DNA from: Pseudomonadota bacterium
Lineage (GTDB): Bacteria; Desulfobacterota; Binatia; Binatales; Binataceae
Assembly (NCBI GenBank): GCA_021324885.1
Contig: JAJPIF010000022.1
Coordinates: 124,001 to 188,000 of the forward strand
Length of the DNA: 64,000 nt
Reading direction: 5' to 3'
The notes under the pieces are model-generated. The model was not told the DNA's origin, searched no databases, and was given only the letters and a program-made list of their open reading frames with translations. Shown here in pieces: positions 1 through 64,000 of this stretch; position 1 is the first letter of the stretch, and each line of letters starts with the position of its first letter. The position numbers were made by a program, and so were the translations under genes.

Positions 1-2355
1 CACGCCCCCGCGCAATATCTGCCGCACCTTGAGGAAGCGCTTGGCCGCGCCGAAATTCCGGCCTACTTTTGCGCCGGTACGCGGCGGCCGGAACCGGGCG
101 GGCGCGCGCTGCTGGCGCTGCTCGCGTGCGCGGCGGAAAGTCTCTCCGCACGCCGCTTCAGCGAATACCTGTCGCTCGCGCAGGTCCCGGATTGGGCAGC
201 TCCGCAAGGCACTCCGGCGTTCGTCGCGCCCGACCCGGAACTCACACCCGCCGCTCTCGGATCGGAGTTGGAGGTTCCCGCGGCCGCCGATGAATCCACG
301 TCCTTCATCAATGATCCCACGCCGGTGGTGGAAGGCACGCTGCGGGCGCCGTGGCGATGGGAAGAATTGATCGTCGAAGCCTCGGTGATTGGCAGCCGCG
401 ACCGATGGCGCCGGCGGCTGGACGGCCTGCGCGAGGAACTATTGCGTAAGCGCGCCGAAATACACAAGGAGGATCCCTCCTCGGCGCGGCTGGACCGTCA
501 ACTCCTCGACCTCGATCACTTGCGCGAGGTGGCCTTGAAAATCATCGACGCGCTCGCGGCCTTGCCCGGCAAGGCCGTATGGGGAGAATGGCTGGCGCAT
601 CTGCGCGCTCTGACGGCCTTGGCGATCCGCGATTCGGCCCCGGTGCTCGCGGTGCTGGCGGAGCTGGAGCCGATGGCGCCGGTGGGGCCGATTGAGCTGG
701 AAGAAGTGCGCAACGTCCTAAGCCGCCGGCTCGGAACCTTGACCGAGCGCCCGCCGCGCCGGCGCTACGGCGCGGTGTTCGTCGGTCCGGCGTCGGCGGC
801 GCGCGGTCTTTGCTTCGACGTGGTGCTGGTGCCGGCGCTCTCGGAGCGGTTGTTCCCGCGCAAGGTGATCCAGGACCCGATTCTGAACGATGAGGCGCGC
901 AAACGGCTGTCGGACCACCTGGAGGTAGAAGCTGATCGCGTCATGGCCGAACGGCTGGCGCTGAGAATTGCCGCCGGCGCCGCGCGTCGCCAGCTCTATC
1001 TCTCCTATCCGCGCCTCGACCTCGAACAGGGCCGTCCACGCGTGCCGTCGTTCTACGCGCTTGAAGTGCTGCGCGCGGCGGAGGGGTATTTGCCCGGATT
1101 TGATGAACTGGCGCAGCGCGCGGCGGCGGTCGACTTGCGTCTGGGATGGCCGGCGCCGCCCGACGAACAGCAGGCAATTGATAATGCCGAATTCGATCTG
1201 GCACTGTTGCAAGGGTTGGCCGATACGAATCCCGCGGCTACAACCGGCGCCGCCCATTACCTGCTGAGCGCCAATGTCCATCTGGCGCGCGCGTTGCGGG
1301 CGCGGGCCCGGCGCTGGCTGCGCCGCTGGACCCCGGCGGACGGGCTGGTCGATCCGAATGCGGCGGCGCGCGCCGCGATGGAGCATCATCGGTTGGACCG
1401 CCGGTCGTTTTCCGCAACCGCGCTCCAGCATTATGCGAAATGTCCCTATCGCTTTTTTCTCTACGCCATCCATCGCCTGGAACCGCGCGAGGAGCCCGAG
1501 GCGATCGAGATGCTTGATCCGCTGACACGCGGCTCACTTTTCCACGAGGTGCAATTCGACCTGCTTAGCCAATTGCGTGAACGCGCGATGCTGCCGGTCA
1601 GTGCGGACAATCTGGGCGCGGCGCAGGACCTGGTCGATGGCCGCCTGGACGAGCGCGCCAGGTATTACTATGAAAAGCTGGCCCCCGCGATCAAAAAAGT
1701 GTGGGAAGATGGGATCGCGAGCGTCCGCGCCGATCTGCGCGAGTGGCTGCGCCGGATGGCCGAGGATAGCGGCGGATGGTGTCCGGAGCGCTTCGAGTTG
1801 TCCTTCGGTCTGGCCGATCGCGAGCAGGCCGACCCGGCCAGCAGCGCGGATCCGGTCAACCTGGAATGCGGTATCTGTCTGCGTGGATCGATCGATTTGG
1901 TCGAGCGCAATTCAGCCCACGCCGTGCGTGTGACCGATCACAAGACTGGCAAGGTCCGCGCCGACAAGGGGGTCGTGGTCGGTGGCGGCGCCATCCTCCA
2001 ACCCGTGCTGTACGCGCTGGCGGCTGAAAAGCTGCTGGGACAGGAAGTGGCGGCCGGCCGGCTTTATTACTGCACTTCGGCGGGCGGCTACGAAGATCGG
2101 GTCGTCGAACTCAACCGCAAAATCGAAAACGCCGGCCCACAATTGGCCAACTGTGCCCCGCGTGACGTCGCGCACCAGGTGGCTGCAATCATCGGCGGCG
2201 CCCTCGCGGATTGCTTCCTGCCGGCCGCGCCCGCCAAAGATGAGTGTGCAAGGTGCGATTACCTTATGGTTTGCGGACCGCACGAGGAGTTGCGGCTTAA
2301 ACGCAAGCCCATTGCCCGGCTTTTGAACCTCAGCCGTTTGCGCGAGCTGCCATGA
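1..2355 (+). CDS. AddB-like PD-(D/E)XK exonuclease subunit, 5' end cut by window
   Basis: The frame is open from the first base, so the start lies upstream; 784 residues are visible. This is the partner subunit of a helicase-nuclease that resects double-strand breaks for recombination. Counting from base 1, the C-terminal half has CPYRFF near residue 481, LFHEVQ near 514, DHKTGK near 646 and a terminal CxxCx5C (CARCDYLMVC, near 750). This is the AddB-type layout of an Fe-S-stabilised nuclease domain, with one Cys before and three after the catalytic core. The middle part (LSERLFPRK) resembles the inactive helicase-like region of AddB. The stop overlaps the ATG of the downstream helicase by 4 nt (ATGA), indicating translational coupling. 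The family is clear; exact orthology to AddB or RexB is less so. Confidence 0.85.
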   Translation, partial: HAPAQYLPHLEEALGRAEIPAYFCAGTRRPEPGGRALLALLACAAESLSARRFSEYLSLAQVPDWAAPQGTPAFVAPDPELTPAALGSELEVPAAADESTSFINDPTPVVEGTLRAPWRWEELIVEASVIGSRDRWRRRLDGLREELLRKRAEIHKEDPSSARLDRQLLDLDHLREVALKIIDALAALPGKAVWGEWLAHLRALTALAIRDSAPVLAVLAELEPMAPVGPIELEEVRNVLSRRLGTLTERPPRRRYGAVFVGPASAARGLCFDVVLVPALSERLFPRKVIQDPILNDEARKRLSDHLEVEADRVMAERLALRIAAGAARRQLYLSYPRLDLEQGRPRVPSFYALEVLRAAEGYLPGFDELAQRAAAVDLRLGWPAPPDEQQAIDNAEFDLALLQGLADTNPAATTGAAHYLLSANVHLARALRARARRWLRRWTPADGLVDPNAAARAAMEHHRLDRRSFSATALQHYAKCPYRFFLYAIHRLEPREEPEAIEMLDPLTRGSLFHEVQFDLLSQLRERAMLPVSADNLGAAQDLVDGRLDERARYYYEKLAPAIKKVWEDGIASVRADLREWLRRMAEDSGGWCPERFELSFGLADREQADPASSADPVNLECGICLRGSIDLVERNSAHAVRVTDHKTGKVRADKGVVVGGGAILQPVLYALAAEKLLGQEVAAGRLYYCTSAGGYEDRVVELNRKIENAGPQLANCAPRDVAHQVAAIIGGALADCFLPAAPAKDECARCDYLMVCGPHEELRLKRKPIARLLNLSRLRELP

Positions 2356-5300
2356 TCCAGGCTGGTGAAATTGCCGGACCGGGATCGCCGCCGATCGCAC
2401 TGCCCGATCGCCGCGCCCGCGATCGCGTCCTGAACGATCTGGACACCACGCTGGTGATCGAAGCCGCCGCCGGAACCGGCAAAACGACCGCGCTGGTCAG
2501 CCGGATCGTATCGGTGATCGCTTCGGGGCGCGCCTCATTGGATCAAATCGTGGCGGTAACCTTCACCGAAAAGGCCGCGGGCGAACTCAAGCTGCGCCTG
2601 CGCGAGGAGATCGAGCGCAAGCGTACCGATCCACAGCAGGCGCAGGAACGGCGCACCCGTCTGGAGAGCTCGCTGCGCCAACTGGAGCAGGCGCGGATCG
2701 GGACGATCCATTCTTTTTGCGCCGATCTTCTGAGCGAGCGGCCGGTGGAAGCGGGAATCGATCCGCGCTTTACCGTCGCGCCGCGCGACGCCGCCGAAGC
2801 TCTGCTCAGGCGCGCCTTCGACAGCTGGTTCGAACAGGAGCTGGCTGATCCCCATCCAGGCGTGCGCCGTATCCTGCGCCGTCGCAGCTTCGAGGATGAG
2901 CGGGGGCCGCGGCGCAGCGGCGGCGGGCCGCGCCGGCTGCTGTTCGGCGCGGCCATGACCCTGGTTGAATGGCGCGATTTCGACGCCGTCTGGCGCCATC
3001 GCGAGTTCGACCGCGAAACTGAAATCGATGGCTTGCTCGCCGATCTCAGAGCGTTGGGAGATCTTGAAGCCTGCGGCCTGCGCGAGGACTGGCTGACCCG
3101 CGCGATGGGTGAGTTCAAGCGTTTCATCTACGAGATGGATCGGCTGGAAGCGGTGCGCGGTGGACGGGACTACGACGCGCTGGAGACCGAACTGATCGCG
3201 CTTTTGCGGCCCCGCCGCAACATCTGGAGCTGGAAGGGTCACGGCGCGGTTTACGGCCAGCGTCAGGATGGCGGGAAGATCGGGCGCGACGAGGTGCTCG
3301 ATCTGCGCGACCGCGTCCATCAGCGGCTTGAAGCTTTCCGCGAAGGCGCGCAGGCGCAGCTTGCTCCGCTGCTGCGCGACGAATTATGGCCTGTCGTTGC
3401 CGCTTATCAAGAACTGAAGCAGCGCGCCGGTGTGCTCGATTTCATGGATCTGCTGCTGATGACACGCGACCTGGTGCGCGATAACCCCGTGGTTCGCGCC
3501 GACTTGCAGCAGCGCTTCACGCACATCTTCATCGACGAGTTCCAGGATACCGATCCGCTCCAAGCCGAGATTTTGCTGCTGCTCAGCGCCGACAATCCGG
3601 CCCAAAACGACTGGCGTGAGGTCCGGCCGGTTCCCGGCAAGCTGTTTATCGTCGGCGATCCCAAGCAGTCGATCTATCGTTTCCGCCGCGCCGACGTGGC
3701 GCTGTACCAGGCGGTCAAACGTCAGTTGCTCCAAAGCGGCGCCGAGCTTGAATACCTGACCGCCAGTTTCCGGCCCAATTTCGAACTCGCGCAACTGGTC
3801 AACGCCGCCTTCACCCCGCTGATGACCGAATCGACAACCCAGGCCGCCTACGCGCCGCTCAATGCCCTGCGCGCACCCGTCCCCGGCCAGCCGGCGATCG
3901 TGGCGCTGCCGGTGCCGCAGCCGTGGAGCGAATACGGCAGAATCGCAAACTTCCGGATCGAGGAATCGCTGCCAAAAGCGGTCGCGGGATTTATCGCCTG
4001 GTTGGTCAACGAAAGCGGATGGAAGATCACGCAGCGCAACGCCGACGCGCCGCCTGAGCCGATTGCCGCCCGCCATATCTGTATCCTGTTCCGGCGCTTC
4101 GAAACCTGGGGCGATGACATATCACGCGGCTATATGCGGGCACTGGAAGCCTGCAATGTCCCTCATGTGCTGCTCGGAGGCCGTTCATTTCACAATCGCG
4201 AAGAGGTGATGACCCTGCGCAACGCTGTGATGGCGATCGAACGGCCCGACGACGAACTGGCAGTGTTCGCGACTCTGCACGGGCCGATGTTCGCGTTCTC
4301 CGACGGGGCGCTGCTTGCCTTCCGCGACCGCTTCAAGTCGCTCCATCCGTTCAAACCGCTGGACCAGCCGCTTGACGGTGAACTGGCGGAGGTGGCGCAA
4401 GCGCTGGAAATTTTGCGCAAGTTGCATCGCGGACGCAACCGCCGTCCGATCGCGGAGACGATTCAGCAGCTTCTGTCGAGCACCCGCGCGCACGCCGGAT
4501 TTGCGGTCTGGCCCACCGGCGAGCAGGCCTTGACCAATATCATGCGGGTGCTGGACAAGGCGCGCCGTTTCGAGGTGCGCGGCGGCATCTCATTTCGCGG
4601 CTTCGTGGAAATGCTCGAAGCCGAGGCAGAAAACGGGGAGGGTGCCGAAGCGAAGGTGGTCGAGGAAGGAACCGATGGCGTGCGCATGATGACGGTTCAT
4701 TCAGCCAAGGGATTGGAATTCCCGGTCGTAATCCTCGCCGATCTGACCTGCAAGGAAACCGGCACGGCGCAGCGTTTTGTCGATCCGGCGCGCCGGCTGT
4801 GCGCGTCCAATCTGTGCGGATGCATGCCTGACGAACTGTTGGCCCATCGCGCACAAGAGGAGCGGCGCGACCGCGAAGAGGCTTTGCGCCTGCTCTACGT
4901 GGCAGCCACTCGCGCGCGCGACCTGCTGATCGTGCCGGTGGTCGGCGACCGCACCGCGGCCCAGGAAGAGCAGGCGCAGGGATGGCTGAGCAAGCTGGCA
5001 CCGGTGCTTTATCCGCCGCCGGACAAAGTGCGTACTCCCTTGTCGCGCAATCCGCCCGGATGTCCCCGCTTCGGCGACGAAAGCGTCGCCCCGCGCCCGC
5101 CCCAGGCACCCTCGGGGATCAAGTCCGTAATTCCCGGGACCCATCGACCCGCCGTCGGCGCGCATCAGGTGGTCTGGTGGGATCCAAATCAGCTCCAAAT
5201 CGAGGTCGAACAGACGGTCGGTTTGCGTCAGATAAAACTGCTCGAGGCGGACGAAACCGGCGCTGCTTCCGCCGCCGGACAGCGGGCATATGATGAATGG

Positions 5301-5915
5301 GTCGCCCGGCGCAAGGAGGTCAGGGCCAACGCCGCCACTGCGATGATCCCGATTGTCACGGCGACCGAACTGGCTGCGCAAATCGCCCGCGATGAGCGAT
5401 CAGCGCAAGGTGAAAACGCAACGGAGCCGGACAATATCCACGTCGTGACCGTCCCGCATCGTGCGGACCGCCCTCATGGCGCCAGGTTCGGCACCTTGGT
5501 GCACAGCGCGCTGCTGCAAGTCGCGCTGGATGCATCCGCGGACGAAATCCGGGATGCGGTCGCGCTCCAGAGCCGGATTCTGGGCGCCACCGACGATGAA
5601 ATGGCGGCCGCGCGCGAAGCCGTCTCGGCCGCCCTCGCTTCGGACATCATGAAAGCGGCCCATCGCGCTGTGCGCTGCCTGCGCGAATGCCCGGTGCTGG
5701 TCAAAATGCCCGATGGGAGGCTGGTCGAAGGCATCGCGGACCTGGCCTTCGAAGAGAGCCTCGGCGCCGAACGCCGTTGGACCGTCGTGGACTTCAAGAC
5801 TGATGCCGAAATCAGCGGCCATCTTGCAACGTATCGCGCCCAATTGGAGATTTATATGAAAGCAATTGCACAAAGCACCGGCGTCCGGGCGCGCGGCGTG
5901 TTGTTGTGGGTGTAA
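2352..5915 (+). CDS. AddA-like UvrD-family helicase-nuclease
   Basis: A superfamily 1 helicase with a C-terminal nuclease, 1187 residues, the ATP-driven subunit of a double-strand-break resection complex. Walker A (AAAGTGKTT) is at residues 38-46 and motif Ia (FTEKAAGEL) near 70. Walker B/Q (FIDEFQDTD) is near 393, GDPKQSIYRFRR near 435, the VHSAKGLEF motif near 780 and the ATRARD motif VI near 850. The last 150 residues carry GTLVHSALL, GIADLAF near 1128 and VVDFKTD near 1145, the signature of a PD-(D/E)XK nuclease of the RecB/AddA type. It starts on the ATGA shared with the upstream AddB-like gene. Size and architecture match AddA (about 1200 aa). No RecC- or RecD-like gene is seen next to it. 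Confidence 0.9.
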   Translation: MIQAGEIAGPGSPPIALPDRRARDRVLNDLDTTLVIEAAAGTGKTTALVSRIVSVIASGRASLDQIVAVTFTEKAAGELKLRLREEIERKRTDPQQAQERRTRLESSLRQLEQARIGTIHSFCADLLSERPVEAGIDPRFTVAPRDAAEALLRRAFDSWFEQELADPHPGVRRILRRRSFEDERGPRRSGGGPRRLLFGAAMTLVEWRDFDAVWRHREFDRETEIDGLLADLRALGDLEACGLREDWLTRAMGEFKRFIYEMDRLEAVRGGRDYDALETELIALLRPRRNIWSWKGHGAVYGQRQDGGKIGRDEVLDLRDRVHQRLEAFREGAQAQLAPLLRDELWPVVAAYQELKQRAGVLDFMDLLLMTRDLVRDNPVVRADLQQRFTHIFIDEFQDTDPLQAEILLLLSADNPAQNDWREVRPVPGKLFIVGDPKQSIYRFRRADVALYQAVKRQLLQSGAELEYLTASFRPNFELAQLVNAAFTPLMTESTTQAAYAPLNALRAPVPGQPAIVALPVPQPWSEYGRIANFRIEESLPKAVAGFIAWLVNESGWKITQRNADAPPEPIAARHICILFRRFETWGDDISRGYMRALEACNVPHVLLGGRSFHNREEVMTLRNAVMAIERPDDELAVFATLHGPMFAFSDGALLAFRDRFKSLHPFKPLDQPLDGELAEVAQALEILRKLHRGRNRRPIAETIQQLLSSTRAHAGFAVWPTGEQALTNIMRVLDKARRFEVRGGISFRGFVEMLEAEAENGEGAEAKVVEEGTDGVRMMTVHSAKGLEFPVVILADLTCKETGTAQRFVDPARRLCASNLCGCMPDELLAHRAQEERRDREEALRLLYVAATRARDLLIVPVVGDRTAAQEEQAQGWLSKLAPVLYPPPDKVRTPLSRNPPGCPRFGDESVAPRPPQAPSGIKSVIPGTHRPAVGAHQVVWWDPNQLQIEVEQTVGLRQIKLLEADETGAASAAGQRAYDEWVARRKEVRANAATAMIPIVTATELAAQIARDERSAQGENATEPDNIHVVTVPHRADRPHGARFGTLVHSALLQVALDASADEIRDAVALQSRILGATDDEMAAAREAVSAALASDIMKAAHRAVRCLRECPVLVKMPDGRLVEGIADLAFEESLGAERRWTVVDFKTDAEISGHLATYRAQLEIYMKAIAQSTGVRARGVLLWV

Positions 5916-6006
5916 GCGATTGGAGCGCAGGCGTCGTCTTAATGGTAGGCGCCGGTTGTTTGCCGGAGGCGGGCGGTGTGGTGGTTGAGAAGGGTGGCTC
6001 TTTCAA

Positions 6007-6903
6007 ATGAACGAAACTTTACTGGTTGTCGGCTATGGCTCGCTGCTCAGCGGTCATGGTCTGCTGACGGTGCGGCGCAACGGCAAAAGCCGCCTCCTCG
6101 CGCTCGACGCGTTTCCGATTGCAATCCGCAACGCGCGCCGCGGATTGGCCAAACCGACCCAGCACGGCCGTTACCTGGCGATGGATTTGGAGCCGGTTGA
6201 TGGACATGCTCCGATCCTGGCGCGTGCCGGCCGCGAACCTGGTTCGGGCGAAATCGGCGCGTTGGGCCTGGTTTTCGAGCGCAAATGGGCGCCGCGGCTG
6301 GCGGCGCGCGAGGAATACGACCCCGGCAAGTTCCTGGAATTGATTGCGCTGGCCGACCGCGCCGGGATGGAGCTGGGCCAATTCCTGCTTGGGATCGCTG
6401 CCGCGGCTGACTTTGACCTGCTCGCCTATCGGACCGCCTTGGCGAAGCTGATTGGCTATACCTCGCCAGGCTATATTTTCCATCCGCTGCCGCTGGACGA
6501 CGGCCGTATCGCGATCGTCGCGATTGGCTCAGGTTTCAACGGCAGCGGCGATCCCGCCGTTCGCTCACGGCGCGCAATGAGCGGAATCGATCGCTTGATG
6601 ACGCTGGAGGAGGCGCTCAAATTCGATCGCCTCGAAATCGATCCGGCGGGTCAGCTCGGCTATTTTCTGGAATGTATCCTCGGCGGCGCGCATGGCATAT
6701 TTGTCGGCGATTTGATCTCCGGACTTAACGGGTCGAAGGATTTGCTGGCGCCTTTACTGGCCCAGGTATTGGCCGACGAGCGGGGCCATTTTCTCGCCGC
6801 TACGGCGCTGACCGCGGCGCGGTACCGCGAGACCTTTGGCACAATTTCCACCGGCGGCCTCCTATCGCTGATTGAAATGGCCGGGTCGCGTTGCGCAGAG
6901 TAA
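6007..6903 (+). CDS. Hypothetical protein with gamma-glutamylcyclotransferase-like N-terminus
   Basis: A 298-residue protein that starts LLVVGYGSLLS, matching the YGSL nucleotide/substrate-loop motif of the GGCT/ChaC fold, followed by basic residues and IRNARRG. The rest (roughly residues 90-298) is not recognised. It is rich in Ala and Leu, has no membrane segment and includes a helical tail. A GGCT-type role in glutathione or gamma-glutamyl amine turnover is possible, but the protein is longer than typical GGCT proteins and I cannot point to the catalytic Glu with certainty. The 3' end overlaps or abuts the next gene, which suggests cotranscription. The gene is real by its continuous frame and codon use; the function is open. 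Confidence 0.6.
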   Translation: MNETLLVVGYGSLLSGHGLLTVRRNGKSRLLALDAFPIAIRNARRGLAKPTQHGRYLAMDLEPVDGHAPILARAGREPGSGEIGALGLVFERKWAPRLAAREEYDPGKFLELIALADRAGMELGQFLLGIAAAADFDLLAYRTALAKLIGYTSPGYIFHPLPLDDGRIAIVAIGSGFNGSGDPAVRSRRAMSGIDRLMTLEEALKFDRLEIDPAGQLGYFLECILGGAHGIFVGDLISGLNGSKDLLAPLLAQVLADERGHFLAATALTAARYRETFGTISTGGLLSLIEMAGSRCAE

Positions 6904-7400
6904 AGGGCGTGAGTTCCCGACGATTCGCAATTCATGTCGCCAAGGAGAATCTCAAGTTCTCCGCCGCTCATTTCATTGCCTACCCGGGCTTCCGGGAGCC
7001 GCTTCACGGGCACAACTACCAGGTCGGTATCCGGGTGCAGGGCGATCTTTCCAGCTCAGGCTACGTGCTGGATTTCGGGCTGGTGAAAAAGCTGACCAAG
7101 CAAATCGTGGACCGGCTGGACGAAAGGACGCTGATTCCTGAGCGCAGCGATTGTTTGCGGATCGAGCAGATCGGCACGCAGGTGCGGGTCAGGTATGAGG
7201 GGGACGAATTTGTTCTGCCGCGCAACGATGTGTGTTTGCTCCCCATCATGCATAGTTCGGCGGAGGAATTGGCGCGGTTCTTATGGGAGGAACTGCACGA
7301 CGCTCTGGCGGCAAACCAGGCGCTGGCGGGGATCAGTTCAATGGAAGTGTCAGTGGCCGAGGGCCCCGGGCAGGCCGCCATTTACGAGGCGCCGGTGTAA
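6891..7400 (+). CDS. 6-pyruvoyl-tetrahydropterin synthase-like protein (QueD/PTPS-III-like) with altered catalytic residues
   Basis: A PTPS/QueD-fold protein of up to 169 residues. The Zn-binding histidines are present: AAHF (H27) and LHGHNY (H39, H41), numbered from the first possible start. The catalytic Cys expected just before LHGH is replaced: the sequence is FREPLHGHNY, with Glu at 36. This resembles the Glu-for-Cys change described for PTPS-III enzymes that bypass dihydroneopterin aldolase in folate synthesis. The second catalytic pair, usually Asp-His in LDHxxL, reads LDERTLIP, so the His is also Glu. The C-terminal VAEGPGQAA matches the pterin-anchoring Glu region. The start is uncertain: TTG 6891 overlaps the preceding gene, and GTG 6909 follows its stop by 5 nt. 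folC lies 1.7 kb downstream. The substrate cannot be assigned from sequence alone. Confidence 0.78.
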   Translation: MRRVKGVSSRRFAIHVAKENLKFSAAHFIAYPGFREPLHGHNYQVGIRVQGDLSSSGYVLDFGLVKKLTKQIVDRLDERTLIPERSDCLRIEQIGTQVRVRYEGDEFVLPRNDVCLLPIMHSSAEELARFLWEELHDALAANQALAGISSMEVSVAEGPGQAAIYEAPV

Positions 7401-7573
7401 AAAGCCCACAATTCTGTCGCTCGTTATTGCTATCTGGTATCGTTTTTAGTTGGCTATTTTCGCCAATACACCAAAAAAGGCGAAACTGTAGGATTGGACT
7501 GGTCTTGTTTGGCGCACGCTAACTATGAGAGGATGAGCGAAATTTCTGGGTTTTGAAGGGGGCTCGCCTTTAA

Positions 7574-8623
7574 GTGGCTTCCGGGCTAAGGGGTGCGACG
7601 GGCAAATTTCATTCGCCCGTCGCACGGGCATTGATCGGCGAACATCCACACACTGTGCGTTTGCGAGCGCTGATCGAACGGGTGGCCCAATCCGATGCCA
7701 CCGTTCTGATCAGCGGCGAAAGCGGCACCGGCAAGGAGGTGGTGGCGCGCGCGATCCATGCCTCTTCGCCGCGTGCCGAGCACAATTTCGTCCCGGTCAA
7801 CTGTGCGGCAATTCCGCATGAGATGCTGGAATCGGAAATGTTCGGCCATGAGCGGGGTGCCTTCACCGGAGCGATTGCGCCTCGTCAGGGGCTGTTCGCG
7901 TTGGCGAATCGGGGCACCATCTTCCTGGACGAGATCAGCGAGATGCCGCTGGCGCTGCAAGCCAAGCTGCTGCGGGTGCTGGAAGATCGCAGCGTGCGTC
8001 CATTGGGTGCGGACCGCTCCAGTCAGGTCGATATTCGGGTAATTGCTGCGACCAACAAGGACCTGGCCCGCGCGGTGCGCAAGGGAACCTTCCGCGAGGA
8101 TCTCTTTTACCGCCTACAGGTGGTGCCGATCATCATTCCGCCGCTGCGCGAGCGCCGCTCAGACATCCCGCTGCTGATTGACTATTTTTTACAGCAGATG
8201 AGCGCCCGCCTGCCCGAACGCCATTGGACCATGAGCAAGGAGGCGATGGTGCGGCTGTGGTCCTACGACTGGCCGGGCAATGTGCGCGAACTCGAAAACA
8301 TGGTTGAGCGGCTGGCGATTCTGTCCGAAGGGCCGCAGATCGAAGCCTCGTTGCTGCCTGAAAATCTGCTCGGGGGATCGCGCAACACCGAAGCGCGTCT
8401 GGTGCCGGCGCCGGGCGAGGGCGAGATCAACCTGACCGCGATGGTGCGCGAGTTCGAGGGACGTCTGATCAACGAGGCGCTGCGCCGCACGCATGGCAAC
8501 AAGCAGGCGGCGGCACGTTTGCTGGGACTGAAGCGGACGACGTTTTCCGCCAAGCTACGCCGCTGTGGAGTGCTGGATTGCGAGCCCGGAGAGGACGGTC
8601 GCGATCCGCAGGGAGAGCGCTGA
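7574..8623 (+). CDS. Sigma-54-dependent transcriptional activator without a receiver domain
   Basis: An enhancer-binding protein, 349 residues. The AAA+ domain begins almost at the N-terminus, with Walker A (GESGTGKE) near residue 50, the sigma-54-contacting GAFTGA loop near 95, Walker B (TIFLDEI) near 117 and an R-finger region (FREDLFYRL). A Fis-type helix-turn-helix (GNKQAAARLLGLKRTTF) is near 305-320. No N-terminal receiver, GAF or PAS domain is present; only about 20 residues precede the AAA+ core. It starts at GTG 7574. The stop (TGA) overlaps the ATG of the downstream stand-alone receiver by one base (TGATG), so the two are probably made together and may act as a split NtrC-type regulator. 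Target promoters are unknown. Confidence 0.88.
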   Translation: MASGLRGATGKFHSPVARALIGEHPHTVRLRALIERVAQSDATVLISGESGTGKEVVARAIHASSPRAEHNFVPVNCAAIPHEMLESEMFGHERGAFTGAIAPRQGLFALANRGTIFLDEISEMPLALQAKLLRVLEDRSVRPLGADRSSQVDIRVIAATNKDLARAVRKGTFREDLFYRLQVVPIIIPPLRERRSDIPLLIDYFLQQMSARLPERHWTMSKEAMVRLWSYDWPGNVRELENMVERLAILSEGPQIEASLLPENLLGGSRNTEARLVPAPGEGEINLTAMVREFEGRLINEALRRTHGNKQAAARLLGLKRTTFSAKLRRCGVLDCEPGEDGRDPQGER

Positions 8624-9063
8624 TGAGCCGCAGGAGCAATCCCCCACGAATCCTGGTGGTGGACGATGATCCCGACACCGCGGATATCCTCAGCCGCCAT
8701 CTGCAGCGTGAAGGTTTCGTCGCGATCGAGGCATTTTGCGGGGCGGATTGCCTGCAAATCGCGCGCGAAAGTGAAGTGGACGTGATTCTGCTGGATCTGA
8801 TGATGCCGGGGATGGACGGTTTCGAGGTCTGCCGGGAACTCAAGGGCGATCCCAAGACGGTGGAAATTCCGATCATCCTGATTACCGCCCGCGATGATAT
8901 CGAGGCGCGCGCCGAAGGAATCCGCCTGGGCGCCAGCGAATTTCTCACCAAGCCGTTTTCGCGCCGTCAACTGGTCGCGCGGATCAATTCGCAACTCAAT
9001 ATCGTGGAGGCTGCCCGCACCACCAAAGCCGTGCTTAGCCGCCTGGGCCGCGAACAAAGCTAG
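8623..9063 (+). CDS. Single-domain response regulator (REC only)
   Basis: A 146-residue CheY-like receiver. The acidic pocket is VVDDDP (residues 12-17), the phosphoacceptor is D58 in VILLDLMMPGMDG, the conserved Thr is T88 (ILITAR) and the conserved Lys is K110 (LTKPF). After the receiver there is only a short helical tail (to about residue 146) with no DNA-binding domain. The start ATG is embedded in the stop of the sigma-54 activator (TGATG), behind a GGGAGAG ribosome site, so translation is coupled. It may control the upstream activator in trans. No histidine kinase lies beside it; the nearest in the window is at 53.5-54.4 kb and is not obviously linked. Confidence 0.9.
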   Translation: MSRRSNPPRILVVDDDPDTADILSRHLQREGFVAIEAFCGADCLQIARESEVDVILLDLMMPGMDGFEVCRELKGDPKTVEIPIILITARDDIEARAEGIRLGASEFLTKPFSRRQLVARINSQLNIVEAARTTKAVLSRLGREQS

Positions 9064-9105
9064 ACGGCGGCGTGTAACAAACCGCCTCCAGGTCCGTCCT
9101 CCGCT

Positions 9106-9133
9106 TTGAACCGATTTTTTACCCAGGTAAAAT
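9106..9133 (+). promoter_or_regulatory. Sigma-70-like promoter of folC
   Basis: TTGAAC at 9106-9111, 16-bp spacer, TAAAAT at 9128-9133. The folC ATG is at 9143, only 9 nt beyond the -10 box, and no purine-rich ribosome site lies between. The predicted transcript therefore starts at or within a few bases of the start codon. Confidence 0.5.
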
Positions 9134-9142
9134 AGCGGCCCG

Positions 9143-10450
9143 ATGGAACGGCTGGCGCAGACTCTGGAATGGCTGTATTCGCTCGAAGCGCGGGGCGAGA
9201 TCTACAAGCTTGAGCGGATGGAGCAGGCGCTGGAACGGATCGGTAATCCGCATCTGCGCCTGCAGGTCGTGCATATTGCCGGCACCAAGGGTAAAGGGTC
9301 GGTCGCGGCGATGCTCGATAGCTGCCTGCGCGCAGCCGGATACCGCACCGGACTTTATACCAAACCCCATCTGGTCCATCTGAGCGAACGCACCCGCATC
9401 GACGGCGCCGAAATGCCGGCCGCGCAAATGCTCGATTACATCGAGCGCCTGCGCCGCATCTATGACCGCGCCGGTCTCGCCTTAACCTTCTTCGAATTCA
9501 CGGTGGCGCTGATGTTCCTGTATTTCGCGGAAGCGGCGGTGGATGTCGCGGTAGTGGAAACCGGATTGGGCGGTCGATTGGATTCGACCAACGTCGTACG
9601 TCCGCGCCTGTGCGTGATCACTCCAATTGGCTTTGACCACGTTGAGTATCTGGGCTATACCTTGCGTTCGATCGCGGGGGAAAAGGGCGGCATCATCAAG
9701 CCCGGTATTCCGGTCGTGATCGGAGCACGGGAACCGGAAGCGCGCACGACCTTGCTTGATATCGCCAGCCAGCGGCGCAGTCCGGCGATGCTGATCGACC
9801 GTGATTTCACCTATCGATCCCATGCGCCGGCCCATCGGCTTGACTACAGCGGTCTTGGGGTCAGGATGAGCGGGGTGGAATTGGGCGTGGCTGGACCTTT
9901 TCAGCATGAAAATGCCGCCATCGCGATTGCGGCGATTGAAGCGCTGCGCGGGATAGGATGGCGTATCGATGAGCCGGAGGTCCGGCGCGGGTTGGCGGAG
10001 CTTTACTGGCCCGGACGTTTTGACGTGGTGCGGCGCCAGCCCTTGGTGGTATTGGACTGCGCGCACAACGAGTTGAGTATCGAAGCGCTACTCGAAACCA
10101 TAACGTCGGAATTGGGACCGCAGGCCAAACCGCGCCTGGTGTTTGGCTGTCTGTCCGACAAGAATTGGCCCCGGATGGCGCAATTGCTTGGCCCAAGGAT
10201 TCGGGATGTTACCCTGACACGAGTCAAACCCAAGCGGCCATTGGATCCTGAGAAGCTGGTCGAGCACTTCGCTGCATTTGTGCCGACTCGGGTCATCCGC
10301 GAACCTCTGGCTGCGATCGAGCAGGTGATGGCGGAGGCGCGCGATGAGGATTTTGTGCTGGTCAGCGGTTCCGTGTACCTGGTGGGCGAAGTCTATCCTT
10401 ATTTCCTGGCTGCGCAGGGCCGCGCAAGGTTGTTTCCTGAAGCTGTATAG
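9143..10450 (+). CDS. folC: Bifunctional folylpolyglutamate synthase/dihydrofolate synthase FolC
   Basis: A cytosolic Mur-ligase-family enzyme that adds glutamate to dihydropteroate and to reduced folates. It has 435 residues, normal for the family. The P-loop GTKGKGS is at residues 47-53. The following YTKPHL...SERTRI block, around residues 72-85, is the substrate loop typical of FolC. VVETGLGGRLDSTN, near 138-151, is the next family signature, and the C-terminal domain has LDCAHN near 308. It begins at an ATG directly after a strong promoter. The downstream lptD frame opens inside its last 107 nt. A PTPS-III-like gene 1.7 kb upstream may feed the same pathway, but this is inference. Confidence 0.95.
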   Translation: MERLAQTLEWLYSLEARGEIYKLERMEQALERIGNPHLRLQVVHIAGTKGKGSVAAMLDSCLRAAGYRTGLYTKPHLVHLSERTRIDGAEMPAAQMLDYIERLRRIYDRAGLALTFFEFTVALMFLYFAEAAVDVAVVETGLGGRLDSTNVVRPRLCVITPIGFDHVEYLGYTLRSIAGEKGGIIKPGIPVVIGAREPEARTTLLDIASQRRSPAMLIDRDFTYRSHAPAHRLDYSGLGVRMSGVELGVAGPFQHENAAIAIAAIEALRGIGWRIDEPEVRRGLAELYWPGRFDVVRRQPLVVLDCAHNELSIEALLETITSELGPQAKPRLVFGCLSDKNWPRMAQLLGPRIRDVTLTRVKPKRPLDPEKLVEHFAAFVPTRVIREPLAAIEQVMAEARDEDFVLVSGSVYLVGEVYPYFLAAQGRARLFPEAV

Positions 10451-12926
10451 GGAATCGCTGCTCGCAGTATTGTGGCTGACGCTGATCGGCGCTTCAGTTG
10501 CTCACTCCCAGGCTTTTGGGTCTTTCGGACAACTTGGGGGTTCTCGTTCGGCTCACACGGGTCGGGTCGATCTGAGCGGTAATGAGTTCGTGTACGACGC
10601 CAAAACCGATACTTTCATCGCCCGCGGCAACGCCCGCCTGCGCCAGGGGCCGACGTTGCTGCAGGCCGATCAGATGGAGTTCGATCGCAAGACCCAGGTA
10701 CTCAAAGCGCGCGGCAATGTCAGCCTGAGCGATCCCGAAGTTGACGTGACCGCTTCCAGCGCCGACTTCAACCTGGAGGATGAAACCGGCCAGCTCGAGA
10801 ATGCGAAGATTCGCGCCAAACAAAGCGACTATTACCTGACCGGCAAGAAAATAACCAAGTTGCTGGGGCAGCACTATCGGGTTTTGGACGGGTATTTCAC
10901 GAGCTGCGGATGCGAGCAGGGAACGCCCTCCTGGAGTATTGCCGGCAGCGAGATCGACGCCACCCTTGGCGACCGGGGGACGGTCAAGGATGCGCAACTG
11001 CAAATCCTGGGTCATACCGTAATGGTGGCGCCATACGCGATTTTTCCGGCCAACTCCGATCGCCAGAGCGGGTTTCTCAGTCCTTTGTTTGGCGAGTCGC
11101 GCACCCGCGGGTTCCAGTATTTCCAACCATATTTTATTGACATCGACCGCAGCATGGACGCCACGGTTGCCTTCGACGTCGAGAGTTCGGCGCGAATTGG
11201 CGGGATGGCGGAGTACCGGCTGCAAAACGGCGCGGATGATTATATCCGGGCAACCGGCGGATTTTTTAACGAAAGCATCCGCACCAACACCGCCAACGAA
11301 ATTGTCGACTATCAGATTGCCGACCCCGACATCCCGATCAATCGCTATGGACTGATTGGCGTGATGCGCGAGCATATAACGCCGGATTTGGTGGTCTATG
11401 GCGATGCGATTACGGCCAGCGACAGTCTTTACATGCGGGATATGGACGTTTACACGCTGTCCCGCGGTTACCAGATGGACGATTACGGGCTGCTCAACTC
11501 GGGTGTTTCGGATTTCGGCGTGCAGCAGTCTTTTGAGAACTCCTACCTCCTGTTCGACGGCGTATGGACCCAGGATTACATCCAGGATCAGAAATTTGCG
11601 CTGCAGAAGTTGCCCGAGCTGCTTTGGAGCGGCCGCCAGGACCTAAACTTCGGCTCGACGCTCGGTTTTGGGGCGGCGACCCTTTCGCCCTCGGCCTATG
11701 GTTTTGGCGTCCCCTTCGTTGATTACGATTTCCAGGCGGTTAATTACTTCCGGGAAAGCGCCATCGACGGGCTGCGCGGGGACCTCCATCCGCAGCTCAC
11801 TATTCCGTGGCGCCTGAAGAATTATCTCTACGGATGGGGAAACGTGGGTGTGGAAGAGACCATGTACGATGTCTCGGGGCGTAACGTAAATATTATCCCG
11901 GTCGGCAGCTACGACCCATCCATCGGCCAGGTGCTTCAATACAATAACCAGCTGACGCTGGGAGCGCCCGCTCCCAACGGCTTTCTCCATCGCGAATTGA
12001 TCGACGGCGGATTCACTTTGGGCAGCCGGCTGGAAAAGGTGTACAACCTCAACTGGCGTTGGATCAAGAAACTGAAGCATACCATCGAGCCGGTGCTATC
12101 CTATCAGTATGTTCCGGTGGTCGATCAGGCGCAGTTGCCGATTTTCGATGAGACCGACCGCGTGGAACCGCGCAGCCTGTTCACCTGGGGCGTGGTTTCC
12201 CGTTTTTACGGCAAGTTCGGCGGCCAGGAAGAAAGCTCAAACAGCACGGTGAACAATTCGGACAGCGGCGCGAACACGCAGGCTCCGGCCAGTTTTCAAA
12301 GTGGCGGAGGCAGCGTCAGGGAACTGGCCGAGTTCAGCCTGGTGCATGAATACGATACGTCACACGCGTTAACGCCCGCCGGAACTCATTTTTCGGATAT
12401 TCTGGCCAGCGCGCTCGTTTATCCGACGCATTATGCGTCGGTAGCCAGCGTCACGGATTTCAATCCCAATACCGAACAGTTCCGCGCCGAGACCATCTCC
12501 CTCGCCTTCCGTCCGCCCTGGGTGGCGCCGCCAACCACGCAGCAGATGCGGATGGGCCGGGCCTATAGCGGTGGTCCGTACTTTCAGCTTAATTACGCTT
12601 TCATTGGCGGCCGCACCGCGGTCGAGCAAATCAGCGGCACAGCGTACTACGAGTTCTTCGATCGTCTTGGCCTGTACTATTCGCCCGCCTATGACATTGC
12701 GGACAAGCGGCTGCTTTACAGCGAATATGGCGTGCGGCTGAAGTCCAAGTGCAACTGTTGGATTCTTGACGTCGGGATCAATGATTCGATCAATCCGAGC
12801 CAGGTGCAGATTTTCGCGCAGTTGACGCTGGGCGGGATCGGCTCGATTGGCCGCAACCCATTTGGTGCCAACATCCTGCTCAACAACGGGTACGGCGCGC
12901 CTTACGGACCGGCGGGTGGTGGCTAA
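10344..12926 (+). CDS. lptD: LPS-assembly protein LptD
   Basis: An outer-membrane beta-barrel that inserts lipopolysaccharide into the outer leaflet together with LptE. The longest frame is 860 residues. The ATG at 10344 lies inside folC but has GGAGG at 10333-10337 with a 6-nt gap. The resulting N-terminus has a long basic region and then a hydrophobic stretch ending AHSQA, consistent with a signal peptide, so the true start could also be nearer the hydrophobic core (10437-10470). Residues 70-160 form the LptA-like jellyroll (GNARLRQG, KARGNVSLSD). The remainder is aromatic-rich barrel. Cysteine pairs SCGC (near 187) and KCNC (near 801) parallel the N- and C-terminal disulphide partners of E. 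coli LptD. Confidence 0.9.
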   Translation: MRILCWSAVPCTWWAKSILISWLRRAAQGCFLKLYRESLLAVLWLTLIGASVAHSQAFGSFGQLGGSRSAHTGRVDLSGNEFVYDAKTDTFIARGNARLRQGPTLLQADQMEFDRKTQVLKARGNVSLSDPEVDVTASSADFNLEDETGQLENAKIRAKQSDYYLTGKKITKLLGQHYRVLDGYFTSCGCEQGTPSWSIAGSEIDATLGDRGTVKDAQLQILGHTVMVAPYAIFPANSDRQSGFLSPLFGESRTRGFQYFQPYFIDIDRSMDATVAFDVESSARIGGMAEYRLQNGADDYIRATGGFFNESIRTNTANEIVDYQIADPDIPINRYGLIGVMREHITPDLVVYGDAITASDSLYMRDMDVYTLSRGYQMDDYGLLNSGVSDFGVQQSFENSYLLFDGVWTQDYIQDQKFALQKLPELLWSGRQDLNFGSTLGFGAATLSPSAYGFGVPFVDYDFQAVNYFRESAIDGLRGDLHPQLTIPWRLKNYLYGWGNVGVEETMYDVSGRNVNIIPVGSYDPSIGQVLQYNNQLTLGAPAPNGFLHRELIDGGFTLGSRLEKVYNLNWRWIKKLKHTIEPVLSYQYVPVVDQAQLPIFDETDRVEPRSLFTWGVVSRFYGKFGGQEESSNSTVNNSDSGANTQAPASFQSGGGSVRELAEFSLVHEYDTSHALTPAGTHFSDILASALVYPTHYASVASVTDFNPNTEQFRAETISLAFRPPWVAPPTTQQMRMGRAYSGGPYFQLNYAFIGGRTAVEQISGTAYYEFFDRLGLYYSPAYDIADKRLLYSEYGVRLKSKCNCWILDVGINDSINPSQVQIFAQLTLGGIGSIGRNPFGANILLNNGYGAPYGPAGGG

Positions 12927-12934
12927 ACGACCGC

Positions 12935-12963
12935 TTGTGGCAGCCTGATCGGCTCCTTAATAT
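12935..12963 (+). promoter_or_regulatory. Sigma-70-like promoter of gmd
   Basis: TTGTGG at 12935-12940, 17-bp spacer, TAATAT at 12958-12963; the gmd ATG follows 10 nt later. There is no Shine-Dalgarno-like sequence in the gap, so the message is probably leaderless or nearly so. Confidence 0.4.
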
Positions 12964-12973
12964 AGCGTAGATT

Positions 12974-13987
12974 ATGGCTAAGACTGCGCTGATCACTGGC
13001 GTAACCGGTCAGGACGGCTCATACCTCGCGGAGTTCCTGCTGGCTAAAGGCTACGACGTTCACGGCATCGTGCGGCGGACTTCCAGTTTCGCTACCGGAC
13101 GGATCGACCATCTCCATCGCACCTTTGATGGCGGCCCGTCCAGGCTGCAGCTTCATTATGGTGACCTCGGGGACGGCACCGGATTGCGGCGGATCGTTGA
13201 ATTGGTCGCGCCCGACGAAGTCTACAACCTCGCCGCCCAGTCCCATGTGCGGATTTCATTCGATCAGCCCGAGTACACGGCCGACGTGGTCGGATTGGGG
13301 GCTTTGCGGCTGCTCGAAGCGGTACGCGATCATAGTCGCAGCACCGGACGCCAGGTGCGTTTTTACCAGGCCGGATCATCCGAGATGTTCGGTAAGGCGG
13401 CGGAGATTCCGCAGCGTGAAACCACCCCCTTCCATCCACGCAGTCCCTACGCCTGCGCCAAGGTTTATGCGCATTGGCAGACCCGCAATTATCGCGAAGC
13501 CTATGGGATGTTCGCTGCCAACGGCATCCTGTTCAATCATGAATCGCCGCGGCGCGGCGAGAACTTCGTTACCCGTAAGATCACGCGCAGCGCCACGCGG
13601 ATCAAAGTCGGGCTGCAGGACAAGCTCGCGCTGGGAAATCTTGACGCTCAGCGCGACTGGGGATTTGCCGGAGACTATGTCGAAGCGATGTGGCTGATTC
13701 TCCAGCAAGCAGAGCCCGACGACTTTGTCATTGCCACCGGCGAGAGCCATTCAGTGCGTGAATTTCTCGAACTGACCTTCGAAAAACTGGGACTGGACTG
13801 GCGCCGACATGTGGAATTCGACCAGCGCCTGATTAGACCGGCGGAAGTCGATGTTTTGCGCGGAGACTCCTCCAAGGCGCGCGCCGCTTTGGGATGGCGT
13901 CCGAGGGTCAGTTTTGACCAACTGGTTGCAATGATGGTCGAGTCGGATCTGGAACTGGCCCGCCGCGAACTGAAAGCCGGCAGTTGA
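12974..13987 (+). CDS. gmd: GDP-mannose 4,6-dehydratase
   Basis: An extended short-chain dehydrogenase converting GDP-mannose to GDP-4-keto-6-deoxymannose, the precursor of GDP-fucose, GDP-rhamnose or GDP-perosamine for surface glycans. 337 residues, slightly shorter than E. coli Gmd. The NADP-binding [10 protein letters not shown] is at residues 9-18 and the NADP-contacting RRTSSF at 34-39. The active site is AGSSEMFG (S135/S136, E137) with Y159 and K163 in SPYACAK. The RRGENFV loop near 190 is typical of Gmd. No GDP-fucose synthase or other sugar gene is adjacent, so the end product is unknown. Its setting next to lptD fits an envelope role. Confidence 0.95.
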
Positions 13988-14069
13988 AGGCCGGCGTCTC
14001 CCATCCCTGCTCGGCGACAGGCAGTAGCAGGAGCGCGCCGGACCCTGCGGGGAAGCTGCTCTTCCGATT

Positions 14070-15500
14070 CTATTGCTGGGCGATGCGCCGCGATCCAAGC
14101 GCGGTCCGCGCGGCGAAATAGCCGCACATTCCATGCACGCCGCCACCGGGCGGAGTCGACGACGAACAGATGTAAACTCCCGCAGCCGGGGTGGAATAAA
14201 GTCGGGCTGTGGGCCGCGTGAAGAGCTGACGCAGATCGGGCACGCCGCCATTGAAATCGCCGCCGACCAGGTTCGCGTTATAAGCTTGCAACTTGCGCGG
14301 CGGCATCGCGCTGCGGCTGATGATGCGATCCCTGAACCCTGGCGCGAACCGTTCGATCTGGCCTTCGATCCGTTCGGTCATATCGAACTCCGAACCGTTG
14401 GGCACATGGCAATAAGCCCATGCGATATGTTTGCCTGCAGGGGCGCGTGAGGCGTCGAACAGGGTGGGTTGAACCAGCAGCACGAATGGATGTGGCGCAT
14501 GTTCTCCCCGCCATGGCGCGCGCTCGGCGGCGGCAATCTCTTCCAGCGTGCCGCCCAGATGCACGGTGGCAGCGAGGGCGCATTGGGGCGCTTTCCATGG
14601 GATTGGTGCGTCCAAAGCCCAATCCATCTTGAATGCTGCGGGTCCGTAGCGGTAGCGCTCCAGCTTGCTGCGGTAATGATCGGGAAGGCGCGCGGCCCCG
14701 ATCCGGATTAACTGGCGCGGGGTTACATCGAGCAGGATCATTCGCGAACGCGGCAGTTGATCCAGGGATTCCACCGGCGAGTCGAGCTCGATTTCGCCGC
14801 CCAGCAATCGCAGATAGGTAACCAGCGCATCGCTGATTCGCTGTGCTCCGCCGCCCGCCAACGGCCATCCAACCGCATGTCCGGCGATTGCGAGCACCAG
14901 GCCGAAGGCTGCGCTGATCGAGCGCTCCAGCGGCAAGGTCGAATGGGCGGCCAGACCCGCGAACAGTGCACGTGCCCGCTGATCCTTGAACCAGCGCAGG
15001 GATACCGTCCTGGCCGAGAGTATCGCCACGAGGCCAAAGCGGGCCAGCGCAATCGGATGGCGCGGAAAAGCCGGCGGTGCGAGCAGCATCTGCTGCAACG
15101 TTTCCCATCGGCCAACCAGCGGCGTGAACAACCGCGAGTAAGCGGCGCCGTCGCGACCCAGTTCCTGGGCGGTCGTCCTGACGCAACGATTCAGAATTAC
15201 GGCGGACCCATCGTCCAGCGGATGGGCCAGCGGCGCCTGTGGATGGACCCAGTTCAAGCCCAAGGTCGGCAACGGCAAGGTTCGAAAAAAGGGTGAACTC
15301 AACCCCAATGGATAAACCGCCGAACAGATATCGTGAAGGAAGCCGGGTCGGGTCAGTTCGGCGCAACGCGCACCACCGCCGTATGTATGCTGGGCCTCGC
15401 GCACGAGCACAGACAATCCAGCTTGGGCGGCGGTGATCGCCGCGGCCAACCCGTTGGGTCCCGATCCCACCACGATCGCATCATAGCTGGACCTGGCCAT
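14070..15500 (-). CDS. FAD-dependent phytoene-desaturase-like oxidoreductase
   Basis: A flavoprotein amine-oxidase/CrtI-type dinucleotide-binding protein of 476 residues from the ATG at 15500 (an upstream in-frame ATG at 15536 gives 488). The N-terminal Rossmann motif VVGSGPNGLAAA is followed by the acidic-end strand VLVREA. The C-terminus has GGGVHGMCG, the second FAD-contacting segment of this superfamily. Members include carotenoid desaturases, retinol saturase-like and many uncharacterised redox enzymes. No carotenoid genes are nearby, so the substrate cannot be given. It is transcribed divergently from the small membrane protein that follows and convergently with gmd. Confidence 0.82.
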   Translation of the reverse strand: MARSSYDAIVVGSGPNGLAAAITAAQAGLSVLVREAQHTYGGGARCAELTRPGFLHDICSAVYPLGLSSPFFRTLPLPTLGLNWVHPQAPLAHPLDDGSAVILNRCVRTTAQELGRDGAAYSRLFTPLVGRWETLQQMLLAPPAFPRHPIALARFGLVAILSARTVSLRWFKDQRARALFAGLAAHSTLPLERSISAAFGLVLAIAGHAVGWPLAGGGAQRISDALVTYLRLLGGEIELDSPVESLDQLPRSRMILLDVTPRQLIRIGAARLPDHYRSKLERYRYGPAAFKMDWALDAPIPWKAPQCALAATVHLGGTLEEIAAAERAPWRGEHAPHPFVLLVQPTLFDASRAPAGKHIAWAYCHVPNGSEFDMTERIEGQIERFAPGFRDRIISRSAMPPRKLQAYNANLVGGDFNGGVPDLRQLFTRPTARLYSTPAAGVYICSSSTPPGGGVHGMCGYFAARTALGSRRIAQQ

Positions 15501-15648
15501 TGATTGACCATGTATGCAGGTTGGGGCTGGCGTCAAATGGCCGGCTGCAGCTTGCGCGGTCCCGCCGGTTACCGGTAATTAGCATGACGCTATTTGGCGG
15601 TTGCTTTACAACGGTTGTCTTTACCCTTACCCGAAAACTTGTGATGCG

Positions 15649-16113
15649 ATGCGACGATTGAACCCGGGCATTTTCGAACCCCTTGTCTACCTGATTCAAA
15701 AACCCCGGTCATTTCGGCTGGTCGGGCTCGGCGGTCTGCTCCTCTTTTCCATCGTGATGCTCTCCGAGGCCTTCGGGCATGGCGTCAGATATGGCCTGGC
15801 CGGTCTGGTGTTGTTAGCCGCGCTATGGGTGGAAAGCAGTCTTACCGCGTGCCGCCGATGCCGCTATTACGGAACCTGGCATTGCCTGGGTCAAGGCATG
15901 TTGGCGGCGAAGGTTTTCCCCCGTATCGGCATCGGCGCGGGGGAAGCGCTGTTCCAACTCCATATAGCGACGCTCGGCATCTATCTGTTTTACGGTCTGT
16001 TCTGGATCTGGCACACGCCGATTCTCGGAATCATTTTCACGCTTTGGGTGCCCCTTCTGCTGATCAGCGCGCAGGCTCCCAACGGCTTTTCCTGGCGCGC
16101 CAGGAAAGCCTGA
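15649..16113 (+). CDS. Small integral membrane protein with a cysteine cluster, function unknown
   Basis: A 154-residue protein (start chosen at ATG 15649, codon 17 of a longer frame opening with TTG at 15601). Three or four hydrophobic segments are visible: LVGLGGLLLFSIVMLSE, YGLAGLVLLAALWV, ATLGIYLFYGLFWIW and ILGIIFTLWVPLLLIS. Between the second and third lies a loop with CRRCRYYGTWHC, i.e. CxxCx7C, followed by LGQGM. This could bind metal or form a disulphide, which would fit a redox or membrane-biogenesis role. I do not recognise the family firmly. It is divergent from the FAD oxidoreductase and upstream of the Mrp ATPase. Confidence 0.65.
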   Translation: MRRLNPGIFEPLVYLIQKPRSFRLVGLGGLLLFSIVMLSEAFGHGVRYGLAGLVLLAALWVESSLTACRRCRYYGTWHCLGQGMLAAKVFPRIGIGAGEALFQLHIATLGIYLFYGLFWIWHTPILGIIFTLWVPLLLISAQAPNGFSWRARKA

Positions 16114-16169
16114 CGATCAAAACTGGACCAATCAGGTCTGCTATTCTTTTAACGATTTGTCCGCTCTGA

Positions 16170-16175
16170 CATAAT
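16170..16175 (+). promoter_or_regulatory. -10-like element immediately upstream of the Mrp gene
   Basis: CATAAT at 16170-16175 matches the -10 consensus at five of six positions and ends 7 nt before the ATG at 16183. The -35 region is weak (TTTTAA at 16147). No ribosome site is visible in the intervening bases. Confidence 0.3.
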
Positions 16176-16182
16176 TTTCTAA

Positions 16183-17232
16183 ATGGCCAAACAGATCGAA
16201 ACCGACGTGATTCGCGCGGCGCTGGGGCGGGTCAGATATCCGGGTTATGCCAGCGATATCGTGACTTTGGGGATGGTCGAGGACGTCTTTTCCAATCCCG
16301 ACGGCAGCGTAACCGTCATGTTGCGCCAGGCGACCGAGAAGGAAGAGGTGCTCAAGCAGCTTGGCGCCCAGATTCATCACGTGCTCAGCCATGAGTTGGG
16401 ACTTGAGCGGATCGAGCTGAAGGCGCGGCGGCTGGAGCCCGAGCTGGGTGAAAAGACCGGACGGGTGCGGCTGGAGGGTACGCGCCACGTAGTCGCGGTA
16501 GCCAGCGGTAAGGGCGGCGTGGGCAAATCGACCGTGGCGACCAACCTGGCCGTTGCTCTGCATCAGTTGGGCTTGAGTGTGGGGCTGCTGGATGCGGACA
16601 TTTACGGCCCCTCAACGGGCATGATGTTCGCTACGGGTGAGGCGCGGCCCAAAGCTGCCGACAAGACCCGTTTTTACCCGGTGGAGAAGTACGGGATCAA
16701 GCTGATCTCGATGGCGTTTTTTCTATCCGATAAGGCTCCGGTGATCTGGCGCGGGCCGATGGTGATGAGCGCGGTGCGCCAATTTCTTAAAGAAACAGTG
16801 TGGGGGACGCAGGATCTTCTGGTGGTGGATCTTCCACCGGGTACCGGCGACGCGCAGCTGACGCTGACCCAGCAGGTCGCGCTCGACGGTGTGGTGATCG
16901 TGACGACGCCGCAGGACGTTGCGGTGCTCGACGCGGTGCGGGCGGTCAGAATGTTCCGCCAGGTGCACTGCCCGTTGCTGGGCATCGTCGAGAACATGAG
17001 CGTTTTCGTCTGCCCGGATTGTGGTGAAGAAGAGGAAATTTTCGGGCGCGGCGGCGGCGAGCGTCTGGCCGCGGAGGAAAACACCCGGCTGCTGGGGCGG
17101 ATTGCGCTTTACGGCGAGGTGCGCGAAAGCGGGGACGCTGGGATACCCCTGGTGCTGGCGCATCCGGAGCATCCGGCGAGTCGCACCTTCATGGAAATTG
17201 CGCGCCAGCTAGTCGGCCAGTTGCCCGATTGA
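16183..17232 (+). CDS. Mrp/ApbC-type iron-sulfur cluster carrier ATPase
   Basis: A P-loop NTPase of the Mrp/NBP35 family that carries and delivers Fe-S clusters; 349 residues. Residues 1-75 form a MIP18/DUF59-like domain. The deviant Walker A GKGGVGKS is at 109-116, DADIYGPS near 144-151 is switch I, and VVDLPPGTGD near 217 is Walker B/switch II. The cluster-binding CxxC (VCPDCG) is near residue 277, the dimer-bridging site. The absence of a ribosome site and a -10 box 7 nt upstream suggest a leaderless message. A ferredoxin gene follows after 147 nt, consistent with a link to Fe-S metabolism. Confidence 0.93.
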   Translation: MAKQIETDVIRAALGRVRYPGYASDIVTLGMVEDVFSNPDGSVTVMLRQATEKEEVLKQLGAQIHHVLSHELGLERIELKARRLEPELGEKTGRVRLEGTRHVVAVASGKGGVGKSTVATNLAVALHQLGLSVGLLDADIYGPSTGMMFATGEARPKAADKTRFYPVEKYGIKLISMAFFLSDKAPVIWRGPMVMSAVRQFLKETVWGTQDLLVVDLPPGTGDAQLTLTQQVALDGVVIVTTPQDVAVLDAVRAVRMFRQVHCPLLGIVENMSVFVCPDCGEEEEIFGRGGGERLAAEENTRLLGRIALYGEVRESGDAGIPLVLAHPEHPASRTFMEIARQLVGQLPD

Positions 17233-17338
17233 TGCTTGCTGCAAATTCAGCCAGCGGTTATCCTTGGCGCTTGGCAATCATACCCTCTCCCTTGCGACTT
17301 TATTACTGAAAAATCAAAGAGGGTGCGGAAAACCCGAT

Positions 17339-17357
17339 CACAGGCCAAGGGCCTGTG
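17339..17357. other. Perfect 8-bp hairpin between the Mrp and ferredoxin genes
   Basis: Arms CACAGGCC (17339-17346) and GGCCTGTG (17350-17357) around a 3-nt loop. No T-run follows, so it is not a classical terminator. It ends 22 nt before the ferredoxin ATG and could be an mRNA stability or processing element. Confidence 0.45.
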
Positions 17358-17379
17358 CCATGTTTAGGACAGCTTGGCA

Positions 17380-17712
17380 ATGTCAACAGTAATCACCGAA
17401 GAATGCATCAACTGCGGCGCCTGCGAACCGGAATGCCCGAACACCGCGATCTACGAGGGCGGTGCGCAATGGGAACTGGACGGCGAAAATTTTCCCGCGA
17501 TCAAGGAAGATATTTATTATATTGTCCCCAGCAAATGCACCGAATGTGTCGGGTTTTTTGACCAGGAGCAATGCGCAGCCGTCTGCCCGGTGGACTGCTG
17601 CATTCCTGATCCGGACAACCCCGAGACCGAAGAGGCTTTGATCGAGAGAGCGCGCCAACTTCATCCCGAGCAGACTTTTGACGCTGATTTCCCGTCACGA
17701 TTCAAAAAATAA
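17380..17712 (+). CDS. YfhL-type 2[4Fe-4S] ferredoxin
   Basis: A 110-residue low-potential electron carrier starting at ATG 17380. The first cluster motif is C9-x2-C12-x2-C15-x3-C19-Pro. The second is C53-x2-C56-x8-C65-x3-C69-Pro; the 8-residue insertion is typical of YfhL/Allochromatium-type ferredoxins. Two extra cysteines (73, 74) follow. The C-terminal 35 residues form a charged helix. The partner is unknown; the neighbouring Mrp Fe-S carrier may help mature it. Confidence 0.93.
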
Positions 17713-17789
17713 AAGCGCCGGCTCTGAGGCAAAGATGCTCATCAGGCGCTGGCGCAGCGTTCGTGGCCGATCAAAAAGGAGTCCCGACA

Positions 17790-19109
17790 TTGACCACCCA
17801 ACCACCCGTCCGAATCGCCCCCGCGGACGGTAAGCTTGGCGTTCTTCTCCCCGGCCTGGGCGCCGTCAGCACCACGTTCATAGCTGGAGTTGAGGCGGTA
17901 AAAAGTGGTCTCGCGGCTCCCATTGGTTCGCTGACTCAGCTTGCCACAGTCAGGCTCGGCAAACGCAACGAAGGGCGCACTCCGCTAATCCGGGACTTCG
18001 TTCCGCTCGCCGCGCTGCATGATCTGGAGTTCGGGGCCTGGGATATCTACGAAGACAACGCCTATGAAGCGGCCCGCAAGGCCGCCGTGCTCGACCCCGC
18101 GCTGATCGAACGCGTGCGCCAGCCGTTGGAAAAAATCCATCCGATGGAAGCGGTGTTCGACCGCAGCTACGTCCGGCGAATCATCGGCCCCAACGTCAAG
18201 GAAGCTCGGACCAAGATGGAGAAGGCCGCAATCCTGATGGACGATATCCGGCAATTCCGCGAGCGCACCGGGGTGGCGCGCTGCGTAATGGTCTGGTGTG
18301 GTTCAACTGAGGTCTTCCATCGGCCGTCGGCGGTCCATCAGTCATTGAAGGCTTTCGAGTCGGGGCTGGCTGCCAACGATCCTGATATCGCACCCAGCCA
18401 GATTTATGCCTACGCCGCTCTCAAATCGGGAATCCCCTATGCCAATGGCGCTCCCAATCTCAGCGTCGATACGCCGGCTTTGCTGGAACTGGCGCGCGAC
18501 ATGAACCTGCCGGTCTGCGGCAAGGATTTCAAGACCGGGCAGACGCTGATGAAGACCATGATCGCGCCGGGGCTGAAGGCGCGGATGCTGGGGATGACCG
18601 GATGGTTCTCGACCAACATCCTGGGCAATCGCGACGGCGAAGTGCTCGACGATCCCGGTTCGTTCAAGTCCAAGGAAGAAACCAAACTGTCGGTCCTCGA
18701 TCAGATTTTACAGCCGCAACTGTATCCCCAGCTTTATGGCAACCTGTTCCACAGCGTGCGGATCAACTATTACCCGCCGCGCGGCGACGCCAAGGAAGGT
18801 TGGGACAATATAGATATCTTCGGATGGCTCGGCTATCCGATGCAGATCAAGATCAATTTCCTGTGCCGCGACTCGATTCTGGCGGCGCCGCTGGTGCTCG
18901 ACCTGGTGCTGTTTCTCGATTTGGCCCATCGCGCCGGCATGCGCGGAATCCAGGAATGGCTGTCGTTCTATTTCAAGGCCCCGATGCACGCTCCGGATAT
19001 CTATCCCGAGCACGACATCTTTATCCAACTGATGAAGCTCAAGAACACCTTGCGCTGGATGCGTGGCGAAGACCTCATCACCCACCTCGGCCTGGAATAC
19101 TACGACTGA
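17790..19109 (+). CDS. myo-Inositol-1-phosphate synthase-like protein
   Basis: Converts glucose 6-phosphate to inositol 1-phosphate with bound NAD, the first step of inositol lipid or inositol-based solute synthesis; 439 residues. The N-terminal Rossmann segment GVLLPGLGAVSTT is near residues 17-29. The C-terminal catalytic part has GKDFKTGQT, WFSTNILGNRDG and NIDIFGW, all characteristic of this family. A GTG at 17763 opens the frame, but AAGGAG at 17776-17781 lies inside that extension and is 8 nt from TTG 17790, which I take as the start. The adjacent genes do not reveal whether the product serves lipids, solutes or cofactors. Confidence 0.92.
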   Translation: MTTQPPVRIAPADGKLGVLLPGLGAVSTTFIAGVEAVKSGLAAPIGSLTQLATVRLGKRNEGRTPLIRDFVPLAALHDLEFGAWDIYEDNAYEAARKAAVLDPALIERVRQPLEKIHPMEAVFDRSYVRRIIGPNVKEARTKMEKAAILMDDIRQFRERTGVARCVMVWCGSTEVFHRPSAVHQSLKAFESGLAANDPDIAPSQIYAYAALKSGIPYANGAPNLSVDTPALLELARDMNLPVCGKDFKTGQTLMKTMIAPGLKARMLGMTGWFSTNILGNRDGEVLDDPGSFKSKEETKLSVLDQILQPQLYPQLYGNLFHSVRINYYPPRGDAKEGWDNIDIFGWLGYPMQIKINFLCRDSILAAPLVLDLVLFLDLAHRAGMRGIQEWLSFYFKAPMHAPDIYPEHDIFIQLMKLKNTLRWMRGEDLITHLGLEYYD

Positions 19110-19143
19110 ACGCCGGCCGTGCTTTGGAGATGGAGGAGCTGTC

Positions 19144-20169
19144 TCAGCCCATCCATTGCGGATGGCGCGTGGTGCCGTCGAAGCGTTCGGTGCTCTTGTA
19201 CAGTTCGTATTGGCCGTTGGCGGCGTATTTGGCTGTCGCGGCCAGGATTGCGGCCACCTGCTCCCTGCTCATAGGGCGAAAATCGCGCGCCGCGTCTAAC
19301 GCCTGCTCCAGCACCGCCATCGAATCGCATCCGGTAATCACAACATCGACCGGCAGGTTCATCGCATAATGCAGGCATTGTACAGGCGTGATCGCGCCCG
19401 TGCGCAGGATCACGCCCCCGCCCATCGTCTTCATTGCCAACACGCCGATCCGGTCCTTGACCAGGACCGGCAGGACCAGCCGCTCGAAACTGTCGTAGTG
19501 CGCGTCCATCGCATTGAGCGGCATCTGCACCGCGTCGAATCTGAACTGATGCTGGCTGGCGACCTGCAGCATGTGCAGGTGAATCTCGGGGCTCTTATGC
19601 CCGGTGAAGCCGATGAAACGGACCTTGCCGGCCTGTCGGGCGGCGAGCACCGCTTCCATCGCGCCGCCGGGCGCGAAGATGCGGCCGGGATCTGACATCC
19701 GGATGATCTCGTGAAACTGGAGCAAATCGAGATAACTGGTCTGGAGGCGTTTGAGTGATTCGTCGATCTGGCGGGCGGCGGTTTTGTGGTCGCGCCCGTC
19801 GATTTTGGTCATGAGAAAGACCTTCTGCCGGTAACCGTCGCGCAGCGCCCGGCCCATCCGCTCCTCGCAGCGCCCGTCGCTGTAATCCCAGCAGTTGTCC
19901 ATGAAATTGACGCCGTTATCTATTGCCGTGCGCACGATCCGCGTCGCTTGCGCGTCGTCGGCGACCATGCCCAGATGGGCCCCGCCGATTCCTACAATCG
20001 AAACCTTTTCCCCGGTCCGGCCCAGCGTACGATACTGCATCTTGCCGGCCGACGGCCTGCCGGTTTCCTCCGCATGAAGCGGCATCGAAGCGCCGGCGAG
20101 CGAAGCTCCCGCGATAGTCAGGGCCAGGAACCGACGGCGCGTCAGGGTGTGCGAATCCGATTTACTCAT
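19144..20169 (-). CDS. Tat-exported aldo/keto reductase
   Basis: A 341-residue aldo-keto reductase preceded by a twin-arginine leader: LTRRRFLAL, then a hydrophobic core ending near SMPLHA. The TIM-barrel domain starts QYRTLGRTGEKVS. The conserved Asp/Tyr are in NCWDYSDG, the Lys in LMTKIDG and the His in LLQFHEI. In the exported AKR group these reductases are often found with other periplasmic enzymes. It is the last gene of a probable three-gene minus-strand unit (CoA transferase, MAPEG protein, this gene), 13 nt after the MAPEG stop. The substrate is unknown. Confidence 0.85.
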   Translation of the reverse strand: MSKSDSHTLTRRRFLALTIAGASLAGASMPLHAEETGRPSAGKMQYRTLGRTGEKVSIVGIGGAHLGMVADDAQATRIVRTAIDNGVNFMDNCWDYSDGRCEERMGRALRDGYRQKVFLMTKIDGRDHKTAARQIDESLKRLQTSYLDLLQFHEIIRMSDPGRIFAPGGAMEAVLAARQAGKVRFIGFTGHKSPEIHLHMLQVASQHQFRFDAVQMPLNAMDAHYDSFERLVLPVLVKDRIGVLAMKTMGGGVILRTGAITPVQCLHYAMNLPVDVVITGCDSMAVLEQALDAARDFRPMSREQVAAILAATAKYAANGQYELYKSTERFDGTTRHPQWMG

Positions 20170-20182
20170 AAATCAAGTTTGC

Positions 20183-20611
20183 TCAGGCGATTACCACGCC
20201 GATGAAAAGATGAATTATCAGCGCCAGCATCGTCAACGCTCCCACCGTGAAAGCGGCCGTACGCCAGGGCTGAATGGAATTGATATAGCAGATTGTGTGG
20301 ACGATGCGCGCGGCCATGAAGATGGAGCAGTAGATTATGAATGGGGTCAGGGCCAGACCCGCGCTGACATAAATCCAGGAGAGGATCAGAAAGATCGGGA
20401 TGTTCTCCAGATCGTTGCGCCATGCCCGCGCCGCACGCTGCACGATCTCAGATTCCTCAGCCACCGCTTTGCCGCCGAAAGTGGCGGCGTCTTCGGGGTT
20501 GAGGAAAGTTCCGGTGTTGGTGCGGGCGCGCCCCTGCACAAACGCGATCGCCGACATCTTAAGCGCGAGCACAATCGCTGTTATCGCATAAACCCGAAGC
20601 AGTGCGCCCAT
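20183..20611 (-). CDS. MAPEG-family membrane protein
   Basis: A 142-residue protein with four hydrophobic segments: an N-terminal VYAITAIVLALKMSA, IPIFLILSWIYVSAG, LTPFIIYCSIFMAARI and FTVGALTMLALIIHLFI. The RAARAWRNDLENIP motif between the first and second is the MAPEG signature that binds glutathione in microsomal GST-1-like proteins. In bacteria the activity is usually unproven. It lies 45 nt behind the CoA transferase stop and just ahead of the aldo/keto reductase, which suggests a shared detoxification or catabolic transcript. Confidence 0.85.
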   Translation of the reverse strand: MGALLRVYAITAIVLALKMSAIAFVQGRARTNTGTFLNPEDAATFGGKAVAEESEIVQRAARAWRNDLENIPIFLILSWIYVSAGLALTPFIIYCSIFMAARIVHTICYINSIQPWRTAAFTVGALTMLALIIHLFIGVVIA

Positions 20612-20656
20612 CGAGCTTACCTCCCGTTAACCACAGGATCATTTTGCTGACACGGT

Positions 20657-23065
20657 TTAACTCAGCACGCCGTCGGCACGCAATTGCGCGATCCGCTCCG
20701 CCGAATAGCCCAGCAGCGTGCGCAATATCGAATCCGTATCGGCACCCAGTAGCGGAGCGGCAGCGCGTACGCTGCAGGGCGTCCCCGACATCGTCCAGGG
20801 GATTCCGGCGTGGGTGCGGCGTCCGATTTCCGGATGTTCTCTTTCGACCAGGAAACCGCGCGCTCGCAGGTGGGAATCGGTGGCTACGTCGCGGTTATTG
20901 AGGGTAGGATGGGCCGCGACACCGGCGCTTTGCAAAGCCTCGGTGATTTCCCATCGATCGCGTGTCCGGGTCCACTGCGTGATGATCGCATCGAGTTCCG
21001 CCTCGTTGCGCTTGCGCATCTGGGCGGTGCTAAAGCGAGGATCCTCGGCCAGTTCCGGTTTGCCGATCGCTTCGCACAGCCGTCGCCACTCACGGTCATT
21101 GGCCACCACGATTGTGACCCATTGCTCCGCATCGCCCCGCGCCTTGTAGGCTTCGTGCGGCGCGATCCAGGGATCGTGATTGCCCATCCGCTGAGGTTGG
21201 CGCCCGGTCATGTCGTATTCGATGATCGACTCCGCCAGCATCATTTCGAGCGTGTCCCACATCGACAGGTCGATATACTGTCCCTCCCCGGTGCGGTCGC
21301 GATGCAACAGGGCGGAGATGATGCCGAAGGCGCCGAAAACACCGGCCACCGGGTCGGCGTAGGAAATTCCCACCTGCCGCGGAAGGTCGTCAGGATATCC
21401 AGTTAGCCAGAACATCCCGGCTCGCGCCGCGGTCTGCTGCCCCAGGCTCACATAATCGCGATAAGGCCCGAACTGACCGTGACCAGAAATCGAGAGCATT
21501 ACCAGGTCGGGTTTGAATTTGCGCAAGACCTCGTAGCCCAGGCCCATCCGGGCGAGCACGCCCGGTGCGAAGTTTTCCACCACGACGTCGCAATGGCGCA
21601 CCAGCTCGCAGGCAATTTCCACCGCCTGGGGATTGGTCAGATCGAGCTGGAGGCTGCGTTTGCCCTGGTTCCATTGATTGAAGCTGCCGGCGCGGTTGAG
21701 CCCGGGTTTGCCGTCGGCGAACGGCGGAATGAGGCGGTTGATGCCGGGCCGCTTGGCCGATTCCACCCTCATCACCTCGGCGCCCAGATGCGCAAGCTGC
21801 AACGTGCAGTACGGTCCCGCCCACACCCAGGTAAAATCGAGCACGCGCACGCCTGAAAGCGGCCCGCCTGTTGCGGGAGTGGCGGATTCAGCCGCGGCGC
21901 TGGCCGGCACGCTCGAAGCGATCACGCCGTTGCCGAACACGGCGCGATTATGTTCACCCAATCGGGGTGCGGGCGCCGGTTCGGGCGGGGTCAGACTGCT
22001 GCACTTAAACGGCATCCCGGGCGCGAGCACGCCCGGGTCATCATCGCGGCCGGTGGGGAAGCGCACGAAGATGCCGCGGGCGCGCAGATGTGGATCGTTG
22101 AGCACGTCCGCGACCGTGTTGAGCGGCGCGATCGGGATGCGGCTGTCCTGCACCAGGCGGCACAGGTCGGCCACTTTCCAGTCGTGCCACAAATCGCTCA
22201 TGAGGGCGCGCAGGGCGTCGGCGTTGATGCCGCGCTTGACGCGCGTGGAGAAGGGCTCTGTATGCGCCCATTCGGGATTGCCCATCAACGCCACCAGCCG
22301 CTGCCATTGAGGCTCGTCGAGCAGCGTGATCAGCGCGCTGCCGTCGGAGCATTCGACCACGTTGGAGTACGCGGTATTGACCCGCGAAGTCACGTTGCCG
22401 CTGTAAGTGTAATAGATCAGGCTCAGTTCGAGCATCGCGGCCAGGCACTCCTGCATCGAGATGTCCGCGGCCTGACCGCTGCCGCCGCGCAGGCGATGCC
22501 AGTACGCGGCCGCGGCGACCATCGCGGCGTGCAGTCCCCCCATCAATTCGGCCTGATTGCTGTAAATTTTCAGCGGGGGCAGTTCGGGGAATGGCGACCC
22601 CAGCGGGATTAGCGAGGCCATCCCGCCGGCGTGAAAGGCGTTGAGCTCATAGCCGCGCCATCGCGCGCGCGGACCGCAGTCGCCATAGGGCGATATCGTA
22701 ACGACCACCAGTTGCGGATGGGCCTGGCAGATTGTCTCGCTCTGCAGGCCCGCTTCCGCCCGGTCCGGCACCATCACGTTGTGCACCAGGATATCGGCAT
22801 GATCGAGCAGGCGATCGAATCGTTCGCGGTCCTGCGTGCTGGTCAAGTCCAGCGTGACTCCGAGCTTGCCGGAGTTGAGGTAGATGAACATTCCACTGCG
22901 TTCGGGGTCGGCAGTATTGCCGCGGAAAGGGCCGCGAAAACGTGTGAGGTCGCCCTGCGGTGGCTCAACCTTGATCACCTCGGCGCCCAAAAGGGCAAAA
23001 AGTTTGGCTGCAAAAGCGGCCGACACGCCCTGACCACATTCGACCACTTTGATCCCGGTGAGCAT
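20657..23065 (-). CDS. Tandem-domain CaiB/BaiF (family III) CoA transferase
   Basis: A single 802-residue chain with two complete family III CoA-transferase domains. Domain 1 begins LTGIKVVECGQGV and runs to about residue 385. Domain 2 begins LSGVRVLDFTWVWAG near 400 and runs to the end. Both have the GAEVIKVE/GAEVMRVE strand after the first helix. Domain 1 has GGSGQAADISMQ and domain 2 GEGQYIDLSMWD, which mark the active-site region. The start was moved from an upstream frame opening to ATG 23065 because GGGAGG precedes it by 6 nt (a second ATG at 23068 is also possible). Most relatives are single-domain homodimers; here the dimer seems fused. It is divergent from the MaoC-like gene. Confidence 0.9.
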   Translation of the reverse strand: MLTGIKVVECGQGVSAAFAAKLFALLGAEVIKVEPPQGDLTRFRGPFRGNTADPERSGMFIYLNSGKLGVTLDLTSTQDRERFDRLLDHADILVHNVMVPDRAEAGLQSETICQAHPQLVVVTISPYGDCGPRARWRGYELNAFHAGGMASLIPLGSPFPELPPLKIYSNQAELMGGLHAAMVAAAAYWHRLRGGSGQAADISMQECLAAMLELSLIYYTYSGNVTSRVNTAYSNVVECSDGSALITLLDEPQWQRLVALMGNPEWAHTEPFSTRVKRGINADALRALMSDLWHDWKVADLCRLVQDSRIPIAPLNTVADVLNDPHLRARGIFVRFPTGRDDDPGVLAPGMPFKCSSLTPPEPAPAPRLGEHNRAVFGNGVIASSVPASAAAESATPATGGPLSGVRVLDFTWVWAGPYCTLQLAHLGAEVMRVESAKRPGINRLIPPFADGKPGLNRAGSFNQWNQGKRSLQLDLTNPQAVEIACELVRHCDVVVENFAPGVLARMGLGYEVLRKFKPDLVMLSISGHGQFGPYRDYVSLGQQTAARAGMFWLTGYPDDLPRQVGISYADPVAGVFGAFGIISALLHRDRTGEGQYIDLSMWDTLEMMLAESIIEYDMTGRQPQRMGNHDPWIAPHEAYKARGDAEQWVTIVVANDREWRRLCEAIGKPELAEDPRFSTAQMRKRNEAELDAIITQWTRTRDRWEITEALQSAGVAAHPTLNNRDVATDSHLRARGFLVEREHPEIGRRTHAGIPWTMSGTPCSVRAAAPLLGADTDSILRTLLGYSAERIAQLRADGVLS

Positions 23066-23282
23066 CATGGCCCTCCCAAATCCAGACTTTGCGGCGCGCC
23101 GGGCGGCGGCGCCAGCGATAGCGAATGCCGAAACTAGCAAGCCCTCGCCACCGTTACCAGTGTGACCCCAAACCTCAGGTACCATAAAGCGGGCAGCGGT
23201 ACTGACCGAGCCTGCGCAATTGCTTTTCATCGGGCCAGTAGCCTAAAGGAAAAATGACGTTGCTTGTCGAGGAGGAATTTCC

Positions 23283-24461
23283 ATGGCCGATAAAACGATG
23301 CCGGATCTGGAGCCGATGGACACCAGCGATGTTGATCGGTGGATTGGAGTGCCGGTTGGGGGACCGGTGTTGAAGGATCCGATTACGGCCAACGATATTC
23401 GCCGCTGGACCCAGGCGATGCAGAATCCCAACCGCCTGTTTTACGATGAGGAGTTCGCGGCTAAAAGCGTGTACGGGACCCTGATTGCGCCGCAGTCCTT
23501 TTCCGTGGCCTGCGCCGATGGACATGGCGCGCAGCCTGCGATTCAGGGCGTGGTTCCCGGATCTCACATGCTGTTCGGCGGCGATGAATGGTGGTTTTAC
23601 GGGCCGCGGATTTATCCCGGCGACAAATTCACCGTCGAGCGCGCGCTGTTTGATTACCGCGTAACGCATACGAAGTTCGCCGGTCCGACCATGTTTTCGC
23701 GCGGCGACACGACCTACAAAAATCAGCGGGGGCAAGTTGTCGCCAAGCAGCGCTCAACCTCGATTCGCTACCTCGCCTCCAACGCCCGCCGGCTGCGCTC
23801 GTTCGCGGATCAGGAACAGGAGCCGCAATGGACTCCCGAGGAACTGGAAAAAGTCGAACGCGAGAAGTTCGCCTATTATTCGACCTTTCATGATCATGTG
23901 ATCAGGAAATTCGGCGACATCGCCGACGGCGAAGATCTGCCGGTGCGCCCGATCGGTCCGCATACGATTCAGAGTTTTACCACCGAGTATCGCGCCAATC
24001 CGTCCAATGTGTGGGGCGCGGCTTACAATGATCCGCTGCCCTCTTCGACCCTGAACGCGGGATGGCTGCCCGAGATGTCGCGCGACGAGAGCAAGGCCCA
24101 GCTCGATCCCACTTACGGCGATGGGCTCTATTACGGACCCTCGCGCGGGCACGTGTTCACCCCCTATGCGCGGCTGATCGGGATGCCGCGCGGATATGGC
24201 TACGGCCGCACGATGGGCGCCTGGGTGCTGGACTATCTCAACAATTGGGCGGGCGAACTCGGTTTCATCGTGCACAGCAACTCGCGCTACATCGGCCCGG
24301 CACTGACCGGCGACGTCACTTACTTAACCGGCAAGGTGATAAAGAAGGAGGCCGATGAAGCCAGCGGTTACGGCATCGTCACGGTCGACGTCGAGATGAA
24401 GAACCAGGAGGGCCGCCTGATGGCCAAGGGGCCGGCCGAAGTGCGGTTCCCGCTGAAGTAG
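23283..24461 (+). CDS. MaoC/FAS1-type acyl dehydratase-like protein (double hotdog)
   Basis: A 392-residue double-hotdog protein. The N-terminal half has DITANDIRRW-like text (PITANDIRRWT), NRLFYDEEFA and YGTLIAPQSF, as in FAS1-like dehydratases. The C-terminal half has GPSRGHVFTPYARLIGMPRGYG and an acyl-CoA-contacting region typical of MaoC-like proteins. The probable reaction is hydration of an enoyl-CoA, but a clear Asp-His dyad could not be fixed by eye. A strong ribosome site (GAGGAGG) lies just before the ATG. It is divergent from the CoA transferase, and both probably act on the same acyl-CoA pathway. Confidence 0.8.
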   Translation: MADKTMPDLEPMDTSDVDRWIGVPVGGPVLKDPITANDIRRWTQAMQNPNRLFYDEEFAAKSVYGTLIAPQSFSVACADGHGAQPAIQGVVPGSHMLFGGDEWWFYGPRIYPGDKFTVERALFDYRVTHTKFAGPTMFSRGDTTYKNQRGQVVAKQRSTSIRYLASNARRLRSFADQEQEPQWTPEELEKVEREKFAYYSTFHDHVIRKFGDIADGEDLPVRPIGPHTIQSFTTEYRANPSNVWGAAYNDPLPSSTLNAGWLPEMSRDESKAQLDPTYGDGLYYGPSRGHVFTPYARLIGMPRGYGYGRTMGAWVLDYLNNWAGELGFIVHSNSRYIGPALTGDVTYLTGKVIKKEADEASGYGIVTVDVEMKNQEGRLMAKGPAEVRFPLK

Positions 24462-24478
24462 GATTTTGTTCTCCGGCC

Positions 24479-24497
24479 GGTCGGGTAGCCCCCGACC
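24479..24497. terminator. Hairpin between convergent genes (possible bidirectional terminator)
   Basis: Arms GGTCGGG (24479-24485) and CCCGACC (24491-24497) around TAGCC, located between the stops of the MaoC-like gene (+) and the UspA gene (-). A GC-rich perfect 7-bp stem; the T-run is absent, so intrinsic termination is uncertain. Confidence 0.4.
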
Positions 24498-24555
24498 ACC
24501 GTCCTGCCCCAGACCAGCAAAGCGGACATGGCCAACCGCCTTTGCGCGTTGCCGT

Positions 24556-24999
24556 TCACGGAATGTCAGCCGAAGGGCGCAGGGTCAGCACCGGGCGTGA
24601 GGATTCGCGTACGACCCGTTCGGCGACGCTGCCCAGGAACAGATGGCTGACGCCGGTGCGGCCATGGGTAGCCATCACGAGCAAATCGGGGTTCAGTTCA
24701 CGCTCGGTTTCCATGATCGCGGCGAATGGGTCGCCGGTTTTCACAATCAGATTGAATTTTGCTTTGCCGTCAATGTGCTGGCGCGCGACGCTGTCAAGCC
24801 GTGCCATGGCGTCGCGTTCCCATTGCGGCACCGCGGGCTCCACGGGAACCTCGGACGGCGCACTGGGCGCGCGAACCGTGTGCATGATATAGAGCGTCGC
24901 TTGATTTTGCTGGGCCAGATCCGCGGCGAAGTCGAGTGCCGCCATCGAATTGGCGTCGAAATCGATAGGACAGAGAATCCGCTTAAATCGTGTCGTCAT
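24556..24999 (-). CDS. Universal stress protein (UspA family)
   Basis: A 147-residue single Usp domain. It starts RILCPIDFDANSMAAL, and the C-terminal ATP-binding motif GRTG-x9-GS (GRTGVSHLFLGSVAE) is intact, so it probably binds ATP. It lies 18 nt after GAPDH on the same strand and is likely cotranscribed. A GAGGAAG ribosome site precedes the ATG. The link with a glycolytic enzyme suggests a response to energy status, but that is inference. Confidence 0.92.
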   Translation of the reverse strand: MTTRFKRILCPIDFDANSMAALDFAADLAQQNQATLYIMHTVRAPSAPSEVPVEPAVPQWERDAMARLDSVARQHIDGKAKFNLIVKTGDPFAAIMETERELNPDLLVMATHGRTGVSHLFLGSVAERVVRESSRPVLTLRPSADIP

Positions 25000-25017
25000 T
25001 GGAACTTCCTCAGCTTC

Positions 25018-26022
25018 CTACCGGCGGCCCGCGATCAGGGCCGCAATGTCCGCCAGCCGGCATGCGTACCCGAATTCGTTGTCGTACCAGGCAAAAACCT
25101 TCGCCATCCGCCGGCCCAGCACCTTGGTCAACGGCGCGTCGAAAATTGACGAATGGGTATCGCCGTTGAAATCGGTCGAAACCAGGGGCTCTTCACAGAA
25201 TTTCAGAATCCCTTGGAGCGGTCCTTCAGCCGCTGCTTTCATCGCGGTGTTGATCGCCCTTTCATCCGCGTCTGTTTCGAGCATTGTTGTGAGATCGACC
25301 ACCGAAACGTTCGGTGTGGGAACCCGGATCGCAATACCGTCGAGCCTGTCCTTCAGCGCTGGCAGCACCAAACCGATTGCCTTGGCCGCACCGGTAGACG
25401 TCGGCACCATCGACAACGCCGCCGCACGCGCGCGGCGCAGGTCCTTGTGTGGCCCGTCCAGCAACATCTGATCGTTCGTGTAGGCATGAACGGTCGTCAT
25501 CAAGCCGGCGGCGATACCGAAATTTTCATGCAGCACTTTCGCGATCGGCGCCAGGCAGTTGGTTGTGCAGGAAGCGTTGGAGATCACGTGATGGCGATGT
25601 GGATCGTAGACGCCCTGATTTACTCCCATACACAAGGTCACGTCGGCGTTTTCGCTTGGCGCGCTGATCAGCACCCTGCGGGCGCCGGCATTTAGATGGC
25701 GCGTCGCTTGTTCGCGCGACTTGAATCGACCGCTGGACTCGATCACGAGATCCACGCCGAATTTACGCCAGGGCAGGTTCTGGGGGTCGGGCTCCTTGAG
25801 CACTTCAAGCACTCGGCCCGCAACCACCAGGGAATCACCGTCAGCGCGTGCTTCGTACTTCAGCGCTCCATGAACTGAATCGTGCTTCAGAAGATGGGCC
25901 AGCGTGGCGGTGTCGGTAAGATCGTTGATTGCCACCATTTCCAATTGCTGATGGCGAAGGGCGGCGCGAAAAAACATACGACCGGTGCGGCCAAAGCCGT
26001 TTATTGCGACCTTGATTGCCAT
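25018..26022 (-). CDS. gap: Type I glyceraldehyde-3-phosphate dehydrogenase
   Basis: A 334-residue phosphorylating GAPDH of glycolysis/gluconeogenesis. The NAD-binding NGFGRTGR is at residues 8-15, with INDL (D34) favouring NAD over NADP. The catalytic Cys is C152 in SNASCTTNC and the catalytic His lies in TTVHAYTND. The phosphate-binding region is RAAALSMVPTSTGAAKA, and WYDNEFGYA is the C-terminal family motif. The classic glycolytic neighbours pgk and tpi are not adjacent; uspA follows instead. gpmI lies 19 kb away in the same window. Confidence 0.95.
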   Translation of the reverse strand: MAIKVAINGFGRTGRMFFRAALRHQQLEMVAINDLTDTATLAHLLKHDSVHGALKYEARADGDSLVVAGRVLEVLKEPDPQNLPWRKFGVDLVIESSGRFKSREQATRHLNAGARRVLISAPSENADVTLCMGVNQGVYDPHRHHVISNASCTTNCLAPIAKVLHENFGIAAGLMTTVHAYTNDQMLLDGPHKDLRRARAAALSMVPTSTGAAKAIGLVLPALKDRLDGIAIRVPTPNVSVVDLTTMLETDADERAINTAMKAAAEGPLQGILKFCEEPLVSTDFNGDTHSSIFDAPLTKVLGRRMAKVFAWYDNEFGYACRLADIAALIAGRR

Positions 26023-26165
26023 TCAAATCACTCCTGCTGAAATCGCTCCCGAATCTTTGGTGAGCATCAAATATGCCAGCGCAGTTGGTTAGACCGTCCC
26101 ACCCCGTACGGCGCTGCGATGTGTTCGGAGGAAGCAATCGGAACGAACCACTGTGTCCTTAATAG

Positions 26166-28304
26166 CCAGATTCGAAGCCGCGGCAGGCGCTCTATCTACA
26201 TCATGACGCGTTCAACTCGGCCATCTACACCAACCTGGTCTTCTGGATTAACGGGGGATCCTCGGGCGGTCAGTTGCTGCAGGTTCAGGCGGAACTCAAT
26301 GGCACGGCGCAAACGGTTGTGACGCTGGCGCCGCTGACTGCCAACACCTGGCAGCAGGTAAGCATCCCGCTCAGCTTGCTGGGCGTGCAGAACCAGGCGG
26401 ACTTGGACGGTTTCTGGATTCAGGATCGCAGCGGCACTACCCAGCCGACCTTTTACGTGGACAACGTATCCTTCACGGCGGCGCCGCCGCCGACGGTAGT
26501 GAATTTAACCGTCGACGCGTCGCAGGTGCAGCGGACAATCGACCCGCGCCACTTCGGCGTCAACGCGGCGGTGTGGGACGGCCTGTTCGACACCAACGTG
26601 ACCAAGAATCTGCTGACCGCGATGGGCAATCAGGCCCTGCGCTTTCCGGGCGGCTCGCTGTCTGATGATTATCATTGGGCGACCAACACCACGGACAACA
26701 ACACCTGGCAGTGGGCCACGTCGTTTTCGGCCTTCGCCGACGTCGCGGTAGCGGTCGGCGCGCAGGCTTTCATAACCGCCAATTACGGCTCGGGAACGCC
26801 CCAGGAGGCTGCGGCGTGGGTCGATGCGTCCAATGTCACCAATCACTACGGCTTCAAGTATTGGGAAATCGGCAACGAGGTGTACGGTTCGTGGGAGACC
26901 GACAACAATACGCGTCCGCACGACCCCTACACCTATGCGCAACGCTTCGCCCAATATTACAGCCAGATGAAGGCCGTCGATCCCACGATCAAGATTGGAG
27001 CGGTGGCGGTTGCGGGGGAGGACAGTTACGCGAACTACACCGATCATCCCGCGGTGAATCCGGTCACCGGCGTTACGCATTACGGCTGGACGCCGGTGAT
27101 GCTGGTCACGCTCAAGAGTCTCGGTGTGACGCCGGATTTCCTGATTTACCATCGCTATCCCCAGGATCCCGGCAACGAATATGACCAGGGGTTGCTGCTG
27201 TCCTCCGGGACCTGGGCTGCTGACGCAGCCAACCTCCGGATGCAATTGAACGATTACCTTGGCAGCACGACCGCCGCCGGAGTCGAACTGGATTGTACGG
27301 AGAACAATTCGGTTTCTTCCGCCCCCGGCAAGCAGACCACCAGTCTGGTCAACGGTCTGTTCATGGCCGACAGCATCTGCGCCGCGATGCAGACCGAGTT
27401 CAACAGCGTCATCTGGTGGGACTTGCGCAACGGCCAGGAGACCGGAAACAACAACTCGCCGACGCTGTATGGATGGCGCGAGTACGGCGATTATGGATTG
27501 GTGGACAGCGCCGACCCGCCCGGCCCGGCCGACGAGTATCCGACCTACTACGTGGGGAAGCTGTTACAATACTTCGGCCGCGGCGGCGATGAACTAATCG
27601 TATCGAGCAGTGACTACCCGCTGCTCAGCATCTGCGCCTCCAAACGCAAGGATGGGTCCCTGGGACTGCTGGTCATCAACAAGAGCGCCACTGCGACGCT
27701 CAACGCCAGCATCAAAATCAGCAACGCAACGCCCTCTACCAGCGGCATTCAATACTCGTACGGAATCCCGCAGGACAACGCCGCGCAGACAGGCGTCGGC
27801 TCGGCCGATGTGGCCAGCTCCACGCTCGATGGCATCTCGTCGAGTTTTGCGTACAGTTTTCCGCCTTATTCAGCGACAGTCCTGACCTTTGGCAGCAGCG
27901 GCCAAGCCACTGCGACGCCAACCGCAACGGCATCGCCGACTTCCACCCCGACCGCGACCGTCACCGCCACGCCAACCCCTACGCCGACCGGCGGTAGTGC
28001 GTTGGGCGTGGTTAAACCCACCAGCTTGAGCTTCGGCAAGCAACATCACGGGACCACCAGCTCGGCGAAAAATGTGACGCTTACCAATACCGGCAGCGCT
28101 GCTCTCAGCGTCAGCAGTATCGCTATCAGCGCCGGCTTCAGTCAGACCAACACCTGCACCGCTGCCCTGGCACCCGAATCCAGTTGTACCATCTCCGTGC
28201 GCTTTTCACCCTCAGTCAAGGGTTCATACGCCGGTTTACTGAAGGTCAACGACAACGCGACGAATACGCCCCAAACCGTAAGTCTCAGCGGAACCGGGAC
28301 ATGA
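26166..28304 (+). pseudogene. Glycoside hydrolase (arabinofuranosidase-like, clan GH-A) lacking its N-terminus
   Basis: The coding similarity begins abruptly at 26166, right after an in-frame TAG (26163-26165), and reads QALYLHHDAFN...FWINGG. This is the middle of a carbohydrate-binding beta-sandwich that should be preceded by a signal peptide and more strands. The first usable start is TTG 26274, giving 676 residues without a leader. The catalytic barrel has RFPGGSLSDDYHW, the acid/base Glu in EIGNE (near residue 198 from TTG) and a probable nucleophile in CTENN (near 342), the spacing of GH51-like enzymes. A Thr/Pro linker (near 545-575) leads to a C-terminal choice-of-anchor-D/ASH-like beta domain ending SLSGTGT. 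The product was evidently meant to be secreted. Either a real deletion or an assembly join explains the loss. Confidence 0.75.
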
Positions 28305-28458
28305 AACTGCCACAAAGCCAGGTCCCGGAGCTTGATTAGAGGCGACGAGCGCGGGATCAGCCGAGGTTCAAGGTTTGACGGAATCAGGCCAGCTTAGCTG
28401 TCTGGTCCCGGCCTTTTGCGGTCTTCCTTTCGCTATGGTTGTTGATTAAAAGTCACGC

Positions 28459-28516
28459 CACGTTTGCATGCCTACTTAATTAAGCGTAAATAGCGCCTAT
28501 TCATAGCACGTTTGCA
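28459..28516. repeat. 10-bp direct repeat in an AT-rich promoter region
   Basis: CACGTTTGCA occurs at 28459-28468 and again at 28507-28516. Between them is an AT-rich stretch containing TTAATTAA. The repeats end 56 nt before the start of the small HTH gene and could be operator half-sites. Nothing else coding was seen in 28305-28572. Confidence 0.35.
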
Positions 28517-28572
28517 GTGCGGTGGTGGCGCCTTTGGACTATGGCTTTCCTCCGAGCGCAGGAGAATCGACG

Positions 28573-28782
28573 ATGGCCAATCCGAGCAGATTGCTCACGG
28601 TAAGGGAATTATCGGATTATCTTCGGGTGCATCCTTCCACTATTTACCGTTTGCTCAAACGGGGTGAATTACCCGGCATCAGGTTGGGGAGCGACTGGCG
28701 TTTCAGTATCGAGGCAATCGAGCAATGGCGCCAGCATCAAAACCTTGCCCTCGAAGAGCACCATCCCGAGGGAACCAACTAG
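28573..28782 (+). CDS. Small excisionase/MerR-type helix-turn-helix protein
   Basis: A 69-residue DNA-binding protein. LLTVRELSDYLRVHPSTIYR followed by LLKRGELPGIRLGSDWRF is the winged HTH of the excisionase family (HTH_17). The start is ATG 28573 with AGGAGAA just upstream; an in-frame ATG-like extension to 28522 lacks a ribosome site. Its short length leaves only the DNA-binding domain plus an acidic tail. No integrase or attachment site is nearby, so it is probably a transcription factor rather than a true excisionase. Confidence 0.8.
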   Translation: MANPSRLLTVRELSDYLRVHPSTIYRLLKRGELPGIRLGSDWRFSIEAIEQWRQHQNLALEEHHPEGTN

Positions 28783-28825
28783 GGATTACTGGGGCTGTCG
28801 ATCCGAACTGCCCGCTTGACCTGCA

Positions 28826-29905
28826 TCAAAGCTCAGCTAGATAGGGAAGAATCTCGTCCGGTGTCAGCATCCGGCTGGTGGTCTTGCCCAGTTCCGTCAG
28901 CAGGACGAAACGGATAGCGTCGTCCGAGCGTTTTTTGTCACGGCCCAGCGCCTGCATGAAGTCGTCGTTGCACCATCCGGTCGGCATCGTCACCGGCAGT
29001 CCATAAGCCGCAATCAGGTTGCGCAGGCGCTGCGCCGATTCGAGCGCCAAACCGCTTAGAGCGCACGACAAGCGGGTGGCGGCGACCATCCCGATTGCAA
29101 CCGCCTCGCCGTGCAGGTAACGTCCATAGCCGGCCGAATTTTCCAGCGCATGCCCCACGGTGTGGCCGAAATTCAGGATCGTGCGCAGTGCGGCCTCATG
29201 TTCGTCGCGTTCGACCACATATGCTTTAAGGCGCAGGCAGCGCTCGACGATTTGCTCGAGCAGCTTCGCATCGCGCGCCAGGATTGCTTCGACGTTGCGT
29301 TCCAATTCCCCGATAAATGGCGCATCCAGGATAGCGCCGTACTTGATGACCTCGGCTATCCCCTCGCGGAATTCGCGTTCAGGCAGCCCGCGCAGCAGTT
29401 CGACGTCGGCGACAATCAGGCGAGGCTGATAAACCGCACCGATCAGGTTTTTTCCCAGAGGATGGTTGATCGCGGTTTTTCCGCCCAGCGCTGAATCGAC
29501 CTGCGCCAGGAGCGTGGTCGGAACCTGCACCAGCGCAATCCCGCGCAGAAACGTCGCGGCGGCGAAGCCCGCCAGATCGCCGACGACGCCGCCCCCGAGG
29601 GCGAAAATCGAAGCCGCGCGGTCGAACTTAGCTTCAACCAGGAAGTCATAGATGCGTTCCAGCGTGTGCAGTGATTTGCTCGTTTCTCCCGGTTCAACCT
29701 CGAATATCAGGGGATCCAAACCGCCGCCCTTAAGCGCCCGCGCCGCCCGCTCGGCAAATAACCGGGCGACGTTCTTGTCGCTGATGATCGCGCAGCGGCC
29801 GCGCAAACCCTGTCCCGCCGCCAATTCACCCACACGGTCAAGCAGCCCGGCGCCGATCTCCACCGTGTGGGAAGCCGATCCCAGTTCAACGCGGAAGCCA
29901 GCCAT
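28826..29905 (-). CDS. aroB: 3-Dehydroquinate synthase
   Basis: The second enzyme of the shikimate pathway, converting DAHP to 3-dehydroquinate with NAD and a divalent metal. 359 residues, normal length. GGGVVGDLAGFAAATFLRG is the NAD/glycine-rich motif, near residues 103-121, followed by PTTLLAQVDSALGGKT. The metal ligands lie in the FREGIAEVIKYG Glu region, the NFGHTVGHALE His pair and the LHGEAVAIG His. It is the last gene of aroC-aroK-aroB, starting 5 nt after the aroK stop. Confidence 0.96.
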   Translation of the reverse strand: MAGFRVELGSASHTVEIGAGLLDRVGELAAGQGLRGRCAIISDKNVARLFAERAARALKGGGLDPLIFEVEPGETSKSLHTLERIYDFLVEAKFDRAASIFALGGGVVGDLAGFAAATFLRGIALVQVPTTLLAQVDSALGGKTAINHPLGKNLIGAVYQPRLIVADVELLRGLPEREFREGIAEVIKYGAILDAPFIGELERNVEAILARDAKLLEQIVERCLRLKAYVVERDEHEAALRTILNFGHTVGHALENSAGYGRYLHGEAVAIGMVAATRLSCALSGLALESAQRLRNLIAAYGLPVTMPTGWCNDDFMQALGRDKKRSDDAIRFVLLTELGKTTSRMLTPDEILPYLAEL

Positions 29906-29910
29906 CCCTC

Positions 29911-30447
29911 TTATTCCTTGCCTTCCAGAATCCGGAGCACCCGCTCAGCCGCAGCGCTGACGGACAAGTCCGAGGTGTCCACCGTAAATTCCGCGCGCGC
30001 GTAGGCGTCCCTGCGTTGTTCCATCAGCTGGGCGATGCGCTGTTCCAGCGGCAGATTACCTTCGGTAAGCTTGGGCCGCGCGACGGTGGAGACTGACACG
30101 CGCCGGGCAATCACTTCGGGACGCGCAGTCAGACAGATGATCGTTGCCGCTCGTGACAACACCTGATAATTGGCGTTATCCACGAGGGCGCCGCCGCCGG
30201 TCGCGATCACCGCCGGGTCGGGCGCCGCCGCCAGCGCGGCGACAACCTCCCGCTCCAGCGCGCGAAAGGCCGCCTCGCCGTCTTCGGCAAAGATCCTCCC
30301 GATCGGCTTACCCGCGCGGGCGACGATTTCATGGTCGGTGTCGATAAAGCGGCGCTCCAGGCGCGCGGCCAAGGCGCGTCCCACGGCGCTTTTGCCGCTG
30401 GCCATAAATCCGGTCAACACCAGCTTGGGCTTGATGGCGGCGTTCAA
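29911..30447 (-). CDS. aroK: Shikimate kinase
   Basis: Phosphorylates shikimate at the 3-OH. 178 residues from TTG 30447, which overlaps the aroC stop (TTGA), giving the standard size. A longer frame extends into aroC, but that part is a shadow of aroC. The P-loop is GFMASGKSAVG, the shikimate-binding Asp is in DTDHEI and the glycine-rich substrate loop is ATGGGAL. The lid Arg lies in the VARPKL segment. The ribosome site is not obvious, consistent with coupling to aroC translation. Confidence 0.93.
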   Translation of the reverse strand: MNAAIKPKLVLTGFMASGKSAVGRALAARLERRFIDTDHEIVARAGKPIGRIFAEDGEAAFRALEREVVAALAAAPDPAVIATGGGALVDNANYQVLSRAATIICLTARPEVIARRVSVSTVARPKLTEGNLPLEQRIAQLMEQRRDAYARAEFTVDTSDLSVSAAAERVLRILEGKE

Positions 30448-31607
30448 AAGGCGCGTACCTGCTCCAGGTATGTCTGATAGTTGCGGCTGATTTCGGTGAA
30501 CGAATCGCCGCCAAATTTTTCCAAAAAGGCGTTGGCCAACTCGTATGCCACCACCGCCTCGGCGATTACCGCAGCGGCGGGAATCGCGCAAACATCCGAG
30601 CGTTCGATGGTGCCGACCGCCTCAGCCTTGGTCTTGATATCCACCGACCGCAGCGGCTGCATCAGCGTTGACAGCGGCTTGAACGCCACCCGCACGCGCA
30701 GCGGCTCGCCCGTGCTCATCCCGCCCTCGGTGCCGCCGGAATTATTGGAAAGGCGCGTGAACTGGCGTGCGGCAGCGTCATAGCCGATTTCGTCATGCAG
30801 TTGGGAGCCGCGGACGGCGGCGGCGCCAAAGCCCATCCCGAACTCGACGCCTTTGCTGGCCTGCAAACTGAGCAGCGCAAAGGCCAGACGCGCGTCGAGT
30901 TTGCGGTCCCATTGGACGTGGCTGCCCAAGCCGACTGGCAGACCTGTTGCAGTCACCTCAACCACCCCGCCCAAAGTGTCGCCGGTTTTTTTGCAGGCGT
31001 CGATTTCCTCTATAATCGCGCGCTCCGCCTGGGGATCGGTTACTCTGACCTGCGATTCCTCGGTGATCCGCCTGAGTTCGCTCAGCGGCAAATCCGGTGT
31101 TCCAGCCCTGATCGCCCCGATACTGACCACGTAGCCCAGCACGTCAATTCCGAACGGATCAAGGATTTGGCGCGCCAGTGCGCCGATTGCGACTCTTGCG
31201 GTGGTCTCCCGCGCTGAGGCCCGCTCCAAAATATCGCGGATATCATCGAGGTTGTATTTCAGCACTCCCGCAAGATCGGCATGACCGGGACGCGGCCTGG
31301 TGACGGGGCGGCTTTCGTTGCGGTCGCGGGGATCAATCGACATTCGCTTTAGCCAGTTCTTGTAATCGAGATTGTCGACCACCATCGTGATCGGGCTGCC
31401 CATGCTCTGGCCGAAGCGCACCCCCGAGGTGATCCGCACCTCGTCACGCTCAATCGCCATCCGTCCACCCCGCCCGTAGCCTTTCTGGCGGCGTGCCAGT
31501 TCATGATTGATTCGCGCGGGGTCGATTCTGAAGCCGGCGGGCATCCCCTCCACGATAGCGGTCAATTGGGGACCATGGGATTCACCGGCAGTAAGAAAGC
31601 GCATCAT
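30444..31607 (-). CDS. aroC: Chorismate synthase
   Basis: Makes chorismate from EPSP with reduced FMN, the last step of the shikimate pathway. 387 residues. Family signatures: GESHGPQL at the N-terminus, GRGGRM near residue 45, RPGHADLAG near 104 and the RASARETTARV signature near 127. The C-terminal SGGTEGGMS and GFGAAAVRGS stretches bind FMN. It is the first gene of aroC-aroK-aroB on the minus strand. Two adjacent ATG codons (31607 and 31604) could serve as start. Confidence 0.96.
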   Translation of the reverse strand: MMRFLTAGESHGPQLTAIVEGMPAGFRIDPARINHELARRQKGYGRGGRMAIERDEVRITSGVRFGQSMGSPITMVVDNLDYKNWLKRMSIDPRDRNESRPVTRPRPGHADLAGVLKYNLDDIRDILERASARETTARVAIGALARQILDPFGIDVLGYVVSIGAIRAGTPDLPLSELRRITEESQVRVTDPQAERAIIEEIDACKKTGDTLGGVVEVTATGLPVGLGSHVQWDRKLDARLAFALLSLQASKGVEFGMGFGAAAVRGSQLHDEIGYDAAARQFTRLSNNSGGTEGGMSTGEPLRVRVAFKPLSTLMQPLRSVDIKTKAEAVGTIERSDVCAIPAAAVIAEAVVAYELANAFLEKFGGDSFTEISRNYQTYLEQVRAF

Positions 31608-31714
31608 AAGAGTAAAGTTTCCACCCCTGGCGACGCGGGTGGGTACTGAGATTCAATCAGAGTCGCTGGCCGGAATCCACGCGTCAGCCAGAGCGGGCGT
31701 TCTCGCCCCTGCCC

Positions 31715-31741
31715 TTGTACTCAAGGCTTTCGTATTATGAT
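31715..31741 (+). promoter_or_regulatory. Sigma-70-like promoter of priA
   Basis: TTGTAC at 31715-31720, 15-bp spacer, TATGAT at 31736-31741 (an overlapping TATTAT is at 31733). The priA ATG is 5 nt beyond, so transcription should begin at about the start codon. The short spacer lowers confidence. Confidence 0.35.
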
Positions 31742-31746
31742 AGCCG

Positions 31747-34218
31747 ATGTCCGCGTCCACCGACCCTAAAGCCTCGATTCGTCCGCAGATGGCGGACGTG
31801 GTTGTGCTCGGTACGCCCAGACAGATCGCCCAGTTAAGCTACGCTATACCGCCGCCGATGGCCGGGCTGGTTGTCGCCGGCCATCGGGTGCTTGTCCCGC
31901 TGCGCTCGCGCAAAGCAACCGCGATCGTAACCCGGGTGCGCGAGCGATCGCACGAGGATTGCACGGAGCTCAAAGCTTTGCTGGAAGTTCTCGAATCGCG
32001 TCCGCTGTTTGACCAAGCCCATCTGAAGCTGCTCGAATTCATGGCGTCGTACTACATGGTCGGGCTGGCCGACGTGTATCGGGCCGTGATGCCGGGCGCG
32101 GTCCGCGTCCATAGCCGGCAGGAACTGGTTGCGGGCGATCCGCCCAGCGCGCTGCGGGCGGCCGCATTCACCCAGGATGAACGCGCCGTGATCGCCGCGA
32201 TCAAGCGCCGCCCACTCACCTTGCGGCAGCTCGAACGGCTGTGCGGCGAAGCCGGCTTGGCGGCGCTTAAACGCCTGCTCGGGGAGGGATTGATCAGACA
32301 ACGCGAGGCGGTCCGCGGACGCCATCGCGAGTCCGGCGCGATTGCGGTGCGCCTGATCGCCGGGCGCGACCGACAGCCCCCCAGGGGCAAGCGGCAGCGC
32401 GAGATCCTGAGCCGCCTCGCGCAGGCGCCCGCCGGCCAGATGTTGCTCGCGGACCTGGAGCGGTCGGCGCCCGGCGCCGGCGTTATCGCGCGGGCGCTGG
32501 CACGCAACGGTTTGGTTGAATTGACGGAGGTAACCGCGCTCCCCGTTCAACCGCCGGCTGCGGCGCTCCAGCTGAGCCTGGAGCAGCAGTCTGTTTACGA
32601 AACGGTCGCACGGGCGCTGCTCGAAAAGCGCTTCGCAACGTTTCTGCTCTGGGGCGTGACCGCCAGCGGCAAAACCGAAGTCTATATGCAGCTCGCCGCG
32701 CAGTGTCTGGCGCAGGGGCGGCAGGTGCTGGTGATGCTGCCGGAAATCGCTCTGACCGATTACCTGGTGCAGTCGTTCCGCGCCCGCTTCGGTCCGCTGG
32801 TGGCGGTGGCGCACAGCGCGCAGAAAATCTCCGAGCGCTGGGCAGCGTGGAATGCGGCGCTGTCGCGCCGGTCGCGCATCCTGCTCGGTCCGCGGTCGGC
32901 GCTGTTCGCCCCGATCCACGACCTCGGCCTGATCGTGGTCGATGAGGAGCACGATCCGGCTTACAAACAGGAAGAAGCAATTCGCTACCACGCCCGCGAC
33001 ATGGCGATCGTTCTGGCGCAGCACAGCTCATGTCCAATCGTGCTGGGATCGGCCACCCCCTCAGCGGAATCATTCGCCAACGCCCGCTCCTCGCGTTACC
33101 GGCTGCTCCAGATGAAGCGGCGGATCAACGATCGTCCGATGGCGCGGGTCGAGATCATCGATCTGCGCAAAGAGCCGCGGCCGGCGAAGGAGGAGGGTCA
33201 GCAAAATGCGCCATCACCGGTTCCGCTTTCGGGAGCACTGATTGACGCGCTCAAGGCGAATCTGGCCGCCGGAGGGCAAAGCCTGATCTTCGTCAACCGG
33301 CGCGGCTATCACAATTTCCTCAACTGTAATCTTTGCGGCGAAGTGCTCTCCTGTCCCGATTGCAGCGTGAGCATGACCTTCCATCTGCGCGACCGCTCGC
33401 TGCGATGCCATTACTGCGGCCATTATCGCGCCGCTCCCGATTTCTGCCCCGCCTGTCATGGGTTGAGCCTGGAAGGCCAGGGCTTTGGCACCGAGCGCCT
33501 GCAGGCGGCATTAGCGTCGCTGCTCCCGCAGGCGCGGATCGATCGGATGGACAGCGACACCAGCCGGCGCAAAGGGGCGCGCAATGCGATCCTGGCAGCG
33601 CTGGCGCGCGGCGAGATCGATATTCTCGTGGGCACCCAGATGATCACCAAGGGATTCGATTTCCCCGGCGTGCGGCTGGTGGGAGTTGTGATGGCTGATT
33701 TGAGTCTTAATTTGCCTGATTTCCGGTCCGCCGAGCGGACTTTTCAACTCCTGACCCAGGCGGCCGGACGTGCGGGCCGGGGGGAGGACTCCGGACGCGT
33801 GCTGATTCAGACCTACGCTCCGCATCATTACAGTATTCGCGCCGCTCAGTATCAGGATTACGCCCGCTTTATGCGTCGCGAGATCGAACTGCGCCGCGAG
33901 TTGGGTTATCCGCCGTTCACGCGGCTCGCGATGGTCCGGATGGAAGGCATGGACGGCGCCGCAGTTGAGCGGATCGCCAGTGCCGTTGCATCCGCAATCC
34001 AGAAGGCCGATCGTGCCGGCACCCTGCGCGTGCTGGGCCCGGCGCCGGCGCCGATCGAGCGCATCGCGCAACGCTACCGCTGGCAGGTAATGGTAAAGGC
34101 GCCGGGATGGTCACAACTGCGCGACCCGCTAACCTCGATGCGCGAGCAAATCACGCCGCGGGCCGATGCCGATAATGTAGCCTTGTCAGTCGACATCGAT
34201 CCGGTACACATGCTCTGA
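31747..34218 (+). CDS. priA: Primosomal protein N' (PriA helicase)
   Basis: A superfamily 2 helicase that restarts collapsed replication forks; 823 residues. The N-terminal 3'-DNA-binding and winged-helix region covers about residues 15-270. Walker A is GVTASGKTE (near 302), the DEEH box is VVDEEHDPAY (near 398) and QAAGRAGRG marks motif VI near 677. Between them are eight zinc-binding cysteines in CNLCGEVLSCPDC and CHYCGHYRAAPDFCPAC (near 525-575). All motifs are intact. It is divergent from aroC, with about 139 nt between the start codons. Confidence 0.96.
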   Translation: MSASTDPKASIRPQMADVVVLGTPRQIAQLSYAIPPPMAGLVVAGHRVLVPLRSRKATAIVTRVRERSHEDCTELKALLEVLESRPLFDQAHLKLLEFMASYYMVGLADVYRAVMPGAVRVHSRQELVAGDPPSALRAAAFTQDERAVIAAIKRRPLTLRQLERLCGEAGLAALKRLLGEGLIRQREAVRGRHRESGAIAVRLIAGRDRQPPRGKRQREILSRLAQAPAGQMLLADLERSAPGAGVIARALARNGLVELTEVTALPVQPPAAALQLSLEQQSVYETVARALLEKRFATFLLWGVTASGKTEVYMQLAAQCLAQGRQVLVMLPEIALTDYLVQSFRARFGPLVAVAHSAQKISERWAAWNAALSRRSRILLGPRSALFAPIHDLGLIVVDEEHDPAYKQEEAIRYHARDMAIVLAQHSSCPIVLGSATPSAESFANARSSRYRLLQMKRRINDRPMARVEIIDLRKEPRPAKEEGQQNAPSPVPLSGALIDALKANLAAGGQSLIFVNRRGYHNFLNCNLCGEVLSCPDCSVSMTFHLRDRSLRCHYCGHYRAAPDFCPACHGLSLEGQGFGTERLQAALASLLPQARIDRMDSDTSRRKGARNAILAALARGEIDILVGTQMITKGFDFPGVRLVGVVMADLSLNLPDFRSAERTFQLLTQAAGRAGRGEDSGRVLIQTYAPHHYSIRAAQYQDYARFMRREIELRRELGYPPFTRLAMVRMEGMDGAAVERIASAVASAIQKADRAGTLRVLGPAPAPIERIAQRYRWQVMVKAPGWSQLRDPLTSMREQITPRADADNVALSVDIDPVHML

Positions 34219-34305
34219 ATCCGCGCACCAGGAAATCGCAATCCCGCCAGAAGTTGGAAGGCCTTCGCCAATTCCCTGGCCGGCATCTTCAGTCGGCCGC
34301 GGCGC

Positions 34306-34833
34306 TCAGCTGGTCCACCACGCGGGCGGTGGCGACGGTCCAAAGGTGCGCCGCACTTTCCAGAATCCCCGATCGACCATTCCACCGCCCTGCATACAAA
34401 TATAGTCGCCTTCTCCCACGGTGTCGGAAAATTTTCCGTTGAAAATGCAGCTTGAAACGTCCTCGAACATTACGCGTAGCGAAACGCCGGGCCCTCGTAC
34501 CGATCCGGCCGCGATCCGTCCCTGGGTGTCCAGGTTACGGCACATCGTAGGCCCGATAGCGCAGCGATAGGTTCCCGAAATCCTGGCGTCGTTCTGGATC
34601 ATCGAAAACGAAATCGGGGACATTGCGCCCAGCCTCCGCCCGCAAGCGCCAAAGGATAGTCCCGCCCAGAATCCAGTGACGTCAACTGCTGGAGGCATCG
34701 GTTGAGGCGACCATAACGCGCACCCCGCCGTTGCCAAACCGGCAATTAGCGCCAACCCCAGCACCGCCGTAATCCCACCCCTGCGGGCAAACTGTGCGTG
34801 TGCAAAATGCGGCCGTCGGCAGGGTTTGAACAT
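34306..34833 (-). CDS. Putative lipoprotein of unknown function
   Basis: 175 residues with a basic N-terminal region, a hydrophobic core (AVLGLALIAGLATAGC) and a lipobox LATAGC, placing the acylated Cys at about residue 38. The mature part has VDVTGFWAG, then repeated short strands with five or more cysteines, reading like a small beta-barrel or lipocalin-like sheet (ISGTYRC, GKFSDTVGEGDYIC). I do not recognise the family. A GGAGG ribosome site at 34840-34844 overlaps the foot of a perfect hairpin (34843-34864). Confidence 0.65.
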   Translation of the reverse strand: MFKPCRRPHFAHAQFARRGGITAVLGLALIAGLATAGCALWSPQPMPPAVDVTGFWAGLSFGACGRRLGAMSPISFSMIQNDARISGTYRCAIGPTMCRNLDTQGRIAAGSVRGPGVSLRVMFEDVSSCIFNGKFSDTVGEGDYICMQGGGMVDRGFWKVRRTFGPSPPPAWWTS

Positions 34834-34842
34834 TTGAATCCT

Positions 34843-34864
34843 CCGCGCTTAAAAAAAAGCGCGG
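34843..34864 (-). terminator. Perfect 8-bp hairpin between amidohydrolase and lipoprotein genes
   Basis: Arms CCGCGCTT (34843-34850) and AAGCGCGG (34857-34864) around six A residues on the plus strand (six T on the transcript strand). It follows the amidohydrolase stop by 66 nt and touches the lipoprotein ribosome site. It may terminate the first transcript or hide the ribosome site of the second. Confidence 0.5.
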
Positions 34865-34930
34865 CCTCCGGCTAAGGAACCATTCGGAGTGCAGAGCGCC
34901 GGCCGTTCCCGAGGCGAGCTTTTTACGCGG

Positions 34931-36040
34931 TTAGGAGGAAGCGATCAGGCCGTAAATGCGCCCTGCATTCCCGCAAATCATCGCGCGGCGATCCGCTTCG
35001 GGCAGTTTGCCGAAATGTCGCTCGATCGCGTCGCGCGATTGCGGCCAGGTGGTGTCGGAATGGGGAAAATCCGAGGACCACATGATGTTACCTGATCCGA
35101 TCAGATCGTAGGTGCGGATTCCAGCAAGGTCCTCTTCGAAAGTGGCGAGCACCTGGCGCCGGAACACCTCCGAGGGCTTCTCCCTAAGCGTCGTGCCCGC
35201 CCACGCCCCCTGCTTTTCCATCACGTGATCCATCCGCTCAAGAAAGTAGGCGAGCCATCCGATACCCCCTTCCGCCACCACTACTTTGAGGTTCGGATGG
35301 CGGCTGAGGGTGCCGCTGTAGATCAGCATCGCCACGGTTTCAGAAATCGTCATCGGCGTCAGGCAGACAAAGGCCTCGAGTTGGCCCGGCGCCGGTTTGG
35401 CGAGGGTCAGCGCGCCGCGCTTGACCATCGAACCGCCGCCGATATGGATACTGACCGGACGCTTTTGTTCCGCCGCGGCGGCCCAGAAACGATCGTAGAC
35501 GGGATCCGTGATGGGAAAATCCGCCCCGTCCAGTCCGATGAAAAGGCCGCGCAGGCCCATCGAGGCGGTGCGCTCCGCCTCGCGCACTGCCTCGTCGGCA
35601 TCGTGAATCGGCACGATCGCCTGTCCGATGAACCGCTGCGGCGACACCGCACAGAACTCAGCCATCCAATCGTTGTAGGCGCGGATCAGGATAGTGCGCA
35701 GCTCGGGATCGTGCGCGCCCATCGCCCCGTCGCCATACAGCACCTGCGCGTCGATTCCGTCACGATCCATGTCGGCCAGCCGCGCCTTCGGATCGTAGGC
35801 GCCGGGCATCATCTCAGAGAACCGGATGACCTTGCGTGCCAGTTCCTCGGGCCTGCGCCCGGCGGCCGCGGCCAGGATGGTGATCGGGCTGGGCTTGCCG
35901 TTGTCGATCACCCAGGCGTCATATCCCTGCATCTGCACCACGCGCGGAGCGCGTTCCTTGTATTTGGCGGGGACGCGCGACACATAGAGATCGGGGGTTG
36001 CATTGACGTGAGAGTCGGCGTCGATGATCCGATACTGCAT
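34931..36040 (-). CDS. Amidohydrolase-family metal-dependent hydrolase (PF04909 type)
   Basis: A 369-residue TIM-barrel hydrolase/decarboxylase. The N-terminal IDADSHVNATPDLY has the Asp-x-Asp-x-His metal site. VVVAEGGIGWL and MWSSDFPHSDTTWP near the C-terminus are typical of the family (His and the final metal-binding Asp). The start at ATG 36040 follows GCGGAG; a longer frame runs into the upstream gene but is not supported. The upstream paralogue ends 22 nt before, so the two are a tandem operon. Possible roles are decarboxylation or hydrolysis of a ring-derived acid. Confidence 0.85.
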   Translation of the reverse strand: MQYRIIDADSHVNATPDLYVSRVPAKYKERAPRVVQMQGYDAWVIDNGKPSPITILAAAAGRRPEELARKVIRFSEMMPGAYDPKARLADMDRDGIDAQVLYGDGAMGAHDPELRTILIRAYNDWMAEFCAVSPQRFIGQAIVPIHDADEAVREAERTASMGLRGLFIGLDGADFPITDPVYDRFWAAAAEQKRPVSIHIGGGSMVKRGALTLAKPAPGQLEAFVCLTPMTISETVAMLIYSGTLSRHPNLKVVVAEGGIGWLAYFLERMDHVMEKQGAWAGTTLREKPSEVFRRQVLATFEEDLAGIRTYDLIGSGNIMWSSDFPHSDTTWPQSRDAIERHFGKLPEADRRAMICGNAGRIYGLIASS

Positions 36041-36062
36041 TGGGCTGTACTCCGCCGCCTGC

Positions 36063-37193
36063 TCAGGGTTCGATCGGCAAGCCGTAGAACTCGATCGCGT
36101 TGGTGCGGCCGATTCGTTTCTGATCCTCAAGCGGTACGTTGTCAAACTGTGCTGCGAGCACGTCGGCTGAATTGGGCCAGGCGCCGTCGAAATGGGGATA
36201 GTCGGAACCCCACATCAGGTTTCTTATGCCGATGATATAACGGCAGAAGATCGCGGTCCGATCGTGCATGAACGAGCATCCGACGTGCTGACGGAATATT
36301 TCGCTGGGTTTGCGTCCCGAGGTGATGCCGTTGAACGAACCGGCCCATCCCTGGTCGCGCGCGAAGCGGTCGTCCGCCCGCTCCAGCATCGCCGCCGCCC
36401 AGGCCGCGTCGTTCTCCACCGAGGCAACTTTGAGGCCCGGATGGCGATCGAAGACACCGGAGAAAATCATCGAGGTGATCGCGTACATTGTCGGAGTGAA
36501 GGCGAGCGAGAAATCCGCCAATGCATTGCCTGTATAAAGGAAGCTTTTTTTGCTGGCGGCGACATGCAAGCTGAGCGGCAGGCGGTTGGTTTCCGCCGCG
36601 GACCACAACGGTTCCCAATGCGGCCGGTCGTAGCCGCTGCCTTCCTCCTGCTGAATACTGATCATGGCGCCGCGCAGGCCCAATTTGGCCGCGCGTTCAA
36701 GTTCCGCGACACCGTTCTCGATCGGGTCCGTCGGCACCATCGCGATCCCGAACAGACGGCGCGGCGCCGCCGCGCAATACTCGGCCAGCCAGTCGTTGAA
36801 TGCCCGCAGGATCGCGTACTGGAAATCGAGGTCTTTAATCGTGAACATCTGGAGGCCGAAACTGGTGTACAGCAGTTCGGCTTCAACCCCTTCGGCGTCC
36901 ATCTCCCTCTGCCGCGCGGCGGGATCGTAGCCGCCCGCAACCACGTCGGAGTAATGGCCGTAAAAGTTAAACTCCCGCGACTGCGCGCCCCCGTACTTGC
37001 CCCTGGTCGCAACCAGACCGACCCCCTGGCGGGCTTCGCCGGCGATTTCGGGAGTCAGATAGAAGTCGGTTTTTTGGCCATAGACCAGCCGCGGCGCGCG
37101 ATCCCGGTATTGGCGGTCAAGCCGCTTGAGCCAAAGGTCGGGCGGTTCGACGACATGCGAATCAGCCGACACGAGCTTAAACGGCAAAGCCAT
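36063..37193 (-). CDS. Amidohydrolase-family metal-dependent hydrolase, paralogue
   Basis: 376 residues, related to the gene that follows it. The N-terminal LVSADSHVVEPPDLW has Ser-Ala-Asp-Ser-His in place of the Asp-x-Asp-x-His of its neighbour, so the first metal ligand appears missing or shifted. LMWGSDYPHFDGAWP near the C-terminus retains the final metal Asp and His. GGAGGGG precedes the ATG at 37193. The two proteins may form a heteromer or act in sequence. The family includes 2-amino-3-carboxymuconate-semialdehyde decarboxylase-like enzymes; the substrate here is unknown. Confidence 0.82.
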   Translation of the reverse strand: MALPFKLVSADSHVVEPPDLWLKRLDRQYRDRAPRLVYGQKTDFYLTPEIAGEARQGVGLVATRGKYGGAQSREFNFYGHYSDVVAGGYDPAARQREMDAEGVEAELLYTSFGLQMFTIKDLDFQYAILRAFNDWLAEYCAAAPRRLFGIAMVPTDPIENGVAELERAAKLGLRGAMISIQQEEGSGYDRPHWEPLWSAAETNRLPLSLHVAASKKSFLYTGNALADFSLAFTPTMYAITSMIFSGVFDRHPGLKVASVENDAAWAAAMLERADDRFARDQGWAGSFNGITSGRKPSEIFRQHVGCSFMHDRTAIFCRYIIGIRNLMWGSDYPHFDGAWPNSADVLAAQFDNVPLEDQKRIGRTNAIEFYGLPIEP

Positions 37194-37754
37194 CGAACGC
37201 CCCTCCTGGCGATAAAACTCGAGCCCGTCCGGTCATTAGAGGGTTCGGCGCCGGCCGAGCGCTCGAAGCGTAGCGCAGACCTGGGCGAATAACAAACAGT
37301 CTTGACGGACCGCGAATTAAAGCGGTACAAGGTGGCCATTTGCGAAGGGGTTAGCCGGGGTTTTGCAGCAGGCGCAGGGGTCAGTCTCGGTCGGTCAGTA
37401 AACCCAACAGTGGGAAACGCGAGCCTCGTATGAGGAGGAGAATGCGCGACAAACCCGTGGCGCAGCTGATGGGAGCCACAGTGGCCACAGTGGCGTCGCT
37501 CCTGGAGCGGGGTTACGGCGAATCTGGGCGCGATCGATGTCGCCCAGAGGGCGCGCATCTGCCGCGGTGAGCAGCGCCATCATTTTCCCGACAAACACAC
37601 GCTGTTGGCGGAAACAGTGGCGCATCTGTTTGAGCTGCGCCTGATGCAAAGTCCGCTTGCAGCCCGTTCCTGCGCCACCTGATCACCTGGCCGAAGCCGG
37701 CGCCCGCGGCTGACCGGGCTGGAAATGCTTTGACGGATGTAGTTGAACTGCGCC
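37194..37754. other. Intergenic region without a convincing gene
   Basis: 560 nt between the divergent amidohydrolase and DUF35-thiolase genes. Only short open frames are present. One at 37442 starts ATG behind AGGAGGAG but ends after about 42 codons. A second plus-strand frame (37500-37682) reads like protein (AIDVAQRARICRG, HTLLAETVAHLFELR) with no start. A tandem CCACAGTGG duplication lies near 37477-37495. It may be a decayed regulator gene plus promoters. Confidence 0.4.
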
Positions 37755-39449
37755 ATGAGCGAGCCGCGATTACCAGTTCCCGCGTTGCTTCCCGATACGG
37801 AAAATTTCTGGCGGGCCTGCCACGACGGACGTCTTGAAATAAACCGCTGTCAGCAATGCGGATGGTACATCCATCCATCGCGGCCGATCTGCTCGCGATG
37901 TCAAAGCCGAGATGTCAAGCCGCAGCAGTTAAGCGGCAAAGGCGTGGTTTTCAGCTACACGATCAATCACCAGCCGTGGATCCCGAACATGAAAGTGCCG
38001 TTCGTGATCGCGCTGGTGGAACTCGCCGAACAGCAGGGACTGCGCCTGACCACCAACGTAATCAACTGCCCCGTCGAGTCGGTCAGGATCGGGATGCCGG
38101 TCAAGGTCGTGTTTAAGCAGGTCAGCGACGAAGCCGGAATACCATTGTTCGAACCAGATCCCGATGGGCGGCATGAAGCGTCCGTGATGCCGACAGCCGC
38201 GGCTGCACCGCCGAAAATAACCACCACCGAATACCTATCCGCCCATCCATTGCGGCGTGTGCCCGAGGTGGATCGGCTGGAGCGCAAGGTATTCATATCC
38301 GGCGTGGGACAATCGGCCGTAGGGCGCCGGCTGCTGACGCGCGGCGACGTCGATCTGACGGCGGAAGCGGCAGTTGAAGCAATCGCCGATGCGGGATTGC
38401 GCATGGACGAAGTCGATGGTTTGGCGTGCTATCCAGGCGGCGGAGTGGGCGGCGGCGGCTTTGCCGGTCCGGGTGTTGCCGAGATGGCCGACGCGTTGGG
38501 CCTGTCGCTGTCATGGCATCTGGGTGCCGGCGAAGGTCCGGGACAATTGACTCCGGTCTATGCCGCCTGCCTGGCTGTCGCGGCCGGATTCTGCCGTCAT
38601 TGTCTCGTCTATCGGACGGTGAGCGAGGGCAGCGCACAGGCGCGGGCTGGCCGCGGGCGGGCAGGAATCGGCGCCGGCTCCCATGAAGTCAGCGGTCCGT
38701 TTGCATTCCTTCTGCCCTTCGGCGCGATGTCGGCTGGAAACTGGGTGGCGGTTTATGCCGCCCGCCACATGCATGAATATGGCACCCGCCGCGAGCATCT
38801 GGGTGCGATCGCGCTGGCCGGACGGCGTCACGCGGGGCTCAATCCCAAGGCAATCTACCGCGAGCCGCTCACGATGAACGATTACCTCAACGCCCGTATC
38901 GTGAGCTGGCCCTTCGGGCTGTTCGACTGCGATGTGCCGTGCGACGGCTCGACCGCCGTAATCGTTTCGCACATCGACACCGCTGGCGACCGCCCCAAGC
39001 CGCCAGTGCGGGTCAACGCGATCGGGACCGCGATGCGCTCGCGGCCCAACTGGGACCAGTGGGAAGACATCACCACCGGCCCGCAGCGCGACGCGGGCGC
39101 GCATCTATGGTCGCGCACTGATTTGAAGCCGTCCGACGTGGATACCGCACAACTCTACGACGGCTTCAGCTTCCTGACCCTGGTGTGGCTGGAAGCGCTG
39201 GGTTTCTGCAAAAAAGGCGAAGGCGGGCCATTCATGGAAAATGGGCGCATCGAACTTGGCGGCGCGCTGCCGATCAACACCTGGGGCGGACAGTTGTCGG
39301 GCGGCCGGCTGCACGGGTTTGGTTTTCTGGCCGAAGCGGTGCGGCAGGTGCGCCGCGAAGCGGGACCGCGCCAGGTGCCCGACTGCGAAGTGGCGGCAGT
39401 TGGCGTTGGCGGCGGAACCTATTGCGGCTGTATGCTGCTGACGCGCTGA
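37755..39449 (+). CDS. DUF35 Zn-ribbon/OB-fold protein fused to an Ltp-like thiolase domain
   Basis: A 564-residue fusion. The N-terminal 130 residues are a DUF35 acyl-CoA-associated module: Zn ribbon C32xxC35 and C46xxC49 (RCQQCGWYIH, CSRCQS), then an OB fold (GKGVVFSYTI). Residues 175-564 form a thiolase-superfamily domain (VFISGVGQSAVGRRL, AVEAIADAGL, QLYDGFSF, NTWGGQLSGGRLHG). Where a thiolase nucleophile Cys would sit, the sequence is GEGPGQLTPV, with no Cys. The usual arrangement is two separate proteins, as in the Ltp2-ChsH2 retro-aldolase or the BbsAB thiolase. A side-chain aldolase or lyase is therefore as likely as a thiolase. The start was set at ATG 37755. Confidence 0.85.
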   Translation: MSEPRLPVPALLPDTENFWRACHDGRLEINRCQQCGWYIHPSRPICSRCQSRDVKPQQLSGKGVVFSYTINHQPWIPNMKVPFVIALVELAEQQGLRLTTNVINCPVESVRIGMPVKVVFKQVSDEAGIPLFEPDPDGRHEASVMPTAAAAPPKITTTEYLSAHPLRRVPEVDRLERKVFISGVGQSAVGRRLLTRGDVDLTAEAAVEAIADAGLRMDEVDGLACYPGGGVGGGGFAGPGVAEMADALGLSLSWHLGAGEGPGQLTPVYAACLAVAAGFCRHCLVYRTVSEGSAQARAGRGRAGIGAGSHEVSGPFAFLLPFGAMSAGNWVAVYAARHMHEYGTRREHLGAIALAGRRHAGLNPKAIYREPLTMNDYLNARIVSWPFGLFDCDVPCDGSTAVIVSHIDTAGDRPKPPVRVNAIGTAMRSRPNWDQWEDITTGPQRDAGAHLWSRTDLKPSDVDTAQLYDGFSFLTLVWLEALGFCKKGEGGPFMENGRIELGGALPINTWGGQLSGGRLHGFGFLAEAVRQVRREAGPRQVPDCEVAAVGVGGGTYCGCMLLTR

Positions 39450-39526
39450 CGCAATCAGCGACGGAGACCGCTTGAAATTTGGTGTGCGCCATCCAATCCG
39501 TCTGACGCAGGTGCTGGCGGACAATG

Positions 39527-40180
39527 CTAAACGTTCAGCGCCGGCGCCCGGCGTGCCTGCTTGACGGCCAATGACTTCAGTTCTTCGTAGCGGAAGCAGG
39601 TCACCAGGTGATCGTTGACCATCCCGACCGCCTGCATAAAGGCGTAGCAGATGGTCGAGCCGACAAAGCTGAACCCGCGCTTGCGCAGGTCCTTGCTCAT
39701 CGCGTCTGACTCCGGCGTCTGCGCGGGCACGTCCTTCATCGTGCGGCGTAGATTGACAATTGGGCTACCCGCGACGAAGCGCCAGATGTAGGCATCGAAA
39801 CTACCGAATTCAGCCTGCACCCCGAGGAAGGCCTGGGCGTTCCTAACCGCCGACTCAATCTTGAGCCGGTTACGAATCAGTCCAGGATCCTTGAGCAGAG
39901 CCTTTAGCTTGCGGGGCTTAAAGGCCGACACCTCAACGGGGTTAAAGCCGGCGAAAGCTGCGCGATAATTGGCGCGCTTTCGGAGCACGGTTTCCCAGCT
40001 AAGTCCTGCCTGCGCCCCCTCGAGGCAGAGGAACTCGAACAGCGCGCGGTCATCGTGCAATGGCACTCCCCATTCCTCGTCATGATAGCGGACCATCAGG
40101 TCGCCTGTCGCCCATCCGCATCGTGTCGGTTCCCGGTCAGGCAGTTTGTTGTTTAATACCTTACTTTTCAGGTCCGCCAT
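39527..40180 (-). CDS. tag: DNA-3-methyladenine glycosylase I
   Basis: A 217-residue base-excision repair enzyme that removes 3-methyladenine. The N-terminal RCGWATGD, then YHDEEWGVPLHDD, is diagnostic; the Zn site is formed by this Cys and His plus the C-terminal H-x3-C in DHLVTCF. The aromatic/Glu base-binding pocket lies in LCLEGAQAGLSW. The length is about 25 residues longer than E. coli Tag, from an N-terminal extension that may be non-coding. It is divergent from def. Confidence 0.95.
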   Translation of the reverse strand: MADLKSKVLNNKLPDREPTRCGWATGDLMVRYHDEEWGVPLHDDRALFEFLCLEGAQAGLSWETVLRKRANYRAAFAGFNPVEVSAFKPRKLKALLKDPGLIRNRLKIESAVRNAQAFLGVQAEFGSFDAYIWRFVAGSPIVNLRRTMKDVPAQTPESDAMSKDLRKRGFSFVGSTICYAFMQAVGMVNDHLVTCFRYEELKSLAVKQARRAPALNV

Positions 40181-40256
40181 CGGTCTGGTAAAATTGCCTT
40201 TAACGGTGTGACGTCAATCGCGTTTCATCGGGCCCGACGGTTAAGAATAATCGCCA

Positions 40257-40799
40257 ATGGCGTTGCTTAGAATACGTACCTATCCTGACCCTGTGCTGAA
40301 AGAGCCAGCCAGGGAGGTCAGGAATATCGACGGTCGCATCAACGCGCTGGTCGAGAGCATGGTTCAAACCATGTACGCCGCGCCGGGCATCGGTCTGGCC
40401 GCTCCTCAGGTTGGTGAGTCCAACCGCCTGGTGGTAATAGATACAGATCACCAGGACCCCGGCAAACACCTGCTGAAGCTGGTTAATCCACAAATTATTG
40501 AGCGCGAAGGTTCGATTATTTGGGAAGAAGGCTGCCTTTCGGTGATCGATTACAACGCCGACGTAAGGCGATCGGCCAAGGTGCTGGTGCGCGCTTACAC
40601 GCCCGAACAGAAGGAAATCGAAATCGAAGCGGACAACCTGTTAGCCGTTGTCCTGCAGCATGAAATCGATCATCTTGACGGCAAGCTCTTCATCGACCGC
40701 ATCAGTCGGATCAAGCGCGAACTTTACCGGCGCAAACTCCAGAAAGCCTTGAAGGAGGGCAAGACCGATGGAGAGCGGCCCTCCAGCGCCCGCCTCTGA
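40257..40799 (+). CDS. def: Peptide deformylase
   Basis: Removes the formyl group from nascent N-terminal Met, as an Fe/Zn metalloprotease at the ribosome. 180 residues. Motif I is GIGLAAPQVG, motif II EEGCLSV (Cys ligand), and motif III QHEIDHLDG (two His ligands and the catalytic Glu); all are intact. AATAAT (40246-40251) ends 5 nt before the ATG, a possible -10. It overlaps the downstream fmt by 32 nt, the usual def-fmt operon. Confidence 0.96.
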   Translation: MALLRIRTYPDPVLKEPAREVRNIDGRINALVESMVQTMYAAPGIGLAAPQVGESNRLVVIDTDHQDPGKHLLKLVNPQIIEREGSIIWEEGCLSVIDYNADVRRSAKVLVRAYTPEQKEIEIEADNLLAVVLQHEIDHLDGKLFIDRISRIKRELYRRKLQKALKEGKTDGERPSSARL

Positions 40800-41751
40800 T
40801 AAGCATCTTTCCATCGTCTTCATGGGCACGCCCGCGCTGGCGGCCCATATCCTCAAGCGCCTGCTCGAAGCCAGGGACGCGCCCGTCCGCGTCGTAGCTG
40901 TAGTCACGCGTCCGGACCAGCCTCGCGGCAGGGGGCTGAAGCTGCACCCGTGCGAAGTCGCAGAAGTTGCAGCCGGACATGGACTTCCTGTCTTGAAGCC
41001 GGCAAAAATTCGCACTGCGCAATTTCTGGAGCAACTCAAGTCCTACAAGCCGGACGTGCTGGTGGTCGCGGCTTATGGAAGAATCCTGCCCGCGGCGGTA
41101 CTCGAAACGCCGGCGCTGATGCCGATCAACGTGCATGCGTCGTTGCTCCCGCGCCATCGCGGCGCCGCTCCGATCCAGGGCGCCCTGCTTGCCGGGGATA
41201 AAATCACCGGCGTCACGATCATGCGGATGGTCGAGCGGATGGACGCCGGTCCGATGCTGCTCCAGCAAAAGACGCCGATCGCGCCGGATGAGACCCAGGC
41301 GACCTTGACCAATAAGCTGGCGGAACTCGGCGCGCAGGCCCTGCTCGAAGCACTCGGCGCCCTGGCGCGCGGACAATTGCGGGAAACTCCGCAGGATGAG
41401 AGCCGCGCCACCTACACCAGCCCGGTGAAAAAGCAGGACGCGCTCATCGACTGGAATCTGCCGGCCGAGCAGATCGAACGGATGGTTCGCGCGTACGATC
41501 CGTGGCCGGTGGCGTTTACCTATTGCAATGGCGAGGAGTTGCGAATCTACCGCGCCGCGGTGATCCCCGATAGCGGAAGTGCGCAGCCGGGGACGATCGT
41601 GGAGTTGAAAGGATCATTTGTCGTGCAATGTGGCGCCGCCAGACTGCGTCTGCTGGAAGTGCAGGGCGCGGGCCGCAAACGCATGAAGGCCGAAGACTTC
41701 GCCCGCGGCCGCCGCCTGAAGCTCGGCGATTTGCTGGGTGGTGTTAGCTGA
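40768..41751 (+). CDS. fmt: Methionyl-tRNA formyltransferase
   Basis: Formylates initiator Met-tRNA using 10-formyl-THF. 327 residues. IVFMGTPALAAHIL at the N-terminus starts the hydrolase-like domain. NVHASLLPRHRGAAPIQ carries the catalytic Asn-His and the SLLP loop, and ERMDAGPML supplies the catalytic Asp. The C-terminal domain (about 210-327) binds tRNA. It overlaps def by 32 nt, and GGAGGG lies just ahead of the ATG. Confidence 0.96.
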   Translation: MESGPPAPASDKHLSIVFMGTPALAAHILKRLLEARDAPVRVVAVVTRPDQPRGRGLKLHPCEVAEVAAGHGLPVLKPAKIRTAQFLEQLKSYKPDVLVVAAYGRILPAAVLETPALMPINVHASLLPRHRGAAPIQGALLAGDKITGVTIMRMVERMDAGPMLLQQKTPIAPDETQATLTNKLAELGAQALLEALGALARGQLRETPQDESRATYTSPVKKQDALIDWNLPAEQIERMVRAYDPWPVAFTYCNGEELRIYRAAVIPDSGSAQPGTIVELKGSFVVQCGAARLRLLEVQGAGRKRMKAEDFARGRRLKLGDLLGGVS

Positions 41752-41776
41752 GGCTTGTGCTTTTCGGACCCAAAGC

Positions 41777-42349
41777 CTACACCAGCGCGTGCTCGACGGT
41801 GAACAGGATCGCCAGCGCCATCAGGATTATCCCGGCCAGGCGTTCAGCGCCCTTCTCGTAGCGCTGGCCCAATCTTGCGCCGAACTCCAGGCCGATCAGA
41901 GTAAACGCGGTGGTGCTGATCGACAGTGTGATTAGCAGCGGTATGAACGGGATTGGCACTCCGGGAAGCGCGAAACCCACGCCCAGCGAGTCCAGACTGA
42001 TGGACAGGGATGTCAGCAGCAGGCCGGCGCCGCGGGTGGCGTCGAATTTTTTCTCAACGTCGTCGTGAATGGAACCCCAGAACATCAAAAAACCGACTAC
42101 GGCGAGGAGCGCGAATCCGCCATAAGCGGCGACGTCGCCAATCGTTCTTACCGCGCTGATTCCGATGGCGTAACCAACTATCTGCATCAGGATCTCGGAG
42201 GTGGCGAACGCCACTCCGACGCGCAAGCTGGCGTCCCAGGCCAGGCGTGCCACGCCTACTCCCACCGACACCGCCAGCACATCGAGTCCCACGGCAACCG
42301 CAACCGCGATCACCTTGGCCGCCATCGTGGCTTTGGAATACAGACTCAT
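41777..42349 (-). CDS. MntP-like manganese efflux pump
   Basis: A 190-residue inner-membrane protein with six hydrophobic segments arranged as two DUF204 repeats. The conserved intramembrane Asp motifs are VGLDVLAVSVG in the first repeat and ISLDSLGVGF in the second. In E. coli, MntP exports Mn(II) and is preceded by a yybP-ykoY riboswitch; no such element is recognised here. The start is divergent from the cobalamin riboswitch. Six segments and the Asp pair fit MntP, but the metal is inferred. Confidence 0.82.
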   Translation of the reverse strand: MSLYSKATMAAKVIAVAVAVGLDVLAVSVGVGVARLAWDASLRVGVAFATSEILMQIVGYAIGISAVRTIGDVAAYGGFALLAVVGFLMFWGSIHDDVEKKFDATRGAGLLLTSLSISLDSLGVGFALPGVPIPFIPLLITLSISTTAFTLIGLEFGARLGQRYEKGAERLAGIILMALAILFTVEHALV

Positions 42350-42462
42350 AACCGCGCCATCGTATCACGGAGCAACATTCGAAAAATGGCCGATTTTCAA
42401 CTCCTTTCTGCTTTCCCTTCCTTTCAGGTTGCGGTTTTTTCCGGAAGCTGCCGGACGGCTGT

Positions 42463-42643
42463 ACGGTTGGTGCGATTGACTAAAAGCGCGTCAGCTACTA
42501 CCAATTACCCCACTCGGTGATCGGGAAGCCGGTGCGAATCCGGCGCTGCCCCGCAACTGTCAGGGGGAACGAAGGCCCATCATGCCACCGTAGTCACGGG
42601 AAGGCGGGCTGGAGGATGAACCCCAAGCCAGGAAACCGGCCGA
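42463..42643 (+). ncRNA. Cobalamin (AdoCbl) riboswitch
   Basis: The conserved core is seen directly: GGGAAGCCGGTGCGAATCCG, the GCGCTGCCCCGCAACTGT block, then ACGGGAAGG further on, and the B12 box AAGCCAGGAAACCGGCC at 42625-42641. Element order and spacing match class I cobalamin riboswitches. It lies upstream of the BtuB-like receptor, whose synthesis should be reduced when cobalamin is plentiful. The outer boundaries are approximate. Confidence 0.93.
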
Positions 42644-42649
42644 GTAAAC

Positions 42650-42682
42650 GAGCCGCATGGTCTTCCGCGGGGAAGACGGCTC
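42650..42682 (+). promoter_or_regulatory. Hairpin just after the riboswitch, candidate expression platform
   Basis: GAGCC (42650-42654) pairs with GGCTC (42678-42682), and GTCTTCC (42660-42666) with GGAAGAC (42671-42677), with a 5-nt bulge on one side. Overlapping this, CTCAGAACCC (42680-42689) can pair with GGGTCTGAG (42713-42721). The two helices share CTC 42680-42682 and so cannot both form fully. Confidence 0.5.
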
Positions 42683-42773
42683 AGAACCCGCTTCGGCTTT
42701 TCTTCCAACAGAGGGTCTGAGTCTCGCCCGTGGATCCGGCGGCATTAGCCCCAGGTCTACGAGGTGGAGATCG

Positions 42774-44831
42774 ATGAGGCTGGTCCTCGCATTTATTTTT
42801 GTGATGACCGTTGTTGGGATTGCGGCGCCGGTGCATTCCCAGCCCACGGTAAACAATGCTTCGAATTCGGCGGCATCGTCCAACCCGCAATCCAGTGCAC
42901 AACGCAAGTTGCGCCATAAGCAGGAAGCGAACAAAGCCAAAAGCAACGCCGCCGGCAAGCAGACCAAGCCGGTGAAATTGAGCGAAGTGGTCGTGACCGC
43001 GACCCGCATCCGCCAGCCGCTGAGCGAAATCGGAACCAGTGTCAGCGTGATGCCAGGGAGCCAGATGCAGGATCAGAAGCTGGGCGTGGTCGCGCCCGCG
43101 CTGCAGCAACTGCCGGGCGTTGAGGTAAACCAGGCCGGCTCGCCCGGCACCCAGACCGACGTGACCATCCGCGGCAGCACGGCGGCGCAGACGCTGGTGC
43201 TGATCGACGGCGTGGACGTCAACACCGGCAGCACCGGCGGCTTCGATTTTTCGACCATCACGACCGACAACGTCGAACAGGTTGAAGTGGTGCGCGGTTC
43301 GGGCGGCGCGCTTTACGGTTCACAGGCTATCGGCGGCGTCGTCAACGTAATCAGCAAGCAGGGTGAAGGCGCGCCCCATTTCAGTCTGCTGTCCGAAGGC
43401 GGCAATCGCGGCACCGAGCGCCAGGTCGGAACCGCCAACGGCGCGATCGGCAATCTCGGCTATTCCGGGTCGATCTCCTACCAATCGACCGAAGGCTTTC
43501 GTCCGATCAATGACGCCTCGGACAATTTATCCGGAGCGCTGCGCCTGGATTACCAGGTGAACGACAAGACCACCGTGCGTGGTTTTGCCCGCTACATCCG
43601 ATCCAACGTTGACCTGGTGAATTTCTCCGACTCGGTGGGAGAGCGGCTCGATCCTTTTGCCCATCAGCGGGGCGAGTTCATGCTATTCAAGGGCGAGGTG
43701 GAGCACAATTTTACCGACCGGCTGTGGGGCAAGTGGAGCGTTTTTTTCGTGCGCGATGAAATCCGCCTCAACGATCTGCCCACCGCCGCCAACCCTACCT
43801 TTGAAGTCGATGATATTCCGGACGAAAACCGCGCCAGCGAATCGCAACTGGTTTATACGTGGGATTGGGGCAGAACCGTGGCGGGATTCGACTTTCACGA
43901 TCGCTGGGCGCGGGTTCGCAACGTGCTGACCAATCCGCAGTTCGATGTTTTCAGCGATTTCCATCACGAGCGCCAGGAATACGCCGGCTATATCGAGCAG
44001 GAAGAGACGCTGCCGGGAAATCTGGCGACCCTAACCGGCGGTTTCAGAGTGGACGGCAACAGCGACTTCGGCGAAGAGGTCAGTCCGGCATGGTCGGTGG
44101 TGGTGCCGCTTCAACGTTATGGAGCGAGCTTGCGCGGCAGTTACAGCGAGGGCTTCCGCGCCCCCAGTTTCGACGAACTCTACTTCCCCGGCTTCGGCAA
44201 TCCGAATCTCGGCCCCGAGATTTCCAGCGAGTATGACGGCGGAATCACCAAATACTTCGGCGAAGCGGCCAACGTCAGCGTGATCTATTTCACCCGGCGC
44301 ATCCACAACCTGATTGTGCCGGTTCCCTGCATGGTCAGCCCGACCTGCCAGTTCGGATCGATTGCCGGAAATGCCGGACGGGTCGATACGCAGGGCGTTG
44401 AGTTTATTCCCAGCCTCTCGCCGTGGCATGGGCTGTCGCTCGACGGCAATTTCACTTATCTGGACGAAACCCATCGCTCGGTAAATCCGGGCGCGGTTCC
44501 GCTGCGCACGCCGAAATATTCCGCGTCCGCCACTTTGCATTACGCAATCAACGAGCTGCTGCTGGCCAATGACGCCGTCAGCGCGGACTTCGTCTATATT
44601 TTCGTCGGCGATCGCGACGACGTATCGCCGTTCGGCACGATCCTGAATAATCCCGCCTACCATCGCTTCGACCTCACGGTCAATTACTCGCCCGGTTTTC
44701 AATGGCAGCGCATCAGATCGGAGGAGTTCTACGTTCGCGTTCAGAACCTCTTCGATCGCAGGTACCAGCAGGTGCTGGGATTCAGATCGCCGCCGGTGAA
44801 CTTCGTGGCCGGGACGACGCTGCAGTTTTAG
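42774..44831 (+). CDS. BtuB-like TonB-dependent outer-membrane receptor
   Basis: A 685-residue outer-membrane receptor importing cobalamin, or a related corrinoid, with TonB energy. The signal peptide is MRLVLAFIFVMTVVGI... ending at AAPVHSQ. After a Lys-rich linker, LSEVVVTATRI is the TonB-box-like start of the plug, followed by VVAPALQQLPGVEV, TDVTIRG and LYGSQAIGGVVNVIS. The barrel ends with a terminal Phe (TTLQF), as outer-membrane insertion needs. The start at ATG 42774 has GGTGGAG upstream. Cobalamin specificity rests on the riboswitch just upstream; the periplasmic BtuF and BtuCD genes are not adjacent. Confidence 0.9.
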   Translation: MRLVLAFIFVMTVVGIAAPVHSQPTVNNASNSAASSNPQSSAQRKLRHKQEANKAKSNAAGKQTKPVKLSEVVVTATRIRQPLSEIGTSVSVMPGSQMQDQKLGVVAPALQQLPGVEVNQAGSPGTQTDVTIRGSTAAQTLVLIDGVDVNTGSTGGFDFSTITTDNVEQVEVVRGSGGALYGSQAIGGVVNVISKQGEGAPHFSLLSEGGNRGTERQVGTANGAIGNLGYSGSISYQSTEGFRPINDASDNLSGALRLDYQVNDKTTVRGFARYIRSNVDLVNFSDSVGERLDPFAHQRGEFMLFKGEVEHNFTDRLWGKWSVFFVRDEIRLNDLPTAANPTFEVDDIPDENRASESQLVYTWDWGRTVAGFDFHDRWARVRNVLTNPQFDVFSDFHHERQEYAGYIEQEETLPGNLATLTGGFRVDGNSDFGEEVSPAWSVVVPLQRYGASLRGSYSEGFRAPSFDELYFPGFGNPNLGPEISSEYDGGITKYFGEAANVSVIYFTRRIHNLIVPVPCMVSPTCQFGSIAGNAGRVDTQGVEFIPSLSPWHGLSLDGNFTYLDETHRSVNPGAVPLRTPKYSASATLHYAINELLLANDAVSADFVYIFVGDRDDVSPFGTILNNPAYHRFDLTVNYSPGFQWQRIRSEEFYVRVQNLFDRRYQQVLGFRSPPVNFVAGTTLQF

Positions 44832-44860
44832 CTCACCAGACGCAGCCAGCCCTAAATTGC

Positions 44861-44878
44861 CCCGCGATTGGCCGCGGG
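44861..44878 (+). terminator. Small GC hairpin after the receptor gene
   Basis: CCCGCG (44861-44866) and CGCGGG (44873-44878) around six bases, followed by TTAACCTTG. It sits 30 nt after the btuB-like stop and 69 nt before gpmI. The T-run is poor, so only weak support as a terminator. Confidence 0.35.
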
Positions 44879-44946
44879 TTAACCTTGTAAACTCAAGTCG
44901 GCGAAACACACCGGCGGGATTCCAAATTTCGGGCTGAGAAAGGCGC

Positions 44947-46509
44947 ATGATGAGCAGACCACCGATTGCCGCGTTAATCATCTTTGACGGATGGGGTTTA
45001 CGCGATGCGCCCGAAGCCAACGCAATCCGGATGGCGCGTACGCCGGTAATGGATCGGCTCAATGCGACCTGCGCCCACACCGCGATCGACGCGTCCGGCG
45101 CGGCCGTTGGTCTGCTGCCGGGAGTAATGGGCAATTCCGAAGTCGGGCATCTTACGATCGGCGCCGGCCGCGTCATCTACCAGGACGTGATGCGCATCAG
45201 CAAGGCGATCGAGACCGGCGCGTTTTTCTCCAATCCAGTCCTGCTCGACGCGATGCATCGTGCCGGGCGCGATCACACTTTGCATGTCTGGGGACTGCTC
45301 TCCGACGGCAGCGTCCACAGCCATATCGATCATCTGATGGCGCTGCTCGAGATGGCGGTCAGGCAGGACGTGCGCCAGATCGCGGTCCACGCCGTGCTCG
45401 ACGGCCGCGACAAGCCGCCGCGCTCCGCGCTGCCGTTCATCGATCAGCTCGAGGATAAACTGAAAAAGCTGGGGCGCGGCGCCATCGCGACGGTGAGCGG
45501 ACGCTACTATGCGATGGACCGCGACAAGCGCTGGGATCGCACGGAGCGCGCCTACAATGCTTTCGTCGATGCGCACGGAGCGCATGCCGCCAGTGCGCGG
45601 GCGGCAGTCGAGCAGGCCTACGCTGCGGATAAAGGCGACGAGTTTGTCGAACCCACCGTGATCGGCCAGGGCCATCCGATGCAGGACGGCGACCAGGTGA
45701 TTTGCTTCAACTTCCGCGCCGATCGCGCGCGCCAGTTGACGGCGGCATTGGCGCTGAAGGACTTCAGCGGCTTCCAGCGCCGCCGCCATCCCCATTTGGG
45801 CTACGTCTGCATGACCGAATACGATCGCAGCTTTAATTTGCCGCTCGCCTTCGGCCCCGAGGACATTCGCAACACCCTGGCCGAAGTGCTGGACGCTGCC
45901 GGAATCAGAAATCTGCGGCTGGCCGAAACGGAAAAGTACGCGCACGTGACCTACTTCCTCAATGGCGGCGTCGAGAAGCCCTTCCGGATGGAAGAGCGGA
46001 TACTGATTCCGTCGCCCAAGGTCGCGACCTATGATCTGAAGCCCGAGATGAGCGCCGCGGCGGTAGCGCAACGCGCCGAGCAGGAGATCCTGAGCGGCCG
46101 CTTCGGCGCGATCGTGATCAATTTCGCCAATCCCGATATGGTTGGCCATACCGGCGTGCTGTCGGCGACGATCGCCGCGGTCGAAGCTTCCGACGCCGCG
46201 CTGGGCCGCGTGCTGGGCGCGATCGAACGGATGCATGGAGTGGCGCTGATCACGGCGGACCATGGGAATGCGGAATTCATGGCCGATCCCGCAACCGGCC
46301 AGCCTCATACCGCCCACACGACCAATCTCGTTCCGTTGATTCTCGTCGATCCGAATTACCACGGCGCACTGGCCGACGGCGGGACCCTGGCCGACGTGGC
46401 TCCGACTTTTCTCGCGATGCTCGGGATCGCGAAGCCTCCTGAGATGACCGGCCGCGACTTGCGCATTCCAGGACCGTTGAAGCTGAAGCGAGAGAGCGCC
46501 GTTGCGTGA
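44947..46509 (+). CDS. gpmI: 2,3-Bisphosphoglycerate-independent phosphoglycerate mutase
   Basis: Interconverts 3- and 2-phosphoglycerate with two Mn ions; 520 residues. The phosphatase-domain Asp is in LIIFDGWG near residue 14, and the phosphorylated Ser is in MGNSEVGHLTIG near 60-71. DGRDKPPRSA and NFRADRARQLT are in the transferase domain. FANPDMVGHTG and TADHGNAE supply the second metal set. A ribosome site (GAGAAAGG) precedes the ATG at 44947. Together with gap it covers lower glycolysis, although the two are far apart. Confidence 0.95.
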   Translation: MMSRPPIAALIIFDGWGLRDAPEANAIRMARTPVMDRLNATCAHTAIDASGAAVGLLPGVMGNSEVGHLTIGAGRVIYQDVMRISKAIETGAFFSNPVLLDAMHRAGRDHTLHVWGLLSDGSVHSHIDHLMALLEMAVRQDVRQIAVHAVLDGRDKPPRSALPFIDQLEDKLKKLGRGAIATVSGRYYAMDRDKRWDRTERAYNAFVDAHGAHAASARAAVEQAYAADKGDEFVEPTVIGQGHPMQDGDQVICFNFRADRARQLTAALALKDFSGFQRRRHPHLGYVCMTEYDRSFNLPLAFGPEDIRNTLAEVLDAAGIRNLRLAETEKYAHVTYFLNGGVEKPFRMEERILIPSPKVATYDLKPEMSAAAVAQRAEQEILSGRFGAIVINFANPDMVGHTGVLSATIAAVEASDAALGRVLGAIERMHGVALITADHGNAEFMADPATGQPHTAHTTNLVPLILVDPNYHGALADGGTLADVAPTFLAMLGIAKPPEMTGRDLRIPGPLKLKRESAVA

Positions 46510-46545
46510 TGCGCTGTCTGCCAGAATTGTTGGCCCGCGTCCCAA

Positions 46546-46773
46546 TCATGCAACGCGGCGCATCGGGCAAGCCGGCGCCATCTCGGCCAGCACGGCTTCG
46601 ATGTCATCGCGATGTTCGGGTGAGAACCACAGTTTCAGATGATGGCGTTGCGGGTCCGCGGTGCGTAAGGTGGCCAGATTATCGTAAGATTCAATGACAG
46701 CCTTGAGCGTGGCGATATGTTCGGGCTGCACTTCCAGGACGATGCTGACGATTGTTGCGCAATCCGGTTGCAT
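46546..46773 (-). CDS. Small DUF4911-like protein
   Basis: 75 residues, no leader or membrane segment. IVLEVQPEHIATLKAVIESYDNLATLRT, then HHLKLWFSPEHRDD and AVLAEM, matches the short alpha/beta DUF4911 pattern (Glu-x-Tyr-Asp followed by a TxD strand) known from Desulfobacterota-like genomes. Function unknown. It is convergent with gpmI and divergent from the ArsA-type ATPase pair. Confidence 0.55.
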   Translation of the reverse strand: MQPDCATIVSIVLEVQPEHIATLKAVIESYDNLATLRTADPQRHHLKLWFSPEHRDDIEAVLAEMAPACPMRRVA

Positions 46774-46823
46774 GAAATATCTCGCGATGCGGGCCGACGA
46801 CCTTGTTTGGCCATTCTAACGCG

Positions 46824-47708
46824 ATGGCGTGGCCGCGGCTAACCCTGGTGATTGGCAAAGGCGGCGCGGGCAAAAGCACGATCTCAGCCGCCCTGGCCGA
46901 TCATCTGGCGCAAAGGCGCCCTACCACCCACGTCGGACTCGACCAGCGCGGCTCAGCCGCACGGCTTTTCGGCGTCGCACCGCCGCAACGAAGCGCAATT
47001 CAGGTGCGCCGCGATCTGGAATTGATTGCGCTCAGCCCGCGCCGTGAGTTGGAGCGTTTCATCCAGCGAATCGTACCGGTGCGGATGATCTCTGATCGGA
47101 TGCTGGGGAGCCGAACGTTCGCCTACGTCACCGCGGCGCTGCCTGGCCTGGAAGCCTTTCTCCTGTTATCACGGTTGTCAGCGATGGCGGGGGAGGCGGC
47201 TCGCGACGATCGTTATGTCGTTGTGGACGGTCTTTCCACCGGCGCCAGCCTTGAGCTGCTGTCAGTCGCGAGAGGGATCCGCAATCTCGCCGCGGCCGGG
47301 ACCCTCAATCGCCTTGCCATCGATTTGGAAGGCTTCATTTCCGATCCCAACCGCTGCGCAGTCGCAATCGTGGTGGCGCCGCAGCAACTGTCTCTGAAGG
47401 AGGCGCTGGAGGCGGCCTCTGCCTTGCGTGAACACGCCAATGTCAATCGGATCGTCGCGATTCTCAACGCGGTTCCGGCGCCGTTGTTCAACCAGGCGGA
47501 GGCGGAGCAGGCGATGGCGGCAGATATGGCGCACGGCGCATTAGTCCGGCGCCGGCTCGACCTCGACGCCGCCGTGCAGCGCGTGCGCAGGGAGCTCGCC
47601 GCCGCCGGCCTGCCGGTAATCGAGTTGCCGATGCTGTTTACCCCTGCAGTCGGCGTCGCCGAAATCACGCGGCTCAGCCGGGCACTTGGCAAACAGGTCG
47701 AACTGTGA
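46824..47708 (+). CDS. ArsA-family ATPase, first of a pair
   Basis: A 294-residue SIMIBI-class ATPase. The deviant Walker A GKGGAGKST is at residues 11-19. The switch I region reads GLDQRGSAARLFG rather than the usual DPAHS, and switch II is VVDGLSTGASLELLS. Such divergent ArsA-like proteins are commonly found as adjacent pairs in actinobacteria and deltaproteobacteria-like genomes, without arsenite genes. The start at ATG 46824 was chosen over an upstream TTG. The stop overlaps the GTG start of the next gene by 4 nt, so they are coupled and perhaps form a heterodimer. Confidence 0.82.
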   Translation: MAWPRLTLVIGKGGAGKSTISAALADHLAQRRPTTHVGLDQRGSAARLFGVAPPQRSAIQVRRDLELIALSPRRELERFIQRIVPVRMISDRMLGSRTFAYVTAALPGLEAFLLLSRLSAMAGEAARDDRYVVVDGLSTGASLELLSVARGIRNLAAAGTLNRLAIDLEGFISDPNRCAVAIVVAPQQLSLKEALEAASALREHANVNRIVAILNAVPAPLFNQAEAEQAMAADMAHGALVRRRLDLDAAVQRVRRELAAAGLPVIELPMLFTPAVGVAEITRLSRALGKQVEL

Positions 47709-48787
47709 AGCGGGGGTTCTTTCATAGCCGTCGCCATCGGCTGCTGCTCTGTCTGGGACCCGGAGGCGTTGGCAAAACCACGATGGCTGCCGCGCTCGGT
47801 CTGCGCTCCGCGCTCGAAGGCGCAGCGGTGGACGTGATGACAATCGATCCGGCGCCACGGTTGCTGGACACGCTGCACGTTGACGGCGCGGTTTCCCAGC
47901 CGCAGGATGTCGACCTGCAAGAGCTCTCGGTCAGCGGTGCAGGGCGAATGCGTGCGCTCAAGCTCGACCCCAAGCACACCTTCGACAGCGTAGTGAATCG
48001 TTATGCGCCCACGCGCGCGATGGCCGAAGCAATCCTGAACAACCGTATATACCGCAGCATCTCCACCGCCCTGGCCGGCGTCGGGGATTACATGGCGATG
48101 GAGAAGCTGCTCGAGCTTTACGACGATCCCGAAGCCGCTCTGATCGTGCTTGATACGCCGCCGGCCCGTGAGGCGCTGGATTTTCTCGGGGCACCCGAGC
48201 GGCTGCTCGACCTGCTCAACTCGCGCGCTACCAGTCTGCTGGGTGGCGGCCTCAAGCTGTCGGATCTGGCGGCGCGCGCGGTGCTGAGCGCATTCGATCG
48301 GGTCACGGGTCTGCATCTGCTCAGCGACGTGCATACGTTCGTGCGCAGCTTCGAAGGCATGTACCAGGGATTCGCCGAGCGCGCCGCCGGCGCCCGGTCC
48401 ATTGTATACGGCCCCGAATGCCTGGTGCTGGTGATTACCACCGCGGAAGAATTGCGCGTCGAGGAAACCCGTGAATTTGTCGGATCCCTCGAACGAACCG
48501 GACTCTCGATCGATGGGCTGGTGGTGAATCGGGTCGCGCCGCCGCTGCCGCACAAATCGGGGCTGAAGAAGATAAATCCGCCCAGCCTGCAAAAAAAAAT
48601 GCAGCGCAACTGGCGCGACTTTGCGGCCTTGAAGCAACGCGAGACCGCCGCTTTGCGGGTGTTGAAGGAAATGCTACCGGCCGGCGCGACGATGTTGGTG
48701 GCTCCCGATTTGGGACGCGAACCGCGCTCGCTGGCGGATTTGGCGGAAATCGCGGGCACGCTCGACACGCCGCATTTCCGCAAGTGA
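47705..48787 (+). CDS. ArsA-family ATPase, second of a pair
   Basis: A 360-residue ArsA-type ATPase starting at GTG 47705 in the GTGA overlap with the first ATPase. Walker A GPGGVGKTT is at residues 18-26, switch I is MTIDPAPRLLDTL and switch II is LDTPPAREALDFL, all closer to the family norm than in its partner. The C-terminal part has VVNRVAPPLPHKS. No ArsB, ArsR or other metal-resistance genes are near, so an arsenite role is not supported. A role in membrane-protein targeting or anion handling is possible. Confidence 0.85.
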   Translation: MKRGFFHSRRHRLLLCLGPGGVGKTTMAAALGLRSALEGAAVDVMTIDPAPRLLDTLHVDGAVSQPQDVDLQELSVSGAGRMRALKLDPKHTFDSVVNRYAPTRAMAEAILNNRIYRSISTALAGVGDYMAMEKLLELYDDPEAALIVLDTPPAREALDFLGAPERLLDLLNSRATSLLGGGLKLSDLAARAVLSAFDRVTGLHLLSDVHTFVRSFEGMYQGFAERAAGARSIVYGPECLVLVITTAEELRVEETREFVGSLERTGLSIDGLVVNRVAPPLPHKSGLKKINPPSLQKKMQRNWRDFAALKQRETAALRVLKEMLPAGATMLVAPDLGREPRSLADLAEIAGTLDTPHFRK

Positions 48788-48966
48788 GATGAATCGAAAA
48801 AATCGGCCGGCGGGGATTAAAGCGTGGTTACACGACCTCAACCCGCCGGGTTGTCCCCGGTGAAGCTGCTCCGAATCCGCGAGATTGATGTTGGCAGGGG
48901 CGGGCCCGGGATACTCGCCGCGCCCGCTCGCATCTTGACGGCACCGGGGTCAACCTGCGAAGGCCC

Positions 48967-49004
48967 GGCAGGCCGCGGCCGTCTTTGGGCGGCCGCGGCC
49001 TGCC
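48967..49004. terminator. Perfect 15-bp GC hairpin between convergent genes
   Basis: GGCAGGCCGCGGCCG (48967-48981) and CGGCCGCGGCCTGCC (48990-49004) around TCTTTGGG. It lies between the ArsA-type ATPase (+) and the amidohydrolase (-), a natural place for a bidirectional terminator. It lacks a T-run, and a REP-like element is an alternative. Confidence 0.5.
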
Positions 49005-49043
49005 TTGGGGAAATTCGGCAATGCCAGTCCTCAGGGGAGGCTT

Positions 49044-50771
49044 TCAGCAGCGCACCAACTTTCCGGAATAGGCCCGGGTGTCTTTGCCGTCCTCGAAGGT
49101 TACTTCGCCGTTTACCATTATCCATCTGTAACCGCGAGCACGCTGGACCAGTCGGGAATCGTTGTCAGGCGGCAAATCGTAGAGAATCTCCGGTTCCTCG
49201 ATTGCCAGTTTGTCCAGATCGTAAACCATCAGATCGGCGGCCATGCCTTCTCTGATGCAGCCGCGATCCTTGAAGCCCGCGGCCCATGCCGGCATGTAGC
49301 TCAGATGGTAGTGGGCCTCTTCCAGGCGGACCTGTTCCGTGTCGCGCACCAGCCACGTCAGAAGTTCGGTCGGATAAATCCCGAGAGTCTGGAATTTGGC
49401 GTGGGCGCCGCCGTCGGAGAAGCCCGCCACCGTGCGATGTTCCAGCAGTTCCTTGCAGTACTCGGGTTTGGAGTTGGTCACCGGCGTCAGCCATTCGGTT
49501 TTGAAATCGTCCGCCGCCGAGATGTCGAGGAGCACGTCGATCGGATGTTTGTTCTCCGCCTTGGCGATATCGCGCACGGTGCGATCGCGGTACTTCGCGC
49601 GCAGGTCGTCGCGATAAATCTTGCGACAGACAAAGTCCGTGATCTTGCCCGCGGCGGAGGGACGGCGGCTCTTGTCATAGATTTCCTTCATCTGCTGACG
49701 GCGCACCGGATCGGTCAGCTTGGCCTTGCGCTCCTCCAGCGTTCCCATCGTGGCGTCGCGCCAGACCTCGACGTCGTCGAAGAACGTCCATTTCTCCAAA
49801 AAGCAGCAGCGCAGGTTGAGTCGAACCGTCATCGCGATTCCGATTAGCGGCACGCCGCGACGGTTATAGTTGTCGCACACCTGCAGTTGGGCGCGGAAGA
49901 TGTCGGGCCGCCGGTCGCCGGGGAAGATCGCGTTGAACACCAGCGGACGATTGGCCGTCTCCGACAGCCGCCCGGCAAAATCCATCGAGCGGCGGGCCGA
50001 TTCCGCCGGATCCTCGCCTTCATTGGCGGCCGCCTGGGCGAACTGGATGTGGCCGCGGTCGTGCTTGCGCATACCTTTGGCCAGCTCCAGGTAAAACTCA
50101 TCCGACATCATGTCGGAGATCATCAGAGTGCCGTCGTAATCCCGCTGCACCGACGCGTTGCCGAGCAGGCGCTGCGCAGCCCATCCGTTGGCCCCCGCCG
50201 CCATCGCCTCGTCTACGATCCGCACCATTTGCGCGACCTCGGACGGCGTCGGCTTGCGGCTTTTGGCCTGCTCCCAGCCGCCCATCACGTAGCTGACCAG
50301 CGGCGTGACCGGCACCAGTTGCATCATGTTGACCGCCTTGGGTAGACGCGCGATATGTTCCATGAACTGCCCCACCGTCTCCCAGGTAAACGGCATGCTC
50401 GCCTTCATCGCGTCGAACGGAATCGCCTCGTTGCGTTCCATCGAGAGCATCGAGCGCTCGGCATCCTTGGGATGAACCGGGGCGAAGCCAAAGCCGCAGT
50501 TGCCGTTGGTTACCGAGGTCACGCCATGCCAGCTTCCGATCGAGCAGGCGGGATCCCAGAACACCGGCGCGTCGTAATGGCAATGGAGATCGATCGCGCC
50601 GGGCGCGACTATCATTCCGCTGGCGTCGAGGGTCTGTTTGGCGTCACTGCTCCTGATGTAGCCGACGCGAGCGATGCGGCCGTCCTTGATGCCGATGTCC
50701 GCCTTGAAGGGCGGGGTTAGGGTTCCGTCAACAATGGTGCCATCTTTGATGACCTTGTCGAATTCTGCCAT
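49044..50771 (-). CDS. N-acyl-D-amino-acid deacylase-like amidohydrolase
   Basis: A 575-residue amidohydrolase of the D-aminoacylase/dihydroorotase-like type. IKDGTIVDGT and the small beta-sandwich come first; then PGAIDLHCHYD supplies the metal HxH. GVTSVTNGNCGFGFAPV is the strand with the characteristic Cys of D-aminoacylases. GFSDGGAHAKF carries the catalytic Asp, and EGMAADLMVYD the C-terminal sandwich. The start at ATG 50771 follows GGAGG by 6 nt; longer frames to 50969 are not supported. It is cotranscribed behind the YqgE/AlgH-like gene (37 nt gap). The substrate is unknown. Confidence 0.9.
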   Translation of the reverse strand: MAEFDKVIKDGTIVDGTLTPPFKADIGIKDGRIARVGYIRSSDAKQTLDASGMIVAPGAIDLHCHYDAPVFWDPACSIGSWHGVTSVTNGNCGFGFAPVHPKDAERSMLSMERNEAIPFDAMKASMPFTWETVGQFMEHIARLPKAVNMMQLVPVTPLVSYVMGGWEQAKSRKPTPSEVAQMVRIVDEAMAAGANGWAAQRLLGNASVQRDYDGTLMISDMMSDEFYLELAKGMRKHDRGHIQFAQAAANEGEDPAESARRSMDFAGRLSETANRPLVFNAIFPGDRRPDIFRAQLQVCDNYNRRGVPLIGIAMTVRLNLRCCFLEKWTFFDDVEVWRDATMGTLEERKAKLTDPVRRQQMKEIYDKSRRPSAAGKITDFVCRKIYRDDLRAKYRDRTVRDIAKAENKHPIDVLLDISAADDFKTEWLTPVTNSKPEYCKELLEHRTVAGFSDGGAHAKFQTLGIYPTELLTWLVRDTEQVRLEEAHYHLSYMPAWAAGFKDRGCIREGMAADLMVYDLDKLAIEEPEILYDLPPDNDSRLVQRARGYRWIMVNGEVTFEDGKDTRAYSGKLVRC

Positions 50772-50808
50772 AGAGCCCTCCGCGGACTTTGTTTGTCTAC
50801 CTAGACAA

Positions 50809-51501
50809 TCAGCGATCGGGCGGCGATTCGTCAAGCGCCGGCGACGGCCAACTGACCCGCAACAGCCCCGCCGGCACACCGATTTGCGGCGGCCGCGCCG
50901 AGGTCTCAATCGCCTGGGCACGCGCCACCAGGTTGCGCCATACTGTGTCGGGATCGGCGCTGAAGACATCCTGCGGATCGGAGGGAACTTTATACCAGGA
51001 GTTCTCCAGCATCTCGTCGTGAAGCTGATTCCTGGTCCATTGAGCGCGCCCTAAATAAAGTCGCATGCTGGGGAGCGATTTGGAATCCTTCAGCACTTCG
51101 AGCATGCTGCGCGCTTTAAGGTCCAGGTAGATATCAGTCAGCAGCGGGACCGCATCGTCAGGCGCGCGATGGGCGTGGATCAGCATCAGGGGAGCGGTGA
51201 TATCGACCGGGCCGCCGAAGTAGGCCGTTGCGGGATTCTGTTTGAGGGCGGCGTCGTTGGGGAACAGATCGGCCAGCTTCACCGTGGTTGGCTTGTTGAT
51301 AATGAGCCCCACCACCAGGTCGGTGCCGGTCGGCGGCAGCATCAGCACCACCGACTGGCTGAACAGCGGATCCTCAAGATCGGGTTGGGCAACCAGAAAA
51401 TAGGTCTGTCCGGCTTTGCGCGTATCCGCGGCGAAGGCCGCGCTGCAAATCAGCGCCGTCGCCGCGAGCAGGCCAGAGAATAAAAAGATCGATTTCTTCA
51501 T
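50809..51501 (-). CDS. Exported YqgE/AlgH-family protein
   Basis: A 230-residue protein whose residues 30-180 match the UPF0301/YqgE family: GQTYFLVAQPDLEDPLF, SVVLMLPP, VGLIINKPT and ATAYFGGPVD. Unlike normal YqgE/AlgH, which are cytosolic, it begins MKKSIFLFSGLLAATALICS...AFA, a clear Sec signal peptide. The C-terminal 50 residues (VPSDPQDVFSADPDTVW, then a Pro-rich tail) follow the family core. The role in either form is poorly understood. The start was set at ATG 51501. It is divergent from the luciferase-like gene. Confidence 0.82.
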   Translation of the reverse strand: MKKSIFLFSGLLAATALICSAAFAADTRKAGQTYFLVAQPDLEDPLFSQSVVLMLPPTGTDLVVGLIINKPTTVKLADLFPNDAALKQNPATAYFGGPVDITAPLMLIHAHRAPDDAVPLLTDIYLDLKARSMLEVLKDSKSLPSMRLYLGRAQWTRNQLHDEMLENSWYKVPSDPQDVFSADPDTVWRNLVARAQAIETSARPPQIGVPAGLLRVSWPSPALDESPPDR

Positions 51502-51618
51502 ACGTCGCTCAATCACAGGATGTGTTCCACAACGGCCCCGCGACACCGTCAGTCACGCGGGCCTCACATGATTGTACGAGTAGTTGGGCCGTCCATCCAG
51601 CTTGAGCCGATCGGCATC

Positions 51619-51643
51619 GTACTATGCTATCTATGGATAGTAC
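51619..51643. promoter_or_regulatory. Nested dyad, operator-like
   Basis: GTACTAT (51619-51625) and ATAGTAC (51637-51643) frame an inner CTATC-TATG-GATAG repeat. It lies in the divergent promoter region of the YqgE-like and luciferase-like genes and fits a dimeric repressor site or an RNA hairpin. Confidence 0.45.
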
Positions 51644-51649
51644 GGCACG

Positions 51650-51672
51650 GCCGCGGCTATGATTGCCGCGGC
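51650..51672. promoter_or_regulatory. 8-bp GC palindrome pair next to the dyad
   Basis: GCCGCGGC occurs at 51650-51657 and 51665-51672, each self-complementary, so a stem with a 7-nt loop can form. GTGTACAC, another perfect palindrome, follows at 51694-51701. All lie between the divergent genes. Confidence 0.4.
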
Positions 51673-51740
51673 GGGACGCCTGAGTTTGACACAGTGTACA
51701 CCGGCGCCGCGAATGCGGCGGAACAGGAACGGAATCGAGC

Positions 51741-52841
51741 ATGAAATTTGGCATCTTTTACGAACTGATCGCACTCAAACCTTTTGACAATGCGGCGGTG
51801 ATCCGGGCTTACAAGCAGGCGCTGGAGCAGATTAAATTCGCCGAGGAGATGGGTTTTGAGTACGTGTGGGAAACCGAGCATCACTTTCTTGAACGGTTTT
51901 CCTACTCGGCGGCGCCCGAGCTGTTCCTGACCGCGGTGGCGCAACACACCAGGAAAATCAGGGTCGGCCACGGCGCCGTGCTGCTGACCATGAACCATCC
52001 GGTGCGCGTGGCCGAGCGCGCCGCGGTGCTGGATATCCTGAGCGACGGCCGCCTGGAGTTCGGGACTGCCCGCGGTGTCACCGAGGCCGAGCTGGGCGGT
52101 TTCATGATTGAGCCCGAGGACTCCCGTCCGATGTGGGAGGAAGCCCTGCGGATGATCCCGAAGATGTGGATGAACGACCGTTTCGAATGGAACGGCAGGT
52201 TCTTCAAAGTTCCGCCGCGCAACGTGATTCCCAAGCCCGTCCAGCAGCCCCATCCGCCGCTGTGGGTCGCTGCGACGACGCCGCCGACCTTCGAAATGGC
52301 CGGCCGGATGGGTCTGGGCGTGCTCTCGTTCTCGCTGACCGCTCCCGGCCAGTCTGAAAGAGCGGTGGAGGCCTACCACGCGGCGATTCGCAATGCGGAG
52401 CCGGTGGGCGCGACCATCAACAACCAGGTCGCCGCCTTTACCACCGCGGTCTGTCTGGAAGACAACGCCGAGGCCCGCCGGGTCGGTTCGTTTTCCGCCG
52501 CGGCCTACGCCGAAGGATCGCGTCAGATCTATACCCAGTGGAGCAAGTCGGAGACCGGATGGAAAGGATGGTTCGGGCGCGAGACGCTGACCGAAGCCGA
52601 AATCACCCCCGAAGCGATGGATAAGCTGTGCGATGACGGTGTGGTCTGCGTGGGCGACCCCGAACATTGCATCCGCATCATCAAGCGCTGGGAGGAATTG
52701 GGCGTCGATCAGATCATGTGCCTGTTCCAGGCCGGCCGCATCACGCACGAACAGGCAATGGAGAGTATCAGGAATTTCGGCAAGTACGTAATCCCGTACT
52801 TCAAAAAGCGCGCTGGCCAGCCGGCGTCCGCGACGGCCTGA
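51741..52841 (+). CDS. Luciferase-like (LLM class) flavin-dependent oxidoreductase
   Basis: A 366-residue TIM-barrel monooxygenase of the bacterial-luciferase/F420-dependent superfamily. The N-terminus MKFGIFYELIAL, then EEMGFEYVWETEHHF with the family His pair, and GHGAVLLTMNHPVRVAERAAVL with SDGRLEFGTARG are all typical. F420 or FMN as cofactor cannot be decided from the sequence. It probably acts on a hydrophobic or aromatic compound. An AGGAAC ribosome site is present; the promoter region carries several palindromes. Confidence 0.9.
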   Translation: MKFGIFYELIALKPFDNAAVIRAYKQALEQIKFAEEMGFEYVWETEHHFLERFSYSAAPELFLTAVAQHTRKIRVGHGAVLLTMNHPVRVAERAAVLDILSDGRLEFGTARGVTEAELGGFMIEPEDSRPMWEEALRMIPKMWMNDRFEWNGRFFKVPPRNVIPKPVQQPHPPLWVAATTPPTFEMAGRMGLGVLSFSLTAPGQSERAVEAYHAAIRNAEPVGATINNQVAAFTTAVCLEDNAEARRVGSFSAAAYAEGSRQIYTQWSKSETGWKGWFGRETLTEAEITPEAMDKLCDDGVVCVGDPEHCIRIIKRWEELGVDQIMCLFQAGRITHEQAMESIRNFGKYVIPYFKKRAGQPASATA

Positions 52842-53189
52842 ACAAATTCTTTTTGATAAAGAAGGGAACTTACGGACAGGTTTCCGGCGGCTTCACCGAT
52901 CGTCTGAGGTATTTTTTGAGCTCGTCGAGCTGAGTAATCCCAATCGTGGATCCGCCCGCCGCCGAAGTCGCGTGTTGCGGAGCCTGATTGGCGAGCATTG
53001 AAGGAAAAATTCCACCTTGGATGCCGAATCTTATTCGGAGTACTGGCCGACTCGAAGGCCGGATTCCTTCACGCGCTTCGAACCGAAGTGAACGGAGCCT
53101 GCCCGTGCCTGACCGTGGAGTGTCCACAAGCGCATTGGTTGGAGCGTGAAATTGCGGAGCAGTGGGACATCGAGCCGCAAGGTCATCGG
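52842..53189. other. Region without a convincing intact gene
   Basis: About 350 nt after the luciferase-like gene. A 6-bp AT hairpin lies at 52847-52863. On the minus strand a long frame continues from the decayed HyfB-like gene and ends with TQLDELKKYLRRS, with no recognisable domain. Probably degenerated DNA. Confidence 0.4.
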
Positions 53190-53470
53190 CCGTCACCGCG
53201 AGCGCCTTCCTTTCACGGTAGGCTTCGAGATACTCAGTCCCATAGAGTGCGGCAAGCGCGGATATGAAAAAAAATCGGTAAGAGGAAAAACGCCGACAGC
53301 GCATCGAGCCGCAGGTACAAGCTGCCATAAGGCACCTCCCACGCCATCCGCAGCGACTCCTGCGGCGTTCCCATCGCGACTCGTATCGCCGGAACAAACC
53401 CGCAAACTGATCCGAGAATGACGCCGCCGGCTCCCAAGAGCCTCACCCAGTGTTCGGCGCGCGCTGGACG
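53190..53470 (-). pseudogene. Remnant of a HyfB/NuoL-like membrane subunit (hydrogenase-4 or Complex I family)
   Basis: Reading the minus strand, frame A gives HWVRLLGAGGVILGS, then VPAIRVAMG and LYLRLDALSAFFLLPIFF. Then frame B takes over with ISALAALYGTEYLEAYRERK. Together these match the N-terminal region of HyfB-type proteins. The frame changes in a run of eight A (53267-53274, plus strand), where seven would keep one frame. No start codon is in place, upstream stops are close, and the similarity ends after RERKALAV, leaving out about 85% of a normal protein. This is a decayed fragment; a homopolymer error could explain only the frameshift. Confidence 0.7.
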
Positions 53471-53554
53471 TAGCGACCGTCTATTGCGCGGTCGGAGGCT
53501 TTGCCCTGATCAAAAATGGTCTGCAATTTCTATGATTATTGATTAGCATCAGCC

Positions 53555-54373
53555 TCATTGCGGCGGCGCTTGCGCGAAATGTACGATGAAGCGGCTGCCT
53601 AGCTTTGGCCTTGACCTGACCTCGAGCCTTGCGCCGAGGGCGTTTACGTTGCGCCTGACCAGCGACAATCCGAGGCCGAGTCCGCGATGCTCACGCGAAT
53701 TGGAGCTGCAAAGCTGAACGAACGGCTCGAAGGCGTCCTCGATTCGCTCCCGCTCCATTCCTATTCCGGTGTCGGTAACCGCGAGTTCCACGACCCATTG
53801 CTGCCTGACCCGGATGCGCCGGAGCCGAACAGTGACGCCGCCTCGTTTGGTGAACTTGATTGCATTGGAAACCAGGTTGGAAACGATCGAGGCGACACGC
53901 CGGCGGTCCGATTGGGTCAACTTCAGCCCCGGTTCGATGCTCCAGACCAGGAAAATCTTCTTGCGCCGGGCGGACGCGGTTAGAGCCGGTTTGATTGCCT
54001 CGATAACCTCGGCCAGATCCACCGTTTCTTGTACGGCGGCCTGCGTGCCGGCATCTGCCGATATGTATTCGAGCAGATTTTCCACGGTTTGCGTGAGCTC
54101 GCTCGCGCTCTGACGCATCCGCGCCAGCATCTGTCCTGGTTCTTCGCTGAGTTCGGTCGTCCAGTCTTCCACGAGGATTTCCAGGTAGCCGTTGAGTACA
54201 TGCAGGGGACTGCGCAGTTCATGCGCCAGGTTCGAGATGATTTGAAAACGCTCAGCTCCCGAATCTGAGACGAATTTGGTGATTAACGCTGATGCAGGCG
54301 CATCGCTTTTGCAGGATCGCACGGATTCCCCCCCCGGCGCGCGAACCATCACGCGCGCGATAACAGCATGCAT
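53555..54373 (-). CDS. Soluble sensor histidine kinase lacking an input domain
   Basis: A 272-residue kinase with no membrane segment. Residues 1-40 are unstructured-looking. Then the HisKA dimerisation box NLAHELRSPLHVLNGY has the phosphorylated H51. The HATPase region has NLVSNAIKFTKRGG (N box), DTGIGM (G1) and GLGLGLSLVRR (G2). No PAS, GAF or HAMP domain precedes. No response regulator is adjacent. It is divergent from the QcrCAB operon, so it might control that operon, but this is inference. The true start could be further in than ATG 54373. Confidence 0.85.
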   Translation of the reverse strand: MHAVIARVMVRAPGGESVRSCKSDAPASALITKFVSDSGAERFQIISNLAHELRSPLHVLNGYLEILVEDWTTELSEEPGQMLARMRQSASELTQTVENLLEYISADAGTQAAVQETVDLAEVIEAIKPALTASARRKKIFLVWSIEPGLKLTQSDRRRVASIVSNLVSNAIKFTKRGGVTVRLRRIRVRQQWVVELAVTDTGIGMERERIEDAFEPFVQLCSSNSREHRGLGLGLSLVRRNVNALGARLEVRSRPKLGSRFIVHFAQAPPQ

Positions 54374-54828
54374 CAGCAGTTAGATCATCAAAGCTCCGCG
54401 CGGTATAAGCAAAACACCTAGATCTCGCGAAAATATGTCTTACAAACGCGAGATAGAGTACTTGGCGCCCGAAGGCCGGCGCTTTTGTTCCGTTTGAACC
54501 GTCTGCGACAGGGCGATCGATTCCGGTAGTTCAGGTTAAATCCGGAAGGCAGCCGGACGCACTCCGCCACTTAGCGTTATTCCCGCATGTTTAACATCGC
54601 ACTCCGCCCTTTCTCGATCCCGGGGTAGTGGTTACGGCGGGCAGCCTCCCAGTGGAATCAGCGTGACGCTCGTGGCGCGGCAGGAGCAGAAAAATTTCCT
54701 CCCTGCCGGGAACCGGGTTTTCTCCAAGACCGAGGCCTGAACAGGATTTGATGACTGCATCGATCCGTTCAGCGGCTGAGACGCTTTTGAGGATTTGCTT
54801 TGCCCGGTATGGAGTAGTGCGTTAGGTT
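54374..54828. other. Promoter region of the respiratory locus, no gene seen
   Basis: 455 nt between the histidine kinase and the dihaem cytochrome gene. Only short frames occur. It must hold divergent promoters, but I found no convincing -35/-10 pair, operator or structured RNA. Confidence 0.5.
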
Positions 54829-55602
54829 GTGTTTGGCGATTTGGTCGCGGGGCGCGCATGCTGGGCCGCCTGCCGGAAAGCAAACGTGGACGCTGCAGTA
54901 AGAGCCTCAAGGGTGCAAGCCTGGTTGCAATGTGCGGCGTTGTCGTCCCTCATTTTGCTAATCCCGGCAATCGCCGCAGCGCAAAAAGACGCGGGGTCCG
55001 CTACCCAGGGCAGCTCCATCTATGCGCACAATTGCGCAGTCTGTCATGGTTTGAAAGGTGAAGGAAAGGTCGGTCCAAGTCTGCAGACCGTCCATAACCT
55101 TCGGCAAGTGGTGAGCATGGTCCAAACGGGCGGGACCATCATGCCGTCTTTTGCCCGGCGCCTTTCAGCCGACCAGATAAAAGACGTGGCCCTCTATGTC
55201 ACGCGTCAGCTCGCGACGGTGTCGATGTCCGGAGGTAATCTCGCCGATGGAGGTGTTCTCTTCCGCCTGTATTGTGCGCCATGTCATGGGACAGCGGCGC
55301 GGGGAGGAGCGCTGGCGTTTGCGAAAGTGAATGCACCGGCTCTGACCGGCTTGAGCGGGGCCACTATAGCCTGGGCGGTACGCTCAGGACCGGGGCCGAT
55401 GCCCGTTTTTCCCAGCTCGGTGATCGGGGAAAAGGACCTCTCCTCAATTGCGAGGTATGTGGAGTTCGTGCAGCAGCCGCCCCATCCCGGCGGATTTCCC
55501 TTGCACTACTATGGGCCGGTTGCAGAAGGTTTCGTCGCTGTACTTGTAGTGATTTTTTTAGCTGTGATTGCACTTTGGATTGAGGACAAGGGCAGAGGAT
55601 GA
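54829..55602 (+). CDS. Dihaem cytochrome c subunit (QcrC-like) of a cytochrome bcc complex
   Basis: Up to 257 residues, starting at GTG 54829 or possibly GTG 54913, which gives a cleaner signal peptide (hydrophobic SSLILLIPAIAAA). Two c-type haem sites are present: CAVCH near residue 68 and CAPCH near 148, each followed by a typical cytochrome c domain (GLKGEG, AARGG). A C-terminal membrane segment (VAVLVVIFLAVIALWI) anchors it. A dihaem cytochrome c with a C-terminal anchor next to a Rieske and a cytochrome b gene is the QcrC arrangement of actinobacteria. It is coupled to the Rieske gene by ATGA. Confidence 0.88.
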   Translation: MFGDLVAGRACWAACRKANVDAAVRASRVQAWLQCAALSSLILLIPAIAAAQKDAGSATQGSSIYAHNCAVCHGLKGEGKVGPSLQTVHNLRQVVSMVQTGGTIMPSFARRLSADQIKDVALYVTRQLATVSMSGGNLADGGVLFRLYCAPCHGTAARGGALAFAKVNAPALTGLSGATIAWAVRSGPGPMPVFPSSVIGEKDLSSIARYVEFVQQPPHPGGFPLHYYGPVAEGFVAVLVVIFLAVIALWIEDKGRG

Positions 55603-56474
55603 CCGGGGACCAGCAGGGAAACAACCGCGAAGCGAGCGAAGGTTCGGGCAGCTTCCTGGTAACTGCGGCTTTTTTGATCGCCGTTGCCGGCGGGATCGCA
55701 TTCCTCTACGCCTACTGGACAAGCGCGAACAACCTGTTTCTGGGTGTTGCTTTGGCGGTGATGTTAGGTGGCGTGGGATGCGGGCTGGTGATCTGGGCTC
55801 ATCGCCTGATGGAGAATGAAGAAGTAACTGGTCCCCGCGAGCCGCTGGAGTCGAGCATCGAGGAAAGAGAGCTTCTGTTGGAGGATTTCCTCGGCGGTGA
55901 GCAGCGCATTGGGCGGCGGCGATTGCTCGGCTGGATGGTGGTCGCGGTCACCTCGACGCTGGCGGCCGCCTTTGTTTCAGTGCTGAGATCGTTTGGACAA
56001 GCGCCCACGCCGGTGCTCAAAAAAGCTGCATGGAAGCGCGGAGATCGTCTGGTGACAGCCGAGGGCAAGCCGGTTTCGGTTGACGCTTTGGATTTGGGGA
56101 GCGCGATTGCCGTATTCCCGGAAAACCGCGTTGGGTCGCTCGCCGCGCAGACGCTGCTAATCCGGGTAAAAGCGGACTTGCTGCGGCTGCCCAAAGAGCG
56201 AGAGAACTGGGCGCCCAATGGCAACGTGGCTTTTTCGCGAATCTGTACTCATGCCGGGTGTCCTATTGGCCTGTACGAGACCAGGGAACACTTGCTGCTA
56301 TGTCCCTGTCACCAATCGACTTTCAATGTTCTTGCCGCCGCCGCACCAACTTCCGGACCAGCAGCGCGAGCGCTGCCGCAATTGCCCTTATACGTCGACG
56401 ATCAGAAAAACTTGCGGGCTGCGGGAGACTTCAGCGAGCCACCTGGCCCTGGTTTCTGGAACCTGCCGTCATGA
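55599..56474 (+). CDS. Rieske iron-sulfur subunit with extra membrane segments (QcrA-like)
   Basis: 291 residues. Two N-terminal hydrophobic segments (TAAFLIAVAGGIAFLYAYW and FLGVALAVMLGGVGCGLVIW) and a third (GWMVVAVTSTLAAAFVSVL) precede the periplasmic domain. The Rieske [2Fe-2S] ligands are CTHAGC near residue 212 and CPCHQS near 232. Three membrane segments, rather than one, is the QcrA pattern of actinobacterial bcc complexes. ATGA overlaps join it to the cytochrome c before and the cytochrome b after. Confidence 0.9.
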   Translation: MTGDQQGNNREASEGSGSFLVTAAFLIAVAGGIAFLYAYWTSANNLFLGVALAVMLGGVGCGLVIWAHRLMENEEVTGPREPLESSIEERELLLEDFLGGEQRIGRRRLLGWMVVAVTSTLAAAFVSVLRSFGQAPTPVLKKAAWKRGDRLVTAEGKPVSVDALDLGSAIAVFPENRVGSLAAQTLLIRVKADLLRLPKERENWAPNGNVAFSRICTHAGCPIGLYETREHLLLCPCHQSTFNVLAAAAPTSGPAARALPQLPLYVDDQKNLRAAGDFSEPPGPGFWNLPS

Positions 56475-57769
56475 TCAGGCGAATTGTTCGTGGGCTGGAT
56501 TCGCGTCTGCGGCTGGCGGCGTTGATGCGGCACAGCCTGGACCATATCTTCCCCGACCATTGGTCCTTCATGCTCGGCGAGATCGCGCTGTATTGCTTCA
56601 TAGTGCTGGTCATCACCGGGGTTTTCCTGATGATGTTCTTCAATGCCAGCGCTGCCGCAGTGACTTATCACGGTCCCTACAAGGCCCTGGAAGGGGTGTC
56701 AATGTCGGCGGCCTATCGCTCGGTTCTGGATCTCAGCTTTAAGGTCAGGCTGGGACTGCTGATGCGCCAGATCCATCACTGGGCCGCATTGGTGTTCATA
56801 GCAGCGATTGTGGCGCATATGTTCCGCGTCTTTTTTACGGCCGCCTACCGCCGTCCTCGCGACATTAACTGGGTTATCGGCGTGACCTTGCTTATCCTCG
56901 CGATGGCTAATGGCTTTTTCGGGTATTCGGTCCCGGATGATGTTCTTTCCGGGACCGGTGTGCGCGTGGCCTATTCGATTGTGCTTTCGATCCCGGTGAT
57001 CGGTCCGTGGCTGGCGTTCATTGTTTTCGGCGGCAGGGTGCCAACCGAGGTGATGATACCGCGCATGTATGGCCTGCACGTATTTGTGCTCCCCGCCATC
57101 ATCTTGGCGTTGCTGATCTCACATCTGGCGATTATCTGGCGGCAGTTGCACACCAACTATCCCGGCCGGGGACGTTCCGATCGGACAATCGTCGGTTCGC
57201 GCCTATGGCCCACTTATGCGGCTAAGGCCATCGGATTGTTCTTTCTCGTTTTTGCAGTGCTGGCTGCCCTTGGCGGCAGCGTCGAAATCAATCCCGTTTG
57301 GATATACGGTCCGTACAAACCAGCGGATGCCTTGCCCGCGGCTCAACCGGATTGGTACCTGGGTTGGGCTGAGGGAGGCCTGCGGCTTTTCCCGTCTTTC
57401 AATCTTCACATTTGGAATCGGCTGGTTCCCGAAGTTTTTTTTCCGGGCGTACTGCTGCCGCTGCTGCTTTTCGCGCTGCTCTATGTTTATCCGTTCATCG
57501 ATCGTTGGGTTACCGGCGATCACGAGCAACACCATGTGCTGCTTCTTCCTTACCAGCAGCCTCTGCGGACGGCGCTGGGCTGCGCCGCCCTAGCGTTCAT
57601 GTCGGTCATATTCGTCGCTGGCAGTGACGACGTGATCGCGGTGGTCACCGGAAGATCCGTAGTCGCGATTCGAACGGCCCTCCGTGTCGCCGTGTTCATC
57701 GCGCCTGTTGTCGCCGCGCTGGTTGCCTGGGTGACGTGCAAGCTGCTGAATATTCGCCACGCCGATTGA
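56471..57769 (+). CDS. Cytochrome b subunit of a bcc complex (QcrB-like)
   Basis: 432 residues starting at ATG 56471, overlapping the Rieske stop. About nine membrane segments. The b-haem ligands are H102 or H103 and H116 in RQIHHWAALVFIAAIVAHMF, with a second pair in YGLHVFVLPAI and LLISHLAII. The quinol-site motif is PDWYLGW. Fused b6 and subunit IV parts in one chain, with length above 400, fit QcrB. A longer frame opening inside the Rieske gene is not the start. It oxidises quinol and passes electrons via the Rieske protein and dihaem cytochrome to an oxidase not seen here. Confidence 0.92.
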   Translation: MIRRIVRGLDSRLRLAALMRHSLDHIFPDHWSFMLGEIALYCFIVLVITGVFLMMFFNASAAAVTYHGPYKALEGVSMSAAYRSVLDLSFKVRLGLLMRQIHHWAALVFIAAIVAHMFRVFFTAAYRRPRDINWVIGVTLLILAMANGFFGYSVPDDVLSGTGVRVAYSIVLSIPVIGPWLAFIVFGGRVPTEVMIPRMYGLHVFVLPAIILALLISHLAIIWRQLHTNYPGRGRSDRTIVGSRLWPTYAAKAIGLFFLVFAVLAALGGSVEINPVWIYGPYKPADALPAAQPDWYLGWAEGGLRLFPSFNLHIWNRLVPEVFFPGVLLPLLLFALLYVYPFIDRWVTGDHEQHHVLLLPYQQPLRTALGCAALAFMSVIFVAGSDDVIAVVTGRSVVAIRTALRVAVFIAPVVAALVAWVTCKLLNIRHAD

Positions 57770-58009
57770 CGATTGTGGGTGATGGAAATTTTCCCGCGCG
57801 GGTCCGCGCACCAAGTGCCTGGCGCGGTGAACGGACTGAACGCACTTGCGTGCCCGCTCCCACGGCCGGGCACTTGCTGATTGTGACTTTGTCCGGAAGC
57901 GGAACCAGCGCCATTTGAGATTGGTTTCATCAAGGAGCAGTTTGCATTGGGGTTTCCGAATATGTTATCGAAGTTAGACCCTACTTTCCTTGGTGGTTGG
58001 GGGACGGAC

Positions 58010-59470
58010 ATGCGCTATCTGATCGCTGCGTTTGTGGTTTTCTGTCTGATTATGGGTGGTGGAGTGGCGGGCGCACAGGACACGTCCGAGCTCGAGCAAA
58101 TCAAGCGCGAGATTCGAAACATCAAGGCCGACGAAGATCGCGAACGCCAGCGCGATGAAGAGCTGATCGGCCAGCTCGAAAAGAAGGTCGAGCAGCTCGA
58201 GAACCAAAACCACCAGCTTCAGCAGTCGAGCAGCAAGCTCCAGGCCCAGACCAGCCAGCAATTTCAGGATTTGCAGCAGCAGATCAGCGCCAATCCTTCA
58301 CCCTCGCAATTCGCGCGGTCCTTTGAGGATTATCTGGGCACCCATCAGTTTACGCTCACGGGCGGGGTTGGAGGTGATTTCATTTACGATCGGCAGACGG
58401 CAACCAACACCTTCGCGCTGGATTTTGAACCCATAATCCTCTATCGCGTCACCGATTGGCTGCTGTTCGAAGGCACGATCGAGGCCAATCTGCCGGCCGG
58501 CGGCTCGGCGGAGTTCTCAATGCCGGTGGCGACGGCGCAGATTTTTCTGAACGACTACATGGAGATCAACGCCGGCATTTTCGATCAGCCGTTTGGCGAC
58601 TTTTACGAAGATCAGAGCCCGTTCTGGGTCAACCGTTTTGTGACGGCGCCGCTGCCTTATGGTGTCGAGGCGCTGGTCCCGCCGACCGATTTGGGCGTGC
58701 AATTGCGCGGCGGGGTGCAGTGGGGCGCGCTGGGCCAGGATTTCGACTACACGGTGTGGGTCAGCAACGGTCCGAGCTTCGCCCCCGATGTCCCCCAGCC
58801 CGTGGTGGGTCAGGCAGTCAACGGCGTCAACACGATTAAACTCAACACCAACGGCCAGGGTTACGGTGCGCGGCTCAGGGTGTATCCCTTTCCGCTGGAT
58901 TCCGGGTTCGGCCGCCTGGAACTCGGAGCGTCGACCCTTAACGGCAAATGGCTTGACGGCAACTGGTACAACGCCTGGGGAGTTGATTTCGCCTACCTGC
59001 GCGGCAGCCTTCAGGCGCGCGGCGAATATCTGGAGATGTATCGCCAGATGCCCAACGCGCACGCCGACAATCGTCAGGGATGGTACGTGCAGCTCGGTTA
59101 TTTCCTCAACCAGGTTCCGATTCCCTTTGCCCCCGAAGTGGTCCAGGATTTCTTTCATCGTCTCGAGCCGCTGGTCCGGTATTCGGGAGTCAATCAACGC
59201 GCGATTGTGGAGGACGAGGTTTCGACCATACCCGAAGTTGGGTTTAACGGCTCGCCTTCGATTTGGACGCCCCATCCGCGCGAGGTCGCGCTTGGCCTGG
59301 ATTACTGGATTGCGCCCTCGATCGTCTGGCAGAACGAGGTTGATTTGGAGTTGCCTGAAGCTGGCGGATCGATCATCTCATTTGCGGGCAGCCCCACCCC
59401 GACCATCACGCCCCGCGGCGCAACCCCCAACGACGTTAGTTTCCTGAGCCAGTTGGCGATCGGATTCTGA
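58010..59470 (+). CDS. Outer-membrane porin-like protein with a coiled-coil N-terminus
   Basis: 486 residues from ATG 58010, which has GGGGGACGG upstream and gives a clean signal peptide ending VAGAQD. (TTG 57947 with AAGGAG is an alternative.) Residues 25-90 are a heptad-rich coiled coil (LEQIKREIRNI, LEKKVEQLENQ, LQQSSSKL). The rest is a beta-barrel rich in aromatic and Gly (GTHQFTLTGGVGGDF, LLFEGTIEANL, GYGARLRVY) ending in a C-terminal Phe. This is the layout of phosphate-selective porin-like or OprO/P-related proteins. Its position between two cytochrome complexes is unusual. Confidence 0.75.
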   Translation: MRYLIAAFVVFCLIMGGGVAGAQDTSELEQIKREIRNIKADEDRERQRDEELIGQLEKKVEQLENQNHQLQQSSSKLQAQTSQQFQDLQQQISANPSPSQFARSFEDYLGTHQFTLTGGVGGDFIYDRQTATNTFALDFEPIILYRVTDWLLFEGTIEANLPAGGSAEFSMPVATAQIFLNDYMEINAGIFDQPFGDFYEDQSPFWVNRFVTAPLPYGVEALVPPTDLGVQLRGGVQWGALGQDFDYTVWVSNGPSFAPDVPQPVVGQAVNGVNTIKLNTNGQGYGARLRVYPFPLDSGFGRLELGASTLNGKWLDGNWYNAWGVDFAYLRGSLQARGEYLEMYRQMPNAHADNRQGWYVQLGYFLNQVPIPFAPEVVQDFFHRLEPLVRYSGVNQRAIVEDEVSTIPEVGFNGSPSIWTPHPREVALGLDYWIAPSIVWQNEVDLELPEAGGSIISFAGSPTPTITPRGATPNDVSFLSQLAIGF

Positions 59471-59485
59471 GCGGAGCAGACGCCG

Positions 59486-59764
59486 ATGAAAAGAACCATT
59501 ATCGTATTGCTGCTGGCCATAACAGCGTTGGGAGTTTGTCGCTCGGGTCTGGCGGAGGAAACCAGCAAGGCCGAGCAGCGGCGGCTGTTTCGTGAGGGAG
59601 CACGGTTATGGCCCGTGTACTGCTCGCAATGCCATAACGCGCGGCCGGGGTCGGAATTCGCTCCCTATCAGTGGAACATCATCATGATGCATATGCGGAC
59701 GCAGGCGAACCTGCCGGCTAAAGACGCCCAGGCGGTTTTGGAATATCTGAAGGCCAGCCGTTGA
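59486..59764 (+). CDS. Small monohaem cytochrome c
   Basis: 92 residues with a signal peptide (MKRTIIVLLLAITALGV). One CxxCH, as CSQCHNARPGSEFAP, follows a short helix. The motif and size fit a class I or S-type cytochrome. The sixth ligand is probably a Met in the IIMMHM stretch. It is 15 nt after the porin stop, likely in the same transcript. Confidence 0.85.
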   Translation: MKRTIIVLLLAITALGVCRSGLAEETSKAEQRRLFREGARLWPVYCSQCHNARPGSEFAPYQWNIIMMHMRTQANLPAKDAQAVLEYLKASR

Positions 59765-59841
59765 ACTACGGGAAAAACCAGCCCGCTTTTCCGTTGACGC
59801 CGGCTAGCAAGACCGGATCCCGATAACGAAAGGATTATTCG

Positions 59842-60201
59842 ATGAAGTTGTGGTGGCTGCCTCTTACCCTGATGATTGCGCTGATGCTTAACAGTGTCGC
59901 CCGCGCCGCCGGCCCTGATTTGGCTGCGGCAAAGGATAATTACATGACGTTTTGCGTCAAATGTCATGGACCGACGGGACAGGGCAACGGTCCGGCCGCC
60001 GCCACCCTTCATACCAAGCCGCGCAATTATACCGATTGCGCCCTGATGGCGAAGATTCCCGATGCCACCTTGTTCAAGGCCATCAAAAACGGCGGCGCCT
60101 CGGTCGGGCTGAGCCCTGAAATGCCGGCCTGGTCGCAGGCTTTTGATGACCAGGAAATCCAGGGCCTGGTCGCCTTCGTGCGTAGTTTCTGCCACAAATA
60201 G
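59842..60201 (+). CDS. Monohaem cytochrome c
   Basis: 119 residues with a signal peptide ending ARAA. The haem site is CVKCHGPTGQGNGP, followed by KPRNYTDC, and a probable Met ligand in PEMPAW. AAAGGA lies before the ATG. The stop is 13 nt ahead of the GltD-like start. It is a likely electron shuttle of the second complex. Confidence 0.88.
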   Translation: MKLWWLPLTLMIALMLNSVARAAGPDLAAAKDNYMTFCVKCHGPTGQGNGPAAATLHTKPRNYTDCALMAKIPDATLFKAIKNGGASVGLSPEMPAWSQAFDDQEIQGLVAFVRSFCHK

Positions 60202-60214
60202 CGAGGCGCGGACG

Positions 60215-62119
60215 GTGACACAGGAGGCAAAGATTGACGCCAGGGCGCGCGATCTTTGGTGGTTTCGCAAAAACGTTCCGTGTCTGGAAGCCTGCCCGGT
60301 CAAGACCGACGCTGGCCGTTATGTGCAGTTGATCGCGGAAGGCCGTTTTGCCGAGGCCTATCGCGTCGCTCGATCGCCCAATCCGATCGCGTCGATTTGC
60401 GGTCATGCCTGTGGGGCTCCGTGTGAGGACGCGTGCCGGCGCGGCAAGCTTGACGCGCCCATCTCAATCCGCGCGTTGAAGCGATTCGTCAACGAGCAGT
60501 ACGGTCCCGAATCGCTGTCCAACATCAACCTCGGCGCGATTTTGGCTGGTGACATGGCAGGTGGCAGCACCACCCCCGGTCACGGCGAGATGCTCCCCAA
60601 AGCTGGCCGCGATGACAAGGTGGCCGTCATTGGTGCGGGACCGGCCGGGATTGCCTGCGCGCACGACCTCGCGCTGATGGGCTACAAGGTGACCGTGTTC
60701 GAAGCGCAGCCCCATCCGGGCGGCATGCTGCGCTACGGCATCCCCACCTATCGTTTGCCGCGCGAGGTGATCGACAAGCAGGTCGAGGAGGTCGAGGGTC
60801 TCGGGGTCGAGTTCCGCTACGAAACGCCGCTAAAGCCGGGTTTCGGCATCGAGGAGATTCAGCGCCTCGGCTACCGGGCGACCTTCATCGCGGTGGGCGC
60901 GTCGCGCGGCCGTCAGATCCAACTTGAAGGCGGCGAAGCCGACGGCGTGATCAACGCGATTGACTATCTGTTTAATATCAATCGGGGCTACCGGCTCGGG
61001 GTCGGCAAGAAAGTTGTGGTGGTTGGCGGCGGGTTGGTCGCCATCGACGCGGCGCGCACCGCTGTGCGCGCGATGCTTCCCAGTCTGGCGATGCCGCCTG
61101 ACGAGGAGTCCGCCGTCGCGGCCGGGACGATGCGGGTGGCGCTGGACGCGGCGCGCGAAGCGGCCCGCCGCGGCGCACTGGAAGTGGTGGTGGTCAGCCT
61201 CGAGTCGGAACGCGAGATGCCCGCGATGCGCTCGGCGCAGGGGCGCGAAGAGATTCAGGAGGCGCGCGAGGAGGGGGTCAGCCTATTGCCCGGATGGGGG
61301 CCGCGCCGCGTGATAGTTCAAGGCGGCCGCGTCAGCGGTCTGGAACTGGTCCGCTGTGTGCGCGCGTACGACGAGAGCGGCCGCTTCCGCCCGCAGTTCG
61401 ATGAAAGCGAGCGCAGGACCCTCGCCGCCGAAACCGTGATCCTGGCGATTGGACAGGCGCCTGACCTTTCTTTTGTGACTCCCCGCGATGGACTCGAAGT
61501 TACGCCGGCCGGAACCTTGCGCATCGATCCGGTGACGCTTGCCACTTCGCGTCCCGGTGTTTTTGCCGGCGGCGACGCGGCTTTTCCGCCGGGACTGCTG
61601 ATTACCGCGGCGGCGCAGGGCAAGCTCGCTGCCCGCTCGATTCACGCGTATCTGACCGGACAAGCTTTGGGTTCGCCGCGGATGCATGTGGAAATCGAGG
61701 AGTTGCCGACCGACAGCTACGCGCGTCCGCCGCGCTACGAACAGCTTGCGCGCGCTATCCCGGTTGTGCCCTTGGCGCGCCGCAGCGGCATCACCGAAAT
61801 CGAATTGCGTTATTCCGATGAGGAAGCGCGCACGCAGGGCGAGCGCTGCCTGTACTGCCATATCCATCCGATCTACGACGGCAGCAAATGCATCTTGTGC
61901 AATCGTTGCGTCGATATCTGTCCCGAACATTGTCTGCACTTCGCGCTGACGGACGATCTAAAGGAAGCGGACCTGGCTGCAAGCGTGACGACACCGGCCC
62001 AGGGGTCTGGCAGCGTTTTTCTCTACGACGAAGATATCTGTATCCGATGCGGTCTGTGTGCGATCCGCTGCCCGACCTCGGCCATCATGATGGAGCGTTT
62101 CCGGTTCGAGGAGCGTTAA
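60215..62119 (+). CDS. GltD-like NAD(P)/FAD oxidoreductase with N- and C-terminal Fe-S modules
   Basis: 634 residues from GTG 60215 (GAGG upstream). The N-terminal region has CLEACPVKTDAGRY and CGHACGAPCEDACRRG, the [4Fe-4S] module of glutamate-synthase small subunits. The FAD motif is VIGAGPAGIACAHD near residue 140 and the NAD(P) motif is VVVGGGLVAIDAAR near 268. The C-terminal part has CLYCHIHPIYDGSKCILC...CVDICPEHC and CIRCGLCAIRCP, a 2[4Fe-4S] ferredoxin-like domain. GltD-type flavoproteins usually serve GltB; no GltB is here. Instead the next genes, 4 nt and 3 nt apart, are a Rieske protein and a cytochrome b, so it probably passes NAD(P)H electrons to, or takes them from, that complex. 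Confidence 0.9.
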   Translation: MTQEAKIDARARDLWWFRKNVPCLEACPVKTDAGRYVQLIAEGRFAEAYRVARSPNPIASICGHACGAPCEDACRRGKLDAPISIRALKRFVNEQYGPESLSNINLGAILAGDMAGGSTTPGHGEMLPKAGRDDKVAVIGAGPAGIACAHDLALMGYKVTVFEAQPHPGGMLRYGIPTYRLPREVIDKQVEEVEGLGVEFRYETPLKPGFGIEEIQRLGYRATFIAVGASRGRQIQLEGGEADGVINAIDYLFNINRGYRLGVGKKVVVVGGGLVAIDAARTAVRAMLPSLAMPPDEESAVAAGTMRVALDAAREAARRGALEVVVVSLESEREMPAMRSAQGREEIQEAREEGVSLLPGWGPRRVIVQGGRVSGLELVRCVRAYDESGRFRPQFDESERRTLAAETVILAIGQAPDLSFVTPRDGLEVTPAGTLRIDPVTLATSRPGVFAGGDAAFPPGLLITAAAQGKLAARSIHAYLTGQALGSPRMHVEIEELPTDSYARPPRYEQLARAIPVVPLARRSGITEIELRYSDEEARTQGERCLYCHIHPIYDGSKCILCNRCVDICPEHCLHFALTDDLKEADLAASVTTPAQGSGSVFLYDEDICIRCGLCAIRCPTSAIMMERFRFEER

Positions 62120-62123
62120 TTAA

Positions 62124-62582
62124 ATGGATAGCGATCGGCGCAAGGTGCTGCGATGGTTGGGGAAGGGATCCGTGTTCGCCGCTTTTGTAGCCCAAATCGG
62201 CGCCGCGGCGCGCGCCTTTTTTCCCAACGTGCTGTATGAACCGCCCACCACCTTCAAGCTTAAGCCCCCGAATATTTACCCTCAGGGCTACACCTTCGAT
62301 GCGGAACATCGTCTGTTCGTAATCCGGGCCGCTGCGAAATTCCATGTGATTTCGGCCGTGTGCACTCATCTCGGATGTACCGTTCAATGGCGCGGCACCG
62401 AATTTGACTGCCCCTGCCACGGTAGCCGCTTCGACCCCAACGGCAACGTGATTGCCGGCCCCGCGCCACGTCCCTTGCCCTGGTTCGAGGTCTCAGTCTC
62501 GCCCGACGGCCTGCTCGAAGTCGATAGCCTCTCGACCGTGCCGGAGGGCTCGGTGCTTACGGTACCGACGGAGAAAACCTAG
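62124..62582 (+). CDS. Rieske iron-sulfur subunit, second complex
   Basis: A 152-residue Rieske protein, half the length of the first one in the window. The N-terminal [21 protein letters not shown] is one membrane segment with Tat-like arginines. The [2Fe-2S] ligands are CTHLGC near residue 75 and CPCHGS near 94, with the Ser that raises potential. The gene starts 4 nt after the flavoprotein stop and ends 3 nt before cytochrome b. Confidence 0.93.
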
Positions 62583-62585
62583 TCC

Positions 62586-63887
62586 ATGGCGGCGGGCAGG
62601 AAGAGTTTATGGCGTCAGCTTACCTGGCCCTGGTCTCCTGACAGCGAGCGCGAGGCCTCGGAGGCGGTGGTCCGCAACCTGTGGCTGCACTGGTTTCCGG
62701 CCAAGGTGTCGATCCGCAGTTTGTCATGGGGATACAGCTTCTGGCTGGGCACCGTGGCGGCGTCGCTGTTCGTAATCCTGACGGTTACGGGCGTGATGCT
62801 GATGTTCTTTTACGTGCCGTCGGTCGAGCGTGCCTACGGCAGCGTCAAAGACCTGCAATACGCGGTGAGTTTCGGGCGGATTTTGCGCAATCAGCATCGA
62901 TGGGCCGCCGAAGGGATGGTGGCGCTGGCGTTCATCCATATGGCGCGGGTGTTCTTCACCGCCGCCTATCGCGGATCACGCGCGCTCAACTGGCTGGTCG
63001 GCGTCGTGCTTCTGTTAGGCACCTTGATGCTGTCGTTCACCGGCTACCTGCTGCCGTGGGATCAGCTTGCGTATTGGGCGATCACCGTCGGCACCAACAT
63101 CGCCAGCCAGGCGCCGGTGCTGGGACCGACGATCCATTACCTGCTGCTGGGCGGTCATTTCGTCGGCCAGCAGACGCTGCTGCGGTTTTATGTGCTGCAT
63201 GTTTTCTTCCTGCCCGCGCTGGTGTGGATTTTGTTTGCCTACCATATGTGGCGGGTGCGCAAGGACGGCGGCCTGGCGGGGCTTGAGCCCGTGCGCGCGA
63301 TGCGCCGGGCTGAACCCAAAGAAATGCCGCGCACCAAGAGTTATTCGCTGTTCGGTCTGACGCCGGGGACTTCGGTCGCCGTGATGAGTTCGATGGGACT
63401 GGAGGAGCGCGACCAGGTCATGTCCTCGCCCAATCTGACCCGGCGCATGATCCTGGTGTTCCTGATCGTCTTCAATGTCACCCTGGTGCTGGCGCTGCTC
63501 TTCAACGCGCCGCTGGAAGGACCCGCCAATCCATCCGTGACGCCCAATCCGGCCAAGGCGCCATGGTATTTCGTATGGCTTCAGGAGTTGGTGGCTTCGA
63601 CCACGATCCATATCGGCTCGTTGACGATCAGCGGCGGGCTTCTGGGCGGCATCGTGGTTCCCGGCGTGCTGCTCGCGGCGCTGGTTGCGTGGCCTTTTTT
63701 GGACCGGTCGCCTGAAGCGGCGCAAGGCGTATGGTTTGCGCGCTCCCGCGCCCGGCAAAACCTGGTTTTTGCGCTCATCACCCTGGCAATCATTGTCCTG
63801 ATTGTTGTCGGCCTTTATCTGCGCGGTCCCTATTGGCGTCTGTACTGGCCGTGGACCGCGCGGCCGGTCATGCCGCGAGTGCTGTGA
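62586..63887 (+). CDS. Cytochrome b subunit, second complex
   Basis: A 433-residue cytochrome b. The b-haem histidines are in [22 protein letters not shown] and in [33 protein letters not shown] is the family quinone-site loop, and the C-terminal part has [11 protein letters not shown] in place of the PEWY quinol motif. N- and C-terminal domains are fused as in b6 plus subunit IV. It differs strongly from the QcrB-like protein 5 kb upstream, so the two complexes are not a recent duplication. Confidence 0.93.
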
Positions 63888-63900
63888 GGGAGTGGATCGG

Positions 63901-64000
63901 ATGGAGGAGCGGCAGCAGGACTCGTTGGAGCGCCAGGACTTTGCCTGGCTGGTCATCATGTCGCTGCTGTTTTTCGCGCTGGTTGCCGCCGCGCTGTGGA
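63901..64000 (+). CDS. Membrane protein, 3' end cut by window
   Basis: Begins ATG 63901 after GAGGGAGTGG and reads MEERQQDSLERQDF followed by the hydrophobic WLVIMSLLFFALVAAAL to the window edge. It starts 13 nt after cytochrome b and is probably a further subunit of that complex. Too short for identification. Confidence 0.6.
   Translation, partial: MEERQQDSLERQDFAWLVIMSLLFFALVAAALW

Follow-up and report, generated by a model that had tools for sequence, protein, structure and literature searches.

The 64-kb window, i.e., the whole stretch of DNA that was analyzed, belongs to a soil bacterium of the Binatia. It was found to contain a single row of genes: two encode small cytochromes c, and these are followed by the genes for a GltD-like FAD/Fe-S protein, a Rieske protein, and a cytochrome b in one chain (Table 1). 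The gap between the gene for cytochrome c B and the GltD-like gene is 13 nt, and the gaps leading to the Rieske and cytochrome b genes are 4 and 3 nt, respectively. The tight packing of the GltD-like gene between a cytochrome c and a Rieske-cytochrome b pair, as described in a first-pass annotation of this DNA, was thus found again, except that two small cytochromes c, and not one, precede it. The same annotation remarked that the final gene is cut off by the end of the window and that the complex may have further subunits. Extension of the contig revealed a TM-anchored tetrahaem cytochrome c, encoded 13 nt downstream of the cytochrome b gene, which is itself complete inside the window. The tetrahaem cytochrome c gene is the last of the block and is followed by an ORF that was judged by eye to be glycosidase-like.

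Table 1. Genes of the Rieske/cytochrome b block and the porin-like gene at its head (positions refer to the window)
Feature	Position	Strand	Characteristics
Outer-membrane porin-like protein	58010..59470	+	Weak Porin_O_P match; heads the block in Binatia; same place in Binatia relatives L041-L048
Small monohaem cytochrome c A	59486..59764	+	Signal peptide, one CxxCH; weak Cytochrome_CBB3 match below cut-off; kept in L041-L048
Small monohaem cytochrome c B	59842..60201	+	Signal peptide, one CxxCH; kept in L041-L048
GltD/NfnA-like FAD/NAD flavoprotein, 634 aa	60215..62119	+	GTG start; Fer4_20, Pyr_redox_2, Fer4_7
Rieske [2Fe-2S] protein	62124..62582	+	RR-type N-terminal anchor; CTHLGC and CPCHGSRF motifs
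Single-chain b6/subunit-IV-type cytochrome b, 433 aa	62586..63887	+	Haem ligands, Qo motif
TM-anchored tetrahaem cytochrome c	63901..64824 (window holds 63901..64000)	+	CxxCH at residues 81, 121, 169, and 197

The flavoprotein shares the FAD/NAD(P) fold and the Fer4_20 domain with GltD, the small subunit of glutamate synthase (GOGAT), but differs from it by an extra C-terminal ferredoxin domain and by the lack of a nearby GltB. In agreement with the initial reading that the large subunit is missing, no gltB gene was detected in the window or in 104 related loci, and the only gltB of the host is located on another contig, where it adjoins its own GltD gene. Since gltB is neither nearby nor fused and a separate gltB-gltD pair exists elsewhere, a role as GOGAT was ruled out.

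As annotated, this GltD-type protein carries Fe-S modules at both ends, namely, Fer4_20 at the N terminus and Fer4_7, a 2x[4Fe-4S] domain, at the C terminus. By homology, its cysteines allow four Fe-S clusters, with the ligand sets C545/C548 plus C23, C27/C66/C70/C74, C559/C562/C565/C619, and C609/C612/C615/C569 (numbering of the 634-aa protein). The cysteines required are invariant across 60 flavoprotein sequences, except for C62, which is kept in 58 of them, and this agrees with the four clusters of the anammox AF3 models. The nearest solved structures, including the C-terminal Fe-S domain, are those of NfnABC and StnABC. As the ferredoxin-like domain is common to GltD proteins of this type, it alone does not point to quinone coupling. 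However, the NfnABC and StnABC bifurcating transhydrogenases are soluble, and their partner subunits are absent from the host block, which provides a Rieske/cytochrome b context instead; no NuoF-like, NfnS-like, or ETF-like partner genes were seen in the block. Furthermore, in 58 of the 60 flavoproteins, [S/C/A/M]-[L/I]-E stands in place of the Y-R-R motif of the NfnABC/StnABC proteins, and from this one motif we infer that NAD rather than NADP would be used. The canonical GltD of the host was considered as a Y-R-R control for NADP and was dropped, as it carries a different motif there, so that the comparison is confined to the solved NfnA/StnC sequences. The structural kinship and the 2x[4Fe-4S] domain would also fit a flavoprotein that trades electrons mainly with ferredoxin or NADPH and less with NADH, as do NfnABC and StnABC, with the Rieske/cytochrome b core as its quinone partner, but the altered motif and the missing NuoF- or NfnS-like partner make this improbable.

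The haem ligands of the cytochrome b are H104/H118 and H205/H220, and its residues H35 and R225 align with His43 and Arg247 of Kuste4571. For the anammox complex, AF3 modeling led to the proposal of an interfacial b haem that is ligated by a cytochrome b histidine (PMC12954380). H35 is kept in 97 of 98 cytochromes b, but equally in Rieske/cytochrome b operons that lack a flavoprotein (L208-L220). H35 was therefore rejected as a residue that would mark complexes with the flavoprotein, be it for docking or for a haem, and is no evidence of docking. The position of the b6f haem cN cysteine is occupied by W53, and this cysteine is missing in most members of the family; cytochrome f and the split b6/SUIV arrangement of cytochrome b6f are also absent from the host block. 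The top model for the cytochrome b is NCBIfam ExtP, and ExtQ fits its C-terminal part, both below cut-off. An AF2 model computed with 12 sequences was poor (pLDDT 56.5) and was left unused. The top PDB matches of the Rieske protein are 9rk3 and 9rk4, which are Kuenenia Rieske proteins. A potential-raising Ser is kept in 80 of 81 Rieske proteins, and the host protein carries the same S/F pair as Kustd1480, for which +335 mV was measured (PMC12954380).

Clear parallels emerge with the Rieske/cytochrome b complexes of anammox bacteria, Kuste4569-4574 and Kustd1480-1485 (Kartal 2013; de Almeida 2016; Hauser 2025, PMC12954380). Loci of both types were recovered in the scan described below; L164, which includes the HAO-like octahaem subunit, was identified through 9rk4, and L163 through 9rk3. 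The resemblance to anammox complexes with NAD(P) oxidoreductase subunits, mentioned in the first-pass annotation, extends to homology of the flavoprotein, the Rieske protein, and the cytochrome b. The flavoproteins are 37-41% identical over their full length, and both systems combine a Rieske protein, a b6-type cytochrome b with subunit IV, a multihaem cytochrome c, and four Fe-S clusters; the host flavoprotein, cytochrome b, and cytochrome c match L164, L166, and L167, the multihaem c match being weak. However, the anammox complexes possess split b6 and SUIV with the haem cN cysteine and a hexa- or octahaem cytochrome c, whereas the host has one fused chain with W53 and a tetrahaem cytochrome c. 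The HAO-like octahaem subunit Kuste4574 is absent from the host block, also when extended past the window, and the host, which is not an anammox organism, has genes for a porin and two small cytochromes c ahead of the others. Judged by sequence, the predicted host complex is homologous to the one proposed to make NAD(P)H in anammox bacteria and represents a variant with a fused cytochrome b, no cN cysteine, and a tetrahaem cytochrome c.

Two other systems share parts of this arrangement. The octahaem-linked Rieske/b6/SUIV operon of Nitrospina, Methylomirabilis, and Kuenenia (Luecker 2013, PMC3578206) has a related Rieske protein and a b6-type cytochrome b with the N-terminal LH motif, but it lacks a flavoprotein gene, retains the cN cysteine, and encodes an octahaem cytochrome c. 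Operons of this layout also occur in Binatia (L216-L218). In the Geobacter ExtHIJKLMNOPQS cluster (PMC5877670), a porin, cytochromes c, a Rieske protein, and an ExtP/ExtQ-type cytochrome b are clustered as in the host, whereas the published gene list contains no flavoprotein, many more haems are present, and there is a rhodanese gene.

A genome scan was conducted with the flavoprotein alone as query, and the best 80 relatives, from about 14 phyla, were retained. In 73 of these, Rieske and cytochrome b genes were located within 8 kb, and the remaining 7 are cut by contig ends, so that all 80 are compatible with linkage. Such recurrence in about 14 phyla is far beyond chance. Gene orders differ by lineage (GltD-R-b-c, GltD-b6-SUIV-R-c, R-GltD-b6-SUIV-c, and R-b-c-ccoNO-GltD), but wherever enough DNA was present, the flavoprotein stays with the Rieske/cytochrome b genes and neither sits beside gltB nor varies freely in position. 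The distances of flavoprotein and cytochrome b are correlated with an r of 0.90, compared with at most 0.08 in 500 permutations. In 16 Acidobacteriota operons, cbb3 oxidase subunits (ccoN/ccoO) are included and separate the flavoprotein from Rieske/cytochrome b; this form occurs in a cultured aerobic isolate, Occallatibacter savannae, where the multihaem cytochrome c is a heptahaem protein. Taken together, linkage through changing gene orders, matched divergence, and anammox homology indicate that the genes very probably encode one membrane complex of Rieske/cytochrome b and flavoprotein, of which assembly and cofactor occupancy are predicted. The flavoprotein might instead be co-expressed and yet soluble, never docking on cytochrome b; only genes were read here, H35 is not flavoprotein-specific, and the Acidobacteriota form places oxidase genes in between. 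Given the association in so many phyla and gene orders, the matched divergence, and the co-migration of the anammox subunits reported in Hauser 2025 (PMC12954380, with reference to de Almeida 2016), this is very improbable.

In the proposed complex, the Rieske/cytochrome b core would carry the membrane-anchored tetrahaem cytochrome c on its periplasmic side, and the GltD-like FAD/4x[4Fe-4S] NAD oxidoreductase would dock on the cytoplasmic side. Quinol would be oxidized at the Qo site, one electron passing through the Rieske protein and then through the tetrahaem cytochrome c and the small ones to an oxidase, and the other through the b haems and the Fe-S chain to FAD and NAD+, instead of or besides quinone reduction. 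This direction, NAD+ reduction by quinol bifurcation, is our first choice, with about an even chance of being correct. It is favored by the high-potential-type Rieske protein, by the cbb3 oxidase sink in the Acidobacteriota operons, and by the loss of the haem cN cysteine, which may remove a leak to quinone, a far larger problem according to Hauser et al. (PMC12954380). Counting against it, the host genome encodes complex I and no RuBisCO was found in the host, so that it is not obvious why reverse electron flow would be needed. In the opposite direction, electrons would pass from NADH through the flavoprotein and the b haems to quinone on the cytoplasmic side, and the quinol would be reoxidized through the Rieske protein and cytochrome c, resulting in an NADH:cytochrome c oxidoreductase comparable to cyclic flow through FNR and b6f. 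The several oxidases of the host and the failure to find RuBisCO are in line with this direction, and ccoN/ccoO would complete an NADH-to-oxygen chain in Acidobacteriota. However, complex I is the more energy-conserving route, a ground on which this direction is rejected for Kuenenia by Hauser et al. (PMC12954380), and the lost cysteine and the high-potential Rieske protein suit bifurcation better; we thus regard it as rather unlikely.

No description of a flavoprotein-Rieske/cytochrome b arrangement outside anammox was found in the open-access literature. The published respiratory chain of Binatota comprises complexes I and II, alternative complex III, and complex IV (PMC8262859), and neither a Rieske protein nor cytochrome b appears in the text of that paper. 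Tentatively, quinol-driven NAD+ reduction by Rieske/cytochrome b may be a mode in which complex III works widely, across about 14 phyla, rather than an anammox peculiarity, the high-potential branch being plugged into the acceptor of each lineage, namely, an HAO-like cytochrome in anammox bacteria, the cbb3 oxidase in Acidobacteriota, and the tetrahaem cytochrome c in Binatia. An NAD(P)H-generating Rieske/cytochrome b complex has so far been a hypothesis on slow-growing anammox bacteria that are hard to manipulate; now that the module is seen in many phyla, and in the isolate O. savannae together with cbb3 subunits in the operon, it becomes testable. With this module, abundant bacteria of the soil would have a site of NAD coupling in their respiratory chains that has been overlooked.

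The gene block is real and conserved, and it runs past the window edge, where the first-pass annotation had allowed for more subunits: the extended contig supplies a tetrahaem cytochrome c gene. The reading of the flavoprotein as a GltD-type protein lacking a glutamate synthase large subunit also held, as the sole gltB of the host is located elsewhere, beside its own gltD. No NCBIfam model matched the flavoprotein above cut-off, the top match being the generic NAD(P)-binding PRK12771.

Genes of the block, with window positions and Pfam matches
Gene	Position	Pfam	Remark
Porin	58010-59470		first gene of the block
Cytochrome c A	59486-59764		
Cytochrome c B	59842-60201		
GltD-like flavoprotein	60215-62119	Fer4_20, Pyr_redox_2, Fer4_7	
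Rieske protein	62124-62582	Rieske	
Cytochrome b	62586-63887	Cytochrome_B/Cytochrom_B_C	
Tetrahaem cytochrome c	63901-64824	Cytochrom_C	extends past window end

The AF2 model of the flavoprotein (60 sequences) had a pLDDT of 88.9 and a pTM of 0.89, and its closest solved structures were NfnABC and StnABC subunits, followed by Nfn-L, GltD, and DPD. The RCLxC segment is N-terminal in Nfn-L, whereas the alignment places it C-terminally here (residues 522-559), which would let C545 and C548 serve as the remaining ligands of the first cluster of the N domain. All or nearly all of the 60 sequences share the cysteines, which suffice for four putative [4Fe-4S] clusters, assigned by homology. The site of the NfnA/StnC Y-R-R motif reads S/C/A/M-L/I-E in 58 of 60 flavoproteins, which suggests NAD rather than NADP as the nucleotide.

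The window spans 124001-188000 of contig C20 in the host genome (4.53 Mb in 30 contigs). The host is placed in Binatia because its closest relatives include Candidatus Binatus soli. About nine of the 35 genomes searched from its family encode the full flavoprotein, there in the order porin-cA-cB-GltD-Rieske-cytochrome b-tetrahaem c (L041 to L048, some truncated at contig ends), and GltD-Rieske-cytochrome b-multihaem c is retained in four other families of the class at 40 to 45% identity (L049 to L052). Rieske/b6/SUIV/octahaem operons without a flavoprotein gene (L208 to L220) are present too, both in Binatia and elsewhere in the class; L218 has a second copy related to the small cytochrome c B (a paralogue, 57% identity) about 3.4 kb upstream.

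The flavoprotein alignment, run against a named genome collection, matched 520 encoding stretches, of which the best 80 were retained. The scan used flavoprotein patterns only, and neighbouring genes are therefore an independent observation. Comparison of gene order bore out the predicted association: in 73 of the best 80 loci, Rieske and cytochrome b genes lie within 8 kb on the same strand, and the seven lacking one or both (L064, L072, L084, L091, L110, L118, and L123) adjoin contig ends. Acidobacteriota, Chloroflexota, Zixibacteria, Gemmatimonadota, Planctomycetota, Bacteroidota/Ignavibacteria, Nitrospirota, Desulfobacterales, Armatimonadota, Calditrichota, and Chlamydiota are among the groups represented, mostly by MAGs, so that single-bin groups may reflect misbinned contigs; Acidobacteriota, Chloroflexota, and Planctomycetota each have many. 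Flavoprotein and cytochrome b pairwise divergences correlate at 0.90 over 89 loci (permutation maximum, 0.08), in part because of common descent. Gene order varies between GltD-R-b-c, GltD-b6-SUIV-R-c (Chloroflexota), and R-b-c-ccoN-ccoO-GltD (16 Acidobacteriota loci; ccoNO farther downstream in L120). The c of the Acidobacteriota operons (L124:1805-9920; L094-L131), which include that of the isolate Occallatibacter savannae, is heptahaem, and they possibly encode a NAD/quinone/oxygen supercomplex. In Chloroflexota L092, L093, L102, and L116, a second cytochrome b-like ORF, ~780 aa long and containing a single CxxCH, precedes the flavoprotein by about 3.4 kb.

The block is homologous to the anammox Rieske/cytochrome b complexes, which the first-pass annotation had named; layouts, Rieske matches, and flavoprotein identity bear this out. 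A strong match was found in 37 of 392 Planctomycetota genomes. L164, L166, and L167 reproduce the Kuste4569-4574 layout (Rieske-GltD-b6-SUIV-hexahaem, then octahaem, a Multi-haem_cyto protein beside L164), and L163 has Rieske-b6-GltD-SUIV. The closest Rieske matches are the crystallised Kuenenia subunits 9rk4 (L164) and 9rk3 (L163), and the L163 to L167 flavoproteins are 37 to 41% identical to ours over their full length. Two other Planctomycetota loci (L171:2874-6011 and L172:7667-12106) have a flavoprotein ORF with an N-terminal extension of ~400 to 850 aa, with a weak TPR match in L171, and one genome of ~2.1 Mb (G289) has two complete flavoprotein-Rieske-b6-SUIV-hexahaem sets (L168 and L169), both with an octahaem ORF next to them.

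All 98 cytochrome b sequences compared have the four histidines that bind the b haems. H35 and R225 align with Kuste4571 His43 and Arg247, proposed to surround an extra b haem (PMC12954380), and the spacing is 204 residues in both L164 (H44/R248) and Kuste4571 (PMC12954380). The histidine is ruled out as a flavoprotein marker since it is also present in the flavoprotein-less L208 to L220. The b6f haem cN cysteine is replaced by W53; among the flavoprotein-linked sequences listed, only L083 and Planctomycetota L163 to L170 have cysteine. The Rieske tuning positions are S/F, as in Kustd1480 (+335 mV; PMC12954380), with S retained in 80 of 81.

In the proposal of Kartal et al., quinol gives one electron uphill to NAD(P)+ and the other downhill, for example to nitrite; the redox potentials and AF3 models of Hauser et al. 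(PMC12954380) back this scheme. With the parts found in the block, electrons could pass from quinol via bP, bN, Fe-S, and FAD to NAD+. Loss of the cN cysteine may take away a quinone-reduction site, and the Acidobacteriota form would provide an oxidase for the downhill branch; both bear on the direction of electron flow, and neither proves it.

The host genome has four COX1 genes. It also encodes complex I, and RuBisCO was not found in it; these two points leave an extra need for NADH unexplained, although such a need might arise from donors entering at the quinone level, such as hydrogenases and fatty acids (see PMC8262859). The genome has two further cytochrome b genes, each paired with a Rieske gene. 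Immediately upstream of the porin, 54829-57769 encodes a second bc complex of the actinobacterial QcrCAB type (dihaem c, Rieske, cytochrome b), without match at the equivalent place in two congeneric genomes (L041 and L042). The third cytochrome b (L225:5287-6774) has a fused C-terminal cytochrome c domain and a COX1 gene nearby.

The block is thus a variant of a kind of complex that is already described and whose function is a proposal. New with respect to the searchable literature are the breadth of its distribution, the fused cytochrome b without the haem cN cysteine, the predicted link with a cbb3 oxidase in Acidobacteriota, and the existence of a host that is in culture.
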